DNA from: an uncultured Bacteroidales bacterium
GTDB lineage: Bacteria > Bacteroidota > Bacteroidia > Bacteroidales > F082
NCBI GenBank assembly: GCA_900318085.1
Contig: ONJF01000008.1
Coordinates: 1-55,899 of the forward strand
Reading direction: 5' to 3'
DNA: 55,899 nt
The notes beneath the pieces were generated by a model, which was not told the DNA's origin, searched no databases, and saw only the letters and a list, made by a program, of their open reading frames with translations. The position numbers and the translations under genes were made by a program. Within the stretch, counting starts at the first letter, position 1. The number at the start of each line of letters is the position of its first letter. Shown here in pieces: positions 1 through 55,899 of this stretch.

Positions 1-1
1 G

Positions 2-106
2 GCCGGATTGGTGAGGCTGTTTGATGCGCTTTATGGCGAAAACGAATACCATAAGCAACGTGCCAAACGCATCGTTGAGCAGGCCCAAAAAATCAATCTC
101 ATCTAG
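2..106 (+). CDS. C-terminal fragment of an unidentified protein
   Basis: An open frame enters from the left edge and ends at a TAG at 104-106. The visible 34 residues are rich in charged residues and end in QKINLI, which looks like an amphipathic C-terminal helix. Too little remains to name a family. The next gene starts 5 bp later on the same strand, so the two are probably co-transcribed. Confidence 0.55.
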   Translation, partial: AGLVRLFDALYGENEYHKQRAKRIVEQAQKINLI

Positions 107-111
107 TAACC

Positions 112-678
112 ATGAACAACCCATTAGAAACTACTTTCTTCGACAAGGCTGTGAAATTTGCCGTCGAAGCCCATAGTGGAACGGAGAGACGCGGCAAGGC
201 TTATCCCTACATCATCCATCCTATGGAAGCCGCCAGCATCGTGGCCACCATCACCAACGACCAGGAAATGTTGGCAGCAGCCATCTTGCATGACACTGTC
301 GAAGACACCAATGTGACCATCGAGCAGATCAGAGAGCAGTTCGGTGAAAGAGTGGCCGAACTCGTACAGCATGAGACGGCACCTTTGGACGAAAACTTGT
401 CATGGCGCGAGTGTAAGACCATACAGGCCAAGCAGTTGGCAGATGCTCCCTACGACAGCAAGGTGGTCGCTCTTGGCGACAAACTCTCCAATATGCGTGG
501 CATTGCTTGGGATTACCGCAAGATTGGCGATGAGGTGTGGAAACTGTTTCACGCCCCGAATGGGAAAAGCGATGTGGAATGGTATTACCGCTCCTTGGGA
601 GCGGCATTGTCAGACTTGTCGGAAACGCTTGCCTATCAAGAGTTTATCTCCTTGCTTGAAGCAGTTTTCGGCGCTTAA
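112..678 (+). CDS. HD-domain ppGpp hydrolase-like protein (MESH1/SpoT hydrolase type)
   Basis: This 188-residue protein has the metal-binding pattern of the RelA/SpoT hydrolase domain: H36 in IIHPME, the H60-D61 pair in ILHDTVEDT, the following E64-D65, and a later LGDKLSNM motif near residue 122. The length fits a single-domain enzyme of the MESH1 or small alarmone hydrolase type, with no synthetase, TGS or ACT domain. The likely reaction is Mn-dependent removal of pyrophosphate from (p)ppGpp in the cytosol; the exact substrate is inferred from the family. It follows the upstream fragment by 5 bp and overlaps the convergent muramidase gene by 4 bp at their stops. Confidence 0.75.
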   Translation: MNNPLETTFFDKAVKFAVEAHSGTERRGKAYPYIIHPMEAASIVATITNDQEMLAAAILHDTVEDTNVTIEQIREQFGERVAELVQHETAPLDENLSWRECKTIQAKQLADAPYDSKVVALGDKLSNMRGIAWDYRKIGDEVWKLFHAPNGKSDVEWYYRSLGAALSDLSETLAYQEFISLLEAVFGA

Positions 679-1877
679 TACAGTAAGTATTTGGCCCTGA
701 TGGTCTTGAACGCACCAAGGTCGTTTTGCCATGATGCGCGGATTTCGTCTGCGTTTTTCCCGCTTTCTATGTCGCGTTGCATTTGTTTGTTGCCAGCGAG
801 CAGACGGAAATAATCCTTGAAGAAGCCTTTGTCCTTGAGTTGCTGGTAAGCGTCGATAATCCATTCCAGATGGAGTTGGTTGTCGTTGTTGGCATAGTCA
901 TGGGCATATTCCACAAGGTTCTCGCCACGGCATTGCTGGCCTTCGAGCAAAGGCTTTGAAGCGCCGCTCGTGCTTTGTGGCGTAAAGGAAAAACCACCTC
1001 TCATGTCGGGGTGTCCAAAGATTTGGAAGGGTGTGTCGGTGCCGCGGCCCACGCTGACATTGGTTCCTTCAAAGAAGCAAAGCGTGGGGTAGAGGTAGAC
1101 CGATTCCCAGTTGGGCAGGTTGGGCGAGGGCTTCACGGGCAATTCATAGATGGCATTGCGGTTGTACTCCTTGATGGGGATCACGGTAAGGTCGCAGGTG
1201 ATGTCGCCTTTGAGCCAACCTTCGCCGTTGACCATCTTGGCGTATTCGCCAATGGTCATGCCGTAGACCACAGGCACCTCGTGCATCCCCACAAACGATT
1301 TGTTCTCGGTTCTCAAGACGGGACCGTCGACATAAAAGCCATTCGGGTTGGGACGGTCGAGGACGATGACGGGGATGTGGTTTTCGGCGGCTGCTTCCAT
1401 CACATAGCTCATGGTGGAGATATAGGTGTAGAAACGCACTCCGACATCCTGTAGGTCAAAGAGGATGACATCGATGCCTTGGAGCATTTCTGCCGTGGGT
1501 TTCTTGTTTTTGCCGTATAGAGAGACAATAGGCAGTCCGGTCTTTTCGTCTTTGCTGCTGTTCACTTTGGCGCCAGCGTCGGCGGTGCCTCGGAAGCCAT
1601 GCTCGGGGGTGTAGATCTTTCTAATGTTGATGCCTAATGTAAGCAGCGTGTCAACGAGATGCGTTTCGCCAATGATGCTCGTCTGGTTGCCGACCACACC
1701 GACTTGTTTTCCTTCGAGAAGTGGCAGGTAATCGTCAAGTTGCATGGCAGCGCAGATATAATGCTCCTTGTCGACAAAAGCCAAGTTGGGTTCGTCTTCC
1801 GTTTTGATGGATTGGGCTTGTGCGGGCATGATGAAAGCCCAGCAGAAGAATAGGATTGCAAAGAATTGTCGTTTCAT
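675..1877 (-). CDS. namZ: Exo-beta-N-acetylmuramidase NamZ family protein (former DUF1343/YbbC)
   Basis: The protein has 400 residues with a signal peptide ending near AQA (residues 20-22), so it acts outside the cytoplasm. Family motifs are EHGFRG (92-97), DLQDVGVRFYT (141-151) and DRPNPNG (174-180), which mark the DUF1343 family. Members release terminal MurNAc from peptidoglycan fragments, so a role in cell-wall recycling is likely. The start lies 22 bp from a -7 element that directly abuts the promoter of the divergent permease gene. The 3' end overlaps the HD gene by 4 bp. The family call is firm; the enzymatic activity is inferred from characterised relatives. Confidence 0.82.
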   Translation of the reverse strand: MKRQFFAILFFCWAFIMPAQAQSIKTEDEPNLAFVDKEHYICAAMQLDDYLPLLEGKQVGVVGNQTSIIGETHLVDTLLTLGINIRKIYTPEHGFRGTADAGAKVNSSKDEKTGLPIVSLYGKNKKPTAEMLQGIDVILFDLQDVGVRFYTYISTMSYVMEAAAENHIPVIVLDRPNPNGFYVDGPVLRTENKSFVGMHEVPVVYGMTIGEYAKMVNGEGWLKGDITCDLTVIPIKEYNRNAIYELPVKPSPNLPNWESVYLYPTLCFFEGTNVSVGRGTDTPFQIFGHPDMRGGFSFTPQSTSGASKPLLEGQQCRGENLVEYAHDYANNDNQLHLEWIIDAYQQLKDKGFFKDYFRLLAGNKQMQRDIESGKNADEIRASWQNDLGAFKTIRAKYLLY

Positions 1878-1891
1878 TTCGGTTTTATTTT

Positions 1892-1899
1892 TACTTTTG
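1892..1899 (+). promoter_or_regulatory. Bacteroidota -7 promoter element for the permease gene
   Basis: TACTTTTG is an exact match to TAnnTTTG and lies 23 bp before the ATG at 1923. It touches the oppositely oriented element at 1900-1907, so the two form a near-palindromic bidirectional promoter. Confidence 0.65.
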
Positions 1900-1907
1900 C
1901 AAAATTA
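1900..1907 (-). promoter_or_regulatory. -7 promoter element for namZ
   Basis: CAAAATTA on the plus strand is TAATTTTG on the minus strand, an exact TAnnTTTG match 22 bp before the namZ start codon. It abuts the rightward element at 1892-1899. Confidence 0.6.
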
Positions 1908-1922
1908 TTGAAAATCCTACAA

Positions 1923-3146
1923 ATGTCGGGCCCAAAATTCATAGCAGACCGAATTTTTTCGCTTTCGAAGGAAAATTTGTCCTCGACGGTGATGCGTCTG
2001 GCTGTCACAAGCGTGGCGTTGGCCATCGTCGTGATGTTGATTGCCTGGGCGGTCGTGGTGGGCTTCAAGAACCAGATCCGCGACAAGGTGATTGGCTTTG
2101 TGGCCCCGATTCATGTTCAAGCCTTGGACAAAAACGAGTCGGTAGAGGAGACTCCGTTTGTCTTGGATTCATTGTTAATCAGTAGGTTGAATACTATTGA
2201 AGGCATCAGCCATTACCAGCAGGTGGCCGACAAGGCGGGTATGATCAAGACAGATGATGAGATACAAGGTGTGGTGCTGAAGGGTGTGGACGAAAACTAC
2301 GACTGGAGTTATTTCAACCGATGCTTGTTGGAAGGGGAGACGCCCCAGTTTCAAGCCGGGGAGCGCTCAACGGAGGTGCTGGTTTCCAAGATCATCGCCG
2401 ACAAGATGCTCCTTAAGGTGGGCGACGATGTCCGTGTTTGGTTCATCGACAAGGACCAGCAGGCGAGGGGCCGTAAATTCACGGTGAAGGGCATCTTTGA
2501 AACGGGCCTTTACGAGTTTGACGAGCGTTATGTCTTCGCCGACCTCAACCAGATCCGCAAACTGAATGGTTGGGAAGACAATGAGGCGGGACTGCTGGAG
2601 ATTGCCTTGGACGACAAGGCCGATGTGGACCAAGTGAATGAGAAACTATACTATGCGCTCCCTTCCGAATTGGCATGCTATACTGCACGTGAGAGCCATC
2701 CCCAAATCTTTGATTGGCTCGATTTGCTGGATACCAATGTCTGGCTCATCATGGCTTTGATGTTATTGGTGGCAGGCATCACGGTCATCAGTATGTTGTT
2801 GATTATCATTATTGAGCGCACTTCTACCATCGGTTTGTTGAAAGCTATGGGTGCCAGCAACAAATTCGTTCGCGAGGTGTTTTTGCGTCGTTCGCTGCGC
2901 ATCCTGCTCATAGGCATGCTCATAGGCAATGTCATAGGTTTGGGTTTTTGTTTTTTGCAGCAATACACGGGGTTGATCAAACTGGATGCTGCCACCTATT
3001 ATCTCTCCGCTGTGCCTATTGAATTGCATTTCAGCACCGTGGTTCTCATCAATTTGGGCACCTTCCTGCTTTGGGTGTTGATGCTTTTGATTCCAACTTC
3101 GGTCATCAACCGTATCAGCCCTACCAAGTCGATTCGTTTTGAATAG
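1923..3146 (+). CDS. LolC/LolE-type ABC transporter permease (FtsX/MacB-like)
   Basis: This 407-residue integral membrane protein starts with MSGPKFIADRIF, has one membrane segment near residues 25-50, a long extracytoplasmic domain and three membrane segments in the last third. This is the topology of lipoprotein-releasing permeases. The region around ERTSTIGLLKAMGAS is the coupling-helix signature of the MacB/FtsX family. I chose the start at 1923 because the upstream in-frame ATG at 1866 would place the promoter inside the coding sequence. It probably works with an ATPase such as the LolD-like protein at 8.3-8.9 kb to move lipoproteins from the inner membrane; that pairing is inference. 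Confidence 0.82.
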   Translation: MSGPKFIADRIFSLSKENLSSTVMRLAVTSVALAIVVMLIAWAVVVGFKNQIRDKVIGFVAPIHVQALDKNESVEETPFVLDSLLISRLNTIEGISHYQQVADKAGMIKTDDEIQGVVLKGVDENYDWSYFNRCLLEGETPQFQAGERSTEVLVSKIIADKMLLKVGDDVRVWFIDKDQQARGRKFTVKGIFETGLYEFDERYVFADLNQIRKLNGWEDNEAGLLEIALDDKADVDQVNEKLYYALPSELACYTARESHPQIFDWLDLLDTNVWLIMALMLLVAGITVISMLLIIIIERTSTIGLLKAMGASNKFVREVFLRRSLRILLIGMLIGNVIGLGFCFLQQYTGLIKLDAATYYLSAVPIELHFSTVVLINLGTFLLWVLMLLIPTSVINRISPTKSIRFE

Positions 3147-3186
3147 GGGTGGCGTTGTTCGTGATTTGCAAGGCCATCTCAAAATT

Positions 3187-3251
3187 GCTCCGTAGGAGCT
3201 TTCGTTTAATAACAAAATACAAAAATCCAACGAGCTATGCTCCGTAGGAGC
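3187..3251. repeat. Two copies of a 13-bp hairpin repeat
   Basis: GCTCCGTAGGAGC occurs at 3187-3199 and 3239-3251, 52 bp apart, each a 5-bp stem with a GTA loop. Both are followed by a T-rich tail (CTTTCGTTTAA and CTTTCTTTAA), so the repeated unit is longer than the hairpin. It looks like a dispersed intergenic palindrome; one copy may also end transcription of the permease gene. The gap 3147-3447 contains this, the next repeat and no gene. Confidence 0.7.
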
Positions 3252-3298
3252 TTTCTTTAATTTGATCATTAGAAGTCTCCTATATATATCAGACCGAG

Positions 3299-3359
3299 GC
3301 GTTTGTCTGCATGTCATACCGACCGAGGTACGAGGGAATGTATCTATGCAGACAAACGC
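3299..3359. repeat. 14-bp perfect inverted repeat with 33-bp spacer
   Basis: GCGTTTGTCTGCAT at 3299-3312 is the exact reverse complement of 3346-3359. The spacer contains the two short copies CCGACCGAGG-like and TACGAGG. This is typical of a dispersed palindromic element rather than a terminator, as no T-tract follows directly. Confidence 0.7.
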
Positions 3360-3447
3360 AGACTATGATTATGCGTGCACTTTTTTTTGGAAAAACTGAA
3401 GCGGATACCAATAAAATCCTTATTTTAGCGGCCGAATCAACAAAGCT

Positions 3448-3897
3448 ATGAAAGACTTTACCATTATGCCGCTGAAAGGCTACGGCGAGATACCTTTCGG
3501 AATGACGCTTGACGATACCGTCAAGTTGCTGAATATGCCCGACTTTTATGAGGAGTTGAGCGATATGGAAGAGACGGGCAACCGTTCCATCTATTATGAA
3601 TACGACGCCATCCAGACAAACATCTATTTTGAGGGTGTCACCAAGTCGGTGGTGGCCTGCTTCGAGACAGAAAACGAGGCAGCGACGCTGTACGGCAAGA
3701 AAGTGCTCGAACTCAAGAAAGACGAGGTCGTCAAGCTTATGAAAGACAACGGGTTCAAGGAATTGGAGGAAGAGACAGAAGACGGAGAGCTTCGCGTCAC
3801 TTTTGAAGATGCCCTGATGGATTTCTTCTTTGAGGACGACAAGATGACGGCTGTGAGCTGGGGCGTGCTTGTTGACGAACAAGGAGACATCATTTGA
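3448..3897 (+). CDS. Small acidic protein of unknown function
   Basis: This 149-residue protein has no signal peptide and is strongly acidic, with runs such as ELEEETEDGE and a DFFFEDDK segment near its end. It starts MKDFTIMPLKGYGEIPFGM. I recognise no family; a cytosolic small alpha/beta protein related to immunity or SMI1-like folds is possible but unsupported. Base composition matches the neighbours. It lies 46 bp before the endonuclease III gene, so they may share a transcript. Confidence 0.65.
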   Translation: MKDFTIMPLKGYGEIPFGMTLDDTVKLLNMPDFYEELSDMEETGNRSIYYEYDAIQTNIYFEGVTKSVVACFETENEAATLYGKKVLELKKDEVVKLMKDNGFKELEEETEDGELRVTFEDALMDFFFEDDKMTAVSWGVLVDEQGDII

Positions 3898-3943
3898 GTA
3901 TCTCACGCATTTCTGCGAATTCTGCGTGCATAATAATACCTTC

Positions 3944-4603
3944 ATGAGAAACAATAAGGTTCAGCAGAAATATGACGCTTTTGTAGATTATTTCTCACAG
4001 CATTTGCCAGTGGCTGAAACGGAGCTGAAGTATAAAGATCCGTATCAGTTGTTGGTGGCGGTCATCCTCTCGGCGCAGTGTACCGACAAACGCGTCAATA
4101 TGACGACACCGGCCCTGTTCCAGCGTTTTCCTACGGCCAAGGATATGGCGGAATCTACGGTAGAAGAGATTTACACCTATATAAAAAGCATCTCATACCC
4201 CAATAACAAGGCCAAAAACCTGTTGGGTATGGCGCAGACCTTGGTACGCGACTTCAATGGTGTTGTGCCTAACAATCTAGAAGACTTGCAGAAACTGCCT
4301 GGTGTGGGCCGCAAGACCGCCAATGTGATGATGGCAGTGGCCTTCGACCAACCCGCCATGCCGGTCGACACACATGTGTTCCGTGTCTCGAACCGCATCG
4401 GCCTGACCAAAAACTCGAAGACTGTGTTGGAGACGGAAAAGACCTTGGTGGCACATCTGCCCCAGCATGTGATTGCGAAGGCGCACCATTGGCTTATCTT
4501 ACATGGGCGCTATGTCTGCATGGCTCGTAAACCGAAATGCACAGAATGTGGGATTACTGGAATTTGTGATTTTTATCAGAAGAAACAGAAAAAAGAGCAA
4601 TAG
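3944..4603 (+). CDS. nth: Endonuclease III (DNA glycosylase/AP lyase)
   Basis: This 219-residue protein carries the helix-hairpin-helix LPGVGRKTA (118-126) with catalytic K124, the catalytic aspartate D142 in PVDTHVF, and the 4Fe-4S loop C192-x6-C199-x2-C202-x5-C208. All features of Nth are present and the length is normal. It removes oxidised pyrimidines and cuts the abasic site in base excision repair. The start at 3944 gives the usual N-terminus; the upstream in-frame ATG would add 25 unrelated residues and run into the previous gene. The membrane protein gene follows after 2 bp, so the two are probably co-transcribed. Confidence 0.95.
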   Translation: MRNNKVQQKYDAFVDYFSQHLPVAETELKYKDPYQLLVAVILSAQCTDKRVNMTTPALFQRFPTAKDMAESTVEEIYTYIKSISYPNNKAKNLLGMAQTLVRDFNGVVPNNLEDLQKLPGVGRKTANVMMAVAFDQPAMPVDTHVFRVSNRIGLTKNSKTVLETEKTLVAHLPQHVIAKAHHWLILHGRYVCMARKPKCTECGITGICDFYQKKQKKEQ

Positions 4604-4605
4604 TC

Positions 4606-5067
4606 ATGGAAGAACAATTAGAGGGAATCAAGCAACCCCAAAGAAAGAAACTGGGCTGCAGAATCTTTGCCGTTTTGGGAATGATCCTGGTATTGGCAGC
4701 CGCGTGTTTTGTCTTTTTCAAGTTTTACTTCGTTTTCGGCAGCGGCGTGAAGGCAGGCGAATTGAATCTTTTTGTCTACAAAGGCTATGTCTTCAAGACC
4801 TATGAGGGACGTCTCATACAAGCGGGCTACAACTCTAAAAACAGCAACGCCACCATCCAGTCTAACGAGTTCAACTTCTCGGTAAAGGATGAAGGTGTGG
4901 CGAAGCAACTGGAACGGTGCGCGGGCAAGTTCGTAGAGTTGCATTACAAGGAGTATCTGGGCGCCTTGCCATGGCGTGGCATGAGTAAGTACGTGGTCGA
5001 CAGCGTCTATTCAGTCACCTTGGTGAAAGAGCCGATAGAGATTCCTGTTCCGGCCGAGGTGCAGTAG
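4606..5067 (+). CDS. Single-pass membrane protein of unknown function
   Basis: This 153-residue protein has a short charged N-terminus (about 16 residues), one membrane segment near residues 19-42 and an extracytoplasmic domain of about 105 residues with alternating hydrophobic residues, suggesting a small beta-rich fold. The segment ending in LPWRGMSKYVVDSVYSV looks conserved, but I cannot name the family with certainty. It begins 2 bp after nth and is followed by a strong terminator, so it closes this operon. Confidence 0.7.
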   Translation: MEEQLEGIKQPQRKKLGCRIFAVLGMILVLAAACFVFFKFYFVFGSGVKAGELNLFVYKGYVFKTYEGRLIQAGYNSKNSNATIQSNEFNFSVKDEGVAKQLERCAGKFVELHYKEYLGALPWRGMSKYVVDSVYSVTLVKEPIEIPVPAEVQ

Positions 5068-5091
5068 ATTATTCTCTTATATGTGAATGGG

Positions 5092-5129
5092 AAAAAGCCG
5101 AACGGAGCAAGGCTGCGTTCGGCTTTTTT
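5092..5129 (+). terminator. Rho-independent terminator after the nth operon
   Basis: AAAAAGCCGAACG at 5092-5104 pairs with CGTTCGGCTTTTT at 5116-5128, around an 11-nt loop, followed by a T-run. It lies 25 bp after the stop at 5067. Confidence 0.85.
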
Positions 5130-5265
5130 ACGGTCCTTGTTGCATCTTTGAGGCGATCTAGGAAGTCTAAAAGGGATTTATTTTGAAAAAAAATTATCGT
5201 TGGTGATTGATATTTCGGATTGACGGGTCTATATTATGTTGTAATCCATAAAAAACAGCAGTAAT

Positions 5266-5490
5266 ATGAACACCATCATCAAAACCAACTCCGAAAAACA
5301 ACTTGACCAAATCCGTCATTTTGCAAAGAAAAACAAAATCCAACACTCCATCACCCAGGAAAATGGAACTTACACAATCACCATCTCTGGATTAACTTAC
5401 TCTGAATCAGAAAAATTCATCCAACATTTCCTCAAAACCAACCATCTCACCAAAGTCAAGCAGCAAGAGCCGAAGGCTCTTGCTGCCTAA
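5266..5490 (+). CDS. Small cytosolic protein of unknown function
   Basis: This 74-residue protein has a pattern of helix, beta-hairpin and helix, roughly residues 8-22, 27-43 and 45-58. The coding strand is strikingly poor in G and rich in A and C compared with both neighbours, suggesting recent acquisition or unusual selection. The last residues QQEPKALAA are encoded by a perfect 12-bp hairpin. No family recognised. The next gene starts 20 bp later. Confidence 0.55.
   Translation: MNTIIKTNSEKQLDQIRHFAKKNKIQHSITQENGTYTITISGLTYSESEKFIQHFLKTNHLTKVKQQEPKALAA
5460..5486 (+). repeat. 12-bp perfect hairpin inside the 3' end of the small ORF
   Basis: GCAGCAAGAGCC (5460-5471), a GAA loop and GGCTCTTGCTGC (5475-5486) form a perfect stem that ends just before the TAA at 5488. 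No T-tract follows, so it is not a standard terminator. It could be an RNA-stabilising structure or a palindromic element that became the C-terminus of the reading frame. Confidence 0.7.
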
Positions 5491-5510
5491 ATGCAATTGT
5501 TTGTTAGGTT

Positions 5511-5939
5511 ATGGTTAATCATTCTTTTCATTTCAATAGGGGCCTTTTCAATGTAGGCGACACGGTCTATTATCGCTCGCCAGAGTCAAGATATGCCATT
5601 AGGAAGGCAAAAGTCGTTCAAGTGGAGGAACGAAAAAGCTATTTAAACATTCCAATTTGCCCTCGTAATGGCAATGAAACCCTTCATATTGACAATAAGA
5701 TTAGGGAATACACTCCTGCTGACCGCGGTGTCTACATTCCGTACGATGTACTTACCTTGGACAATGGCATCGTGATAGAAGCATCAGAGGTGTTCGCCAC
5801 ACGACAAGAGGCCGAGGCAGAACTCATCAGCGAACTCAAGGATCGGTTGATGTTCCAACAAGTGCAATTGGAGAATCTGAAGCATGAGATGGCTTATGAA
5901 GAGAAGACTTTAAGGCGTTTGGAACAGGGACAGCCTTAA
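5511..5939 (+). CDS. Hypothetical protein with C-terminal coiled coil
   Basis: This 142-residue soluble protein has an N-terminal region resembling a small beta-barrel (FNVGDTVYYRS followed by KAKVVQVEE), which recalls SH3/KOW-like folds. The helical C-terminus (about residues 98-138) is rich in E, L and Q. Function unknown; the fold suggestion is inference. It follows the small ORF by 20 bp, and its stop overlaps the convergent TPR gene by 4 bp. Confidence 0.6.
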   Translation: MVNHSFHFNRGLFNVGDTVYYRSPESRYAIRKAKVVQVEERKSYLNIPICPRNGNETLHIDNKIREYTPADRGVYIPYDVLTLDNGIVIEASEVFATRQEAEAELISELKDRLMFQQVQLENLKHEMAYEEKTLRRLEQGQP

Positions 5940-8050
5940 TTGCTTCGGGAGACCTCCAGTTTTCCAATCTCGACTTCGTTGTTCTCGGAGATGATCTCGA
6001 TCCATGTGTTGTCTTCGCTGAACCATTTGTATTGTGATCCGATGCGGAAGATGAAGGTCTTTTCCTCTTCGGTGGCCGCGATGGGCAGCACGAAGCCGCC
6101 GTTCTTGCCGCCTGCACCGCCGAAGGAGACGATCATGGGGAAGGTCTTCTCGGGATGCGGGTTACGTACCTTGATGATGATGTAGTTGGAGCGGCGCACG
6201 GCCACCTCAATCTTGTTGAAGTCGAAACGCTGGGCCTGTCCGGCAGCCAACAGCAAAGGCTCGCTGTTCAGCTCATAAAGTTTGTTCTGCTCGATGATTT
6301 CGCTGATGCGGGCAATCATCTCGGTGGGGTAGGTCTCCAGCCCAAGTTCCTCGGCTTTGGTGTAAGCCTCGATGGCCTTGTCGAAGGTGTTGGTCTTGAA
6401 GTTGGCGTCGCCTTCCTTGACGAACTTCTCGTATTGGCTGCGCAAGGCAGCGATACGGTCTCTCTCCGACTTCTCGGCAATGGCCAATTGTGCTGTGGCA
6501 GTGGGGTCTTCAGGCTTGTAGGCCAAAGCGGTCTGATACTGTGTTATAGCCTCGGCGAAGTTTTCTGCGGTCAAGGCGCTGTTGCCGGCGCTCATGGCCT
6601 TGTTGTAGTTGGCTTCCAGTTCGGCTGCCATCTGCGCAAAGATGCCGTCGATTTCCTGGATCTTGGCCGTGGCTATGGCGTTGCCGGCGTCGAAGGTCAC
6701 GACCTCTTGGTATTTGACCTTGGCGTTGGCATATTCCTGTTGGTCGAACAAGGCGTCAGCGGCATCGAGCATGCCCTTGATGGTTGCTTGGCGTTCGGCT
6801 TCAGCGGCGGCGAGGGCTGCCTGACGGGCGGCTTCCTCTTCGGCGGCGATGCGCGCTGCCTCGGCTTCGGCGGCCAATCGAGCGGCTTCTTCTTCAGCAG
6901 CGATACGCGCTGCCTCTTCTGCTGCCAGACGGGCGGCTTCCTGCTCGGCGGCAATTCTCGCAGCCTCTTGCTCGGCAGCGATGCGTGCGGCTTCGGCCTC
7001 GGCCGCTAACCTTGCAGCTTCGGCTTCAGCGGCAAGACGCGCCGCCTCTTGCTCGGCAGCGATACGCGCGGCTTCGGCTTCAGCAGCCAGACGAGCAGCT
7101 TCTTGCTCGGCGGCAATTCGGGCGGCCTCTTCGGCATCCTGTTGGGCGATGAGTGGGTCAAGACGGGCGATCATGTCGGTGGCATAGGCATCGCCTTTCA
7201 CCACGGCCAGTGCACTTTGGTATTGCGCCTTGGCTTCTTTGTAGGCCTTGTTCTCATAGAGTTGGTCGGCTACAGCGATGATGCCATTGTATTGGTCGGC
7301 AATGCCCTTGGCGCTTTGGTATTCATTGCGTTTGGCATTGGCATCGAGGTCATTGGGGAAGAGCTCCAAGGCTTGGTCGAGTTTGCCGATGGCGGCGTCG
7401 TAGTTCTTGCGCAGACCAAGTTGTCGTGCCTCCTCGACAAGCTTGTCGAAACGGGAGACCTTCTCGTTATAGAGTTGTTTCTTCTGTTTGGCTTCAGCCG
7501 TTTTCTCTTTGGGCAGTTTGTCGTTGGGGAAGATCTGGCTGGCCGTCTCAAACTGCATGATGGCGGCGTCGAAATTGTCCTCGGCCAAGAGGCTCTCGCC
7601 CAGACTCATGGCGGTGTCGTAGGCGTCTTGTTTGTCTTGGCGTTCCTTTAAGATGGCACGAACCGCTTCGGCTTGGCCGCCCACATATTTGTCCTCGGGG
7701 AAGACCTTCAATGCGGCTTCATATTCCGACAAAGCCTCTTCATATTTTTGTTGGCCATAATATTGGTCGCCGGCATCCAAATGGGCATAGAACACTTCCT
7801 GACGGGCACCGTCTTCCTGGATTTTCTTCACGGTCTCGGTCAGCTTTTGCTTGGCGGTGGGGTCGTTGGCCTTTTGCTTCAATGCCATCTCGTAGTAGGT
7901 CTTGGCACTGATGAAGTCCTTGGCGTTGTATTTCTCGTTGCCTTTCTTCATCAACGACTCGTAAGATTCGGCATTTTGGGCTTGGACAAAGTTAGCGCTC
8001 ATTACGAGTGCAGCGCCAAACAACAAGGAGAATATTAAGTGTTTTCTCAT
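5936..8050 (-). CDS. Large exported TPR protein with Ala/Glu-rich helical region
   Basis: This 704-residue protein starts with a signal peptide (cleavage near FVQAQ, residues 21-25). At least seven TPR-like units with the G-x-x-x-Y/F-x-x-x-D/N-F/Y-x-x-A pattern flank a central stretch (about residues 305-420). That stretch is made of units like EAARLAAE and EAARIAAE and probably forms a long single helix. The last 110 residues form a beta-rich domain. It is probably a periplasmic scaffold, possibly linked to the envelope. The DNA of the helical stretch (about 6790-7130) is internally repetitive and prone to slippage. No -7 element is evident upstream. Confidence 0.75.
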   Translation of the reverse strand: MRKHLIFSLLFGAALVMSANFVQAQNAESYESLMKKGNEKYNAKDFISAKTYYEMALKQKANDPTAKQKLTETVKKIQEDGARQEVFYAHLDAGDQYYGQQKYEEALSEYEAALKVFPEDKYVGGQAEAVRAILKERQDKQDAYDTAMSLGESLLAEDNFDAAIMQFETASQIFPNDKLPKEKTAEAKQKKQLYNEKVSRFDKLVEEARQLGLRKNYDAAIGKLDQALELFPNDLDANAKRNEYQSAKGIADQYNGIIAVADQLYENKAYKEAKAQYQSALAVVKGDAYATDMIARLDPLIAQQDAEEAARIAAEQEAARLAAEAEAARIAAEQEAARLAAEAEAARLAAEAEAARIAAEQEAARIAAEQEAARLAAEEAARIAAEEEAARLAAEAEAARIAAEEEAARQAALAAAEAERQATIKGMLDAADALFDQQEYANAKVKYQEVVTFDAGNAIATAKIQEIDGIFAQMAAELEANYNKAMSAGNSALTAENFAEAITQYQTALAYKPEDPTATAQLAIAEKSERDRIAALRSQYEKFVKEGDANFKTNTFDKAIEAYTKAEELGLETYPTEMIARISEIIEQNKLYELNSEPLLLAAGQAQRFDFNKIEVAVRRSNYIIIKVRNPHPEKTFPMIVSFGGAGGKNGGFVLPIAATEEEKTFIFRIGSQYKWFSEDNTWIEIISENNEVEIGKLEVSRSN

Positions 8051-8129
8051 TCTTTATCAAAAGATTTATTGATTGTTAACGACAGGTTGTTTCTTTTATT
8101 GTTGGAACGGCAGGAATAATCACTTTTAA

Positions 8130-8219
8130 CCGTCATCGCGGACTTGATCCGCGATCTCCCGAGCAAAGAGTGTCGTCTTTGTGCTTGGGAGATGGCGTTC
8201 CGCTTTCGCGGAATGACGG
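8130..8219. repeat. 90-bp compound palindromic element (four-arm fold)
   Basis: The ends pair (CCGTCAT with ATGACGG) and so do inner arms ATCTCCC (8154-8160) and GGGAGAT (8187-8193). Two side hairpins are CGCGGA/TCCGCG (8137-8153) and TTCCGC/GCGGAA (8198-8213), and an apical GCAAAGA/TCTTTG stem lies between them. The element sits between the starts and ends of leftward genes and contains no ORF. It looks like a dispersed non-coding mobile palindrome. Confidence 0.7.
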
Positions 8220-8272
8220 TCCCTCCGCCATGACGACATAAGCGTTAGTGTGTCTCTTCCAGTTCTCATAGG

Positions 8273-8920
8273 TCAAATCCTTCCGTCCTTGATGGTGATG
8301 GTGCGATCCGACATCTGGGCCAATGTGGGGTTGTGGGTGACGATAACGAAGGTTTGGTTCATCTCGTCGCGAAGGCGGAAGAAGAGTTTGTGCAGCTCTT
8401 CGGCTGATTTTGAGTCGAGGTTGCCTGAAGGCTCGTCGGCCAGCACCACGGCGGGGTCGTTGATCAGGGCACGGGCCACTGCCACGCGTTGTTGTTCGCC
8501 GCCCGACAGTTGCGAGGGCTTATGGTCTTTCCGCTCGATAAGGTTCAGGTAATCGAGGAGTTTAAGGGCTTTCTCCGTGGCCTCTTTCTTGCCCATGCCG
8601 CCGATGTAGGCGGGGATGCAAACATTCTCAAGCGCCGTAAATTCAGGCAACAGGTGGTGGAATTGGAACACAAAACCAATCTTTTGGTTGCGGAAGGCAG
8701 CCAGTTGGGTGTCGTTCAGCTTGCCGACTTCGGTGCCGTCGATAATGAGTTGTCCGCGGTCGGCCTTGTCCAAGGTCCCGATGATGTGGAGTAGGGTGGA
8801 CTTGCCTGCGCCGGAGGCACCGACGATGCTCACAATCTCGCGCTTGGCGATGTGGATGTCGATCCCTTTGAGCACCTCAAGGCTGCCGTAGGATTTATGG
8901 ATGCCTGTCGCTTGAATCAT
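8273..8920 (-). CDS. lolD: LolD-type ABC transporter ATP-binding protein
   Basis: This 215-residue ATPase has Walker A GASGAGKS (34-41), signature LSGGEQQR (138-145), Walker B VVLADEP (158-164) and the switch histidine in VTHNP. The compact length and the sequence [16 protein letters not shown] match the LolD/MacB ATPase group. It should power lipoprotein release from the inner membrane with LolC/E permeases, one candidate being the permease at 1923-3146. I chose [12 protein letters not shown] as the start because the longer frame runs into the -7 promoter element. Confidence 0.85.
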
Positions 8921-8938
8921 GATGGGGTAATTTGGCTG

Positions 8939-8946
8939 CAAAAATA
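8939..8946 (-). promoter_or_regulatory. -7 promoter element for lolD
   Basis: CAAAAATA on the plus strand is TATTTTTG on the minus strand, an exact TAnnTTTG match 18 bp before the chosen start codon. Confidence 0.55.
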
Positions 8947-8977
8947 CGGAAATTTTTCATGTGATGGGGAAAAGAAA

Positions 8978-9000
8978 AAAGGACTTCGATGAAGTCCTTT
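8978..9000 (-). terminator. Terminator of tRNA-Arg
   Basis: AAAGGACTTC (8978-8987) and GAAGTCCTTT (8991-9000) form a perfect 10-bp stem with a 3-nt loop. On the minus strand it is followed by a T-run, 5 bp after the tRNA 3' end. Confidence 0.85.
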
Positions 9001-9005
9001 CCAAA

Positions 9006-9082
9006 TGGTGATCCGGTTGGGATTCGAACCCAAGACCCACAGCTTAGAAGGCTGTTGCTCTATCCAGCTGAGCTACCAGACC
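9006..9082 (-). tRNA. tRNA-Arg (anticodon TCT)
   Basis: The minus strand folds into a full cloverleaf. The acceptor GGTCTGG pairs with CCGGATC, the anticodon stem ACAGC/GCTGT holds loop CTTCTAA with anticodon TCT, and the T arm is TTGGG/CCCAA around TTCGAAT. The 3' CCA is encoded at 9006-9008. It reads AGA codons. Confidence 0.95.
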
Positions 9083-9141
9083 ATCTTTTAGCACGCTGAA
9101 ATTTCTGATTCGGCGCAAGCCAATCTTGCGATTTGCGGCTG

Positions 9142-9149
9142 CAAAGATA
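9142..9149 (-). promoter_or_regulatory. -7 promoter element for tRNA-Arg
   Basis: CAAAGATA on the plus strand is TATCTTTG on the minus strand, an exact TAnnTTTG match about 60 bp upstream of the mature tRNA 5' end. Confidence 0.5.
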
Positions 9150-9203
9150 CGGCTTTTTTTCGAAACGCGTATCTTCTTTGGCTAAAAAAATACAAATGTC
9201 GCC

Positions 9204-9527
9204 TTATTCTTCTTGTACTGGCGGCACATACGGGTGATGCGGGCGCTTCGGCTTGGCGGGTTTCTCGGGTTTTGGCGTGGCGGCCGCTTGCGGGCGTGAC
9301 TTCTTGACTTGCAGCTCGTTGCCCATGAAAACGGTTTCGTCGGTCTCCACAATGGCTTTGTAGGCCTCGTCGTCGTTGGGCATTTCAACAAATCCGTAAC
9401 ATTTCGAACGACCCGTCTCATGGTCCATGATGACTTTGCACGACTCCACGGTGCCGAATTGTTCGAACAAGGCCCTTAGGTCTTCGGAAGTGGTCTTAAA
9501 GGCTAATTTGGCGACAAAAATCTTCAT
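9204..9527 (-). CDS. RRM-type RNA-binding protein
   Basis: This 107-residue protein starts MKIFVAKLAFKTTSE and has one RNA-recognition motif. RNP2 is IFVAKL (3-8) and RNP1 is KCYGFVEM (about 40-47). The basic, proline-rich tail has the segment KPEKPAKPKRPHHP. Such single-RRM proteins are common in Bacteroidota and bind single-stranded RNA, probably as post-transcriptional regulators. The longer upstream frame runs through tRNA-Tyr and is not real. The promoter lies 20 bp upstream of the ATG. Confidence 0.88.
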   Translation of the reverse strand: MKIFVAKLAFKTTSEDLRALFEQFGTVESCKVIMDHETGRSKCYGFVEMPNDDEAYKAIVETDETVFMGNELQVKKSRPQAAATPKPEKPAKPKRPHHPYVPPVQEE

Positions 9528-9546
9528 AATGATGGTATTTATAGTG

Positions 9547-9554
9547 CAAAGATA
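9547..9554 (-). promoter_or_regulatory. -7 promoter element for the RRM gene
   Basis: CAAAGATA on the plus strand is TATCTTTG on the minus strand. It is an exact TAnnTTTG match 19 bp before the start codon. Confidence 0.6.
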
Positions 9555-9631
9555 TACAATAAATTTAATGCAGCAATAAAAACTACTGTTTTTTTTGAAA
9601 AATGTGAGTAATAGGGCAAACGGCACGAAAA

Positions 9632-9656
9632 AAGGCGAAGCGTAATACTTCGCCTT
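9632..9656 (-). terminator. Terminator of tRNA-Tyr
   Basis: AAGGCGAAG (9632-9640) and CTTCGCCTT (9648-9656) form a perfect 9-bp stem with a 7-nt loop and a following T-run on the minus strand. Confidence 0.85.
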
Positions 9657-9660
9657 GGTG

Positions 9661-9742
9661 TGGGGGAGGGTGGACTCGAACCACCGAACGGATACCCGGA
9701 CAGATTTACAGTCTGTTGCAATTGCCACTATGCGACTCCCCC
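9661..9742 (-). tRNA. tRNA-Tyr (anticodon GTA)
   Basis: The minus strand gives an 82-nt class II tRNA. The acceptor GGGGGAG pairs with CTCCCCC, the anticodon stem ACAGA/TCTGT holds loop CTGTAAA with anticodon GTA, and a long variable arm and a GGTGG/CCACC T arm follow. CCA is not encoded. Confidence 0.95.
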
Positions 9743-9777
9743 AAAAAGAAAAGAACTCTTGTCTTTGATTGACGCCG

Positions 9778-9785
9778 CAAAAGTA
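9778..9785 (-). promoter_or_regulatory. -7 promoter element for tRNA-Tyr
   Basis: CAAAAGTA on the plus strand is TACTTTTG on the minus strand, an exact TAnnTTTG match 36 bp upstream of the mature tRNA 5' end. Confidence 0.55.
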
Positions 9786-9856
9786 CATCTTTTTTCCATA
9801 GACACGGCAAAAACCGCAAATTTTTTCGCAATTTTGCAGCATCAAACCCAATGACA

Positions 9857-11020
9857 ATGAAATACGATTTCGACAAGATTATCAACCGCGCTGATACCAA
9901 CTGCGTTAAGTATGATTTAAGAAAACAGGTATTTGGCAATCCTGATGTGCTGCCCATGTGGGTGGCCGATATGGACTTTGAGACGCCCGACTTCGTTCGC
10001 AAGGCAGTCATCGAACGGGCCGAACATCCCGTCTACGGCTATCATTTCAAGGACGAACCCTATTTCCAGTCCATCGCTGGATGGCTGAAACGGCGCCATC
10101 AATGGGAAGTGCCAACGGAATGGATGTCATTTACCCCCGGCGTGGTGTGTGGCTTCACGATGGCCGTGATGGCTTTCACGCAGCCTGGCGACGAGATTAT
10201 CATCCAGCCGCCCGTCTATCCGCCTTTCCATCATGCCGTTTCGAGCCATGGCAGGAAACTGGTCTATAATACTTTGGTGGATCGCGGCGATGGCTACGAA
10301 ATCAACTTCGACCAACTGGCAGAGCAAGCCAAGACAGCCAAGATGCTGATTCTCTGCAATCCCCACAACCCTGTGGGGCGTTGTTGGACCCGTAATGAGC
10401 TGCTGCTGTTGGGCGAGATTTGCCTGAAAAACCATGTGCTGGTGATCTCCGATGAAATCCACTGCGACTTGGTGCTGCCTGGCTACAAGCACACGCCTTT
10501 TGCCACTTTGGGCCATCAGTATGCCATGAATTGCATCACTTTCCACGCAGCATCCAAAACTTTCAATTTGGCTGGATTGGCCACCTCCACGGCCATCATC
10601 CCCAATGAGAACCTGCGAAAGACATATGTTGCCTATGTCGAAGATATGGAGGCACATCTCGGCAATATCTTCGGCAAGGTCTCCACGCAAGCTGCCATGA
10701 CCTATGGCGATGAGTGGCTTGGTCAACTCCTTGATTATGTACAGGGCAACATCGACTATGTTTCCGGTTTCCTGACCGCCAACCTGCCCAAGGTGAAATT
10801 CCACAAGCCGCAGGCCACCTATATGATGTGGCTTGACTTCAACGGCTATGGCCTTTCTGAAGAAGAGCTGTGGCAAAAGATGACGCAAGAGGCGCAACTG
10901 GGCTTTAACCGAGGCAAGGACTTCGGTGAGGCAGGTAGCGGCTTCTTCCGCATTAACTTGGCCTGTCCGAGGACGACAGTGGAGGAGGCGATGAGGCGGC
11001 TGAAGGCTGTGTTTGGTTAA
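9857..11020 (+). CDS. PatB/MalY-type PLP aminotransferase (putative cystathionine beta-lyase)
   Basis: This 387-residue fold-type I PLP enzyme begins MKYDFDKIINR; an ATG 6 bp upstream is an alternative start. Signatures are PMWVADMDF near residue 35, CNPHNPVGR, SDEIHCDL with the PLP-binding aspartate, HAASKTFNLAGL with the Schiff-base lysine, and the C-terminal substrate-binding arginine in FFRINLACPR. MalY/PatB members cleave C-S bonds of cystathionine, giving homocysteine, pyruvate and ammonia. The gene stands alone, divergent from tRNA-Tyr, and shares a terminator with enolase. Confidence 0.88.
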   Translation: MKYDFDKIINRADTNCVKYDLRKQVFGNPDVLPMWVADMDFETPDFVRKAVIERAEHPVYGYHFKDEPYFQSIAGWLKRRHQWEVPTEWMSFTPGVVCGFTMAVMAFTQPGDEIIIQPPVYPPFHHAVSSHGRKLVYNTLVDRGDGYEINFDQLAEQAKTAKMLILCNPHNPVGRCWTRNELLLLGEICLKNHVLVISDEIHCDLVLPGYKHTPFATLGHQYAMNCITFHAASKTFNLAGLATSTAIIPNENLRKTYVAYVEDMEAHLGNIFGKVSTQAAMTYGDEWLGQLLDYVQGNIDYVSGFLTANLPKVKFHKPQATYMMWLDFNGYGLSEEELWQKMTQEAQLGFNRGKDFGEAGSGFFRINLACPRTTVEEAMRRLKAVFG

Positions 11021-11027
11021 TTGCATG

Positions 11028-11059
11028 AAAAAAGCCTGTCCGTTTGGGCAGGCTTTTTT
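11028..11059. terminator. Bidirectional terminator between the aminotransferase and enolase
   Basis: GCCTGTCC (11034-11041) pairs with GGGCAGGC (11046-11053) around a 4-nt loop, with A6 before and T6 after. It works for both convergent genes. Confidence 0.9.
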
Positions 11060-11085
11060 GGTTTCAGCAAATCGTAATCCGAAGA

Positions 11086-12405
<1,320 letters not shown>

Positions 12406-12439
12406 TTAAGATTTAAAGATTTAAAACTCAAAATTGAGC

Positions 12440-12463
12440 GGCCCTTCGACAAACTCAAGGGCC
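12440..12463. repeat. GC-rich hairpin between ligA and eno
   Basis: GGCCCTT (12440-12446) pairs with AAGGGCC (12457-12463) around a 10-nt loop. It lies in the eno leader and downstream of the ligA stop. It may act as a leader structure or a weak ligA terminator, or be a dispersed palindrome. No T-run follows on the minus strand. Confidence 0.6.
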
Positions 12464-12478
12464 TGATTAATTGTGCTG

Positions 12479-12486
12479 CAAAAGTA
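12479..12486 (-). promoter_or_regulatory. -7 promoter element for eno
   Basis: CAAAAGTA on the plus strand is TACTTTTG on the minus strand, an exact match. It sits between the ligA stop and the eno start. Confidence 0.6.
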
Positions 12487-12495
12487 ACATTTTTA

Positions 12496-15269
<2,774 letters not shown>

Positions 15270-15288
15270 TTTTGTCGGATTTGAAACG

Positions 15289-15296
15289 CAAAAGTA
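15289..15296 (-). promoter_or_regulatory. -7 promoter element for the membrane protein-ligA operon
   Basis: CAAAAGTA on the plus strand is TACTTTTG on the minus strand, 19 bp before the chosen start. It faces away from the element at 15308-15315 with an 11-bp gap, so the two promoters share upstream DNA. Confidence 0.6.
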
Positions 15297-15307
15297 CAAA
15301 ATATTTG

Positions 15308-15315
15308 TAATTTTG
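15308..15315 (+). promoter_or_regulatory. -7 promoter element for the beta-barrel gene
   Basis: TAATTTTG is an exact TAnnTTTG match 46 bp before the start codon at 15362. Confidence 0.6.
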
Positions 15316-15361
15316 CCGCGTTTTATTTTAAACGAATAATTGAACTTTAAATTATAGTAAA

Positions 15362-16129
15362 ATGAAGAAATTAGTAAGACTTTTCGCTTTGGTCGCCCTG
15401 ATGGTTATCGGTGGCCAGGCTATGGCCCAGACTCGTGGTGCCATGTTTTTGGGAGCTTCTTTCCCCGTGAACGACTTTGCCAAATACAATGGCGTCAATG
15501 AATTTGCCCTGAAGACGGTTGATGCCACCCAAGCGGGTGCTGCCATTGGCTTCAACGCTGGCCTCAAATGGTACTTCAACGTGGGCGTCAAAGGTCTGGG
15601 TGTGATGCTCTCTCTAGATGGCTTTTATAATGGCCCGAATTCAGACCTGAAGGCCGAATATCGTAATGGTCAATGGGGTGGACAGTATGTTAACGGTAGT
15701 TTTTCATACAATGCCACGCCCAAGTTCATCAATGTGCCGGCCATGTTGGGTGTGAACTATATGTACAACATCAACCCCCAATTGGGCGTCTATGTCGAGG
15801 CTGGCGCTGGCGGCAATATGCGTTTCATTACCCAGATGGAAAGCGTTGGCACGCTGAACATTCTTGGAGTTGAATCGAGCGTGAAGACCACTCAAAAGTA
15901 TGACAACGCCTTTACTTTCGCTTTCCAGGCTGGTTTGGGCTTCGAAATTGCCAGAAACCTTCGCATTGGTTGCAGTTTCTACAACCTGGGCAAGGCTGAA
16001 GTGAAGGGAGATGAGACGGTGAGGACCACCACGATCAACAACAATGTATCGAATACGGATAACACTTACCGCACCTTCGGTTCCGTCCAGCCCATCATGG
16101 TATTGGGTCGCATCGGCTTTAGCTTCTAA
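15362..16129 (+). CDS. Outer-membrane beta-barrel protein
   Basis: This 255-residue protein has a signal peptide (cleavage after QAMAQ, residue 23). The rest is made of alternating amphipathic strands rich in G, N and aromatic residues, ending in GRIGFSF with a terminal phenylalanine, the usual barrel-assembly signal. Phrases such as LGVNYMYNINPQLGVYVEAGAGG fit the PorT/OmpA-like barrel superfamily of Bacteroidota. Its exact role is unknown. It has its own promoter and a terminator that lies inside the 3' end of the convergent kinase gene. Confidence 0.75.
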   Translation: MKKLVRLFALVALMVIGGQAMAQTRGAMFLGASFPVNDFAKYNGVNEFALKTVDATQAGAAIGFNAGLKWYFNVGVKGLGVMLSLDGFYNGPNSDLKAEYRNGQWGGQYVNGSFSYNATPKFINVPAMLGVNYMYNINPQLGVYVEAGAGGNMRFITQMESVGTLNILGVESSVKTTQKYDNAFTFAFQAGLGFEIARNLRIGCSFYNLGKAEVKGDETVRTTTINNNVSNTDNTYRTFGSVQPIMVLGRIGFSF

Positions 16130-16135
16130 AAGAGC

Positions 16136-17029
16136 TTATTCGAATACTGAAAGGCGAAGCGTCGGGTTGACTGGCGCTTCGCTTTTTACATTATGGCAGG
16201 CAGCTTTCAGGCCATAGCCAACGGATGCCATTCCGCTAATACCTATGGCATGGGCGTGGATGATACCCGCAAAGAAAGCGTCGCCGGAGCCGGTCACATT
16301 GACGGCCTCGGCTTCAATGGCGGGAAAATGACGGTATTCCTTTTGCGAGCAGAAGGCCACACCGTCTTCACCCATGGAGAGATAGACCTCTTTTATGCCA
16401 CTTGCCACTAATGACCTGGCCGCTTCTTCAGGCTGGGCAAGCCCTGTCAAGGCTTGGGCCTCGGCGAGGTTGCATTTCAAGGCGTAAAACGACTTCTTCC
16501 ATGACTTTCTCATGGCTTCGGAAAGCATCATGGCGCGGTTGGGCGATACTGCGTCGATGTAAAGCGGCACCAGGCAATGGTCGAGAAGAAAGGCAAGGGC
16601 GTCGGTGCTCAATAGGGTGTCGGCGACCACCATGTCGGAACGGTTGATGGCGTCGATGCGGGCCATGAGCCAGTCGAGGTTCAAGTAACTGTTGAGTTCA
16701 ATGTCGGACATGGCCGACTGCATGTTGCCTATTTCGTCGTTGATGCTCAAGAAGAGCGGGCTCTTGGCATCTTCGTATTGCGTAGAGAGTGCCAGGCCGA
16801 TGCCTAATTGCTCGCATTCCTCCATCATGGATTGGCCCAAGCGGTCGTCGCCAAACACGGTGGCCAGTTGCACTTCATGCCCCAAAAGCTTGAGGTTGTG
16901 GGCGATGTTGCGAGCCACACCTCCATGGTAAAAGGCGATGTCGGCAGGCGTGCAGCCTCCTTGTCTCGTCGCGCCTTGCGGCTTCACGGCGATGTCGATG
17001 TTGGACTCTCCGATGACAGTGATGTTCAT
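16136..17029 (-). CDS. PfkB-family sugar kinase, pseudouridine kinase-like
   Basis: This 297-residue ribokinase-fold protein has ESNIDI near the N-terminus, HGGVARNIAHNL (about 35-46), which resembles the PsuK group, and the anion-hole/catalytic motif VTGSGDAFFAG with the base aspartate near residue 250. Most of the family phosphorylate a ribose or nucleoside 5'-OH; pseudouridine is the best guess because of the GGVARNIAHNL signature. No PsuG glycosidase gene is visible next to it, so the substrate is uncertain. It has a promoter 24 bp upstream and converges on the beta-barrel gene. Confidence 0.8.
   Translation of the reverse strand: MNITVIGESNIDIAVKPQGATRQGGCTPADIAFYHGGVARNIAHNLKLLGHEVQLATVFGDDRLGQSMMEECEQLGIGLALSTQYEDAKSPLFLSINDEIGNMQSAMSDIELNSYLNLDWLMARIDAINRSDMVVADTLLSTDALAFLLDHCLVPLYIDAVSPNRAMMLSEAMRKSWKKSFYALKCNLAEAQALTGLAQPEEAARSLVASGIKEVYLSMGEDGVAFCSQKEYRHFPAIEAEAVNVTGSGDAFFAGIIHAHAIGISGMASVGYGLKAACHNVKSEAPVNPTLRLSVFE
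16154..16187 (+). terminator. Terminator of the beta-barrel gene, inside the kinase coding sequence
   Basis: GCGAAGCG (16154-16161) pairs with CGCTTCGC (16175-16182), followed by T5. It lies within the last codons of the convergent sugar kinase, so the same bases serve as terminator and as coding sequence. Confidence 0.7.
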
Positions 17030-17052
17030 ATCGTTTTCGCTTAATGGGTGGG

Positions 17053-17060
17053 CAAAAGTA
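17053..17060 (-). promoter_or_regulatory. -7 promoter element for the PfkB kinase
   Basis: CAAAAGTA on the plus strand is TACTTTTG on the minus strand, an exact match 23 bp before the start codon. Confidence 0.6.
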
Positions 17061-17128
17061 GAAAAAAAAGCGATAATTTGCTTTTTCCGAATTATTTTCG
17101 TTATTTCGTGCCATCAAATCAAGGTGTT

Positions 17129-17362
17129 ATGGGACAGAACAAGAAACGGAAGCGTCGCAACTACCAGTATCATGCGATCACCTTTAAGCTGTCGAAAGGC
17201 CAGTATCGCTCGTTGCGCAACTATTGTAAGGCCCGCAAGACGACGCCCATCAAATTGATCAAGAAGAACATTGCGCGTTTCATTACGGCCTATGAATATG
17301 AAGTGCCGCAAGAGTTGTATCTTACCGAAAACCAATTGGATTTGTTTGAAGAAACCCTGTAG
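17129..17362 (+). CDS. Small basic protein, possible ribbon-helix-helix DNA-binding protein
   Basis: This 77-residue protein begins MGQNKKRKRRNYQYH. A lysine/arginine-rich tail is followed by a strand (AITFKLS) and two helices (about 24-37 and 40-54), then an acidic C-terminus. The strand-helix-helix layout and basic start suggest a ribbon-helix-helix or similar nucleic-acid binder; this is inference. I use the ATG at 17129 because the longer frame overlaps the promoter of the divergent kinase. Terminated by the hairpin at 17363-17381. Confidence 0.6.
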   Translation: MGQNKKRKRRNYQYHAITFKLSKGQYRSLRNYCKARKTTPIKLIKKNIARFITAYEYEVPQELYLTENQLDLFEETL

Positions 17363-17392
17363 GGACGCATCGCATGCGTCCGCAAGGTTTTT
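17363..17392 (+). terminator. Terminator-like hairpin after the small basic protein
   Basis: GGACGCA (17363-17369) pairs with TGCGTCC (17375-17381), and a T6 run follows at 17388-17393 after six bases. It lies directly after the stop codon and is also near the convergent recR stop. Confidence 0.65.
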
Positions 17393-17394
17393 TG

Positions 17395-18006
17395 TCATTT
17401 CTGGTTGAACGGGATCCTGTTCTGTATCGACCGCCCCAAGGTGACCTCGTCCACATATTCCAAGGCATCGCCGACGGCAATGCCTTTCGAAATCACAGAG
17501 ATTTTTCCTTTAAAATCATTCAGTTGCCTGAAGATGAAGAAATTGGTCGTGTCGCCCTCGATGGTGGCAGGCAGGGCCAAGATGATTTCCTTGATGTCTT
17601 CTTTTTGGGTACGCTGAACCAGTTGCGCAATCTTCAAATCGTTGGGAGAGATGCCCTCGATGGGGCTGATGACGCCACCGAGCACATGGTAGAGGCCGTT
17701 GTATGACGCGGTCCGCTCGATGGCCAGCACATCGCGCATGTCGGCCACCACGCATAGCGTGTTCTCATCGCGACGCGGATTGGAACAGATGGAACACACC
17801 TTGGTGTCGCTGATGTTGTAGCACCGCTCGCAAAGCATGATGTTGTGCTTCATCTTCAGCAACGAGTCGGCTAGCTGCTCGGTCTCAAGCGCATCTTCGT
17901 TGAGCAGGTGCAAGGCCAAGCGTAAGGCGGTCTTTTTGCCGACGCCCGGCAGCTTTGAAAGCGACTCTACCGCGTTTTCCAACAATATGGATGAATATTC
18001 TGCCAT
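17395..18006 (-). CDS. recR: Recombination protein RecR
   Basis: This 203-residue protein has the standard RecR layout. The helix-hairpin-helix is LPGVGKKTALRLA (19-31). The Cys4 zinc site is C59, C62, C71 and C74. A Toprim domain follows, with VVADMRDVLAIE and the invariant GLYHVLGG. It loads RecA in gap repair with RecO/RecF. Its promoter at 18020-18027 is paired with that of the divergent MORN-type gene. Confidence 0.96.
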   Translation of the reverse strand: MAEYSSILLENAVESLSKLPGVGKKTALRLALHLLNEDALETEQLADSLLKMKHNIMLCERCYNISDTKVCSICSNPRRDENTLCVVADMRDVLAIERTASYNGLYHVLGGVISPIEGISPNDLKIAQLVQRTQKEDIKEIILALPATIEGDTTNFFIFRQLNDFKGKISVISKGIAVGDALEYVDEVTLGRSIQNRIPFNQK

Positions 18007-18019
18007 ACAATAATTGGCG

Positions 18020-18027
18020 CAAAAATA
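18020..18027 (-). promoter_or_regulatory. -7 promoter element for recR
   Basis: CAAAAATA on the plus strand is TATTTTTG on the minus strand, 13 bp before the start codon. It has the same 11-bp divergent spacing to 18039-18046 as the pair at 15.3 kb. Confidence 0.6.
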
Positions 18028-18038
18028 AGTTATTTCCT

Positions 18039-18046
18039 TAAATTTG
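18039..18046 (+). promoter_or_regulatory. -7 promoter element for the MORN-type gene
   Basis: TAAATTTG is an exact TAnnTTTG match 22 bp before the start codon at 18069. Confidence 0.6.
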
Positions 18047-18068
18047 CATCGTCAAAACCGAAATAAAG

Positions 18069-18746
18069 ATGAAAAGATATTGCTTACTTCTTGCCACTCT
18101 GTTGTTTGCGATTACTGTCATGGCCCAAGATTTCAACCAGACCGATTCCAAAGGCCGCCGTCAGGGTCCTTGGCGCGATTTTTATCCCAGCGGGCAACTG
18201 CGTTATGAGGGCCAGTTCAAGAACGACAAGTGCAAAGGCACTTTCCGTTATTACGATGAGCAGGGCAATTTGAAGGCCACCAACGAGTTCGACAAATCGG
18301 GCGAGAAGGCCTTGAACAAGACTTATGCCCCGAATGGCAGAGTCATCGCCACGGGCTATTACCTCAACCAGAAGAAGGATGGCGAGTGGAAGTATTATGA
18401 CGCCAACTCTGGTCAACTCCGTTTGGTGGAGGACAACAAAGAGGGCAAAGTGCACGGTTCGTCAAAACTCTATAATCCTAATAATGGGGTCTTGGCCGAG
18501 GAGATGCAATATGTGGAAGGCCAGCCTGAAGGCCCATGCAAGAAATACTCCGATATGGGGGTGCTCATTATGGAATGCCAATACCATAACGGTGTGTTGG
18601 ACGGCCCTACCAAGAGCTATTATCCCAGTACGGCCTTGAAGGAAGAAGGGCAATACGCCAAGGGACAAAAGTCAGGGACATGGAAGACCTATAACGAGGA
18701 TGGAGATGTCATCCTTGAAGAGACTTTCGGCGAGTTTGTCTACTAA
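18069..18746 (+). CDS. Exported MORN/YwqK-type repeat protein
   Basis: This 225-residue protein has a signal peptide (cleavage near VMAQ, residue 20) and about seven repeats of the MORN type, for example GPWRDFYPSGQLRYEGQF and GEWKYYDANSGQLRLVED. In Bacteroidota such proteins are often annotated as YwqK-like; despite the family label, an antitoxin role is not supported here. It is probably a periplasmic or surface protein. It converges with the TPR lipoprotein gene with a 4-bp gap and no clear terminator. Confidence 0.8.
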   Translation: MKRYCLLLATLLFAITVMAQDFNQTDSKGRRQGPWRDFYPSGQLRYEGQFKNDKCKGTFRYYDEQGNLKATNEFDKSGEKALNKTYAPNGRVIATGYYLNQKKDGEWKYYDANSGQLRLVEDNKEGKVHGSSKLYNPNNGVLAEEMQYVEGQPEGPCKKYSDMGVLIMECQYHNGVLDGPTKSYYPSTALKEEGQYAKGQKSGTWKTYNEDGDVILEETFGEFVY

Positions 18747-18750
18747 TATC

Positions 18751-19161
18751 CTAATTACACCTTTTCAGATAGTCTTCCAAGTTGGGACGGCCATATTGGT
18801 CGGCCAGCTTGTAGTATTCGCAGGCCTTGTCCTCATCGTTCATGAGGTAGTAGGTCTTACCTAGGTTGAAATAGGCATCGGCATAGTCGGGCTTCAGCTC
18901 AACGGCTTTTTCGAGGTCTGCGATGGCGTCGCTGTATTGTTTGGCATTGATGCGCGTGCAGCCACGGTAATAATAGGCTTCGTAGTTGTGCTTGTCGTAT
19001 CTGATGGCTTTGGTGAGCAGCTTTTCGGCTTCGTCGAAATTGCTGTACCGAAGCAATTGTTTGGAACCTTCGTCCATGAAGGCGCGCGATCTGTTGGGGT
19101 TCTCACAGGAGGCCATCAGGATCAGCATCCATGCGAAAAGGAAAGGAATCAGTTTCTTCAT
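18751..19161 (-). CDS. TPR lipoprotein
   Basis: This 136-residue protein has a lipoprotein signal with lipobox LMASC (C19). Three TPR units follow; the clearest are NYEAYYYRGCTRINAKQYSDAIADLE and DAYFNLGKTYYLMNDEDKACEYY in shortened form. It is probably anchored in the outer membrane and mediates protein contacts. It has its own promoter 14 bp upstream. The function is not known. Confidence 0.8.
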   Translation of the reverse strand: MKKLIPFLFAWMLILMASCENPNRSRAFMDEGSKQLLRYSNFDEAEKLLTKAIRYDKHNYEAYYYRGCTRINAKQYSDAIADLEKAVELKPDYADAYFNLGKTYYLMNDEDKACEYYKLADQYGRPNLEDYLKRCN

Positions 19162-19175
19162 TGTTCAAATTTTTG

Positions 19176-19183
19176 CAAAGATA
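19176..19183 (-). promoter_or_regulatory. -7 promoter element for the TPR lipoprotein
   Basis: CAAAGATA on the plus strand is TATCTTTG on the minus strand, 14 bp before the start codon. Confidence 0.6.
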
Positions 19184-19210
19184 GGCAAATAATTGGAATG
19201 ACAGTCCGTG

Positions 19211-20554
19211 TTAACTGTGTTCTTGCACGATACGCTTAACGGTTTCGGTGATGTCGTTCAGTTTTCCCTCGCTCTTGGCTTCACAAAGGAAGCGGAGGTA
19301 AGGCTCGGTGTTGGAAGGCCTGATGTTGAGCCACCAGTCAGGGTAGTCGAGGCGATAGCCGTCGAAGTCCAAGAAGCGCTCTGGCTTCTCGATTTGCATG
19401 AAGTGGTCTTTGACGGCATCCATGGCTTCTTGCTTGCGCTCAATCTTGAAATTGATCTCGCCAGAATTGGAATAAGGCGTAATCTCGTCGATGATCTGAC
19501 TCATGGTCTTGCCTTCTTTTTTGCGCTCGGCCAAGAGACGCAGCACGATGGAGGCAGCCAATAAGGCGGAGTCTGAGTAGTAGAAGTCGCGGAAATAGTA
19601 ATGGCCAGCCAATTCGCCGCCGTAGCAGCCGTCCAACTCACGGAGTTTCAAGGCGGCGTAGGCACGACCCACACGCCAAGTCTCCACCTTGGCCTGATAG
19701 CGGTCGAGGTATTCCTGGATGGCACGCGAGCTACGGATGTCCTGCAAAACAATGCCTTTTTGTTGTTGCTCGCCGATGAAATAGTCGCCCAAAAAGGCTA
19801 TAATGAGGTCAGGGCTGATGAAACGGCCTTTCTCATCGATGAAGGTGATGCGGTCGGCGTCGCCATCGAAGAGGAGACCGATATCGCATTTTTCTTTCTT
19901 CACCAAAGCCTTGATTTGCTCTTGCGCATGGGCTTCCAAGGGGTTGGGCTCGTGGTTGGGGAAATTGCCGTCCAAGGTGTCGTTGATGTAATGCGCCTTG
20001 CCGATGAGCTCGTGGACGAAAATGGACGACATGCCGTTGCTGCAGTCCACTGCGATGTTGAGGTTGTCGTGCTGCCCTACAAACTGTTTCTGGAAGGCGA
20101 GGTAGTCGGCATAGACATTCTTCTCTCGGATGACCCCTTTCGTCTCGCAAGGTGTGGTGGCTTTGTCGCTTTCCACTAATGCCTCAAGGCGATTCAAGCC
20201 AGTGTCGTAGCCTACGGGAAGGGCGTTCTTTGCCGATATTTTGAGGCCGTTGTGGTGCTTGGGATTGTGCGATGCCGTGATTTGTATGGAGGCGCCATAG
20301 CCATATTTAGCCGTTGTCCAATAGACCAAGGGCGTAGTGGAAAGGCCGATGAAGTCGACATTCTTGCCACGGTCGGTGAGGCCACGGGTGAGGGCGTCGA
20401 AGAGGGTCGGTGAGGAGAGGCGCATGTCGCGTCCCACGAGATAGGTGTCGGTGTCGAGTACATCAGGCAGGAAGTAGCCGATGCGGTAGGCGATGTCTTC
20501 GTTGAGGTCGGGACCCCATTCGCCGCGGATGTCGTATGCTTTGAAGGCTTTCAT
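19211..20554 (-). CDS. manB: Phosphomannomutase/phosphoglucomutase
   Basis: This 447-residue alpha-D-phosphohexomutase has the phosphoserine loop TASHNP (93-98, S95), the metal loop DGDADR (230-235), the sugar loop GGELAGHYYF (about 313-322) and the phosphate-binding loop RPSNTEP (about 415-421). All four active-site loops are intact. It interconverts hexose 1- and 6-phosphates, feeding GDP-mannose or glycan synthesis. The choice of mannose or glucose cannot be read from sequence. mltG lies upstream, with a repeat-bearing 140-bp gap. Confidence 0.92.
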   Translation of the reverse strand: MKAFKAYDIRGEWGPDLNEDIAYRIGYFLPDVLDTDTYLVGRDMRLSSPTLFDALTRGLTDRGKNVDFIGLSTTPLVYWTTAKYGYGASIQITASHNPKHHNGLKISAKNALPVGYDTGLNRLEALVESDKATTPCETKGVIREKNVYADYLAFQKQFVGQHDNLNIAVDCSNGMSSIFVHELIGKAHYINDTLDGNFPNHEPNPLEAHAQEQIKALVKKEKCDIGLLFDGDADRITFIDEKGRFISPDLIIAFLGDYFIGEQQQKGIVLQDIRSSRAIQEYLDRYQAKVETWRVGRAYAALKLRELDGCYGGELAGHYYFRDFYYSDSALLAASIVLRLLAERKKEGKTMSQIIDEITPYSNSGEINFKIERKQEAMDAVKDHFMQIEKPERFLDFDGYRLDYPDWWLNIRPSNTEPYLRFLCEAKSEGKLNDITETVKRIVQEHS

Positions 20555-20600
20555 GTTTGTCAGTTGTTCATTTGTTTAGTTGTTCAGTTTCTGCTGGATC

Positions 20601-20691
20601 TTGGCTACTGGCTACTGGCAGCTCCATGCAAAGGGAGGGACTTCCCTCCTGATAAGGAGGCTGCCAAAGGCCAGAAGCCAATAGCCAGAGG
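20601..20691. repeat. Long imperfect inverted repeat between mltG and manB
   Basis: Arms built from TTGGCTACTGGCTACTGGCA (from 20601) and a complementary run ending near 20691 enclose an inner stem TGGCAGC/GCTGCCA and a central palindrome GGAGGGA/TCCCTCC. It holds no ORF. It resembles a dispersed palindrome and may be the mltG terminator region or a leader of manB. Confidence 0.55.
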
Positions 20692-20694
20692 CAT

Positions 20695-21798
20695 CTATTT
20701 TATTCCTCTTTGGTTTAAGGCCTGCTGGTATCGCGTGGCATTGTGGTTATGCTCGCTAAGCGTTTTGGCGAAGTTGTGGTAGCCGGAGAAGTCCTCCTTG
20801 GCGCAGAAGAAGAAATAATGGTGGTCTTCGGCGTTGAGGACGGATTTCACTGCCGTGATGGAAGGGATGCAGATGGGTCCAGGCGGCAGACCGGCATATT
20901 TATAGGTGTTATAGGGAGACTCGATTTCCTTGTGGCGGTCAAGCACCCGCTTGATGGTGTAGTCATTCCATGCGAAGATGAGGGTGGGGTCGGCTTGTAG
21001 CAACCAATTGTTTTTCAGTCTGTTGAGGTAGACGCCCGCCACCCTTGGCATCTCGTCGCTCATGTTGGTTTCCTTGTTGACGATAGAGGCCAACGTGCTG
21101 ACTTGGATGGGAGTGAGCCCTTTGGCTTGCGCTTGTTGTTTGCGTTCCTCGTTCCAAAACTTGTTGTATTCCTGGAACATGCGGTTGACGAAGCCTTCCG
21201 CGTCGGTGTTCCAATAGAACTCGTAAGTGTCGGGCAAGAAGAGGGCAGGGATGGTACGGCTGTTGAAGCCCAGCTGACCGATATAGTCTTGGTTGTGAAG
21301 GCGTTGTGAGATAGAGGTGGAGTCGGCCTCGATTTGTTTGGCGATGCGTCCTGCCAGTTGGTCGACATCGCGGATGTTGTTGAAAGTGACCTTCACGGGT
21401 GTCTGCAAGCCGCCGCGCAGCATGTTGACCAATTGGTTGTTGTTCATGCCGTTTTTGAGCACATAGTGTCCAGGATGGATGTTGGCGGGGAGGTCTTTCT
21501 TTTTGGCCACCCAGTTGAAGCTCTTCTCGTTGACGATACAACCTGCTTCAGCCAAAAGTTGCTTCACTTGATCGTAATCTGAACCTGTTGGGATGAACAG
21601 TTCGACTTCGTTTCCGTCGGCGGTTCTTACATTAGGTGACATGACAGTTTTGTAGAGCCAATACCCGAATGCAATGGTAAAGATCAAAAGGATGAAGAGC
21701 ACGAGAATCACGGTTCGTTTGGTGCTTTTGCTGGCTTTCTTTTTGCCGCCTTTGCGGGATTTCTTCTCATCGGGGAGTTTTGTCTCTATTTTGACCAT
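20695..21798 (-). CDS. mltG: Endolytic murein transglycosylase MltG
   Basis: This 367-residue protein has a basic N-terminus, a membrane segment (about 29-50), a LysM-like region and the YceG catalytic domain. The catalytic glutamate is E243 in ASIVNKET, followed by the family motif RVAGVYLNRL and by LPPGPICIPS. It cleaves nascent glycan strands at the inner membrane and sets peptidoglycan strand length. It lies 1 bp downstream of the GNAT gene stop, so these form an operon. Confidence 0.95.
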   Translation of the reverse strand: MVKIETKLPDEKKSRKGGKKKASKSTKRTVILVLFILLIFTIAFGYWLYKTVMSPNVRTADGNEVELFIPTGSDYDQVKQLLAEAGCIVNEKSFNWVAKKKDLPANIHPGHYVLKNGMNNNQLVNMLRGGLQTPVKVTFNNIRDVDQLAGRIAKQIEADSTSISQRLHNQDYIGQLGFNSRTIPALFLPDTYEFYWNTDAEGFVNRMFQEYNKFWNEERKQQAQAKGLTPIQVSTLASIVNKETNMSDEMPRVAGVYLNRLKNNWLLQADPTLIFAWNDYTIKRVLDRHKEIESPYNTYKYAGLPPGPICIPSITAVKSVLNAEDHHYFFFCAKEDFSGYHNFAKTLSEHNHNATRYQQALNQRGIK

Positions 21799-21799
21799 A

Positions 21800-22321
21800 T
21801 TAATTCCTGTTTATTCGTTGATACTCCAATACATCCAAATAACCTTTTGGGGTATTGATCCAATCTTTTTTTCTGCCACATAACGCAAAGCCTTGGCTTT
21901 CGAACAAGTGTTGACTCTCGGTGTTCGTCTCGTCAATGGAACAATACACTTGATGCAGCAACAAGTCGTTGAAAAGATAATCGATGCATAATGCCAATGT
22001 GGCTTTGGCATAGCCCAATTGACGCTGTCCCTTGTCAATCAGGATGCCTAATCCCGCCCGTTGGTTGATGGCGTCATAGTCGAAAATGTCGATACAACCA
22101 ATAGTCTCGCCGTTTTCTGTCAAGTCGATCATCAGACGGAGTTGTCTTTGGGCTTGCAAGTCGTTGTCGCCTAACAAGAACTGTTCAATCTGAAAACGCG
22201 AATAGGGGGCATGCGTGCCACTCACACGCCAGTTGTCGCGGTCGTTTTCCCAAAGGAAAAGCTGTTCGGCATCGGCAGGCTCGGCAGGCCGCAGTGTTAT
22301 CGTGTCATTCTTTATGAACAT
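21800..22321 (-). CDS. GNAT-family N-acetyltransferase (RimL/SpeG-like)
   Basis: This 173-residue protein starts MFIKNDTITLRPAEPADAE and has the GNAT fold. The N-terminal strand/helix is TLRPAEPADAEQLFLWE. The acetyl-CoA pyrophosphate loop lies around GILIDKGQRQLGYAKATL, and the C-terminal region is TNTESQHLFESQGF. Related enzymes acetylate protein N-termini or polyamines; the substrate here is unknown. The longer upstream frame is excluded because it overlaps the -7 element at 22403-22410. It is the first gene of an operon with mltG. Confidence 0.85.
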   Translation of the reverse strand: MFIKNDTITLRPAEPADAEQLFLWENDRDNWRVSGTHAPYSRFQIEQFLLGDNDLQAQRQLRLMIDLTENGETIGCIDIFDYDAINQRAGLGILIDKGQRQLGYAKATLALCIDYLFNDLLLHQVYCSIDETNTESQHLFESQGFALCGRKKDWINTPKGYLDVLEYQRINRN

Positions 22322-22402
22322 CTTGTCAAAGTCTTTAAAAATCGCAGTGTCAAAAGGGCATTGGCATATTATTTGATTACCTCTGCCCGCAGAAATTTTC
22401 GA

Positions 22403-22410
22403 CAAAATTA
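22403..22410 (-). promoter_or_regulatory. -7 promoter element for the GNAT-mltG operon
   Basis: CAAAATTA on the plus strand is TAATTTTG on the minus strand. It predicts a leader of about 75 nt before the start at 22321. Confidence 0.5.
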
Positions 22411-22490
22411 CACTTTTTAGCGCAATAAAGGTTGAAAAACTGCATTAATGAAACTATAAAAAGGAAAAGTAACCATAAATCTAATATAAG

Positions 22491-23966
22491 ATGAGAAAAG
22501 TGAGTTTGATAATGATGCTCTCCGCCATGCTGATGGTGACATCCTGTGGTAATTTGATTCAGAAAAAGGAAGCAAAAGAAACCGAGAACCTTACGGAAGC
22601 CGAGCAGCAACCTGTCACGGAAGTGGAGCAGGTGCAACAGCCGAAAGTGCAACGCGCGGCTTTCATTCCTACAGAGAACACTCCCGATTTCGTTGATGCT
22701 GCAGAGCGCAGTGTCGACGCAGTGGTGCATATCATGACCAAAGTGGTGAAGCAGAGCAATACCTATGAGGACTTCTTCGGTGCCTTGCTGGGCCAACTCT
22801 ATGGCTATCCAGGACAGACTCGCAACAACACCATGGTGGCCTATGGTTCGGGTGTGGTGCTGACGCCCGACGGTTACATCGTCACCAACAACCACGTTGT
22901 GGAGGGTGCCGACGAGGTGGAAGTCACCTTTAATAATAAGGTGAAGAAGACCGCTACCATCATAGGTACCGATCCGACTACTGATTTGGCCCTTATCAAG
23001 GTGAACGCCTCTGATTTGGAGTATCTCACCTTCGGTGATTCTGACAATGTGCGTATCGGCGAATGGGTGTTGGCTGTGGGTAATCCCTTCAACCTGACCT
23101 CTACCGTCACCGCGGGTATCGTGAGCGCCAAGGCGCGTAACTTGAGCATCTTGGGCGAAGGCACCTCGGTGGAGTCGTTCATTCAGACGGATGCCGCCGT
23201 CAACCCGGGTAATAGTGGTGGCGCTCTGGTGAACACGAAGGGCGAATTGGTCGGCATCAATGCCGCCATCGCTTCGCATACGGGTTCCTATGAAGGCTAT
23301 TCTTTCGCCATCCCGTCCAACATCGTGCGTAAAGTGGTCGATGACCTTTTGCTCTATGGTGAGACCCAGCGTGGCTATCTCGGCGTGCAGATTGCCGAAC
23401 TCACACAGGAGCTTGCTGATAAGGAGGGTCTGGAAAACATTGAAGGCGTGTATGTCGCAGAGGTTACCGATGGTGGCGCTGCCAAATTGGCAGGGCTGAA
23501 ATCGGGTGATGTGATCACCTCTATCAATGGTAAGAAGGTGAACTCAACGACCCAACTCAAGGAGAGCGTCGGACAATACCGTCCGGGCGACAAGATTGAT
23601 GTGGAAGTGAACCGCGGTGGCCACCACCATCATTATGACCTGACCTTGCTCAACGAAGCCGGTAATGTGGATGTGGTCAAGAAAGGCGACAGTTTCTACA
23701 ATTCAGAGTTCGGACTGATGCTGCAGCCTGTCGACCAGAGCGACATGAATCGCCTGAACATCAGGAACGGATTGAAAATCGTGGAGATTCGTCAAGGCCG
23801 TTTCATGAACTCGGGTGTGCCTGTCGATTTCGTCATCACCAAGGTAAACGGTGTTGCTGTCAACGACAAGACCGACCTTGAGAATGCGCTGAAGAACAAA
23901 CGTTCGCGCCGCACTACGATCGAGGGTGTCTATCCCAATGGCATGAACGCGACATTCTACTATTAA
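22491..23966 (+). CDS. htrA: HtrA/DegP-type serine protease
   Basis: This 491-residue protein has a lipoprotein-like signal (MVTSC, C19), a trypsin-like domain with triad H135 (NNHVVEGA), D165 (TDLALI) and S242 (GNSGGAL), and two PDZ domains (about 280-380 and 395-490). It degrades or refolds damaged envelope proteins. No TAnnTTTG element lies in the 85 bp upstream, so it may use another sigma factor, as is common for envelope-stress genes. The possible lipid anchor is unusual for soluble DegP. It is followed by a 191-bp gap with a GGGAG/CTCCC hairpin and then rpoD. Confidence 0.93.
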   Translation: MRKVSLIMMLSAMLMVTSCGNLIQKKEAKETENLTEAEQQPVTEVEQVQQPKVQRAAFIPTENTPDFVDAAERSVDAVVHIMTKVVKQSNTYEDFFGALLGQLYGYPGQTRNNTMVAYGSGVVLTPDGYIVTNNHVVEGADEVEVTFNNKVKKTATIIGTDPTTDLALIKVNASDLEYLTFGDSDNVRIGEWVLAVGNPFNLTSTVTAGIVSAKARNLSILGEGTSVESFIQTDAAVNPGNSGGALVNTKGELVGINAAIASHTGSYEGYSFAIPSNIVRKVVDDLLLYGETQRGYLGVQIAELTQELADKEGLENIEGVYVAEVTDGGAAKLAGLKSGDVITSINGKKVNSTTQLKESVGQYRPGDKIDVEVNRGGHHHHYDLTLLNEAGNVDVVKKGDSFYNSEFGLMLQPVDQSDMNRLNIRNGLKIVEIRQGRFMNSGVPVDFVITKVNGVAVNDKTDLENALKNKRSRRTTIEGVYPNGMNATFYY

Positions 23967-24157
23967 GAGGTCAAAAGAATTTTCTGAAAATCAGAGACTT
24001 CGGTACGGTTTTTGATAGTATTTGTTTTGTGATTCGGGGAGGCTGCGCCCTGCAGACTCCCTCGATGAGCAGATTATGCAAAAAATCATGTGGAGAGAGA
24101 TATGAAGAGTAAGATTTTGAATGTGAAACAATTAAACAATAATAAGATTACGAAAGA

Positions 24158-25024
24158 ATGAGACAACTGAAAATTTCAAAGCAAATCACCAACCGCAATG
24201 CGGGGACTTTGGACAAGTACCTCGCTGACATTGCGAAGGAGTCGCTGCTGACCACCGATGAGGAAGTCGAACTGGCGCAGCGCATCAAGGCTGGCGACCA
24301 GGCCGCGTTGGATAAATTGGTCAGGGCCAACTTGCGATTCGTCGTATCAGTGGCCAAACAGTATCAGAACCAGGGATTGAGCCTTCAGGACCTTATCGAC
24401 GAAGGTAACCTTGGCTTGGTCAAGGCTGCCCAACGTTTTGATGAGACCCGTGGCTTCAAGTTCATCTCGTATGCCGTGTGGTGGATCCGTCAGAGCATCT
24501 TGCAGGCCGTTGCCGAACAAGCTCGCGTCATCCGTCTGCCCATGAACCAGGTAGGTGCCTTGGCCAAGGTGAAGAAGGCCACTGCCTTGCTGGAGCAGAA
24601 GTTGGAGCGCCGTCCTACCGTGAAGGAAGTCGCTGATGCCATCGGCATGCCCGAAGACAAGGTAGATCAATTGTTGAGCCTCAACTCGCGTACCGTGTCG
24701 ACCGACGCGCCATTGGACGACGAAGACGATGCCAACTTTTTGGATGTGTATGTCGCTGACGATGAAGTGCAGACCGATACGGCAGTGGAGCAGGAGTCGA
24801 CCAGCAATGCTATTCGTAACTCGTTGGACATGCTGAACGAGAAAGAGCGTAGCATCCTCTGCATGTACTTCGGTTTGGGTACCTCTCGTGAGTATTCATT
24901 GGAAGAGATCGCCATGAAACTCAACATTTCGCGTGAGCGTACGCGCCAAATCCGCGACCGTGCACTGAAGCGTTTGAAGTCGGAGCCCAACTCTCCGCTT
25001 TACCAGATGTACATGAACCAATGA
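24158..25024 (+). CDS. rpoD: Primary sigma factor RpoD/SigA (short Bacteroidota type)
   Basis: This 288-residue sigma-70 protein has region 1.2 (NRNAGTLDKYLADI), region 2 with NLRFVVSVAKQY, LIDEGNLGLVKAAQRFD and YAVWWIRQSILQA, region 3, and region 4 with LGTSREYSLEEIAMKLNISR and its HTH. There is no region 1.1, which is normal for the primary sigma factor of Bacteroidota. It should recognise the TTTG/TAnnTTTG promoters seen throughout this window. It is followed by a strong terminator. Confidence 0.95.
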   Translation: MRQLKISKQITNRNAGTLDKYLADIAKESLLTTDEEVELAQRIKAGDQAALDKLVRANLRFVVSVAKQYQNQGLSLQDLIDEGNLGLVKAAQRFDETRGFKFISYAVWWIRQSILQAVAEQARVIRLPMNQVGALAKVKKATALLEQKLERRPTVKEVADAIGMPEDKVDQLLSLNSRTVSTDAPLDDEDDANFLDVYVADDEVQTDTAVEQESTSNAIRNSLDMLNEKERSILCMYFGLGTSREYSLEEIAMKLNISRERTRQIRDRALKRLKSEPNSPLYQMYMNQ

Positions 25025-25029
25025 AAAAT

Positions 25030-25059
25030 GTGGGGTTCCTTTTCGGAATCCCACTTTTT
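25030..25059 (+). terminator. Terminator of rpoD
   Basis: GTGGGGTTCC (25030-25039) pairs with GGAATCCCAC (25045-25054) with one G-T pair, followed by T5. Confidence 0.85.
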
Positions 25060-25061
25060 AT

Positions 25062-25069
25062 TATTTTTG
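25062..25069 (+). promoter_or_regulatory. -7 promoter element for sod
   Basis: TATTTTTG is an exact TAnnTTTG match 27 bp before the start codon. It immediately follows the rpoD terminator. Confidence 0.65.
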
Positions 25070-25096
25070 CAGCCACGAACAACTAATACATAACCT

Positions 25097-25675
25097 ATGA
25101 AATACGAACTCATTCAATTGCCTTATGAGGCAAATGCTTTGGAGCCCGTCATCAGCAAAGAGACCCTCGGCTTCCACCATGGCAAGCACTTGCAAGCCTA
25201 TGTCAACAACCTGAATGCTGCCATTGAAGGCACAAAATATGCGGAGATGCCATTGGAGGAAATCGTGAAAACCGCTGACGGTGGCATATTCAACAACGCA
25301 GGACAGATCCTGAACCACAACCTGTATTTCACGCAATTCCGTGCGCCGAAGGCTGACAATAAGCCCACGGGGGTGATTGCCGAGTGGATCGACCAACAGT
25401 TTGGTTCATTTGACAAATTCAAGGAAGAATTCACGAAGAAAGGTGCCACCTTGTTCGGCTCGGGCTGGGTGTGGCTCTCCGTCGACAAAGACGGTAAACT
25501 GCAAATCACGCAAGAGACCAACGCCGGCAACCCCGTGCAGCGCGGTTATAGGCCCCTGCTGACCTTCGATGTGTGGGAGCATGCCTATTACATCGACTAC
25601 CAGAACCGTCGTCCCGACCATCTGAATGCCTTGTGGCAGATCATCAATTGGGATGTGGTAAACGAGCGCCTGTAA
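25097..25675 (+). CDS. sodB: Superoxide dismutase, Fe/Mn family
   Basis: This 192-residue protein has the metal ligands in HHGKHLQAY (about residue 27), NHNLYF (about 75) and DVWEHAYYIDY (aspartate and histidine, about 155-159). Its length is normal. It converts superoxide to oxygen and hydrogen peroxide in the cytosol. Several related Bacteroides enzymes accept either iron or manganese, so the metal is not assigned here. The gene has its own promoter and terminator. Confidence 0.95.
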   Translation: MKYELIQLPYEANALEPVISKETLGFHHGKHLQAYVNNLNAAIEGTKYAEMPLEEIVKTADGGIFNNAGQILNHNLYFTQFRAPKADNKPTGVIAEWIDQQFGSFDKFKEEFTKKGATLFGSGWVWLSVDKDGKLQITQETNAGNPVQRGYRPLLTFDVWEHAYYIDYQNRRPDHLNALWQIINWDVVNERL

Positions 25676-25695
25676 ACGACAGGACATCTGAAAAC

Positions 25696-25732
25696 AAAAA
25701 TCGCGGCGGGGATGACCTCGTCGCGATTTCTG
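25696..25732. terminator. Bidirectional terminator between sod and the repeat protein
   Basis: AAATCGCGGCG (from 25698) pairs with CGTCGCGATTT (to 25729), with A- and T-rich flanks on both sides. It serves both convergent genes. Confidence 0.8.
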
Positions 25733-25734
25733 TT

Positions 25735-28362
25735 TTATTCGGCTTTCATGATCCGATGCACGCTTCGGCTGTTGCCATAGTCGATTTGCAGCAGATAAGT
25801 TCCATGAGTTAGTTGGCTCAAGTCTATTTCAAACTGTAACTCGTTTATGCTTTGCTGCATCAATAAGCGGCCGTTGAGGTCGTATATGCTGACGCTTTGT
25901 GCAGCGTTCTCCGTTGTGATGCTTAACGACGAAATGAACGGGTTGGGGAAGATTTGGCAGGTCGAGGCGTTTTCTCCGACAAGGTCATCGAAATAGAAAT
26001 GCGCCACATACTCCTCTGATGCTGTGACCATGAAGGTGTAGGTGGCATCAGTGGAAACCTCGATGCCGTTTTTCGTCCAATTGATGAATTCGTAGTTCTC
26101 GTTGGCTGTTGCCGTCAGTGTGCAAGAGGTGCCGTGATCGTAGTTGCCTGCGCCTGTTACCATGCCACCTTCGGTGGGGTCGGCGGTCACGGTGATTGTG
26201 TAGCTGTTGAGCGTGAAGTTAGCCACAAGGGTGCGATTACCTGTAATAATGAAAGTGTAGCTCGCGTTCGTGGTGACCACTTCTCCGTTTTCGGTCCAAT
26301 TCACAAAGGTGTAGCCCGTGTTGGCAGTTGCTGTCACAGTACATTGCTGACCTGCGTTGTAATTGCCGCCGCCAGTCACTGTCCCGCCGATATTTGGGTT
26401 GGGGGAGACATTAATGCTATAGGTGTCGGGTTGTTGCTCCTCGAAATTCGCCACCAACGAGCGGTTGCTTGTCACGATGAAGGAATAGTTGGCGTCGGTA
26501 GAGACCACACTGCCGTTCTCTGTCCAATTCATAAAAGTGTAGCCATCTGCCGAAGTGGCGATGACAGTACATGATTGTCCATGAGTGTAGGTGCCTCCTC
26601 CTGAAGTCGTACCGCTGTTGCTGGGATTGGCAGAGACTGTGATGGTATAGGTGATGGCCGTAAAGTTGGCGACAAGATTCCTGTTGCCTTCCACAGTGAA
26701 GGTGTAGTCGGCATTATTTGAGACCACATTGCCGTTCTCGGTCCAGTTGGTAAAGGTATAGCCCGTGTTAGCTGTGGCCGTGACCGTGCAGTTTTGCCCG
26801 TAGGTAAAGGTGCCACCGCCAGTTGTAGTGCCGCCGTTGCTCGGGTTGGCAGAAACGGTGATGGTGTATGTGTTTTCAGTGAAGTTGGCAACTAAAGTGC
26901 GGTTGCTATTCACGGTGAAGGTGTAGTTGGCATTGCTTGAGACCACATTGCCATTCTCTGTCCAATTGGAGAAAGTGTAGCCTGTATTGGCTGTGGCAGT
27001 GACCGTGCAGCTTTGTCCGTAGGTAAAGTTGCCGCCACCAGTCACAGTGCCGCCATTGCTCGGATTGGCTGAAACCGTGACGTTATAGTTGTTCAAGGTG
27101 AAATTAGCCACCAAGTTGCGGTTGCCTTCCACATTGAAAGTGTAGTTGGCGTTGGAGGAAACGACATTGCCGTTTTCGGTCCAGTTGGTGAAGGTATAGC
27201 CCGTGTTGGCCGTGGCCGAAACCGTGCAGGACTGGCCTTGGTTGTAGGTGCCGCCACCGGTAACTGTTCCGGCGTTAGTGGGGTTGGCAGCCACTGTGAC
27301 GGAATAGGTACTAGGGGCAATGGAAATCGTTTGGATGTTGCCGCCTACCATGGGATAGTTGGTAGAGACCAAGCGAACGCGATAACCGCTACCAGAAGGC
27401 ACATTGGGGATTTGAGCCGTAATGCTGCCGCTGGTATTGGTGGTGACGCGACCTAATTCAGTAGGTGGAGTGAAGTTGCCATTGGCGTCGGAGAGTTGGG
27501 CGATGACTTGGTTGGCTGCTTTGTTGAGATTGTCGGGTGACATAGTACCCGTCAGGGTGAAGGGGATGGTGATGGCATCGCCAGGTGAGAAACTGCTGGA
27601 AGCCAACTGGTCCATTGTAAGGGAGGGGTTGTAGACAAGCAAAATGTCATCTACAAACAAATCGTCGCTAGTGCTGCCCGAGCCTGGCGTCTCGTTGGTG
27701 GTGGCTGTCATGAGGATATAGCGCACATCGGTGCATGGACCTGTGTTTTGGAAGGGAATACTCAAACGACGCCAAGTGTAGGCACCGTTGGCTGCAGAAG
27801 TGCGGGTGAAAGAATTAAGAGCGGTGGCAACGTGCTTGTCCATTGGCTCTTCAGTGCCATTGGCGATGATCTTGTAATCGGCATCACCGTGGACAACCGC
27901 CTTCACCTGTGCTTTATCAGAGGTGCTTTGGCAGCGGAAGCAAACCCATAGCGTGAGTGAGTCGGGGAGTTGGGTGATAGGAGTGTTGAATGCCGTCTGA
28001 CTGCGTTGTGTGTAGTTGTAGTTGCCTGAACCCGTGGCCGACATGCTGCCAGCGTTCATGCGTCCGTTTGTGAGGTTGCCATTGGCAGTGACACCCCAAA
28101 CACTTTCTGGATAGAGCCTAACGCTCTTGGTTCCCGAAGAGCCAGGGCGCGTTTGAGTGGACTGTTCGATTTGGCTATCTACCCAGCTGGAAAACGATCC
28201 AGTGGCAGTCCCTCCCGAATGCCAATGCGTGGGCTCGCTAACGCGATTGGTCCATTGTTCGAAGCCCCGGTTGTCGAACTGTGGTCCATATTGGGCTGAT
28301 AAGTTTAAGCTTAAGAAACTGAAAACGAATAAGGAAATGAAAAACTTTTGAAAGGTATGCAT
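25735..28362 (-). CDS. T9SS-exported surface protein with six InlB-B-like repeats
   Basis: This 875-residue protein begins MHTFQKFFISLF with a signal peptide ending near NLSAQ. Residues about 30-260 form a beta-sandwich resembling a carbohydrate-binding or PCMD-type domain. Six tandem repeats of about 71 residues follow, each with motifs GTVTGGG, CTVTATANTGYTF, NWTENG and NRTLVANF. The final 75 residues are a type A T9SS sorting domain, with FPNPF, SIYDLNGRLL and GTYLLQI. It is probably a surface adhesin or anchored glycan-binding protein. It starts 27 bp after its promoter. Confidence 0.85.
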   Translation of the reverse strand: MHTFQKFFISLFVFSFLSLNLSAQYGPQFDNRGFEQWTNRVSEPTHWHSGGTATGSFSSWVDSQIEQSTQTRPGSSGTKSVRLYPESVWGVTANGNLTNGRMNAGSMSATGSGNYNYTQRSQTAFNTPITQLPDSLTLWVCFRCQSTSDKAQVKAVVHGDADYKIIANGTEEPMDKHVATALNSFTRTSAANGAYTWRRLSIPFQNTGPCTDVRYILMTATTNETPGSGSTSDDLFVDDILLVYNPSLTMDQLASSSFSPGDAITIPFTLTGTMSPDNLNKAANQVIAQLSDANGNFTPPTELGRVTTNTSGSITAQIPNVPSGSGYRVRLVSTNYPMVGGNIQTISIAPSTYSVTVAANPTNAGTVTGGGTYNQGQSCTVSATANTGYTFTNWTENGNVVSSNANYTFNVEGNRNLVANFTLNNYNVTVSANPSNGGTVTGGGNFTYGQSCTVTATANTGYTFSNWTENGNVVSSNANYTFTVNSNRTLVANFTENTYTITVSANPSNGGTTTGGGTFTYGQNCTVTATANTGYTFTNWTENGNVVSNNADYTFTVEGNRNLVANFTAITYTITVSANPSNSGTTSGGGTYTHGQSCTVIATSADGYTFMNWTENGSVVSTDANYSFIVTSNRSLVANFEEQQPDTYSINVSPNPNIGGTVTGGGNYNAGQQCTVTATANTGYTFVNWTENGEVVTTNASYTFIITGNRTLVANFTLNSYTITVTADPTEGGMVTGAGNYDHGTSCTLTATANENYEFINWTKNGIEVSTDATYTFMVTASEEYVAHFYFDDLVGENASTCQIFPNPFISSLSITTENAAQSVSIYDLNGRLLMQQSINELQFEIDLSQLTHGTYLLQIDYGNSRSVHRIMKAE
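25975..27310 (-). repeat. Six in-frame coding repeats of about 215-225 bp
   Basis: The six units encode InlB-B-like domains. The first three (27.3 to 26.65 kb) are the most alike in DNA, with long shared stretches around the NWTENGNVVS codons. The last two have drifted. Such tandem near-identity allows copy-number change by recombination. Confidence 0.85.
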
Positions 28363-28388
28363 AATAAATGTAATTATTAAAATGTGCA

Positions 28389-28396
28389 CAAATGTA
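28389..28396 (-). promoter_or_regulatory. -7 promoter element for the T9SS repeat protein
   Basis: CAAATGTA on the plus strand is TACATTTG on the minus strand, an exact TAnnTTTG match 26 bp before the start codon. Confidence 0.6.
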
Positions 28397-28447
28397 AGGA
28401 ATTATAGGGGAGAGGGTAGGCAAAAATCAATCAATCCTTTTTTTTTC

Positions 28448-28455
28448 TACCTTTG
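28448..28455 (+). promoter_or_regulatory. -7 promoter element for the 28.5-30.1 kb operon
   Basis: TACCTTTG is an exact TAnnTTTG match 19 bp before the start codon at 28475. The longer upstream frame would include the promoter. Confidence 0.65.
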
Positions 28456-28474
28456 CAGCCTCAATTATTCAATC

Positions 28475-29173
28475 ATGAAAAAAACGCTTTTTCTATTCGT
28501 TTTGATGCTTTTTGCCTTTTCAGCCAAGGCGCAATGTACGCTGCGAACCTATGGCGAGTATGACTACACGCGTACTTCGGGCAGCAGTGCATCCCTGGCC
28601 TTGATGGGCAATTACCAAATGGCTGATAACTTCAACATCGGGTTAGGTTTTCAAGCCACCACTTTGAGCCGTTATTCCTTGAATCTGCAGTATCAAGTCA
28701 ATCTGCTGAAAGCAGAATGCGGCACGCTCTATTTGGAGAACCGTTATTTGTACCGCTTGTTCCCGAATTACAATCTGCAGGAATTCAATGGCGTGTTCGA
28801 CTTGGGTTGGCGCAACCGGCATTTCAACTTCCAGTTGGGCTTGACCAACCGCTATATTGCTCCGATACCATTGCGCAAGAACGGTGGCATGGATGTGACC
28901 TTCGAGCCGATGAATGTCACCTTCTGCGTTGAAGGCAACCTGTTTGACCAGGAGCATCCTTGGAATGTGGGTGCCCGCATCTCAAATTACAGGGACTTTG
29001 TCATCGAGCGCTTCACTTTGTTCTTCTATAGCGTGAATGGCTATTACGACTTCGGCAATGGCTTGCGCCTGACATCGGAGTTCGGACTGCATCCGTGCGG
29101 CGTGCTCAACCTCTCGTCACAATACAACGGCTGGTTTGGCAATGTAGGATTGATTTGGAAACCTAAAAATTGA
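28475..29173 (+). CDS. Exported beta-rich protein, probable outer-membrane barrel
   Basis: This 232-residue protein has a signal peptide (cleavage near AKAQ, residue 20). It alternates strands with many tyrosines, asparagines and arginines, for example NFNIGLGFQATTLSRYSLNL and YYDFGNGLRLTSEFGLHP. This pattern fits a small outer-membrane barrel. No family recognised. The metallophosphatase gene begins 5 bp after its stop, so they are co-transcribed and probably work in the same compartment. Confidence 0.65.
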   Translation: MKKTLFLFVLMLFAFSAKAQCTLRTYGEYDYTRTSGSSASLALMGNYQMADNFNIGLGFQATTLSRYSLNLQYQVNLLKAECGTLYLENRYLYRLFPNYNLQEFNGVFDLGWRNRHFNFQLGLTNRYIAPIPLRKNGGMDVTFEPMNVTFCVEGNLFDQEHPWNVGARISNYRDFVIERFTLFFYSVNGYYDFGNGLRLTSEFGLHPCGVLNLSSQYNGWFGNVGLIWKPKN

Positions 29174-29178
29174 ACACC

Positions 29179-30087
29179 ATGAAAAAGCACTTTATATTGA
29201 TCATCGCAGCAGCCGCGATTTTTGCTACAGGCTGCAACCGTCTTGACGTCGCAGGCATGGTCATCAACCGCAGCGACACGGAAGAGCGCGTGGCCGACTG
29301 GCTTGACTACAACGCACAGAACGGCGAACCTGTCATCGAGAACGCCCCTGACGAGTATCATGTCTATTCCTGCTCCGACTCGCACTATTCCGAGCGCGAC
29401 AGCATCGTGCCGCAGGGCGAGAACGACCGCCTCTACAAGTACATCACCGCCGAGCGCAACGATCCAATGGCCATCTTTGCCATCCATGCCGGAGATATCG
29501 TGAACGAGAGCGGCGAGGCCGGTTTCAGGATGACCCATGATGCGCTTTTGTTTAACTCAAAGACTCAAGCCAAAGACGACCCGTGTTTCTTGGTTATTGG
29601 CAACCACGACGTTTACTTCGATTGCGCCCCGTTCTTTAAGCAGTATTTTCACACATCGACCTACACAGTGACCGTGAAGACAGTTGGCGGTTTTCAAGAT
29701 TTGTTCATCTTCCTGGATTCGGGCAACGGCACCCATGGCAAGCGGCAGTTGGAATGGCTGGAGGAGAAACTCTCGCATCGCAAGGACTATCGTCACTGCT
29801 TCGTCGTCAGCCACAACTGGCTGTTCCGCACCTCATACAATTACACCACCACGCCTGCTGCCAACCTGCCACAAGACGAGCAGTATGCCTTCATGGACTT
29901 GATGAGCAACAACAATGTGGAGCTGGTCATCATGGGTCACTTCCACATGCGCGAACAGCGCCAGTTCGGAGGAGTGCAATACATCACGACCGACAACCTC
30001 AACGAAGATAAGGTGACACCAAGTTATCTGGTGATGACGGTCGGTGAGAAGGTCAGATATGCGTATGAAGAGCTGGAGATGGAGTAA
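29179..30087 (+). CDS. Lipoprotein calcineurin-like metallophosphoesterase
   Basis: This 302-residue protein has lipobox FATGC (C19) and the five metallophosphatase motifs: SDSHYS, HAGDIVNE, GNHDVYF, VVSHNWLF and MGHFHMRE. It should bind two metals and hydrolyse phosphoesters outside the cytoplasm; the substrate is unknown. ATG at 29179 is preferred to an in-frame TTG at 29170. It is the second gene of a two-gene operon. Confidence 0.88.
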   Translation: MKKHFILIIAAAAIFATGCNRLDVAGMVINRSDTEERVADWLDYNAQNGEPVIENAPDEYHVYSCSDSHYSERDSIVPQGENDRLYKYITAERNDPMAIFAIHAGDIVNESGEAGFRMTHDALLFNSKTQAKDDPCFLVIGNHDVYFDCAPFFKQYFHTSTYTVTVKTVGGFQDLFIFLDSGNGTHGKRQLEWLEEKLSHRKDYRHCFVVSHNWLFRTSYNYTTTPAANLPQDEQYAFMDLMSNNNVELVIMGHFHMREQRQFGGVQYITTDNLNEDKVTPSYLVMTVGEKVRYAYEELEME

Positions 30088-30201
30088 AAAGGTCTCTACC
30101 ATCCACTTTTCAACGCATTGAATTACAAATAGTTGATTTCGGGCTTTCCGCAATTGTCTCTACACGAGGCTTAGGCTTGCGGAAAGCTTGTTTTTTCACT
30201 A

Positions 30202-30209
30202 TACTTTTG
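30202..30209 (+). promoter_or_regulatory. -7 promoter element for the TonB-type receptor
   Basis: TACTTTTG is an exact TAnnTTTG match 29 bp before the start codon at 30239. Confidence 0.65.
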
Positions 30210-30238
30210 CATGGTCAAACCTAAAATTGTACCATGCG

Positions 30239-32455
30239 ATGAACACAAGAATTCTATTCCTCACAGCCGCCTTTGCGATGGTTAGTATGGCAGTCTTTGC
30301 CCAAGTCGAAATTCCTGAAGTCAAACCGAAAGTCGACAGCTTGCAGATGGCGGTCGACACTTTACTGCTTGAAGGCGTCACCATCACGGCGGAGCGGCCG
30401 CTGTATTCTGTCGAAGGTGAGAAAACATTGTATCAAGTCTCAGACGACCCGACCGTGCAAGGCGGCGTGGCCTCCGATGCCTTGCAGAATGCACCTGGTG
30501 TGAGCGTCGATGTGGAAGGCAACATCACGTTGCGAGGGACTTCTTCCGTTGAAATATGGATCAATGACCAGCCTTCCAATCTCACTGAAGAGAACCTCAA
30601 GACCTACATCCAGACCTTGCCCGCCAACGCCATCGACCGCATCGAAGTTATCACCAACCCCTCGGCACGCTATGCCACCCAAGCCGATGGCATCATCAAT
30701 ATCGTGATGAACGCCAAAATCAAGCGGAACGAGTTCTTTTGTTTCGGAGCCAATGCTTCTTCGCAGCCCTATGTGATGCCATGGCTTTCCTACATTTGGA
30801 AAAACGAGAAGTGGACAGTAAACGCCTACACGAATGCCTATTGGTATCATGGTCGGAGTGAGGCGCATGCCGATAAAGACTTGTTTGGCGTGGATGAAGA
30901 AGGTAATCAATTGTTGACCAGTCATTTGAAAAGCAGCATGTTCAGCAATTACACGACGTATAGTCCTGGATTTAACCTTGACTTGACCTACACACCCGAT
31001 AAGACGAACACTTTCTCCTTTTATGCCATGTTTTGGGATTCATTTGGGCCATCGGAGGTTAGACAGGAGCGCGAACGCATCGAATACATTGAGCAATCGG
31101 GCGAATACAAATACTCCATCTTGAACAAATCGAATTCAAACTATCTCTTTTTTCCATGTGGGTTGACCTATCAGCACAAATTTGACGAAGAAGGACATAA
31201 CCTAACTTTGCGCATGAATGGAAGCGTCACCCGTTCAGCCATTCCTATTGATTATCACAAGACTTACACCTTGCCGACTCCGTATGAAAGGGCATTCGTG
31301 ATGGACTATGTCTCAACCAACATTCCCATCAACGCTCGTGTGGATTACAATTTACCTTATTCCAAGAATGGCGAATTCGGCATGGGCATCAATGCCGGTT
31401 GGGAAGGAAAAAACGAGCGCAGTCCCTTGGACAGTCTGGCCAATGGCGTATATGTGCACGACTCTGTGATGTCGTACCGATTCCGTCAGGTCGATCACCA
31501 TTTGGGTGGCTATTTCCAGGTGCGGCACCGTTTCGGCAACTTTACCGTTCAACCCACATTAAGTTTGAGGTATTATCGTACAGGTATTGTCTATCCAGAT
31601 GCCCCCAAATATGATTCTACAGCTTATTATTTCTATCCTTTGCCATCGCTGCACCTCTCTTATCGAACCCAGTCGATGCACAACTTCAAGCTGAGTTATT
31701 CCATGAGGATCCAGAATCCTTACGCAGAGCAACTGAGTCCTTTTATCAAATTCGATGAAGAATCCTATGCTACGGGCAATCCTAAGCTGAAACAAGTTTT
31801 CACCCACAACATTGAGGCGAGTTGGACGAAGTATTGGGACGATTTCGGTTCTGTCGGTTTGACGGGTTATTACAAGGGAAAACAAAACGAAATCAACAAG
31901 ATAACTGATGCGGCTTACCATGAGCATTATGGCAGGGTGGTCTCTTTCCATTGGCCTGTCAATGTAAGCAGGTCGTATAATGCGGGTGGTGAGTTCAACA
32001 TGATGTATCGTCCGAACGGGATGTTCAATTTGCGGTTTTATGCCAACCTTTATGAATCTTACATCAAGACCGATGATGCTTTGGAACCGAGTGAGATGCT
32101 TTGCTACAGTTTTCGACTGAACCTTTGGACCAAGCTATGGGACCGTCTGGAAGTGCATGCCTCGGCTTACTACAACTCTCCGACCCAGACGCTGTTTTGG
32201 AAGAAGGGTGCCAATTATTCCGTCGACTGCGGTATGCGTGCCGATTTCTTCAATCATAAGTTGTCGGTGTTTGTCAACGGCTACGATTTGTTTGGTTTGT
32301 TGAAGCAAGACACATATATTGATAGCCCAACGGTAACGGTTTCAGAAACATCAAGATACAATTCTTCTTGTGTGTGTGCAGGTTTTACATTACGTTTCGG
32401 TAACATCGAACTGGAGAATGAGGCCCAAAATGGTGGGGAAGCGGCGGGGCAATAA
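30239..32455 (+). CDS. TonB-dependent receptor-like outer-membrane protein
   Basis: This 738-residue protein has a signal peptide (to about residue 21) and a plug domain near residues 60-160 with VASDALQNAPGVSVD, ITLRGTSSVEIWINDQPS and ITNPSARYATQADGIINIVM. A long C-terminal barrel of about 22 strands follows. It belongs to the OMP_b-brl_3 type of receptors, which lack a carboxypeptidase-like N-terminal domain. Ligand unknown. Downstream are a membrane-anchored HTH protein (64 bp away) and a repeat protein, a possible sensing unit. Confidence 0.88.
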   Translation: MNTRILFLTAAFAMVSMAVFAQVEIPEVKPKVDSLQMAVDTLLLEGVTITAERPLYSVEGEKTLYQVSDDPTVQGGVASDALQNAPGVSVDVEGNITLRGTSSVEIWINDQPSNLTEENLKTYIQTLPANAIDRIEVITNPSARYATQADGIINIVMNAKIKRNEFFCFGANASSQPYVMPWLSYIWKNEKWTVNAYTNAYWYHGRSEAHADKDLFGVDEEGNQLLTSHLKSSMFSNYTTYSPGFNLDLTYTPDKTNTFSFYAMFWDSFGPSEVRQERERIEYIEQSGEYKYSILNKSNSNYLFFPCGLTYQHKFDEEGHNLTLRMNGSVTRSAIPIDYHKTYTLPTPYERAFVMDYVSTNIPINARVDYNLPYSKNGEFGMGINAGWEGKNERSPLDSLANGVYVHDSVMSYRFRQVDHHLGGYFQVRHRFGNFTVQPTLSLRYYRTGIVYPDAPKYDSTAYYFYPLPSLHLSYRTQSMHNFKLSYSMRIQNPYAEQLSPFIKFDEESYATGNPKLKQVFTHNIEASWTKYWDDFGSVGLTGYYKGKQNEINKITDAAYHEHYGRVVSFHWPVNVSRSYNAGGEFNMMYRPNGMFNLRFYANLYESYIKTDDALEPSEMLCYSFRLNLWTKLWDRLEVHASAYYNSPTQTLFWKKGANYSVDCGMRADFFNHKLSVFVNGYDLFGLLKQDTYIDSPTVTVSETSRYNSSCVCAGFTLRFGNIELENEAQNGGEAAGQ

Positions 32456-32519
32456 TTGTTGAATTGTTGCGTTGTTGAAATGATAATTCGACGAAGTCAA
32501 TTGTTTAATTGTTGAGACG

Positions 32520-33482
32520 ATGCTGAATTTGCTATACAAATCAAGATGTTGGTTGGCCTTTGTGCTGATATGCCTATTGGCAGCTTGCAATGTGAAGTCC
32601 GACATGGACAACATGGAACGGACGGTGTTGGAGATCGAAGGCAAATTCAGCAGGGGAGAAGACATTTCACAGGACACCTCCATTTTTCAGGCACGGCGTT
32701 ATTTCAATCTCACTGACGATGCCGAGATGAAAACCTTGTCGGCCCTTTACAGCGGTTGCGTCTATTGGCAGCAAAACAACTTCGACTCGGCCATGGCGGC
32801 TTTGAATGAGGCCATTGTCACGGCAAGGTCGAGCGAGAACATCAAACTGATGGAAAAAGTACAGACCACCATTTCAACCTTGAATGGCGACCTGGACCAT
32901 AGCGAAAATATGATTTCAGTTTTTCTGCGCCGGCGCAAAATGCTTTTCATCATTTCGTTGGTATTGGTTGTGGCGGTCGCGTTGGTGTTTTTCCTCTTGT
33001 ATCGTGCCACTCAAAAACGTGCTACGATAGCTGAGTTGAACCTGGATATTACCCGTTTGCAACAAGAATCCGAGGCATTAGCTGAGACCAATCGCGATAA
33101 CCTCTTCCGAAAGGTAATGATGGTTTACAAGATTTTCTTGATTGGCGAGAACAAGGATATTGACAAGCCGTCCTTCCAAAAGCTGAAATCATGTGTCTGC
33201 GGACAAGCCGACTCTGCCTATGATGTTATCTTTGAAGAATACAACAAGGTTTATCCCGATGTGGTTCAACGCATCAAGAGTAACCAACCTGCTATGACCG
33301 ATAGTGAATTCAAGGTCTGCATATTATCGATGATGCCATTTTCAGTGAAGGAAGTGGCTGACATTTTGGATGTATCATCCGCGATGATCGGTAAAGCACG
33401 CACCAGTATCCGCAAGAAGTTGGGTATGACCGAGGCCAGAGGGAACATTGAAGAGTTTGTTTTGGGGACGGCAGAAAAATAA
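32520..33482 (+). CDS. Membrane-anchored helix-turn-helix transcription regulator
   Basis: This 320-residue protein has an N-terminal lipobox-like signal (LLAAC, C23), a helical region with TPR-like pairs (about 55-125), one membrane segment (about 141-161), a coiled coil (about 165-195) and a C-terminal LuxR-like HTH in MTDSEFKVCILSMMPFSVKE and VADILDVSSAMIGKART. This layout, with a sensor outside and DNA binding inside, is known from Bacteroidota regulators. It follows the TonB-type receptor without a clear promoter of its own. It probably controls nearby surface genes; this is inference. Confidence 0.75.
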   Translation: MLNLLYKSRCWLAFVLICLLAACNVKSDMDNMERTVLEIEGKFSRGEDISQDTSIFQARRYFNLTDDAEMKTLSALYSGCVYWQQNNFDSAMAALNEAIVTARSSENIKLMEKVQTTISTLNGDLDHSENMISVFLRRRKMLFIISLVLVVAVALVFFLLYRATQKRATIAELNLDITRLQQESEALAETNRDNLFRKVMMVYKIFLIGENKDIDKPSFQKLKSCVCGQADSAYDVIFEEYNKVYPDVVQRIKSNQPAMTDSEFKVCILSMMPFSVKEVADILDVSSAMIGKARTSIRKKLGMTEARGNIEEFVLGTAEK

Positions 33483-33502
33483 TCTTCCTCAAAGTGGCGA
33501 GA

Positions 33503-33525
33503 TACTTTTGTATTAGCTACTTTTG
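33503..33525 (+). promoter_or_regulatory. Two tandem -7 promoter elements for the repeat protein
   Basis: TACTTTTG occurs twice, at 33503-33510 and 33518-33525, both exact TAnnTTTG matches. They lie 41 and 26 bp before the start codon at 33552. Two start sites 15 bp apart are possible. Confidence 0.6.
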
Positions 33526-33551
33526 CAGAGTAAAATGCATGTTCGACTATC

Positions 33552-34040
33552 ATGAAAAAACACTATCAGAGAACCCTGTTGACCGTATGCTTCTGTTGGG
33601 CTTTTATCAGCAGTTTCGCCCAAGTGAAAGTGTATAAAGGAAATTCCTCCTACAGTAGCGACGTGATTTGCAATGTGAAGGACAATAAAGTTTATAAAGG
33701 TAATTCCTTGTACTCGTCTGATGTCCTTTGTCGAATTGACGACAACAAAGTGTACAAGGGCAATTCCTCATACAGCAGTGATATCCTGTTCACCATCAGG
33801 GATGGGAAAGTCTATCGAGGGTCGTCATCGTATTCTTCCGATGTGGTTTTCACAATCAGGGACGGCAAGCTCTACCAAGGCAATTCGAGTTATTCATCCG
33901 ACGTTTTTGCCAACAAGCAAGGTCTCAAAGTGTATAAAAACAACTCCAGTTATTCTTCGGATGTTGAGTTCACCCTTTCCGACAATGTCACTATCGAACA
34001 GTTTGTGGCCATTTGGTATGCGGTGAAGTACTGCTGGTAA
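33552..34040 (+). CDS. Exported protein of six 20-residue tandem repeats
   Basis: This 162-residue protein has a signal peptide (cleavage near SSFAQ, residue 24). Six repeats of exactly 20 residues follow (residues 26-145), each starting KVYKGNSSYSSDV or close to it and ending in a turn such as DN or DG. The tail has IEQFVAIWYAVKYCW. The serine codons differ widely between repeats, so the protein sequence is kept while the DNA has diverged. A beta-propeller-like or small beta-solenoid fold is likely; function unknown. It is flanked by tandem promoters and a terminator. Confidence 0.85.
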   Translation: MKKHYQRTLLTVCFCWAFISSFAQVKVYKGNSSYSSDVICNVKDNKVYKGNSLYSSDVLCRIDDNKVYKGNSSYSSDILFTIRDGKVYRGSSSYSSDVVFTIRDGKLYQGNSSYSSDVFANKQGLKVYKNNSSYSSDVEFTLSDNVTIEQFVAIWYAVKYCW

Positions 34041-34057
34041 TGGATCGCTAAAACAAC

Positions 34058-34095
34058 AATCGCCCGCCGGAAGCTTCCAGCGGGCGATTTTCTTT
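34058..34095. terminator. Bidirectional terminator between the repeat protein and the oligopeptidase
   Basis: AATCGCCCGC (34058-34067) pairs with GCGGGCGATT (34080-34089) around an inner GGAAGCTTCC palindrome. T-rich DNA follows on the right and A-rich DNA lies on the left. Confidence 0.85.
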
Positions 34096-34111
34096 TTTGA
34101 AAATATGAGGC

Positions 34112-36256
34112 TTATTTCTTCTCGGTAGGATAAGTCAATCCCATATTGTAGAGGATGAACGAATAGATGTCAGCCTGTTCTTCCAGAACCTTGGAGATGG
34201 GTTTGCCACCACCGTGACCGGCCTTGGTGTCGATGCGGATGATCTTGGGCTGGTCGCCAGTTTGGGCAGCCTGCAAGGTGGCCGCATACTTGAACGAGTG
34301 GGCGGGCACCACACGGTCGTCGTGGTCGGCTGTGGTGACCATGATGGCGGGATAGTGCACGTCTGCACCGCTCTTGATGGTGTGCAGCGGCGAATAGGCA
34401 TACAAAGCCTTGAACATGGCCTCATCGTCCTCGCTGGTGCCGTAGTCGCTGGCCCAGTTCCAGCCGATGGTAAAGAGGTGGTAACGTAGCATGTCCATCA
34501 CGCCGACTTGCGGCACGGCAACTGCGAAGAGGTCGGGACGCTGGTTGACCACAGCACCCACAAGCAGACCGCCGTTGGAACCACCATTCAAAGCCAAGTA
34601 CTTCGGTGAGGTGTAGCCATTATTGATAAGGTATTCGGCGCAGGCGATGCAGTCGTCGAAGACATTCTGCTTCTGCAACTTGGTGCCGGCGATATGCCAT
34701 TCCTCACCGTACTCGTTGCCACCACGCAGGTTCATCTGGGCATAGATGCCGCCGTTCTCGATGAAGGGCAGACGCGAGGTGCTGAAGCCTGGATTGAGGG
34801 TGATGTTGAAGCCACCGTAGCCATACAGGAAGGTCGGGTTGTTACCATCTTTCTGCAAGCCTTTCTTGTAGGTCAGGAACATCGGGACCTTGGTGCCGTC
34901 CTTCGAGGTGACGAAGACCTGCTCGGTGACGTAGTTGTCCGACTTGAAGTCGATGGCAGGGGCACGGAACACGGTGGAGGTGTTATCATCGATGTTGTAT
35001 TGGTAAATCGTGGTCGGGAAAGCGAAGGAGGTGAAGGCGTAGAACACCTCGGGCTCTTCATACTTGCTGCTGAAACCGACGGCGCCATAGGTCGGCAAGG
35101 CAATCTCGTGGAGTTGCTGGCCGTCCATGGTGTAGACGTAGGCGTGGTTGGCTGCGTCCTTGTCGTAGGTGACGATCATCTTGCCCTTGGCCAGGTTGAT
35201 GCCCGAAATGACATTCTCGCTCTCGGGAATCACATCCACCCAGTTCTCCATCTGTGGGTTCTTGGCCGGCACGCGGCAGATGCGGCCTTTGGGCGCGTTG
35301 TAGTTGGTGAAGATATACAGCGTGTCGTTGATGACATCGATGGGGCCGTACTGGTAGTCCATGTCGTCGGCGATTTGCACGAACTTGCCCTTCGGGTCTT
35401 GCATGTCGCGGATCCATAGCGTGCTGCCTGCGCCTTGGCCGCTCTCGAAGAGGAACATATAATGTTCGTCTTCGGTGAGGTCCACTTGATGGAAATAACG
35501 CGGCTGGGCAGGGTTGGAGTAGAAGAGTTCGTCCTGCTCCTGCGGAGTGCCGAGTTTATGGTAGTAGATCTTGTGGTTTTCGTTCACATTGCTGAACTCC
35601 TTGCCGGCTTCGGGGCGGTCGTAAGCGGCATAGAAGAAGCCGTCCTTGTACCACGAGGCACCCGTAAACTTGGCCCATTCGATGTGGTCGGGGAGGAGTT
35701 CGAGGGTGGCCATGTCCTTCACGTAGATCTCAACCCAGTCGGAGCCGCTGCGTTGGATGGTGTAGGCCATGTATTTGCCGTCGTTGGAGAAGCTGATGCC
35801 GCCCAACGAGACGGTGCCGTCGTCGGAGAGTTTGTTGGGATCTAACAAGACGGTAGGCTCGCCGTCAAGCGTCTCCTGCATGTAGATGACGCTTTGGTTC
35901 TGGAGGCCGTCGTTCTTCGAGTAGATGTAGCGGCCGTGTTCCTTCGAAGGCATGCCGTAGCGCTCGTAGTCCACGAGTTGTGTGAGGCGGTCCTTGAGTG
36001 CGCTGCGGAAGGGGATGTGGCTCAGATAGTCTTGGGTGACTTCGTTCTGCTCTTTGACCCATTTGGCGGTCTCGGCGGAAGTGTCGTTTTCGAGCCAACG
36101 GTACGGGTCGGCGACCTTCGTGCCGAAGTAGTCGTCAACGACGGTGGTGTCTTTTCGCGTTTCGGGGTAGGCCTTTACGGAATAGCGTTGCGGCTGTTGG
36201 TTGCAGCCAAACAGGGTGATGATACTGCCCATAATCAAAAGAGTGGATTTTTTCAT
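34112..36256 (-). CDS. Prolyl oligopeptidase, S9A family, lipoprotein
   Basis: This 714-residue protein begins MKKSTLLIMGS with lipobox LFGC (C18). The seven-bladed propeller covers about residues 80-440, and the catalytic alpha/beta-hydrolase domain follows. The nucleophile serine is in NGGSNGGLLVG, the aspartate in TADHDDRVVP and the histidine in KAGHGGG. It cleaves short peptides after proline in the periplasm or at the outer membrane. The start was chosen by the lipobox and by the promoter at 36284-36291. Confidence 0.93.
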   Translation of the reverse strand: MKKSTLLIMGSIITLFGCNQQPQRYSVKAYPETRKDTTVVDDYFGTKVADPYRWLENDTSAETAKWVKEQNEVTQDYLSHIPFRSALKDRLTQLVDYERYGMPSKEHGRYIYSKNDGLQNQSVIYMQETLDGEPTVLLDPNKLSDDGTVSLGGISFSNDGKYMAYTIQRSGSDWVEIYVKDMATLELLPDHIEWAKFTGASWYKDGFFYAAYDRPEAGKEFSNVNENHKIYYHKLGTPQEQDELFYSNPAQPRYFHQVDLTEDEHYMFLFESGQGAGSTLWIRDMQDPKGKFVQIADDMDYQYGPIDVINDTLYIFTNYNAPKGRICRVPAKNPQMENWVDVIPESENVISGINLAKGKMIVTYDKDAANHAYVYTMDGQQLHEIALPTYGAVGFSSKYEEPEVFYAFTSFAFPTTIYQYNIDDNTSTVFRAPAIDFKSDNYVTEQVFVTSKDGTKVPMFLTYKKGLQKDGNNPTFLYGYGGFNITLNPGFSTSRLPFIENGGIYAQMNLRGGNEYGEEWHIAGTKLQKQNVFDDCIACAEYLINNGYTSPKYLALNGGSNGGLLVGAVVNQRPDLFAVAVPQVGVMDMLRYHLFTIGWNWASDYGTSEDDEAMFKALYAYSPLHTIKSGADVHYPAIMVTTADHDDRVVPAHSFKYAATLQAAQTGDQPKIIRIDTKAGHGGGKPISKVLEEQADIYSFILYNMGLTYPTEKK

Positions 36257-36283
36257 TATTTGTTGATTTGAGATTGTTGGGGA

Positions 36284-36291
36284 CAAAAGTA
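36284..36291 (-). promoter_or_regulatory. -7 promoter element for the prolyl oligopeptidase
   Basis: CAAAAGTA on the plus strand is TACTTTTG on the minus strand, 27 bp before the start codon. Confidence 0.6.
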
Positions 36292-36527
36292 CGATAATTT
36301 GGTGGAATGATTGTGTGGTTCAAATTATTTTCGAAATAGCATGATGCTTGGGGCGTTTTTACAGTCCATTTTTCGCCAACTCGCCGAATGAATTATTGTC
36401 AAGTTCTCAGATAGATTTTTATATTTTTGATATACAGAGACTTGTGTTATTGTTTTAATATGAATGATAAACCTTTATGAAACTAGATTTCATCTTTCAA
36501 GACGATTGTTATATGTCGGAATAATTG
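36292..36527. other. AT-rich gap at the left edge of the R-M island
   Basis: No gene is supported in this stretch. It is more AT-rich than the neighbouring core genes. It holds a short hairpin ATGAAA/TTTCAT at about 36477-36493 and few other features. It probably contains the left junction of the accessory island, but no clear direct repeat marks it. Confidence 0.4.
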
Positions 36528-36535
36528 TATCTTTG
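36528..36535 (+). promoter_or_regulatory. -7 promoter element for the R-M operon
   Basis: TATCTTTG is an exact TAnnTTTG match 44 bp before the start codon of the truncated methylase at 36580. It should still drive the endonuclease gene downstream. Confidence 0.65.
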
Positions 36536-36579
36536 CACCGAAGAAATTACTGTTTGATTAATAGTTTTAAAGAATATGC

Positions 36580-36703
36580 AATGAAAGCGAAACCATTTAT
36601 CAAATGGGTAGGCGGGAAAGGCCAACTCATTGAACAACTCGAAGCAATGCTTCCTGCTGACTTTGATAATTGGGAGAACGTCACTGACACAATAAACGTA
36701 TGA
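36580..36703 (+). pseudogene. Remnant of a Dam-type adenine methylase (internal deletion)
   Basis: The 40-residue frame starts MKAKPFIKWVGGKGQLIEQL, the N-terminal AdoMet-binding motif (FIKWVGGKG) of alpha-class Dam/DpnM methylases, and continues through PADFDNWENVT. Full-length members (about 270-300 residues) then have the FVGGG region, but here the frame goes straight to DTINV and stops. The catalytic DPPY is gone, so the protein cannot methylate. Promoter, start and stop are intact, and the TGA overlaps the endonuclease ATG (ATGA), so translational coupling is kept. TGACACAA occurs on both sides of this overlap (36685-36692 and 36701-36708). Confidence 0.75.
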
Positions 36704-37443
36704 CACAAGCACAGGCAGTTATAGAAACAATTGAAGCATTAGGTGGTATTGCTACACTTAACCAAATCAATCAGAACATATTCAAAATCAAGGATTGTGT
36801 TTGGAGGACAAAAACACCATTTGCGAGCATTCGACGTATAGTCCAATTAACTGATGGCATTTATAAAATCAAACCTGGATTGTACGCATTGGAAACCCAT
36901 CGCAAACGGCTTGAAATGGAAGGTATTATCGTTCAAACAGAAAAGAATAAGGATAGTGATGAAGTAAAATCTTTCAACCACGCTTATTACCAAGGCTTGT
37001 TGCTCGAAATCGGGAAAATACGTCATCTTTTGACCTTTGTTCCTGACCAAGATAAAAACAAAAAGTTCTTGCAAACTCCATTGGGCGACTTGCGCACTTT
37101 GGATGCGATTCCACAATATACATATCCTGGCATTGTTAAGCGTAGTTCCACTATTGACGTTATTTGGTTCAATGGCAATCAGTTGCCTCATTCTTTCTTT
37201 GAGATTGAACACTCAACCGATATTCAAAATTCCTTGCTGAAATATAAGGATCTTCAAGATTTTTATGTTCGTATGGTCATTGTTGCAGATGAAAAAAGAC
37301 ATCAAGAGTATTTAAATAAGTTGTCATATGCTGCCTTTGATACGCTTCGCGATAATAATCGAGTGGCGTTTCTGAGTTACGAATCGCTTGATAAACAGTA
37401 TGAAAAAGAGTTAATGATGCAACAATTAGATTTTATTATATAG
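36700..37443 (+). CDS. Winged-helix plus PD-(D/E)XK-like restriction endonuclease
   Basis: This 247-residue protein starts in the ATGA overlap. Residues 1-65 look like a HARE-HTH-type winged helix: AQAVIETIEALGGIATLNQI, then TPFASIRRIV and YKIKPGLYAL. The second part has the nuclease-like pattern STIDVIWFN (D153), then SFFEIEHSTDI (E168 and E170), with E103 on a preceding helix. That fits a PD-(D/E)XK core with a glutamate in place of the usual lysine. Next to methylase genes it is best read as a type II restriction enzyme. Recognition site unknown. The gene is AT-rich compared with core genes, which suggests transfer. Confidence 0.7.
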   Translation: MTQAQAVIETIEALGGIATLNQINQNIFKIKDCVWRTKTPFASIRRIVQLTDGIYKIKPGLYALETHRKRLEMEGIIVQTEKNKDSDEVKSFNHAYYQGLLLEIGKIRHLLTFVPDQDKNKKFLQTPLGDLRTLDAIPQYTYPGIVKRSSTIDVIWFNGNQLPHSFFEIEHSTDIQNSLLKYKDLQDFYVRMVIVADEKRHQEYLNKLSYAAFDTLRDNNRVAFLSYESLDKQYEKELMMQQLDFII

Positions 37444-37517
37444 ACTATTCGATTAAATTAAATCATTTAAATGAAAGCATTAGAAATATAAGAAATAATA
37501 CAAACATATAATAATCA

Positions 37518-37727
37518 AGCGTTTGCTATTTGTTCTATTCGCATTGAAACCTAGGAAATTTCAAGAATAGTAAAAAGAACAAATCGTTATGCGACCCTAC
37601 TGCGGGTGTGATTTGTCTTTTACTTGGTTTTCCTAGGACCACAATGCGAGCAAATCATTGCCCGCAGTTTTTGTGTGTCCTATGGAAGACAAAATAGTAA
37701 CTGGTAGCAAACATAAAAACAAACGCT
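37518..37727 (+). ncRNA. Structured twin-hairpin element with complementary loops
   Basis: Hairpin A spans 37528-37584 with stems 37528-37535/37577-37584, 37536-37540/37565-37569 and 37544-37549/37559-37564 and a 9-nt loop CCTAGGAAA (37550-37558). Hairpin C spans 37599-37668 with stems 37599-37606/37661-37668, 37609-37615/37651-37657 and 37625-37628/37638-37641 and a 9-nt loop TTTCCTAGG (37629-37637). The two loops are exact reverse complements. Hairpin C ends in a T5 run like a terminator. Outer arms AGCGTTTG (37518-37525) and CAAACGCT (37720-37727) also pair. Whether it acts as RNA or as DNA is unknown; no family recognised. Confidence 0.6.
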
Positions 37728-37730
37728 ACA

Positions 37731-38957
37731 ATGAGTTACAATGAATTAGGGTCTATTAAGGCTTTCTATCAAAGCCGAGGAATTGACCACCTCGAATCAT
37801 TCACTATTTATCATGGTGATTGCAGAATACTACTACATGGAATCCCTGACAACTCCATAGACGCCATCTTTGCCGATCCGCCATATTTTCTCAGTAACGG
37901 CGGCATCAGCGTCCATAGCGGCAAGCAGGTATGCGTGGATAAAGGTGATTGGGATAAAGGCGGCACTCCAGAGTATATCTACGAGTTCAACCGCCAATGG
38001 CTTGCCTTGTGTCGTACCAAGTTGCGCGACGACGGCACGATTTGGATTAGCGGAACACATCACAACATTCATATCGTCATGCGCTGTCTGCAAGAGTTGG
38101 GCTACAAGGTGCTGAACACCATTACTTGGCAAAAGACAGACCCGCCGCCCAATCTTTCATGCCGTTATTTCAATTTCTCAACCGAGCTGATTATTTGGGC
38201 TCGCAAGTTTGAGAAGAAGCCGCATAAATTCAATTATGAAACGATGAAGCTGCTCAATGGTGGGCAGCAAATGACAGATGTCTGGCGCATTCCGGCAGTC
38301 AGCCTATGGGAGAAACAGCAAGGCAAACACCCGACGCAAAAGCCCTTGCGTTTACTCTATCGCATCATCCTTGCCTCTACCAACGAAGGCGACACCGTCA
38401 TGGATCCATTTAGCGGTTCAGGAACAACTGGCATTGCGGCCAATCTGCTCGGTCGTAAATACATTGGCATTGAGCAGGACGAGCAGTTCTGCGAGTTGTC
38501 CATGCGTCGCCGTCAAGCCTTGGAAGACGAGAATACGCGCAAGAAACTGTTTGACAAGATGCGCTCTACACCCGAAGAAACGACTGTGCTCATCAATCAC
38601 ATGCGCGAAAAAGATCGCGAAAAAGCGATGCTGTTGGGTATAACCTATGTGCGCGTTGGTGATGCCAAAGGCTCATTATTGGTCAAAGAAGGATTTGAGC
38701 GTTTGGGGTATGTGTGCCTACACACCAGAGGCGACGATCCCCAATTGTATAGACTAACCAAAAAAGGCTTTCAGATATGGACGGCTGAGGCATTGCGTGA
38801 GGAAGGCTTCTCTGCAGAGAACGCTCCTTATTACGCAGTGATGCGCTTTGATTCCTCGGAGCAAGTTACGTTTGACCAACCCATCGACCTTCACAGACGC
38901 CAGTACACCGAAGTCGCGCGCATACAACCGCTTAGCGATTTTATCGGGTTAAGATAG
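37731..38957 (+). CDS. Beta-class DNA methyltransferase (DpnA/HinfI-like)
   Basis: This 408-residue enzyme has the catalytic motif DPPY (49-52) before the AdoMet motif PFSGSGT (226-232), the order of beta-class amino-methyltransferases. The DPPYFLSNGG context is seen in the DpnA group, which makes N6-methyladenine. The usual domain ends near residue 270, so about 135 C-terminal residues form an extension with a helix-rich region (REKDREKAMLLGITYVRVGD) and RLTKKGFQIWTAEALREEGF. The extension may help bind DNA. With the Dam-type gene broken, this is the only intact methylase of the island. Its start lies 4 bp after the structured element. Confidence 0.85.
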   Translation: MSYNELGSIKAFYQSRGIDHLESFTIYHGDCRILLHGIPDNSIDAIFADPPYFLSNGGISVHSGKQVCVDKGDWDKGGTPEYIYEFNRQWLALCRTKLRDDGTIWISGTHHNIHIVMRCLQELGYKVLNTITWQKTDPPPNLSCRYFNFSTELIIWARKFEKKPHKFNYETMKLLNGGQQMTDVWRIPAVSLWEKQQGKHPTQKPLRLLYRIILASTNEGDTVMDPFSGSGTTGIAANLLGRKYIGIEQDEQFCELSMRRRQALEDENTRKKLFDKMRSTPEETTVLINHMREKDREKAMLLGITYVRVGDAKGSLLVKEGFERLGYVCLHTRGDDPQLYRLTKKGFQIWTAEALREEGFSAENAPYYAVMRFDSSEQVTFDQPIDLHRRQYTEVARIQPLSDFIGLR

Positions 38958-38965
38958 TGTGTTCT

Positions 38966-39226
38966 CAGTTCTTTCCAAAATGGAAATAACTGAAAAAATG
39001 ACTGTTGCAAAAATTGCAACTGTCATCTAATGAGTTGGGGAAAAGCAACCTGTCGGAAAATCCGACAAGTTCACTCAATTGTTTCATAGAAAAATCGGAA
39101 TTCCGATTTTTTAAGTTGTTGCAAAATATGCAATAACTGTCCCTGATGCGGAATAGTGGTATTTTCCAAAATGGAAATAACCACTCTAATTGAATTTGCC
39201 AGTTGCCGAGAAAAACTCGGTAACTG
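38966..39226. repeat. Array of seven short hairpins with A-rich loops
   Basis: Seven distinct inverted repeats lie at 38966-38992, 38998-39026, 39047-39071, 39090-39111, 39114-39138, 39155-39185 and 39200-39226. Six share one plan: an outer stem of 3-6 bp, a mismatch of 1-2 nt, an inner stem of 5-7 bp and an A-rich loop of 3-5 nt. The fourth is a perfect 22-bp palindrome. Stem sequences differ, so it is not a tandem repeat in the usual sense. It fills the gap between the methylase and parE and holds no convincing ORF. The last hairpin may end parE transcription. Confidence 0.75.
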
Positions 39227-39234
39227 ATAAAACA

Positions 39235-41163
39235 TCAAATCTTGTCCATGTTGGAATCATCTTCAATCCGCAGATTGTCGATGATGAACTTCTGGCGCTC
39301 CATGGTGTTTTTGCCCATGTAGTATTCCAACAGCTCCTTGATGCCGAAGTCGTAACGCAGGATGACGGGCTCGAGGCGCATGTTGGGACCGATGAAGCTA
39401 CGGAACTCGTCGGGGGAGATTTCGCCCAAGCCTTTGAAGCGGGTGATCTCAGCCTGTTTGCCACATTTCTCCTTGGCGGCGATGCGCTCCTCATCGGTGT
39501 AGCAATAGTAAGTCTCCTTCTTGTTGCGCACACGGAACAGAGGCGTCTGCAAGATGTAGACATGGCCGTTGCGGACCAAGTCGGGGTAGAACTGGAGGAA
39601 GAAGGTGAGCATCAACAGGCGGATGTGCATACCGTCGACATCGGCATCGGTGGCGATGACGATGTTGTTGTAACGCAGGTTCTCGATGTCCTCGTCGATG
39701 TTCAAGGCGGCCTGCAGCAGGTTGAACTCCTCGTTCTCGTAGCACACTTTCTTGGTCATACCCAAGCAGTTGAGCGGCTTACCGCGCAGGCTGAACACGG
39801 CCTGTGTCTGCACGTCGCGACTCTTGGTGATGCTTCCCGAAGCGGAGTCGCCCTCGGTGATGAAGATGGTGCTTTCGAGGCGTTTCTCGTGGTTGGTGTT
39901 GAGGTGGATGCGGCAGTCGCGGAGTTTGCGGTTGTTGAGACTGACCTTCTTGGCGCTCTCGCGGGCAGCCTTCTTGATGCCGGCAATCTCCTTGCGTTCC
40001 TTCTCGTTGGCTTGGATCTTGGCTTGCAACACGCTGACCGTTTCAGGGTTCTTGTGCAGGTAGTTGTCCAAGTGACGCTTCAGGATGTCGAAGACATAGG
40101 TTTTTAGGAATGGGCTGTCGTTGGTGCCATCGGGATTGTTGGGCGCGAGGTGGGTGGAGCCGAGCTTGGTCTTGGTCTGTGCCTCGAAGACGGGCTCTTG
40201 AATCCTTACGCACAAGGCGCAAACCAAGCCTTGGCGGATGTCGGCGGGTTCGTATTCCTTTTGGTAGAACTCACGCACCACGCGGGCGTAGCCCTCGCGG
40301 AAAGCGGACTGGTGTGTACCGCCTTCGGTGGTGTGCTGGCCATTGACGAAGGAATAGAAGTAGTCGCTCGACTGCCCGTTGACATGGGTGAAAGCGGCCT
40401 CGAAGTCGCCGTCCTTGATATGGATGATGGGGTAGAGGCCTTCGCCTTCCATGTTGTTTTGCAAAAGGTCGAGGAGGCCGTTCTTGGAATAATAGCGTTT
40501 GTCGTTATAGATTAGGCTCAAGCCACGGTTGAGGTAGGCATAGTTCCAAACGCGCTTCTCGATGTATTCATCCACATAGTGAAAGTTACCGAAAAGAGCA
40601 GAATCCGGGATGAACTCGGTGAGTGTTCCTGTGTCGCTATTGGAAGGAATGATACCAGAATCGCTGACCATCTTGCCCTGTGCAAACTCAACAATCCTTG
40701 TCTTGCCTTCACGGATAGACTGTACCCTGAAATAAGACGAGAGTGCGTTGACGGCCTTGGTACCCACACCGTTCAAGCCGACAGACTTTTGGAACACCTT
40801 GCTATCGTATTTTGCACCTGTATTCAGCTGCGATACAGCTTCTTTCAGCTTGCCCAGCGGGATGCCGCGACCATAGTCGCGGATGCTGACCTTCTTGACG
40901 GCCTTGTCGACCGTCACCTCAATCTTCTTGCCGAAGCCGGAAGTGAACTCGTCGATGGAGTTGTCGATCACCTCTTTGATGAGCACATAGATGCCGTCGT
41001 CCTGCGAGGCGCCGTCGCCGAGTTTGCCGATATACATACCCGGACGGCGACGGATGTGCTCCATGTCCTCGAGGTGGACGATGCTGTCGTCGTTATAGTT
41101 TTCTACAGTAGGTGAGGGGGCGCTATCTTGCGCAAAAATGTCGTCGTCGATGATTTCGCTCAT
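39235..41163 (-). CDS. parE: DNA topoisomerase IV subunit B
   Basis: This 642-residue type IIA topoisomerase ATPase subunit has the GHKL motifs [19 protein letters not shown] and [15 protein letters not shown] and the Toprim motifs [11 protein letters not shown] and [13 protein letters not shown]. It pairs with ParC to unlink daughter chromosomes. Length and motif order fit ParE of Bacteroidota rather than GyrB. No parC is seen next to it in this window. Its 3' end borders the hairpin array, and a dispersed repeat lies just upstream of its promoter. Confidence 0.92.
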
Positions 41164-41179
41164 AGAAAATGATTTTGTG

Positions 41180-41187
41180 CAAAATTA
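41180..41187 (-). promoter_or_regulatory. -7 promoter element for parE
   Basis: CAAAATTA on the plus strand is TAATTTTG on the minus strand, 16 bp before the start codon. Confidence 0.6.
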
Positions 41188-41233
41188 CGAAAAAACTCGC
41201 AAATATTTTTCTTCTATTTGCTTTTTATCTTTT

Positions 41234-41320
41234 AACACGAATTGCCATGAATATGTCATGAATTATATAGAATTATTTTTGGAAATTCATGGTTAATTCG
41301 TGGCCATTCGTGTAAATAAT
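41234..41320. repeat. Dispersed palindromic repeat, copy 1
   Basis: Arms CACGAATT-G-CCATGAAT (41236-41252) and ATTCATGG-TT-AATTCGTG (41285-41302) pair across an AT-rich middle. The same element, diverged, recurs at 51994-52075 in the same orientation. Both copies lie between the stop of one leftward gene and the promoter of the next. Confidence 0.7.
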
Positions 41321-42615
41321 CAAATTTGCTTTTTTACTATTCTATTCCATTCAGCTTTCACCCAGTTCCAATCTTCTTGATTTGGAATCAGTTGGTTAAG
41401 CTTGCTTCCTGTTTGTTTGTGGAACACAATCCATTGGTAAACAAATAATGCGAAATATGTCAATGTTGTGGTAATGGCTGCACCACGAATACCCAACCAG
41501 GGAATCATAACGAAGGCAGAAATGAGTGTCACCGAAAGGCCAATAAGCGAAGCATAGAGGTTGTATTTCGGCTTTCCCGTGCCAGAGAAATAGTTGAACA
41601 AAACGGTGTGGGCGGAGAAAAACACGATGCCTGGCGACATCAGCAGGATGACGGTTCGGATGCCTGCAAACTCGCCTGAAAATAGCCATTCGTAGAAGGC
41701 CGTAGGCAGCAGGCAGATGATTAATAAAGCAGTGAAAGTCAGTAAGACGGAGAGTTTCATGAACCTCATGGTGAGCACGGAGGCCCTTTGCTTTTGCTCG
41801 GTGTTGCTCAAAGCCGAAAATTCCACCAATCCGATGCTTTGCCCTATGATGTTCACGCCCTCAGTCACTTGAGTGCCCAAGGCATATACTCCAATTTGTT
41901 GCTCACTGCAGTTGGTTTTCAGCAGATAGAGACTCAAGCGTTTGTTGAGTGTACTGACCAAGGTGGAAAGCTGCATGAACGCCCCGTAATGGAACAATTC
42001 CTTGAAGCTGCTTTTCAGCGGTTCTTTGCCTTCCTTACGCAGGGTGGGGAAGAGCAAGACCCATCCGACGAGCGTGGCCAGGCTGTAACCGGACAGTTGC
42101 GAATAGAGCAGTGCTTTCGCTGTCCTGATGTTCAAGCCGAAAATCAAGACGGCCATCATCGAAACTTGGGTGAGTATCTGTATGAGAAATAGCCAGTTAT
42201 AAGTCGCCACTTTTTCCTTCCCGAGGTAATGGTTGAGGTTGAATTCGTGCAGGCTATAGATGAAGGTCATCAACAGGACGAGCCATGCGTAACCCTCGGG
42301 GACAATGGTGTGATAAAAGCCTGGGAACAAATGCAAAATACTGAACAACAGTAGATAAGCCAACATTACAATGACAATCCAGCCGTATGAGATCTTCATC
42401 AGCGTGGCGAGTTTCTTTCTTGGCGTGAAATACACCAGTCCGCTGCCAGCAATGAGTTCGATGCCAATTAATAAAAAGGTGATGTCGGTCTGGGCAATGA
42501 AGGCCTTTCCCCATTCGGCGGCACCGAGAAACCGGGTGCCCATGATGAGGGTAGCCAATTGTGTCAGCACATTGACCGCTTTCGCGGCTCCCGTTCCGAG
42601 GATTTTTTTGAACAT
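41320..42615 (-). CDS. Polysaccharide flippase-like membrane protein (Wzx/MATE type)
   Basis: This 431-residue protein has about 12 membrane segments, a start FKKILGTGAAKAVNVLTQLA typical of O-antigen flippases, and conserved lysine/arginine-rich loops (GTGKPKYNLYASLIGL). Such proteins move lipid-linked glycans across the inner membrane. No glycosyltransferases sit beside it, so the substrate is unknown. The divergent CapA-type gene shares its promoter region, which hints at a shared theme of surface polymers. Confidence 0.8.
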   Translation of the reverse strand: MFKKILGTGAAKAVNVLTQLATLIMGTRFLGAAEWGKAFIAQTDITFLLIGIELIAGSGLVYFTPRKKLATLMKISYGWIVIVMLAYLLLFSILHLFPGFYHTIVPEGYAWLVLLMTFIYSLHEFNLNHYLGKEKVATYNWLFLIQILTQVSMMAVLIFGLNIRTAKALLYSQLSGYSLATLVGWVLLFPTLRKEGKEPLKSSFKELFHYGAFMQLSTLVSTLNKRLSLYLLKTNCSEQQIGVYALGTQVTEGVNIIGQSIGLVEFSALSNTEQKQRASVLTMRFMKLSVLLTFTALLIICLLPTAFYEWLFSGEFAGIRTVILLMSPGIVFFSAHTVLFNYFSGTGKPKYNLYASLIGLSVTLISAFVMIPWLGIRGAAITTTLTYFALFVYQWIVFHKQTGSKLNQLIPNQEDWNWVKAEWNRIVKKQI

Positions 42616-42641
42616 TTTTCAGCCGAAATCGAATTAATGGG

Positions 42642-42649
42642 CAAAAATA
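42642..42649 (-). promoter_or_regulatory. -7 promoter element for the flippase-like gene
   Basis: CAAAAATA on the plus strand is TATTTTTG on the minus strand, 26 bp before the start codon and 13 bp from the divergent element at 42663-42670. Confidence 0.55.
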
Positions 42650-42662
42650 CAAAAATACTCAC

Positions 42663-42670
42663 TATCTTTG
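42663..42670 (+). promoter_or_regulatory. -7 promoter element for the CapA operon
   Basis: TATCTTTG is an exact TAnnTTTG match 27 bp before the start codon at 42698. It excludes the longer reading frame that begins at 42668. Confidence 0.65.
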
Positions 42671-42697
42671 CAAACTTTCTATAAGATAGCGAACACT

Positions 42698-43729
42698 ATG
42701 AAACGCTTTTCACATTTGTTGAAGGCGACATTTTTGTTTTTGTCGCTTTTGCCGGGGGTGCTTCTGGCACAGGACACCTTGACCATCGTTGCCGTCGGCG
42801 ATGTGATGTTGGGGACGATATTTCCCAAGCGCTCGGACTTGGCTGACGAGGAAACGGCCAAACATTTCTTCGATGAGGTGAAACCCTATTTCAAGGGTGA
42901 TGTCGTCTTTTGCAATATGGAAGGCGTGCTGGCCGACAGCCTGGTCAAGGAGTGCAAGATGTTCTGTTTCGGCATGCCGTCGACCTATGTCAAATACTAT
43001 AAAGACGCTGGCTTCAACCTGATCAGCGTGGGCAACAACCATAGCAATGACTTCCGCCAATATGGACGCGACAATACGACGAAGGTGCTCAACGCCAACC
43101 ACTTGAATTGGGCGGGTTTTCAGACCAAACCCACTGCGACCTTTACCATCAATGGCGTGCGCTATGGCTTCTGCGCTTTTTCGCCCAACACAGCCATCGT
43201 TCCACTTCACGATTATGCCAATATGAAAGACCTTGTGGGACAGCTGCGAAAAACATGCGACATTGTCATTGTCTCGATGCATTGTGGCGGTGAGGGAACC
43301 AGTTACCAACATGTCACACGCAAGGATGACTATTACATCGAGCAAAACCGTGGCAATGCTTATGAGTTTGCCCATCTCGCCATTGACGCAGGTGCCGACT
43401 TGGTGTTGGGTCACGGACCGCATGTGACGCGTGGCGTGGAGATCTACAACGGCAAGTTCATCGCCTACAGCATGGGTAACTTCGCCACTTACAGCCAAAT
43501 CAAGATCGCTGGTCTGCTCGGTGTCGCTCCCATCTTCAGGATTCGCCTCGATGCCAAGACGGGCGATTTCATCGACGCGCAGGTAATCTCGACCTACCAG
43601 AGCAACCCCAATACGGGTCCTCATATTGATCAGAACGAACAGGCTCTCAAACTCATCAAATCGTTGAGCGCCAAAGACTTTTACGATAATCCGCCTACCA
43701 TCTCCGACGATGGCTGGATCACAAAATGA
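42698..43729 (+). CDS. CapA-family metallophosphatase-fold protein
   Basis: This 343-residue protein has a signal peptide (cleavage near LLAQ, residue 25) and the CapA/PgsA motifs: AVGDVMLG, VFCNMEGVLAD, VGNNHSNDF, VSMHCGGEG, VLGHGPHVTRG and SMGNFATYS. The family is linked to anchoring or synthesis of poly-gamma-glutamate and related capsules, and has a calcineurin-like fold. No capB/capC genes are seen, so the polymer and activity are open. It heads an operon with the propeller lipoprotein (8 bp later). Confidence 0.9.
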   Translation: MKRFSHLLKATFLFLSLLPGVLLAQDTLTIVAVGDVMLGTIFPKRSDLADEETAKHFFDEVKPYFKGDVVFCNMEGVLADSLVKECKMFCFGMPSTYVKYYKDAGFNLISVGNNHSNDFRQYGRDNTTKVLNANHLNWAGFQTKPTATFTINGVRYGFCAFSPNTAIVPLHDYANMKDLVGQLRKTCDIVIVSMHCGGEGTSYQHVTRKDDYYIEQNRGNAYEFAHLAIDAGADLVLGHGPHVTRGVEIYNGKFIAYSMGNFATYSQIKIAGLLGVAPIFRIRLDAKTGDFIDAQVISTYQSNPNTGPHIDQNEQALKLIKSLSAKDFYDNPPTISDDGWITK

Positions 43730-43736
43730 CAGCATT

Positions 43737-45326
43737 ATGAAGCAACTAACCTTATTGTTCCTTTTCGGTTTTTTAATGGCCGGTCCGTCATGCTCGACGG
43801 AACATCCGCAAGTCGTCGTCGAAGCAGCCGACACATTGGTCGTGGATACGATACCCGCTGTGGTCGTTGATCCGGGTTTCCCTGACACTATGTTTGCCTC
43901 TGCGGAGAAGGTGATGTTTGTTATCGACACCATTGACGCCATGTTGCCTAGTGAGTTGTCGGATCTCGAAGATCTTTACAAAGACGCTCCTGGCATCTTC
44001 ATGTTCCGTGGCTCGCCGTCGCGTAATCCCAATTACTGTGGTCATCTGCATGGCGATTCCGTCAAGATAGGCCTTGACTGGGTCTTCACGACAAGTATGG
44101 ACTCCTCGAAAACCTCGCACGGCGTGTGGGGTGGTGGCACGGGATGGACGGGACAGCCGCTCTATGTCCTTTGGCCCGACAGCCTCGTCGACCGATTCAG
44201 GCAGATGAAAGGTATCGTGACCAATGATTTCAATGCCCAGGAAATTATGTTTGCCTCGCTTTGTGGTAAGTTATATTTCCTTGACTTCCAAACGGGTAAG
44301 GAGAGTCGAAAGAGCTTCGATACCCAAAATGTGCTGAAAGGTACGCCTTCGCTCAATCCTTTCCTCAACGGTCATCTCTATGTGGGTCACGGTGTCCAGA
44401 AGCATACGCCTTTTGGGACCATCGTCTTCGATCTGTTCTCGCATTCGGAGAAATATGCTTTTGGCAAAGATCCCAAAGCATGGCGTGGCTGGTGTGCCTA
44501 TGACTCATCGCCAGTGGTGGTGGGTGGCTTCGTCTTCCGTCCGGGTGAAAACGGTACCATTTATAAGTACTACATCGGTGACGGCGGCTACCAACTCCAG
44601 TCGACCTTACGCTATTCGTTGACCAAGTCGAAGAGCTCGCCGGGCATTGAGTCGTCGATGGCGGTGTGCAAGAACTATGGCTACACAACAGACAATGCGG
44701 GCAATGTCTTGTGTATCAACCTGAATACCTTAAAGCCCGTATGGCATTATTCCAATCATGACGATACTGACGCCACGCCTCTCGTGGATGTGGAAGATGG
44801 CGTTCCTTTCGTCTATACGGGTTGTGAGGTCGACCGCCAAGGCAATGCTGGCACATGTCATTTCGTCAAGTTGAACGGCTTGACGGGTGAGGTGGTCTGG
44901 GACGACACCGTCTCGTGCAAGCGCATCCACTTCGGTGAGAAGAGCCTTGATGGCGGCATGTACGGATCGCCTTTGTTGGGTGGCGGAGACTGTGAAGGCA
45001 TGATCTTCAGCAATTTCTGCGTCAACAAGACCAAAGTCCCGGGATGGCTTATCGGTTTCGACAAGGCTGACGGCCATGTCGTTTGCCGCACCAGGACGAA
45101 GCACTACTGCTGGTCGTCGCCCGTGCCGTTCTATAATGACAACAATGAGATGTTTATCTTCACCGCCGACACGGGTGGCTATGTCTATCTCATCAAGGCA
45201 AAGACGGGCGAGATCGTGGCCACGGAGAAGATCGGAAGCAATTTCGAGTCTTCACCCATTGTGGTCGACGACAAAATTATTTTGGGCTCGAGGGGAAATA
45301 AAATCTACAAAATCTCGTTACAATAA
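43737..45326 (+). CDS. Beta-propeller (PQQ-like) lipoprotein
   Basis: This 529-residue protein begins MKQLTLLFLFGF with lipobox AGPSC (C19). It has repeated blade-like units with WD/PQQ-type motifs, such as VYLIKAKTGEIVATEKIGSN, KLYFLDFQTGKESRKSF and FVKLNGLTGEVVWDD. This indicates an eight-bladed PQQ-like propeller used as a scaffold or ligand-binding domain rather than a quinoprotein enzyme. ATG at 43737 is chosen because of the lipobox. It is the middle gene of the operon; the esterase-LysM gene starts 3 bp after its stop. Confidence 0.8.
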   Translation: MKQLTLLFLFGFLMAGPSCSTEHPQVVVEAADTLVVDTIPAVVVDPGFPDTMFASAEKVMFVIDTIDAMLPSELSDLEDLYKDAPGIFMFRGSPSRNPNYCGHLHGDSVKIGLDWVFTTSMDSSKTSHGVWGGGTGWTGQPLYVLWPDSLVDRFRQMKGIVTNDFNAQEIMFASLCGKLYFLDFQTGKESRKSFDTQNVLKGTPSLNPFLNGHLYVGHGVQKHTPFGTIVFDLFSHSEKYAFGKDPKAWRGWCAYDSSPVVVGGFVFRPGENGTIYKYYIGDGGYQLQSTLRYSLTKSKSSPGIESSMAVCKNYGYTTDNAGNVLCINLNTLKPVWHYSNHDDTDATPLVDVEDGVPFVYTGCEVDRQGNAGTCHFVKLNGLTGEVVWDDTVSCKRIHFGEKSLDGGMYGSPLLGGGDCEGMIFSNFCVNKTKVPGWLIGFDKADGHVVCRTRTKHYCWSSPVPFYNDNNEMFIFTADTGGYVYLIKAKTGEIVATEKIGSNFESSPIVVDDKIILGSRGNKIYKISLQ

Positions 45327-45329
45327 CCT

Positions 45330-46289
45330 ATGAAAAAAATATTGGTATTTCTTATATGCTTGCTGCCCTTGTGTTCTTTCGCGCAGTTGATTGCCTGTCG
45401 CGACTCTGTGGCAGATGGATACAATTTTTGGCTTTATCTTCCTGATGATTATGACGCCACAAAGGCCGACAAGCCCGTGGTGATCTTCTTGCATGGCAAG
45501 AGCTTGTGTGGCAGAGATTTGCATAATGTCCTCCGATATGGTTCCATCGATGCCTTGAGACGCGGACGAATGATCGATGCCGTGGTGATTGCACCGCAGA
45601 CACAAGGAGCCTGGAACCCGGAAAAGGTGATGAATGTCTATAATTGGGTGAAGAGCAAGTATCCCGTTGACGACAATAGGCTGTATGTCCTTGGAATGAG
45701 TCTGGGCGGCTATGGTACGCTCGACTTTGTAGCGACTTACCCCGACCAGGTGGCAGCTGCCATAGCGATGTGTGGTGGTGCGACGGCCAAGTCGCTCTGT
45801 GGTCTGAATGATGTGCCGTTGTGGATTATCCATGGCACGGCCGACAAGGCGGTGCCTGTCAGTTGCTCCGACAGGGTGGTGGATTCAATGTGCCATTGTG
45901 GCGATACGAGCCGACTGATCTACGATCGCATGAAAGGCGTCAACCACTCGCAGCTGGCTCGTGTCTTCTATCTCGACCAGACCTACGACTGGCTGTTTTC
46001 CCATTCGCTTGCCGACTCGGCACGCGTGGCTGACAAGAGCTATACCATCAACACCTCCATCATGAAAGACGCTTACGCGAATCTTGACAAGTCCTTTAAA
46101 CTTAATATCGTCGATTCAAGAGGGACCACGCATCCTTATCGAGAAAAGGTGTATTACACAGTAAGAAAGGGCGACACATTGAGCAAGATTGCCGTTAACC
46201 ATCACACTACGGTGTCTATTTTATGTAAGCTCAACAACATGAAAAAGACCGACAAGCTTCGCATAGGAAAGAAGATCCGGGTCAGTTAA
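45330..46289 (+). CDS. Esterase (alpha/beta hydrolase) fused to a C-terminal LysM domain
   Basis: This 319-residue protein has a signal peptide (to about residue 20). Residues 30-230 form an esterase domain with VVIFLHGKSLCGRD, nucleophile LGMSLGGYG, WIIHGTADKAVP and a histidine near GVNHSQLA. A LysM domain (about 272-319) follows with YYTVRKGDTLSKIAVNHHTT and NNMKKTDKLRIGKKI. LysM binds N-acetylglucosamine polymers, so the enzyme is probably tethered to peptidoglycan. The substrate may be an ester on a glycan or peptidoglycan; this is inference. Confidence 0.85.
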   Translation: MKKILVFLICLLPLCSFAQLIACRDSVADGYNFWLYLPDDYDATKADKPVVIFLHGKSLCGRDLHNVLRYGSIDALRRGRMIDAVVIAPQTQGAWNPEKVMNVYNWVKSKYPVDDNRLYVLGMSLGGYGTLDFVATYPDQVAAAIAMCGGATAKSLCGLNDVPLWIIHGTADKAVPVSCSDRVVDSMCHCGDTSRLIYDRMKGVNHSQLARVFYLDQTYDWLFSHSLADSARVADKSYTINTSIMKDAYANLDKSFKLNIVDSRGTTHPYREKVYYTVRKGDTLSKIAVNHHTTVSILCKLNNMKKTDKLRIGKKIRVS

Positions 46290-46311
46290 GACGTTGTTTC
46301 ACAAAAAAAAT

Positions 46312-46347
46312 ACAGCCCGCTGGAGCTTTCCAACGGGCTGTGTTTTT
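46312..46347. terminator. Bidirectional terminator between the CapA operon and gal operon
   Basis: ACAGCCCG (46312-46319) pairs with CGGGCTGT (46334-46341), with an inner TGGA/TCCA stem. T-rich and A-rich tails flank it, so both convergent operons can stop here. Confidence 0.85.
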
Positions 46348-46363
46348 GTGATAGATTGAACTA

Positions 46364-47653
46364 TCAATCCACCTTGATGTCTTTGTTGACATTCTTCGAA
46401 CCCCAGAGGGCATAGAAGAGGATGTATGCGGCGCAGAACAGCACAACGACATAACTAGTCATGTAACTGCCCGTCCAGTCGGCGACTAGACCTTGCAAAC
46501 CCACCATAATGGCAAATCCAAATACCATGGTCATGAAGGCGCCTGAAGCAATGGCTGTGTACTTGCCCAAGCCTTCCGTAGCGAGGTTGAAGATGGCGCC
46601 CCACATCACAGAGGTGCAAAGACCCACTAGTATGAAAGCAAATATGCCCACTGGTACTTGAGCCCAGATAATCTTCAAGTTAGCCCAATCGATGCCAGGC
46701 ACATTGACCTGCCAGCTTTGAGGTGCTAGCATGCCGAAAAGCACGAGGGCAATGGCGGTGATGGAAACCGTGGTCACCATGGTTTTCGACGATACCTTGC
46801 CACCGATGGCACCACCGATGAAACGACCGATGAGCATCATTAGCCAGTAGACGGCCACAATAAGACCTGCGATGGTTCCGCTCATGCCGAGGCCAGGAGT
46901 TGCTGCTGTTGGCTCAGAGGTTAGGTATTGAAGAATATAAGTAGGCGTACCGACCTCAATGCCGCCATACAGGAAGATGGCTAAGATGCCGAGCTTGAAG
47001 TGACGGAACGAGAAGGCGCTGTATTTGTCCTTGACTTCTGATTTCACCTCCACCGGTTGCTGAGGTTCCTCAATCTTGGTGAAAAGGATTACGATGAAGC
47101 CGATGGCAAAAATAGCCAAGGCAATCAGTAGGGCGGGGGTTGCGTCAGAAATCTTGGCCTTGGTGGCCTCACCGATGAGGGCGCCCATGAGGATGTATAC
47201 AGCTACAGCAGCGGCTGAATTGAACACGCCGCCGATTTGGATGAGTTGGTTGCCTTTGTTGCCACCGCCACCAAGGAGGTTTAGCATGGGGTTGACGACA
47301 GTGTTAAGCATGCACATGCAGAAACCGGCGATGAAGGCACCGATAAGGTAGACTCCGAAGCCTAATTTACCGCTTGCCCATTGCACTAGAATGCCAACGA
47401 TACCTACTGCAAGGGCTATTAATGCAGTTTTCTTATAGCCGAACTTCTTGATTAGCATACCTGAGGGAATACCCATGATTAAATAGGCGATGAAGTTGCC
47501 GTAGTTTCCGATTTGCGACAGGAAGTTGCTAGCTCCGAATTGGTTTTTCACGATGACGGCCATCGGTGAACAAAGGTTGGTCACGAAGGCAATCATGGCA
47601 AATAGGGCAATCATCACGATGATGGCACCCCATTGTTTGGTTTTAGTACTCAT
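46364..47653 (-). CDS. FucP-type sugar:proton symporter (MFS)
   Basis: This 429-residue protein has 12 membrane segments. The first segment reads IIVMIALFAMIAFVTNL, and a conserved QIGNYGNFIAYLIMGIPSG segment follows. This resembles the FucP/GluP family of fucose, glucose and galactose symporters. As part of a galK-galM operon it most likely imports galactose or glucose. Its ATG overlaps the galM stop (ATGA), so the two are coupled. Confidence 0.88.
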   Translation of the reverse strand: MSTKTKQWGAIIVMIALFAMIAFVTNLCSPMAVIVKNQFGASNFLSQIGNYGNFIAYLIMGIPSGMLIKKFGYKKTALIALAVGIVGILVQWASGKLGFGVYLIGAFIAGFCMCMLNTVVNPMLNLLGGGGNKGNQLIQIGGVFNSAAAVAVYILMGALIGEATKAKISDATPALLIALAIFAIGFIVILFTKIEEPQQPVEVKSEVKDKYSAFSFRHFKLGILAIFLYGGIEVGTPTYILQYLTSEPTAATPGLGMSGTIAGLIVAVYWLMMLIGRFIGGAIGGKVSSKTMVTTVSITAIALVLFGMLAPQSWQVNVPGIDWANLKIIWAQVPVGIFAFILVGLCTSVMWGAIFNLATEGLGKYTAIASGAFMTMVFGFAIMVGLQGLVADWTGSYMTSYVVVLFCAAYILFYALWGSKNVNKDIKVD

Positions 47654-48705
47654 ATTATTGAAAATTTAAATATTATTGTTTCATTATATTCTTCGCCAGA
47701 ACGCAGGAAGGTGCTGGGGAAGTTGGGCTTGTTGGGCGAGTCGGGGAGGGCTTGGCACTCCAAGGCGACACCTGAATAGTCCTCGTAGATATGGCCGTTC
47801 TTGCCTTTGGGGCAGCCCGAGAGCCAGTTGCCGGTATAGACCTGCACGCCAGGTTGTGTGGTGTAGATCTTCACCATACGGCCTGTGCCTTCGTGCGACA
47901 GTTCGGCAGCAAGGCAGAGCTTGTCCTTCTCGATACCATCGATGACCCAGCAGCTATCGTAACCCTTGCCATTGATAAGGTCTGGATAGGGTTCTTTGAT
48001 ATCGCGGCCAATAAGTTTAGCTTGGGTGAAGTCCATGGGCGTATCGGCCACTTGTCGCATCTCACCAGTGGTGATCAACTCGTTGGTGGCGGGCAGGAAA
48101 CGCGAGGCGTTCAGCCGCAGCATGTGGTCAAGGATGTCACCGTTGCCTTCGCCTTTCAGATTAAAATAGGTGTGGTTGGTGAGGTTGACGATGGTGGTGT
48201 CCGACGAATAGGCACAGAAGCGGATGTTCAGCTCGTTCTCGTCATTGAGGGTGTAATATACCTTCGACACCAACTCGGCGGGATAGCCCGCCTCGCCATC
48301 GGCGCTTAAGTAGGTGAACACCACACTGTCGCCGTTGATGCGGCTGGCCCATTTCTGGTTGGCGAAACCGATGCTGCCGCCATGGAGATGGTGCTTGCCG
48401 TCGCCGGTATTGATCTCAAGCTGGTATTCCTTGTCGTCGATCTTGAATCGGCCATTGGCGATGCGGTTGGCGAAACGGCCAGGCGTCTTGCCCGCACAAG
48501 GGCCATCGTTGTAATAATCCCACGGGTGTGGATAGCCGAGGACGATGTCTTCCATATGGCCGTAGCGGTCGGGCGTGACGATGCTCACGATGCCCGCACC
48601 GATGTCACTTAACTGCACCTTCACGCCGTTGGCGTTGGTCAGGGTATAGAGCTTGATGTCTTTGCCGTCGGGGGTCTTGCCCCAAACCTTTACTTCTATG
48701 TTCAT
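47650..48705 (-). CDS. galM: Aldose 1-epimerase
   Basis: This 351-residue mutarotase has a conserved histidine in NHTYFNLKGEG and the catalytic glutamate in GVALECQALPDSPN, with the DGKHHLHGG motif before them. It converts beta- to alpha-galactose before galactokinase. It lies in a leftward gal operon, 94 bp after the nucleotidyltransferase, and overlaps the transporter start by 4 bp. Confidence 0.95.
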   Translation of the reverse strand: MNIEVKVWGKTPDGKDIKLYTLTNANGVKVQLSDIGAGIVSIVTPDRYGHMEDIVLGYPHPWDYYNDGPCAGKTPGRFANRIANGRFKIDDKEYQLEINTGDGKHHLHGGSIGFANQKWASRINGDSVVFTYLSADGEAGYPAELVSKVYYTLNDENELNIRFCAYSSDTTIVNLTNHTYFNLKGEGNGDILDHMLRLNASRFLPATNELITTGEMRQVADTPMDFTQAKLIGRDIKEPYPDLINGKGYDSCWVIDGIEKDKLCLAAELSHEGTGRMVKIYTTQPGVQVYTGNWLSGCPKGKNGHIYEDYSGVALECQALPDSPNKPNFPSTFLRSGEEYNETIIFKFSII

Positions 48706-48734
48706 ATTGTTTCAAATTCGGAATGTGGAATGCG

Positions 48735-48792
48735 GAATGCTGAATGTCGCAATGCGACGCTGGGCTTCGCCCTAATTCAGCATTCAGCATTC
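48735..48792. repeat. Intergenic inverted repeat between the nucleotidyltransferase and galM
   Basis: GAATGCTGAATG (48735-48746) pairs with CATTCAGCATTC (48781-48792). Two smaller hairpins, GTCGC/GCGAC (48746-48757) and GGGC/GCCC (48762-48772), lie between. No ORF. A dispersed palindrome within an operon could affect polarity between the genes. Confidence 0.65.
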
Positions 48793-48799
48793 ATAATTC

Positions 48800-49705
48800 C
48801 TAATTCCATAAATTATTCGGATAAACGCCTTTCTCAATCAGCTCGCGGATCTTGCGCATCACATCAGGCTTGTCTTCCTTGTAGGTCACACCGAACCATG
48901 AGGCGTTGCTCGACAAGACCTTCAGCTTGGCCGAGCCATCGTTGATGCTCTGGTTGACCATCAGCGGGATGAAGAATTCGGCTTTGATGTTGGTCTGGGC
49001 AGGACCCTTCAGGAACTCGACGAAACCTTTCTCTGAATAAGCAAAGAAATCAGGGGTGAAGCCGAAGAAGTTCATGGAGACCAGTGAATCCATGTCCAAG
49101 GGATGGCTGCCAGTTTCGTCGGTGTAGGCCGCACCGCCGTCTTCGGTATGTCCGATGGCTGTGCGTTCGACGATAGTCTGCAGGTAGTCCTCTTCGTCAG
49201 CGGTGCAAATGCCACGGCTCACCGTACCGAAGTCCGACATGGTGTTGCGGAGTTTGTAGGCGACCATGCTGTAGGCACCCGTCTTGCCTTCGCATTCCAT
49301 GAGATACTTGGCCAGCACCTCGTAGGCTTCCTTGCCGTAGAAGTCGTCGGCGTTGATGGCGGCGAAAGGCTCGTGAATCACATCCTTGGCCATCAAAACG
49401 GCATGACAAGTGCCCCAGGGTTTCACACGACCTTCGGGGACGCTGAAGCCTTCCGGCAGTTTGTCAAGGGATTGGTAGACATACTCAACGGGGATGCCGA
49501 ATTTCTCCGTGTTGTTGACTTTCTTGAAGGCCTCGGCGAAGTCCTCGCGGATGACGAAGACCACCTTGCCGAAACCGGCGCGCTTGGCGTCGTAAATGGA
49601 ATAATCGAGGATGGCTTCGTTGTTAGGACCGACGCCGTCCATTTGCTTCAGGGCACCGTAACGCGAACCCATGCCTGCTGCTAAAACTAATAGTGTTGGT
49701 TTCAT
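48800..49705 (-). CDS. Sugar nucleotidyltransferase in the gal operon
   Basis: This 301-residue protein has the nucleotidyltransferase signature LVLAAGMGSRYGALKQMDG at its N-terminus, with the metal-binding aspartate in INADDFYG (about residue 108). It belongs to the sugar-1-phosphate nucleotidyltransferase superfamily, the same fold as GalU-like enzymes. Its position between galM and galK suggests it uses galactose 1-phosphate, which would supply the step normally done by GalT; this is inference. It ends 94 bp before galM. Confidence 0.85.
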   Translation of the reverse strand: MKPTLLVLAAGMGSRYGALKQMDGVGPNNEAILDYSIYDAKRAGFGKVVFVIREDFAEAFKKVNNTEKFGIPVEYVYQSLDKLPEGFSVPEGRVKPWGTCHAVLMAKDVIHEPFAAINADDFYGKEAYEVLAKYLMECEGKTGAYSMVAYKLRNTMSDFGTVSRGICTADEEDYLQTIVERTAIGHTEDGGAAYTDETGSHPLDMDSLVSMNFFGFTPDFFAYSEKGFVEFLKGPAQTNIKAEFFIPLMVNQSINDGSAKLKVLSSNASWFGVTYKEDKPDVMRKIRELIEKGVYPNNLWN

Positions 49706-49735
49706 TTATGTTTGAATTGTTTGTTGTTTTGTAAT

Positions 49736-50764
49736 CTATTCTACTACAGTTACGGGAACTGGCAACATCCCCGCTTTTAAAATGTTTACTATATTTATAG
49801 CTCCTTCTGTGGTTAAATTGCCTCCAGAGATAGTTGCTCTACCATTAGGAATCTCACTGGTGACAACAGGATAGAAGTACACATAGCCGTCAAAAACGAT
49901 AGCAATTTGTCTGCCAATATTGTTGCCAGTGATGCGTTGCCAAGACTTTGCCCCCTCATTATTCATCATGATCAGAATCTCTGGTTCACCATTATAACTT
50001 GAATACTCTAGACGAGCATCCGAAATTGCTTCACCATTAAGAGCACATTTGTTGTCAGGTGACAACTTCAGAGCAATAAGGCCAAGAACCTCGCTATCAT
50101 CAACAATTTCGGGTTCCACTGTCCATGCAAGTTTCAAGTCATGCGGAAACAAGTCTCTCGTTTCTATCAGCATCTGGTTGATGACTAAAGTGTCTATTGC
50201 TTGTGCTTTACCCACACATGCTGTTCGTTCGGCCACATATTTTCCTGGTGCAATTTGATTGAAACTATGTTTCAGCAAGTCGAAAAGGGGACCCTCATAT
50301 AAAAACTTGAAATCGGCTTCTAGATTAGGGTTGTCCTTCTCGGCCAACTTGACATTGGCTTTGTAAAAACAATCAGAAAGTTCGTTGAAAGTATATGTCT
50401 CATAAAACTGAAGGCAACCTTGCGATTGCAACAAATTCAAAACACGAGCGACTTGATCATGGCCCAATTCCACATTTTTGAAATCAATTCGGATTCTTTT
50501 GTTGTCGTTTGTTCTTTTTATGCTGAACTTTGCTTTGTCCAAACCTGGTTCATCTTCGCAGAACAATTGTATGCGCTTTTCCATAACTTCACAACAACGG
50601 TTCATGATTTTGTCAAACTCATTTTCAGTTGCCGAAACCTCGACCATTATCGAAGTACCACTATCGTTTTCATGATTGGAAAAACATTGGGTAAGAATAA
50701 TGACTGATGCCACCACAATTGCCGCTACCATTCCAATCCGTAAGCATTTTTTAATCTTCATCAT
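49736..50764 (-). CDS. Stand-alone SecD P1-domain-like membrane protein
   Basis: This 342-residue protein has one N-terminal hydrophobic segment (about 9-27) with a cysteine (C27) that could be a lipid anchor, then an extracytoplasmic region. The C-terminal third has the SecD P1 pattern: GAKSWQRITGNNIGRQIAIV, FDGYVYFYPVVTSEIPNGRA and AINIVNILKAGMLPVPVTVVE in pieces. The middle (ARVLNLLQSQGCLQFYETY) also resembles the SecD P1 base. All SecD transmembrane helices except the first are absent. The gene is more AT-rich than its neighbours. It sits inside the gal operon. Role unknown. Confidence 0.75.
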   Translation of the reverse strand: MMKIKKCLRIGMVAAIVVASVIILTQCFSNHENDSGTSIMVEVSATENEFDKIMNRCCEVMEKRIQLFCEDEPGLDKAKFSIKRTNDNKRIRIDFKNVELGHDQVARVLNLLQSQGCLQFYETYTFNELSDCFYKANVKLAEKDNPNLEADFKFLYEGPLFDLLKHSFNQIAPGKYVAERTACVGKAQAIDTLVINQMLIETRDLFPHDLKLAWTVEPEIVDDSEVLGLIALKLSPDNKCALNGEAISDARLEYSSYNGEPEILIMMNNEGAKSWQRITGNNIGRQIAIVFDGYVYFYPVVTSEIPNGRATISGGNLTTEGAINIVNILKAGMLPVPVTVVE

Positions 50765-50783
50765 AAACAGATTTGACTAATGA

Positions 50784-51929
50784 CTATAACCTTCTCGCTC
50801 CGTCCGAGATCACGACATCATACACCTTTGGTTCATGGCCGAACTTGGCGGCGAATTTCTCTTTTGCCGTGGCGATGAATGCATCATACAGATCTTCTTT
50901 CACCAGGTTGATGGTGCAGCCGCCAAAGCCGCCGCCCATCACACGGGAACCCGTTACGCCACATTCCTTGGCGATATCATTGAGGAAATCCAATTCCTCG
51001 CAACTCACTTCATAGAGCTTGCTCATGCCGTAGTGTGTGCCGTACATGCGGTCGCCAACGGTCTCATAGTCACCTTTTTCCAAGGCATCGCACACGTCAA
51101 GGACACGCTGCTTCTCACCGATGACATACTCTGCACGCATGTAATCCTCGGCAGGAATCTCCACGTCGATCTCGTTGAGCATGGCCATGGTGGCATCACT
51201 CAAGTATTTCACCTCGGGATGCTTCTTTGCGATGTGGGCGCAGGCATTCTCACATGACTCACGACGACGGTTGTAGGCCGACGAAGCCAACTCGTGTTTC
51301 ACCACGGTGTCAAGCAGTACGACCTTGTAACCTTTGGGATTGAAGGGGAAATACTCGAACTCCATCGTGGCGCAGTTGAGGCGCATCAGGTGGCCAGCCT
51401 TGCCGAAGAGGGAAGCGAACTGGTCCATGATGCCGCACTTCACGCCCACATAGTTATGCTCCGTGGCCTGACCGATACGCGCCAACTCGAATTTGTCGAT
51501 GTTGAGGTTTAGTAATTCATTGAGTGCGAATGCGAAAGTGCTTTCCAAGGCTGCCGAAGACGACATGCCAGCCCCGATGGGCACATTGCCGTAAAAGACG
51601 GTGTCGAAACCTTGCAGTTGATAGCCTCGTTTGATGATTTCGCGGCATACGCCAAAGATGTAATTGGCCCAATGTAAATGAGGATGGTCTTCCTCGTTCA
51701 TGCCAAACTCGCGGTAGTCCTCCTTGTCGATGGAGTAGGCGCGCACTTTGTCGGTGCCATTGAGCCTTATCACAGCGTAGATGCCTTTGTCAATGGCGCC
51801 AGGAAACACGAAACCTCCATTATAATCGGTGTGTTCTCCAATGAGGTTGATACGGCCTGGTGAAGTGTAGGCAACACCCTCGTTTCCAAAGCGTTGCTTG
51901 AAAATAGTTTTTAATTCTTCGATATTCAT
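50784..51929 (-). CDS. galK: Galactokinase
   Basis: This 381-residue GHMP kinase has the galactokinase signature GRINLIGEHTDYNGGFVFPG (22-41), the ATP loop PIGAGMSSSAALE and the motif MGGGFGGCTI. It phosphorylates alpha-galactose at C1. It is the first gene of the leftward gal operon. The region upstream lacks an exact TAnnTTTG element but has a close variant CAAGATA, and carries copy 2 of the dispersed repeat. Confidence 0.96.
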   Translation of the reverse strand: MNIEELKTIFKQRFGNEGVAYTSPGRINLIGEHTDYNGGFVFPGAIDKGIYAVIRLNGTDKVRAYSIDKEDYREFGMNEEDHPHLHWANYIFGVCREIIKRGYQLQGFDTVFYGNVPIGAGMSSSAALESTFAFALNELLNLNIDKFELARIGQATEHNYVGVKCGIMDQFASLFGKAGHLMRLNCATMEFEYFPFNPKGYKVVLLDTVVKHELASSAYNRRRESCENACAHIAKKHPEVKYLSDATMAMLNEIDVEIPAEDYMRAEYVIGEKQRVLDVCDALEKGDYETVGDRMYGTHYGMSKLYEVSCEELDFLNDIAKECGVTGSRVMGGGFGGCTINLVKEDLYDAFIATAKEKFAAKFGHEPKVYDVVISDGARRL

Positions 51930-51993
51930 AGCTTAAAGTCAAATTTGGGCGCAAGATAGGAAAAAAATCGATTGATAGTCTCAGTTTTTTTTA

Positions 51994-52075
51994 AAACATG
52001 AATTGTCAGGAATATATCAAAAAATAGCATAAATAATTCTGAAAATTCATGTCCAATTTATGGCAATTTGTATTC
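51994..52075. repeat. Dispersed palindromic repeat, copy 2
   Basis: ACATGAATT (51996-52004) pairs with AATTCATGT (52044-52052). It is homologous to 41234-41320: of the first 24 bases about 20 are identical, and the 3' part also aligns. It lies between the AraC-type gene stop and galK, the same position type as copy 1. Confidence 0.7.
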
Positions 52076-52077
52076 AA

Positions 52078-53193
52078 TCATTCATCCTTGCTTGCCAAAT
52101 ACTGCGATGGTGTTTGCCCATACTTTTTCTTGAACGAGCGCAAGAAAGTGGCGTAGGAATTGAAGCCTGCCATGACTGAAATATCTTCCAAAGAGTGTTG
52201 GCTTTCAGTGTTTTGACTATCTAACATGGCTTTGGCATCCTCCAAACGAAAGTCGTTGATGTAGTCGTAGAAGGTCGTATGAAGCTCTTGATTGATATGG
52301 TTGCTGAGGTACTGCCGGTTGGTGCCCAGATGTTGGGCCAACTTCTGCAATGTCAGCGTGTTGTCAAGATAATATCGCTTTTCCTTCATAACCATGTCTA
52401 TGTCGCAACCAATCAGGGACTTGCCAGCATTGGGTTGGGGTGTATGTGTGGTTGGTTCTTGAGGCACGTTTTCACATTCGTCGGCAGGGAAGAGGGTGAA
52501 TACCTGCTGATGTATCAGTTTGTGCATGACGTATAAAACAATGCCGATGCAGATGAGGCAATAGAGGGTGTCGAAAAGCAGGTTGCTCCCGGCAGAGGGT
52601 TCTGAAAACCACGACTGTTGCGATAGGCTTTCAATAGTCCATAACAATTGGAAAGCGAAATAGAGGACAATCAAAATGTTGCTCCATCGTAGGTCAAAAA
52701 ACTCCAAGTCTCCCACATTGTCGAGCAACAGTCGAGTATGTTTCCTGATAGAAAGAACCAAATACACCAACAAAACTAACGAAACCACCACGGTATAGAT
52801 TTGCATGACCGTCAAAACCAAGGGGCTTCGGCTGAGGGCAAACAAGAGCATGGCAATTAAATAAGGTATCACCAAAAGCAAGAGTTGACGCGTTTTGTAA
52901 CGATTGGGGAATACCAGAGAGACGTCAAACATCATGTAGCCGCCTACAATCACATAGTCGAAGAGAACCAAAAGTGTGTTGAGGAACTCGGAGTAAGGTT
53001 GTTCACTGCAAGTTAAAACCACAAAGTTGTTGAAAAAGCCAAAACCATGCAAGATCAAGACAACAGCAAATACCCTTTGAAACTGGTAGTTTCGGTGTTT
53101 CAATAGCATATAAATGCCACATAACGTCAATAAACATTGCGTCATGCCAGACACGAAGCTTAGCAGCAATATATAGAACGAATCGCTGTTCAT
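52078..53193 (-). CDS. Membrane-bound AraC-family transcription regulator
   Basis: This 371-residue protein starts MNSDSFYILLLSFVSG and has six or seven membrane segments (residues about 8-240), then a cytosolic AraC-type DNA-binding domain with two HTH motifs: TLQKLAQHLGTNRQYLSNHI and SLEDISVMAGFNSYATFLRS. This is a known Bacteroidota layout in which the membrane part senses a signal. Candidate targets are the gal operon to its left and the divergent lipoprotein pair; this is inference. Confidence 0.88.
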   Translation of the reverse strand: MNSDSFYILLLSFVSGMTQCLLTLCGIYMLLKHRNYQFQRVFAVVLILHGFGFFNNFVVLTCSEQPYSEFLNTLLVLFDYVIVGGYMMFDVSLVFPNRYKTRQLLLLVIPYLIAMLLFALSRSPLVLTVMQIYTVVVSLVLLVYLVLSIRKHTRLLLDNVGDLEFFDLRWSNILIVLYFAFQLLWTIESLSQQSWFSEPSAGSNLLFDTLYCLICIGIVLYVMHKLIHQQVFTLFPADECENVPQEPTTHTPQPNAGKSLIGCDIDMVMKEKRYYLDNTLTLQKLAQHLGTNRQYLSNHINQELHTTFYDYINDFRLEDAKAMLDSQNTESQHSLEDISVMAGFNSYATFLRSFKKKYGQTPSQYLASKDE

Positions 53194-53198
53194 GTCGG

Positions 53199-53206
53199 CA
53201 AAGGTA
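53199..53206 (-). promoter_or_regulatory. -7 promoter element at the AraC-type gene
   Basis: CAAAGGTA on the plus strand is TACCTTTG on the minus strand. It lies only 6 bp before the start codon, so the transcript would be leaderless or nearly so, or translation starts further in. Confidence 0.4.
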
Positions 53207-53405
53207 CGGTTTTTTGTCCGTCGTGGGAGACAATTCAGCGAATCCCCTTGATTTTTACGCAATGCAAACTAAAAGTTTACGCAGTGACGAAAACAAGGGC
53301 GGTTTTTTACGCAATGCAAACCGATTTTTGGAAGAGTGAAAGGCCGATGCGGGCAATTTTGGTGACCTTTGTGACACCTATTTATCAACACAAAAACGTA
53401 ACATC

Positions 53406-54044
53406 ATGAAGAAAACAAGTTTCAAATTGGCCTTAGGCGTCGTGTTCGCCTTCGCGCTGTGCATGACCACTTCGTGCAACAAAATTGACGACATCACGAA
53501 CCCGACCAAATATGGTCGCATCCAAGGTATCGTGACCAACTACACCACCAACGAACCGCTACAAGGTGTGAACATCTCGCTCAGCCCGAGCGGACTCTCC
53601 GCCGTGACGGGAAGCGACGGACGTTATGAATTCAACGACATCGAAGTCGGGCAATACACCGTGCAAGGCATGAAGACGGGCTTCGAGACCAACACGAAGA
53701 GCATTGTCGTGACCGAAAACGGCGTGGCCTCGGGCGACATGCAAATGCGCACCGCCACCACGGGCTTCAATCTAAACGTAGAATACCTGGATTTCGGCAA
53801 CCATTTCAACACGCTTACTTTCAAGATTATCAACGCCAGCACAACCACGCCGATGAGTTGGGAAATCTTCGAAAGCCTGAACTGGCTCACCGTGACGCCC
53901 AATACGGGCAACCTGCAAGGCGGTCAGGAAGTGACCCTCACAGTGACCATCGATCGTACCTTAATTAATCAGAACACCACGGGTAACATCACCATCCATA
54001 CCGCCGACATGGAGAAGATATTGCCCATCAGCGTGAGCATTTGA
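53406..54044 (+). CDS. Lipoprotein with carboxypeptidase-like and BACON-like domains
   Basis: This 212-residue protein has lipobox MTTSC (C24). Residues about 38-115 form a CarboxypepD_reg-like domain with GRIQGIVTNYTTNEPLQGVN and GSDGRYEFNDIE, and residues about 120-212 a BACON-like beta-sandwich with LNVEYLDFGN and WLTVTPNTGNLQGG. BACON domains often bind mucin glycans. It is a shorter paralogue of the next gene and lies 35 bp before it. Probably an outer-membrane surface lipoprotein. Confidence 0.82.
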   Translation: MKKTSFKLALGVVFAFALCMTTSCNKIDDITNPTKYGRIQGIVTNYTTNEPLQGVNISLSPSGLSAVTGSDGRYEFNDIEVGQYTVQGMKTGFETNTKSIVVTENGVASGDMQMRTATTGFNLNVEYLDFGNHFNTLTFKIINASTTTPMSWEIFESLNWLTVTPNTGNLQGGQEVTLTVTIDRTLINQNTTGNITIHTADMEKILPISVSI

Positions 54045-54079
54045 CTAAATCTTAAATCTATAACTAAATCTATTTCAAC

Positions 54080-55899
54080 ATGAAGAAATCATATCTGAAA
54101 TTAGCCTTGAGCGTTGTGTTCGCTCTTGTACTGGGCTTAAGCTCCTGCACCAAGGAAAAAGCTACAGGCCGAATTCAAGGCATCGTCACCAACATGAACA
54201 CTACCGAACCCATCCAAGGCGTGAACATCTCGCTCAGTCCCACAGGCGCCTCCGCAGTGACGGGCAGTGATGGTCGCTACGAGTTCAACAACCTTGAAGC
54301 AGGCAACTACACCGTGCAAGGCGTGAAAGCTGGCTTCGAGAGCAACACCAAGAACATCAGCATTACGGCTGGCAACGTCTCCTCAGGCGACATGCAGCTG
54401 CGCCCCGCCGCCACGGGCTTCCGCCTCAACGTGGAATACCTCGACTTCGGCACCAACTTCTCTCAACTGCAGTTCAAGATCATCAACGCCAGCGCGAACA
54501 CGCCGATGAGTTGGGAAATCATGGAAAGCCTCAACTGGCTTGCCGTCACGCCCAACACAGGCAACCTGCAAGGCGGCCAAGAGACCACCATCACAGTGAA
54601 CATCGACCGTTCGCTCATCACCCAAAGCACCACGGCCAACATCACCGTGCGTAGCGCCGACCAAAGCATCGTGCTGCCCATCAACGTGAGTGTTTCCGGA
54701 AGCTACGGCCCGCAACTTGCGCTCAGCGAAGCCACACTCGACTTTGGCACGTCGGCTTCTACTCTCATGTTCTATGTGATGAATACAGGACCTTCGGGCA
54801 CTTCGCTCAACTGGGTCTGCTCCAACATCACAGTTGACTGGCTGACGCTCAGTCTTATGTCGGGTGTGACGGCTGGCGGCAGCAGCACGCAAGTGACTGC
54901 CACCATCGACCGCACGAAGATTAGTGGCATGGTCACTACTTCCGTCACCTTCAGCGGTGCAGGGACCTCTACAACTTTGGTCGTCAGTGCTGCAGAAAGT
55001 GGCAGCGGTAGCCCCATCCTGCAACTCAGCGATGGCTCACTCAACTTCGGCACCGAACTCACCACGCTCACCTTCCAAGTGAAGAACGTGGGTACGCAAG
55101 GCACCGTGCTCAACTGGAACATCCCTTCCCCGACGGAGGATTGGCTGACCGTGGCGCCCCTTTCGGGCAACACCAACGCAGGCAGCGGCACCACCGTCAC
55201 CGTGGCCGTTGACCGTACCAAGTTCAACGGCTCTGTTTCGGCCAACATCAACGTGAACAGTAGCAACGCCAACAATTCCTCAATTTCCGTCTCAGCCGAA
55301 GCCTCTGGCAGCGGTGGAAGCGTTGTGGTGCCTGAAGGCCTGTTGGCCTACTACACCTTTGACGACGGCACGGCTAACGATTGGCATGGCAATGTCAACG
55401 CCATCAACATGGGTTGCGAAACCTCGACCGACACGCCAACGGGCGAAGGCTATTCCATGGAGTTTAACGGGACATCCTCTTCGCTCTCCGTTCCCAGCAT
55501 TTTGCCCACGGGCAACGCAGAATGGGCGATCAACGTATGGATTAAGACTGGTTCCAACAATAGTTGCTTTATTGCGAGTGAAAATAGATATATGGGTGTT
55601 AAAAACTCAAAGATCTTGTGTGGAGGTGATGGCGCTGGAGGTAGCACTTATACAACAACAGCAACAATAAGCCAATATTTGGATTTCCAATGGCATATGG
55701 TTACCCTGTCCTACAACAAGTCGAAAGTCTATGTTTACATGGATGGCATGCTCGTTGAAATTTTCGGAAGTTCTTATTGTTATTGGAATAAACCAACCAT
55801 CAACATTGGGGCTCATTATTCCCAAGGGATCTACTATTCCGGCAAGATGGACAACTTCCGCAGTTACAATCGTGCTTTGACGGCATCTGAAATACAAAC
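54080..55899 (+). CDS. Large lipoprotein: carboxypeptidase-like, three BACON-like and LamG-like domains (partial)
   Basis: The frame is open from ATG at 54080 to the window end (606 residues, C-terminus missing). Lipobox LGLSSC (C23) is followed by a CarboxypepD_reg-like domain, then three BACON-like units with DFGT starts (about residues 120-215, 215-310 and 315-410). A LamG/concanavalin-like domain then opens at LLAYYTFDDGTANDWHGN and has SYNKSKVYVYMDGMLVEIF and GKMDNFRSYNRALTASEI. LamG domains bind glycans or proteins. The first 200 residues closely match the preceding gene, so the two arose by tandem duplication. Confidence 0.85.
   Translation, partial: MKKSYLKLALSVVFALVLGLSSCTKEKATGRIQGIVTNMNTTEPIQGVNISLSPTGASAVTGSDGRYEFNNLEAGNYTVQGVKAGFESNTKNISITAGNVSSGDMQLRPAATGFRLNVEYLDFGTNFSQLQFKIINASANTPMSWEIMESLNWLAVTPNTGNLQGGQETTITVNIDRSLITQSTTANITVRSADQSIVLPINVSVSGSYGPQLALSEATLDFGTSASTLMFYVMNTGPSGTSLNWVCSNITVDWLTLSLMSGVTAGGSSTQVTATIDRTKISGMVTTSVTFSGAGTSTTLVVSAAESGSGSPILQLSDGSLNFGTELTTLTFQVKNVGTQGTVLNWNIPSPTEDWLTVAPLSGNTNAGSGTTVTVAVDRTKFNGSVSANINVNSSNANNSSISVSAEASGSGGSVVVPEGLLAYYTFDDGTANDWHGNVNAINMGCETSTDTPTGEGYSMEFNGTSSSLSVPSILPTGNAEWAINVWIKTGSNNSCFIASENRYMGVKNSKILCGGDGAGGSTYTTTATISQYLDFQWHMVTLSYNKSKVYVYMDGMLVEIFGSSYCYWNKPTINIGAHYSQGIYYSGKMDNFRSYNRALTASEIQ

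Follow-up and report, generated by a model that had tools for sequence, protein, structure and literature searches.

Two hairpins lying between a putative restriction gene and a DNA methyltransferase gene in the window (the whole stretch of 55,899 nucleotides analyzed here) represent a single member of a large, dispersed family of structured elements about 160 nt long. We put at roughly two in three (0.68) the probability that the element is a new cis-acting leader RNA, outside Rfam, that controls read-through into accessory genes by strand exchange; from the sequence comparisons set out below, the leader probably decides whether the genes downstream of it are read. The leader family has apparently not been described before: in the titles and abstract openings covered by a literature search (including PMC9723704, PMC8040213 and PMC2864571, each seen in part) there was no description of it, although an unnamed candidate could sit in supplementary tables.

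Layout of the Element in the Window

A first-pass annotation had placed hairpin A at 37528-37584 and hairpin C at 37599-37668, with 9-nt loops that are exact reverse complements (CCTAGGAAA at 37550-37558 and TTTCCTAGG at 37629-37637) and with pairing flanks. All of this was confirmed, the flanking helix being CGCATTG (37540-37546) with CAATGCG (37642-37648). It had also likened hairpin C to a terminator. The GC-rich base and the T5 that follows it (37668-37672) are present, but a scan of 37400-37760 for a standard intrinsic terminator (GC-rich stem, loop of 3-8 nt, T run) returned none, because the GC-rich stem before T5 closes about 50 nt. Finally, it had set the element between restriction and methylase genes; the methylase stands, whereas the restriction (R) gene is putative, with one weak PADLOC match and no Pfam or NCBIfam match at 1e-3. 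The parts referred to below are as follows.

36506-36535, plus strand: promoter-like TTG-N19-TATCTTTG upstream of the R gene, the nearest TTG-spaced form
36700-37443, plus strand: putative type II restriction enzyme (R gene), upstream of the element; PADLOC REase_II match, 6.2e-7
37518-37730, plus strand: whole leader element, from a sharp 5' boundary at AGCG to the base before the methyltransferase start codon
37518-37535, plus strand: conserved 5' strand AGCGTTTGCTATTTGTTC; possible partners are GAACAAA of hairpin A, arm3 and the right end
37528-37584, plus strand: hairpin A, with outer stem TTTGTTC/GAACAAA and apical stem TGAAA/TTTCA
37540-37546, plus strand: helix a1, 5' strand, paired in the anchored test
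37550-37558, plus strand: loop 1, which covaries with loop 2
37569-37578, plus strand: helix b, 5' strand (family duplex test)
37591-37597, plus strand: c5 strand, antiterminator candidate, pairing with c3 (family duplex test)
37600-37617, plus strand: c3 strand, whose partner is c5 or arm3
37616-37624, plus strand: helix b, 3' strand (family duplex test)
37625-37628 and 37638-37641, plus strand: apical stem of hairpin C, TGGT/ACCA, closing loop 2
37629-37637, plus strand: loop 2, the switch strand, pairing with loop 1 or else, for most loop types, with the post-terminator segment
37642-37648, plus strand: helix a1, 3' strand (anchored test and covariation in alignment A3)
37649-37667, plus strand: arm3, the 3' strand of helix H (base of hairpin C), with all H1 pairs changed on both sides
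37668-37672, plus strand: T tract, T5, with T enriched across the family
37677-37685, plus strand: post-terminator segment GTCCTATGG, with complementarity to loop 2 plus the flank 3' of it
37703-37712, plus strand: right end GGTAGCAAAC, close to the start codon and with complementarity to the 5' strand
37731-38957, plus strand: downstream gene, a CcrM-like type II N6/N4 DNA methyltransferase (PF01555, 1.8e-60; PADLOC MTase_II, 2.1e-95)

The RNA minimum free energy of 37510-37735 was -66.5 kcal/mol, against -44.3 ± 3.9 kcal/mol for 200 shuffled sequences (z = -5.6, none as low). Owing to its quasi-palindromic make-up, the element stood out from shuffles to a similar degree when folded as the minus strand (z = -6.3) or as single-stranded DNA (z = -5.6). 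A stretch immediately ahead of the R gene, at 36581-36700, matches a Dam-like methyltransferase (TIGR00571, 4.3e-6) over its first ~30 codons and then breaks off; it is probably the decayed remnant of an earlier methylase at this site.

Members and Distribution of the Family

The first-pass annotation had proposed a covariance-model search, and this recovered many homologues, including ones before genes other than methylases. When the intergenic region was searched as DNA against 297 relatives (limit E 10, at which there were chance matches in every genome), four copies proved near-identical (94-99% identity), and about 60 other places matched at E ≤ 1e-3 per genome. A strict pattern search of genome_contigs gave 117 stretches, all from Bacteroidota bar one labelled only "uncultured bacterium" (L101). 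Within the window's genus, 92 of 99 genomes had matches to covariance model R1 (139.5 bits for the window leader, 37518-37671), with up to 14 copies each; the window's own genome has five (four under a different filter). Across a sample of the phylum the model matched 18 of 395 genomes, in 13 of 171 genera. Of the 17 other than the window's own, six reached 41-75 bits and eleven only 25-40 bits; two of the weak ones fall in another class, and one (L189, 33 bits), in which the helices are not evident, is doubtful. Named isolates carrying the leader are Duncaniella muris DSM 103720, Heminiphilus faecis AM35 and Bacteroides sp. ET71.

At the gathering threshold, Rfam 15 matched only two tRNAs in the window, and at E values up to 1 there was nothing at the element, Flavo-1 included, in five loci plus 20 distant ones. 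Spread by viruses or plasmids was considered and is unsupported, the strict pattern having no match in viral_contigs and the 2.9-kb region none in the plasmid collection.

From 118 strict copies we removed two that were short (L082, L122) and three that were disrupted or enlarged (L118, L128, L058), leaving 113, of which 59 were non-redundant. Omitting L057, L077, L078 and L079 left 55 copies for the anchored test of a1; omitting also L045 and L056 left 53 for minimum-free-energy folds, for the duplex tests of loop 2 with the downstream segment and of the 5' strand, and for alignment A2. Alignment A3 holds 51 copies, L036 and L114 being left out as well. The leaders of L058 and L079 are ~65 nt longer between hairpins A and C (model matches span 231 nt) and are otherwise recognizable. 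L039 is the sole locus among 100 with two full copies, which share a strand and are separated by 2.3 kb (5432-5596 and 7697-7859), and L071 has a second, partial match at 606-732.

Covariation of Helices and Loops

Conservation begins at (T)AGCG, with AGCG 91-98% conserved per position in 58 copies; TTTGCTATTTGT was fixed by the search pattern, and AGCG lies outside the fixed part. Within the element, helix a1 was tested free of any alignment, by comparing the five bases 5' of TGAAA with the five 3' of ACC-N-CA, both taken by adjacency. In the 55 copies, which have 30 distinct 5' strands, 97.1% of positions were paired, against 54.0 ± 2.5% in shuffles (maximum 62.5%). For the structure as a whole, 92.3% of cells were paired, compared with 83.2 ± 0.4% after shuffling and 37.5-47.6% when the strands were slid, and 175 cells had changed on both sides (52.5 in shuffles). 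In A3, a1, the hairpin A stem and the loop-loop helix together were 95.6% paired against 81.1%, with 140 both-side cells against 35.5; the number of pairs with both-side changes (8 versus 7.5) and of pair types (22 versus 20.8) did not exceed shuffles. The first-pass annotation had named homologues that conserve sequence without paired changes as grounds for doubt, and what we found was the opposite, paired changes being abundant.

The loop hexamers were exact complements in 108 of 115 parsed copies, representing five loop types, the second hexamer having been chosen partly by complementarity. In 62 diverged copies outside the training set, the loop-loop column pairs 45-179, 46-178, 48-176 and 49-175, which are absent from the model's structure, were 96-100% paired with three or four pair types each. 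Helix b formed a better duplex within its own copy than across sequences in all 53 copies (-11.9 versus -6.6 kcal/mol), and H1, part of helix H, showed both-side changes at 8 of 8 pairs with 95.3% of cells paired. Covariation claimed for the apical stems fared differently in the two hairpins. That of hairpin A (TGAAA/TTTCA) is nearly invariant and hence shows none, whereas that of hairpin C does vary (TGGT/ACCA, CGGT/ACCG, CACC/GGTG, CAGT/ACTG and AGGC/GCCT), but with only 67.5% of cells paired in the MAFFT alignment, which in our reading is due to the variable length of the loop flanks. G-U pairs outnumbered A-C pairs by 87 to 25, so that the coding strand is the folded one; this test does not tell RNA from single-stranded DNA.

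A P1 stem formed by the 5' strand with arm3 was also tried. It beat shuffles in 46 of 53 copies but not the cross-sequence duplexes (-7.2 versus -7.7 kcal/mol), and is unproven.

Competing Strands and the T Tract

The c3 strand has two partners. Its duplex with c5 was better within copies than across them in 49 of 53 cases (-17.9 versus -13.4 kcal/mol), and its duplex with arm3 (helix H) in every one of the 53; two other strand pairs, taken as controls, were flat, at 30/53 and 24/53. What is conserved thus describes a switch, with c5 and arm3 in competition for c3. Helix H also crosses a1 and the loop-loop helix, so that these are either alternatives or parts of a pseudoknot. When the copies were folded up to the T tract, 45 of the 53 minimum-free-energy structures contained the loop-loop helix but only 8 contained H, i.e., thermodynamics alone favour the a1/loop/c fold up to that point.

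At least six T in the 7 nt after arm3 were found in 37 of 58 copies (shuffled, 7.8 ± 2.4; 2 with A as control base), and at least five in 48 (shuffled, 30.1 ± 3.0). The other 10 have fewer than five, and in these T-poor copies control may be translational. Two conserved, mutually exclusive helices that share a strand, one of them followed by a T tract, have the make-up predicted for a terminator/antiterminator pair.

Loop 2 has a further possible partner beyond the T tract. Its duplex with the post-terminator segment was stronger within copies than with other loop types in 45 of 53 (-12.4 versus -7.6 kcal/mol); the window's own CCTAGG loop type (nine copies) showed no excess of this pairing (-9.2 versus -9.6).

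Position, Orientation and Promoters

Downstream sequence of 330 nt was available for 114 strict copies, and in 93 of these the pattern match is followed, at a distance of 160-265 nt, by the start of an ORF on the same strand. For the other 21, the longest-ORF rule puts the start farther off or finds none, and some of these copies are disrupted or near contig ends. Among diverged copies of the genus, a same-strand ORF of at least 50 aa begins 150-330 nt downstream in 40 of 40, although that of L207 has only 53 aa, and L207, L227 and L228 face an opposite ORF of at least 100 aa; these orientation figures are raw counts for leader loci only.

Upstream, we looked for the promoter motif TAnnTTTG. 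Of the 57 non-redundant copies with 160 nt of upstream sequence, 34 contained it there, against 4.8 ± 2.0 in shuffles and 10 on the reverse strand, and 31 of these 34 have one 43-103 nt upstream. A TTG lay 18-22 nt before the motif in 17 of the 57 (shuffled, 0.39; reverse strand, 3). By this enrichment the element appears to lie in a 5' untranslated region and to be a transcribed 5' leader: its predicted place is between promoter and start codon, with the coding strand folded. The window copy departs from this in the promoter, since it has no perfect TAnnTTTG within 160 nt upstream, and its leader may be co-transcribed with the R gene. The motif is also named in PMC9723704. A promoter inside TAGCGTTTGC (TA-N3-TTTG) was entertained and dropped: distant copies keep AGCGTT without that spacing, and TAnnTTTG mostly lies 43-103 nt upstream.

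Downstream Genes and Modularity

Pfam matches among 105 downstream ORFs comprised N6_N4_Mtase (28), MethyltransfD12 (17), N6_Mtase (7), Eco57I (5) and EcoRI_methylase (3), and, outside the methylases, Acyl_transf_3 (5), PAP2 (5) and Mfa_like_1 (3). One protein can match several families, and methyltransferases make up roughly half of the ORFs or somewhat more, in agreement with PADLOC, whose MTase_II model PDLC03302 matched 41 of the 105. With regard to a type III toxin-antitoxin system (ToxI-ToxN), whose RNA lies upstream of a ToxN-family gene, ToxN was absent among the 25 families listed of the 42 matched. A further 54 downstream ORFs gave N6_N4_Mtase (5), ResIII (4), D12 (3), HSDR_N_2 (2), EcoRI_methylase (1) and Mrr_cat_2 (1); here methyltransferases are a minority, and the rest include, by eye, secreted, HTH and unassigned proteins. 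Altogether, 90 distinct leaders precede proteins of 24 BLASTP clusters, "unrelated" meaning no BLASTP link at 1e-6, with the caveats that L146 and L127 share a start yet are split and that low-identity pairs of L057 are a contig-end artefact.

The leaders of L126 and L047 are 88% identical over 222 nt (-40 to +179) and are followed by proteins of different clusters; their flanks, compared over up to 500 nt, had no further match at 1e-3. In five other pairs similarity ends between -8 and -57 on one side and between +165 and +226 on the other, and in a seventh (L131/L090, 83.5% over 741 nt, -500 to +234) the loci differ only behind the leader. Closely similar leaders before different genes imply a shuffled module, and these alignments indicate that the leader moves between genes. 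Orthologues of the methyltransferase in G031, G071, G050, G060, G008 and G013 are 85-93% identical but match only from residue 22-23 on; these six loci have no leader-model match, and by eye the genes begin where a different upstream ORF ends. Conversely, in G080/L256 the leader region is kept at 95%, whereas the methyltransferase is only 62-63% identical, and it seems that the enzyme was exchanged while the leader before it was conserved. In a secreted-protein family of 17 loci, a leader match lies just upstream in nine, with TAnnTTTG before seven of these (by eye); two more have a partial match, and six have no leader there. Five of these six closely follow an upstream ORF, and the other (L283) has a promoter and a short, leaderless 5' region.

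Proposed Mechanism and Alternative Explanations

We propose that the leader, lying between promoter and start codon, would act as a co-transcriptional strand-exchange switch. The early RNA would be a compact four-way junction (a1, the tip of hairpin A, b plus c, and the tip of hairpin C) with its 9-nt loops paired. If the junction persisted, arm3 would be kept from c3 and RNA polymerase would read through into the methylase; if the fold opened, c3-arm3 would form beside the T tract and transcription would stop. After read-through, the downstream segment might capture loop 2 and reset the fold. The choice between folds might be tipped by a ligand, a protein, temperature, the ribosome or simple kinetics. 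Of the functions suggested in the first-pass annotation, an attenuator is the best supported, given an oriented 5' leader, exclusive conserved helices and a T tract, but its supposed role in timing one methylase is too narrow, since related leaders precede 24 clusters of proteins.

Alternatively, though we think it unlikely, the leader might act after transcription, controlling translation start or mRNA decay through pairing of the 5' strand with the right end, the T tract being incidental. This would suit an element that ends just before the ATG and the poor T tract of some groups. The right end does complement the 5' strand better than shuffled sequence does in 46 of 53 copies (-13.1 versus -9.1 kcal/mol), but duplexes across sequences reach -12.5 kcal/mol, i.e., the pairing is without covariation, and T is enriched at a fixed place.

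We regard as improbable the idea that the end product is the terminated RNA of about 150 nt, which would act in trans as a small RNA whose exposed loops pair with other leaders or mRNAs. The loops could indeed pair between molecules, and genomes carry several copies; against this, each copy keeps its own complementarity across the five loop types of the close set and further ones among diverged copies, and the leader has an almost fixed position with respect to the gene behind it. An antisense-type RNA acting in trans, as raised in the first-pass annotation, is not needed to explain the data.

Slightly less credible still is a mobile DNA palindrome (REP/BIME, MITE or an IS200/IS605-type end) lying upstream of genes by chance, another suggestion of that annotation. 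The element is quasi-palindromic and dispersed, similarity stops near the leader ends in six of the seven pairs compared, and complementarity between the ends TTTGCTATTTGT and ACAAATAGCAA extends over 11-12 nt in 8 of 53 copies and over at least 7 nt in 19. However, near-constant orientation and spacing to the start codon, the lack of arrays, the upstream promoters and the conserved mutually exclusive helices speak against a mobile palindrome; viral_contigs held no strict-pattern match, and the leader occurs in 27 of the 29 genomes of the genus without a detected Y1 transposase, many of these genomes being incomplete. The doubtful copy L189 lies beside a Y1-like ORF (named by eye), which had suggested REP/RAYT; this is unsupported, the leader being present in genomes in which no Y1 transposase was detected.

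A recombination site, either integron attC-like or an invertible promoter, is very improbable: folded hairpins, a cassette-like variety of downstream genes and complementary ends in some copies would fit it, but orientation is nearly always the same, and the 100 loci scanned, with one second full copy (L039) and one partial match (L071), hold no arrays, so that integron-like ones are unsupported.

Relation to Known Systems

A strand-exchange leader of this kind would resemble riboswitches with transcription-terminating platforms, which share the 5' leader, the multi-helix junction with a loop-loop contact and the exclusive terminator/antiterminator strands; loop-loop contacts are found in cobalamin-type riboswitches. 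Unlike riboswitches, the present leader has no Rfam match at the element, its downstream genes share no evident pathway, and distant copies have few invariant nucleotides. Leader attenuators and antitermination leaders of the RfaH, UpxY, put and EAR types serve accessory, horizontally variable genes, including surface genes; ours differs in its length of about 160 nt, in its own conserved strand switch and in also preceding methylase genes. REP/BIME elements with RAYT are likewise paired inverted hairpins and dispersed, whereas this element sits in a 5'-leader position and is found in genomes without a detected Y1 transposase. Flavo-1 (RF01705) and the other Bacteroidota motifs of Weinberg 2010 are similar in phylum and in their many copies, but no Rfam match was obtained at E values up to 1 in 20 distant leader loci. 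According to PMC9723704, Flavo-1 matches lie in sense or antisense of F. psychrophilum transcripts.

The element would work, as far as its conserved strands indicate, like a terminator/antiterminator leader matched by none of the Rfam families tested, with an unusual set of downstream genes. Known structured leaders mostly serve one pathway, whereas this one precedes several families of methyltransferases and other variable genes in many Bacteroidota. If it controls them, the restraint of restriction-modification and of surface genes in the phylum becomes testable at the RNA level. For work on RNA tertiary contacts and on three-strand exchange, the loop-loop covariation is, moreover, a clean data set.

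Tentatively, and with distinctly less confidence, one can imagine a phylum-wide, horizontally shuffled riboregulator: a single ancestral module before unrelated accessory genes (methyltransferases, restriction enzymes, surface and secreted proteins) that would answer one shared cue, loop identity drifting freely because only internal complementarity matters. Were this so, the methylation and surface programmes of gut bacteria would form a single RNA regulon.

Two other repeat-bearing stretches were observed in the window. Between the methylase and the next, convergent ORF, 38962-39183 holds three 31-nt repeats (TTCCAAAATGGAAATAACTG-like) and inverted repeats, and at 33552-34040 a 162-aa ORF carries about six repeats of the KVYKGNSSYSSDV type.
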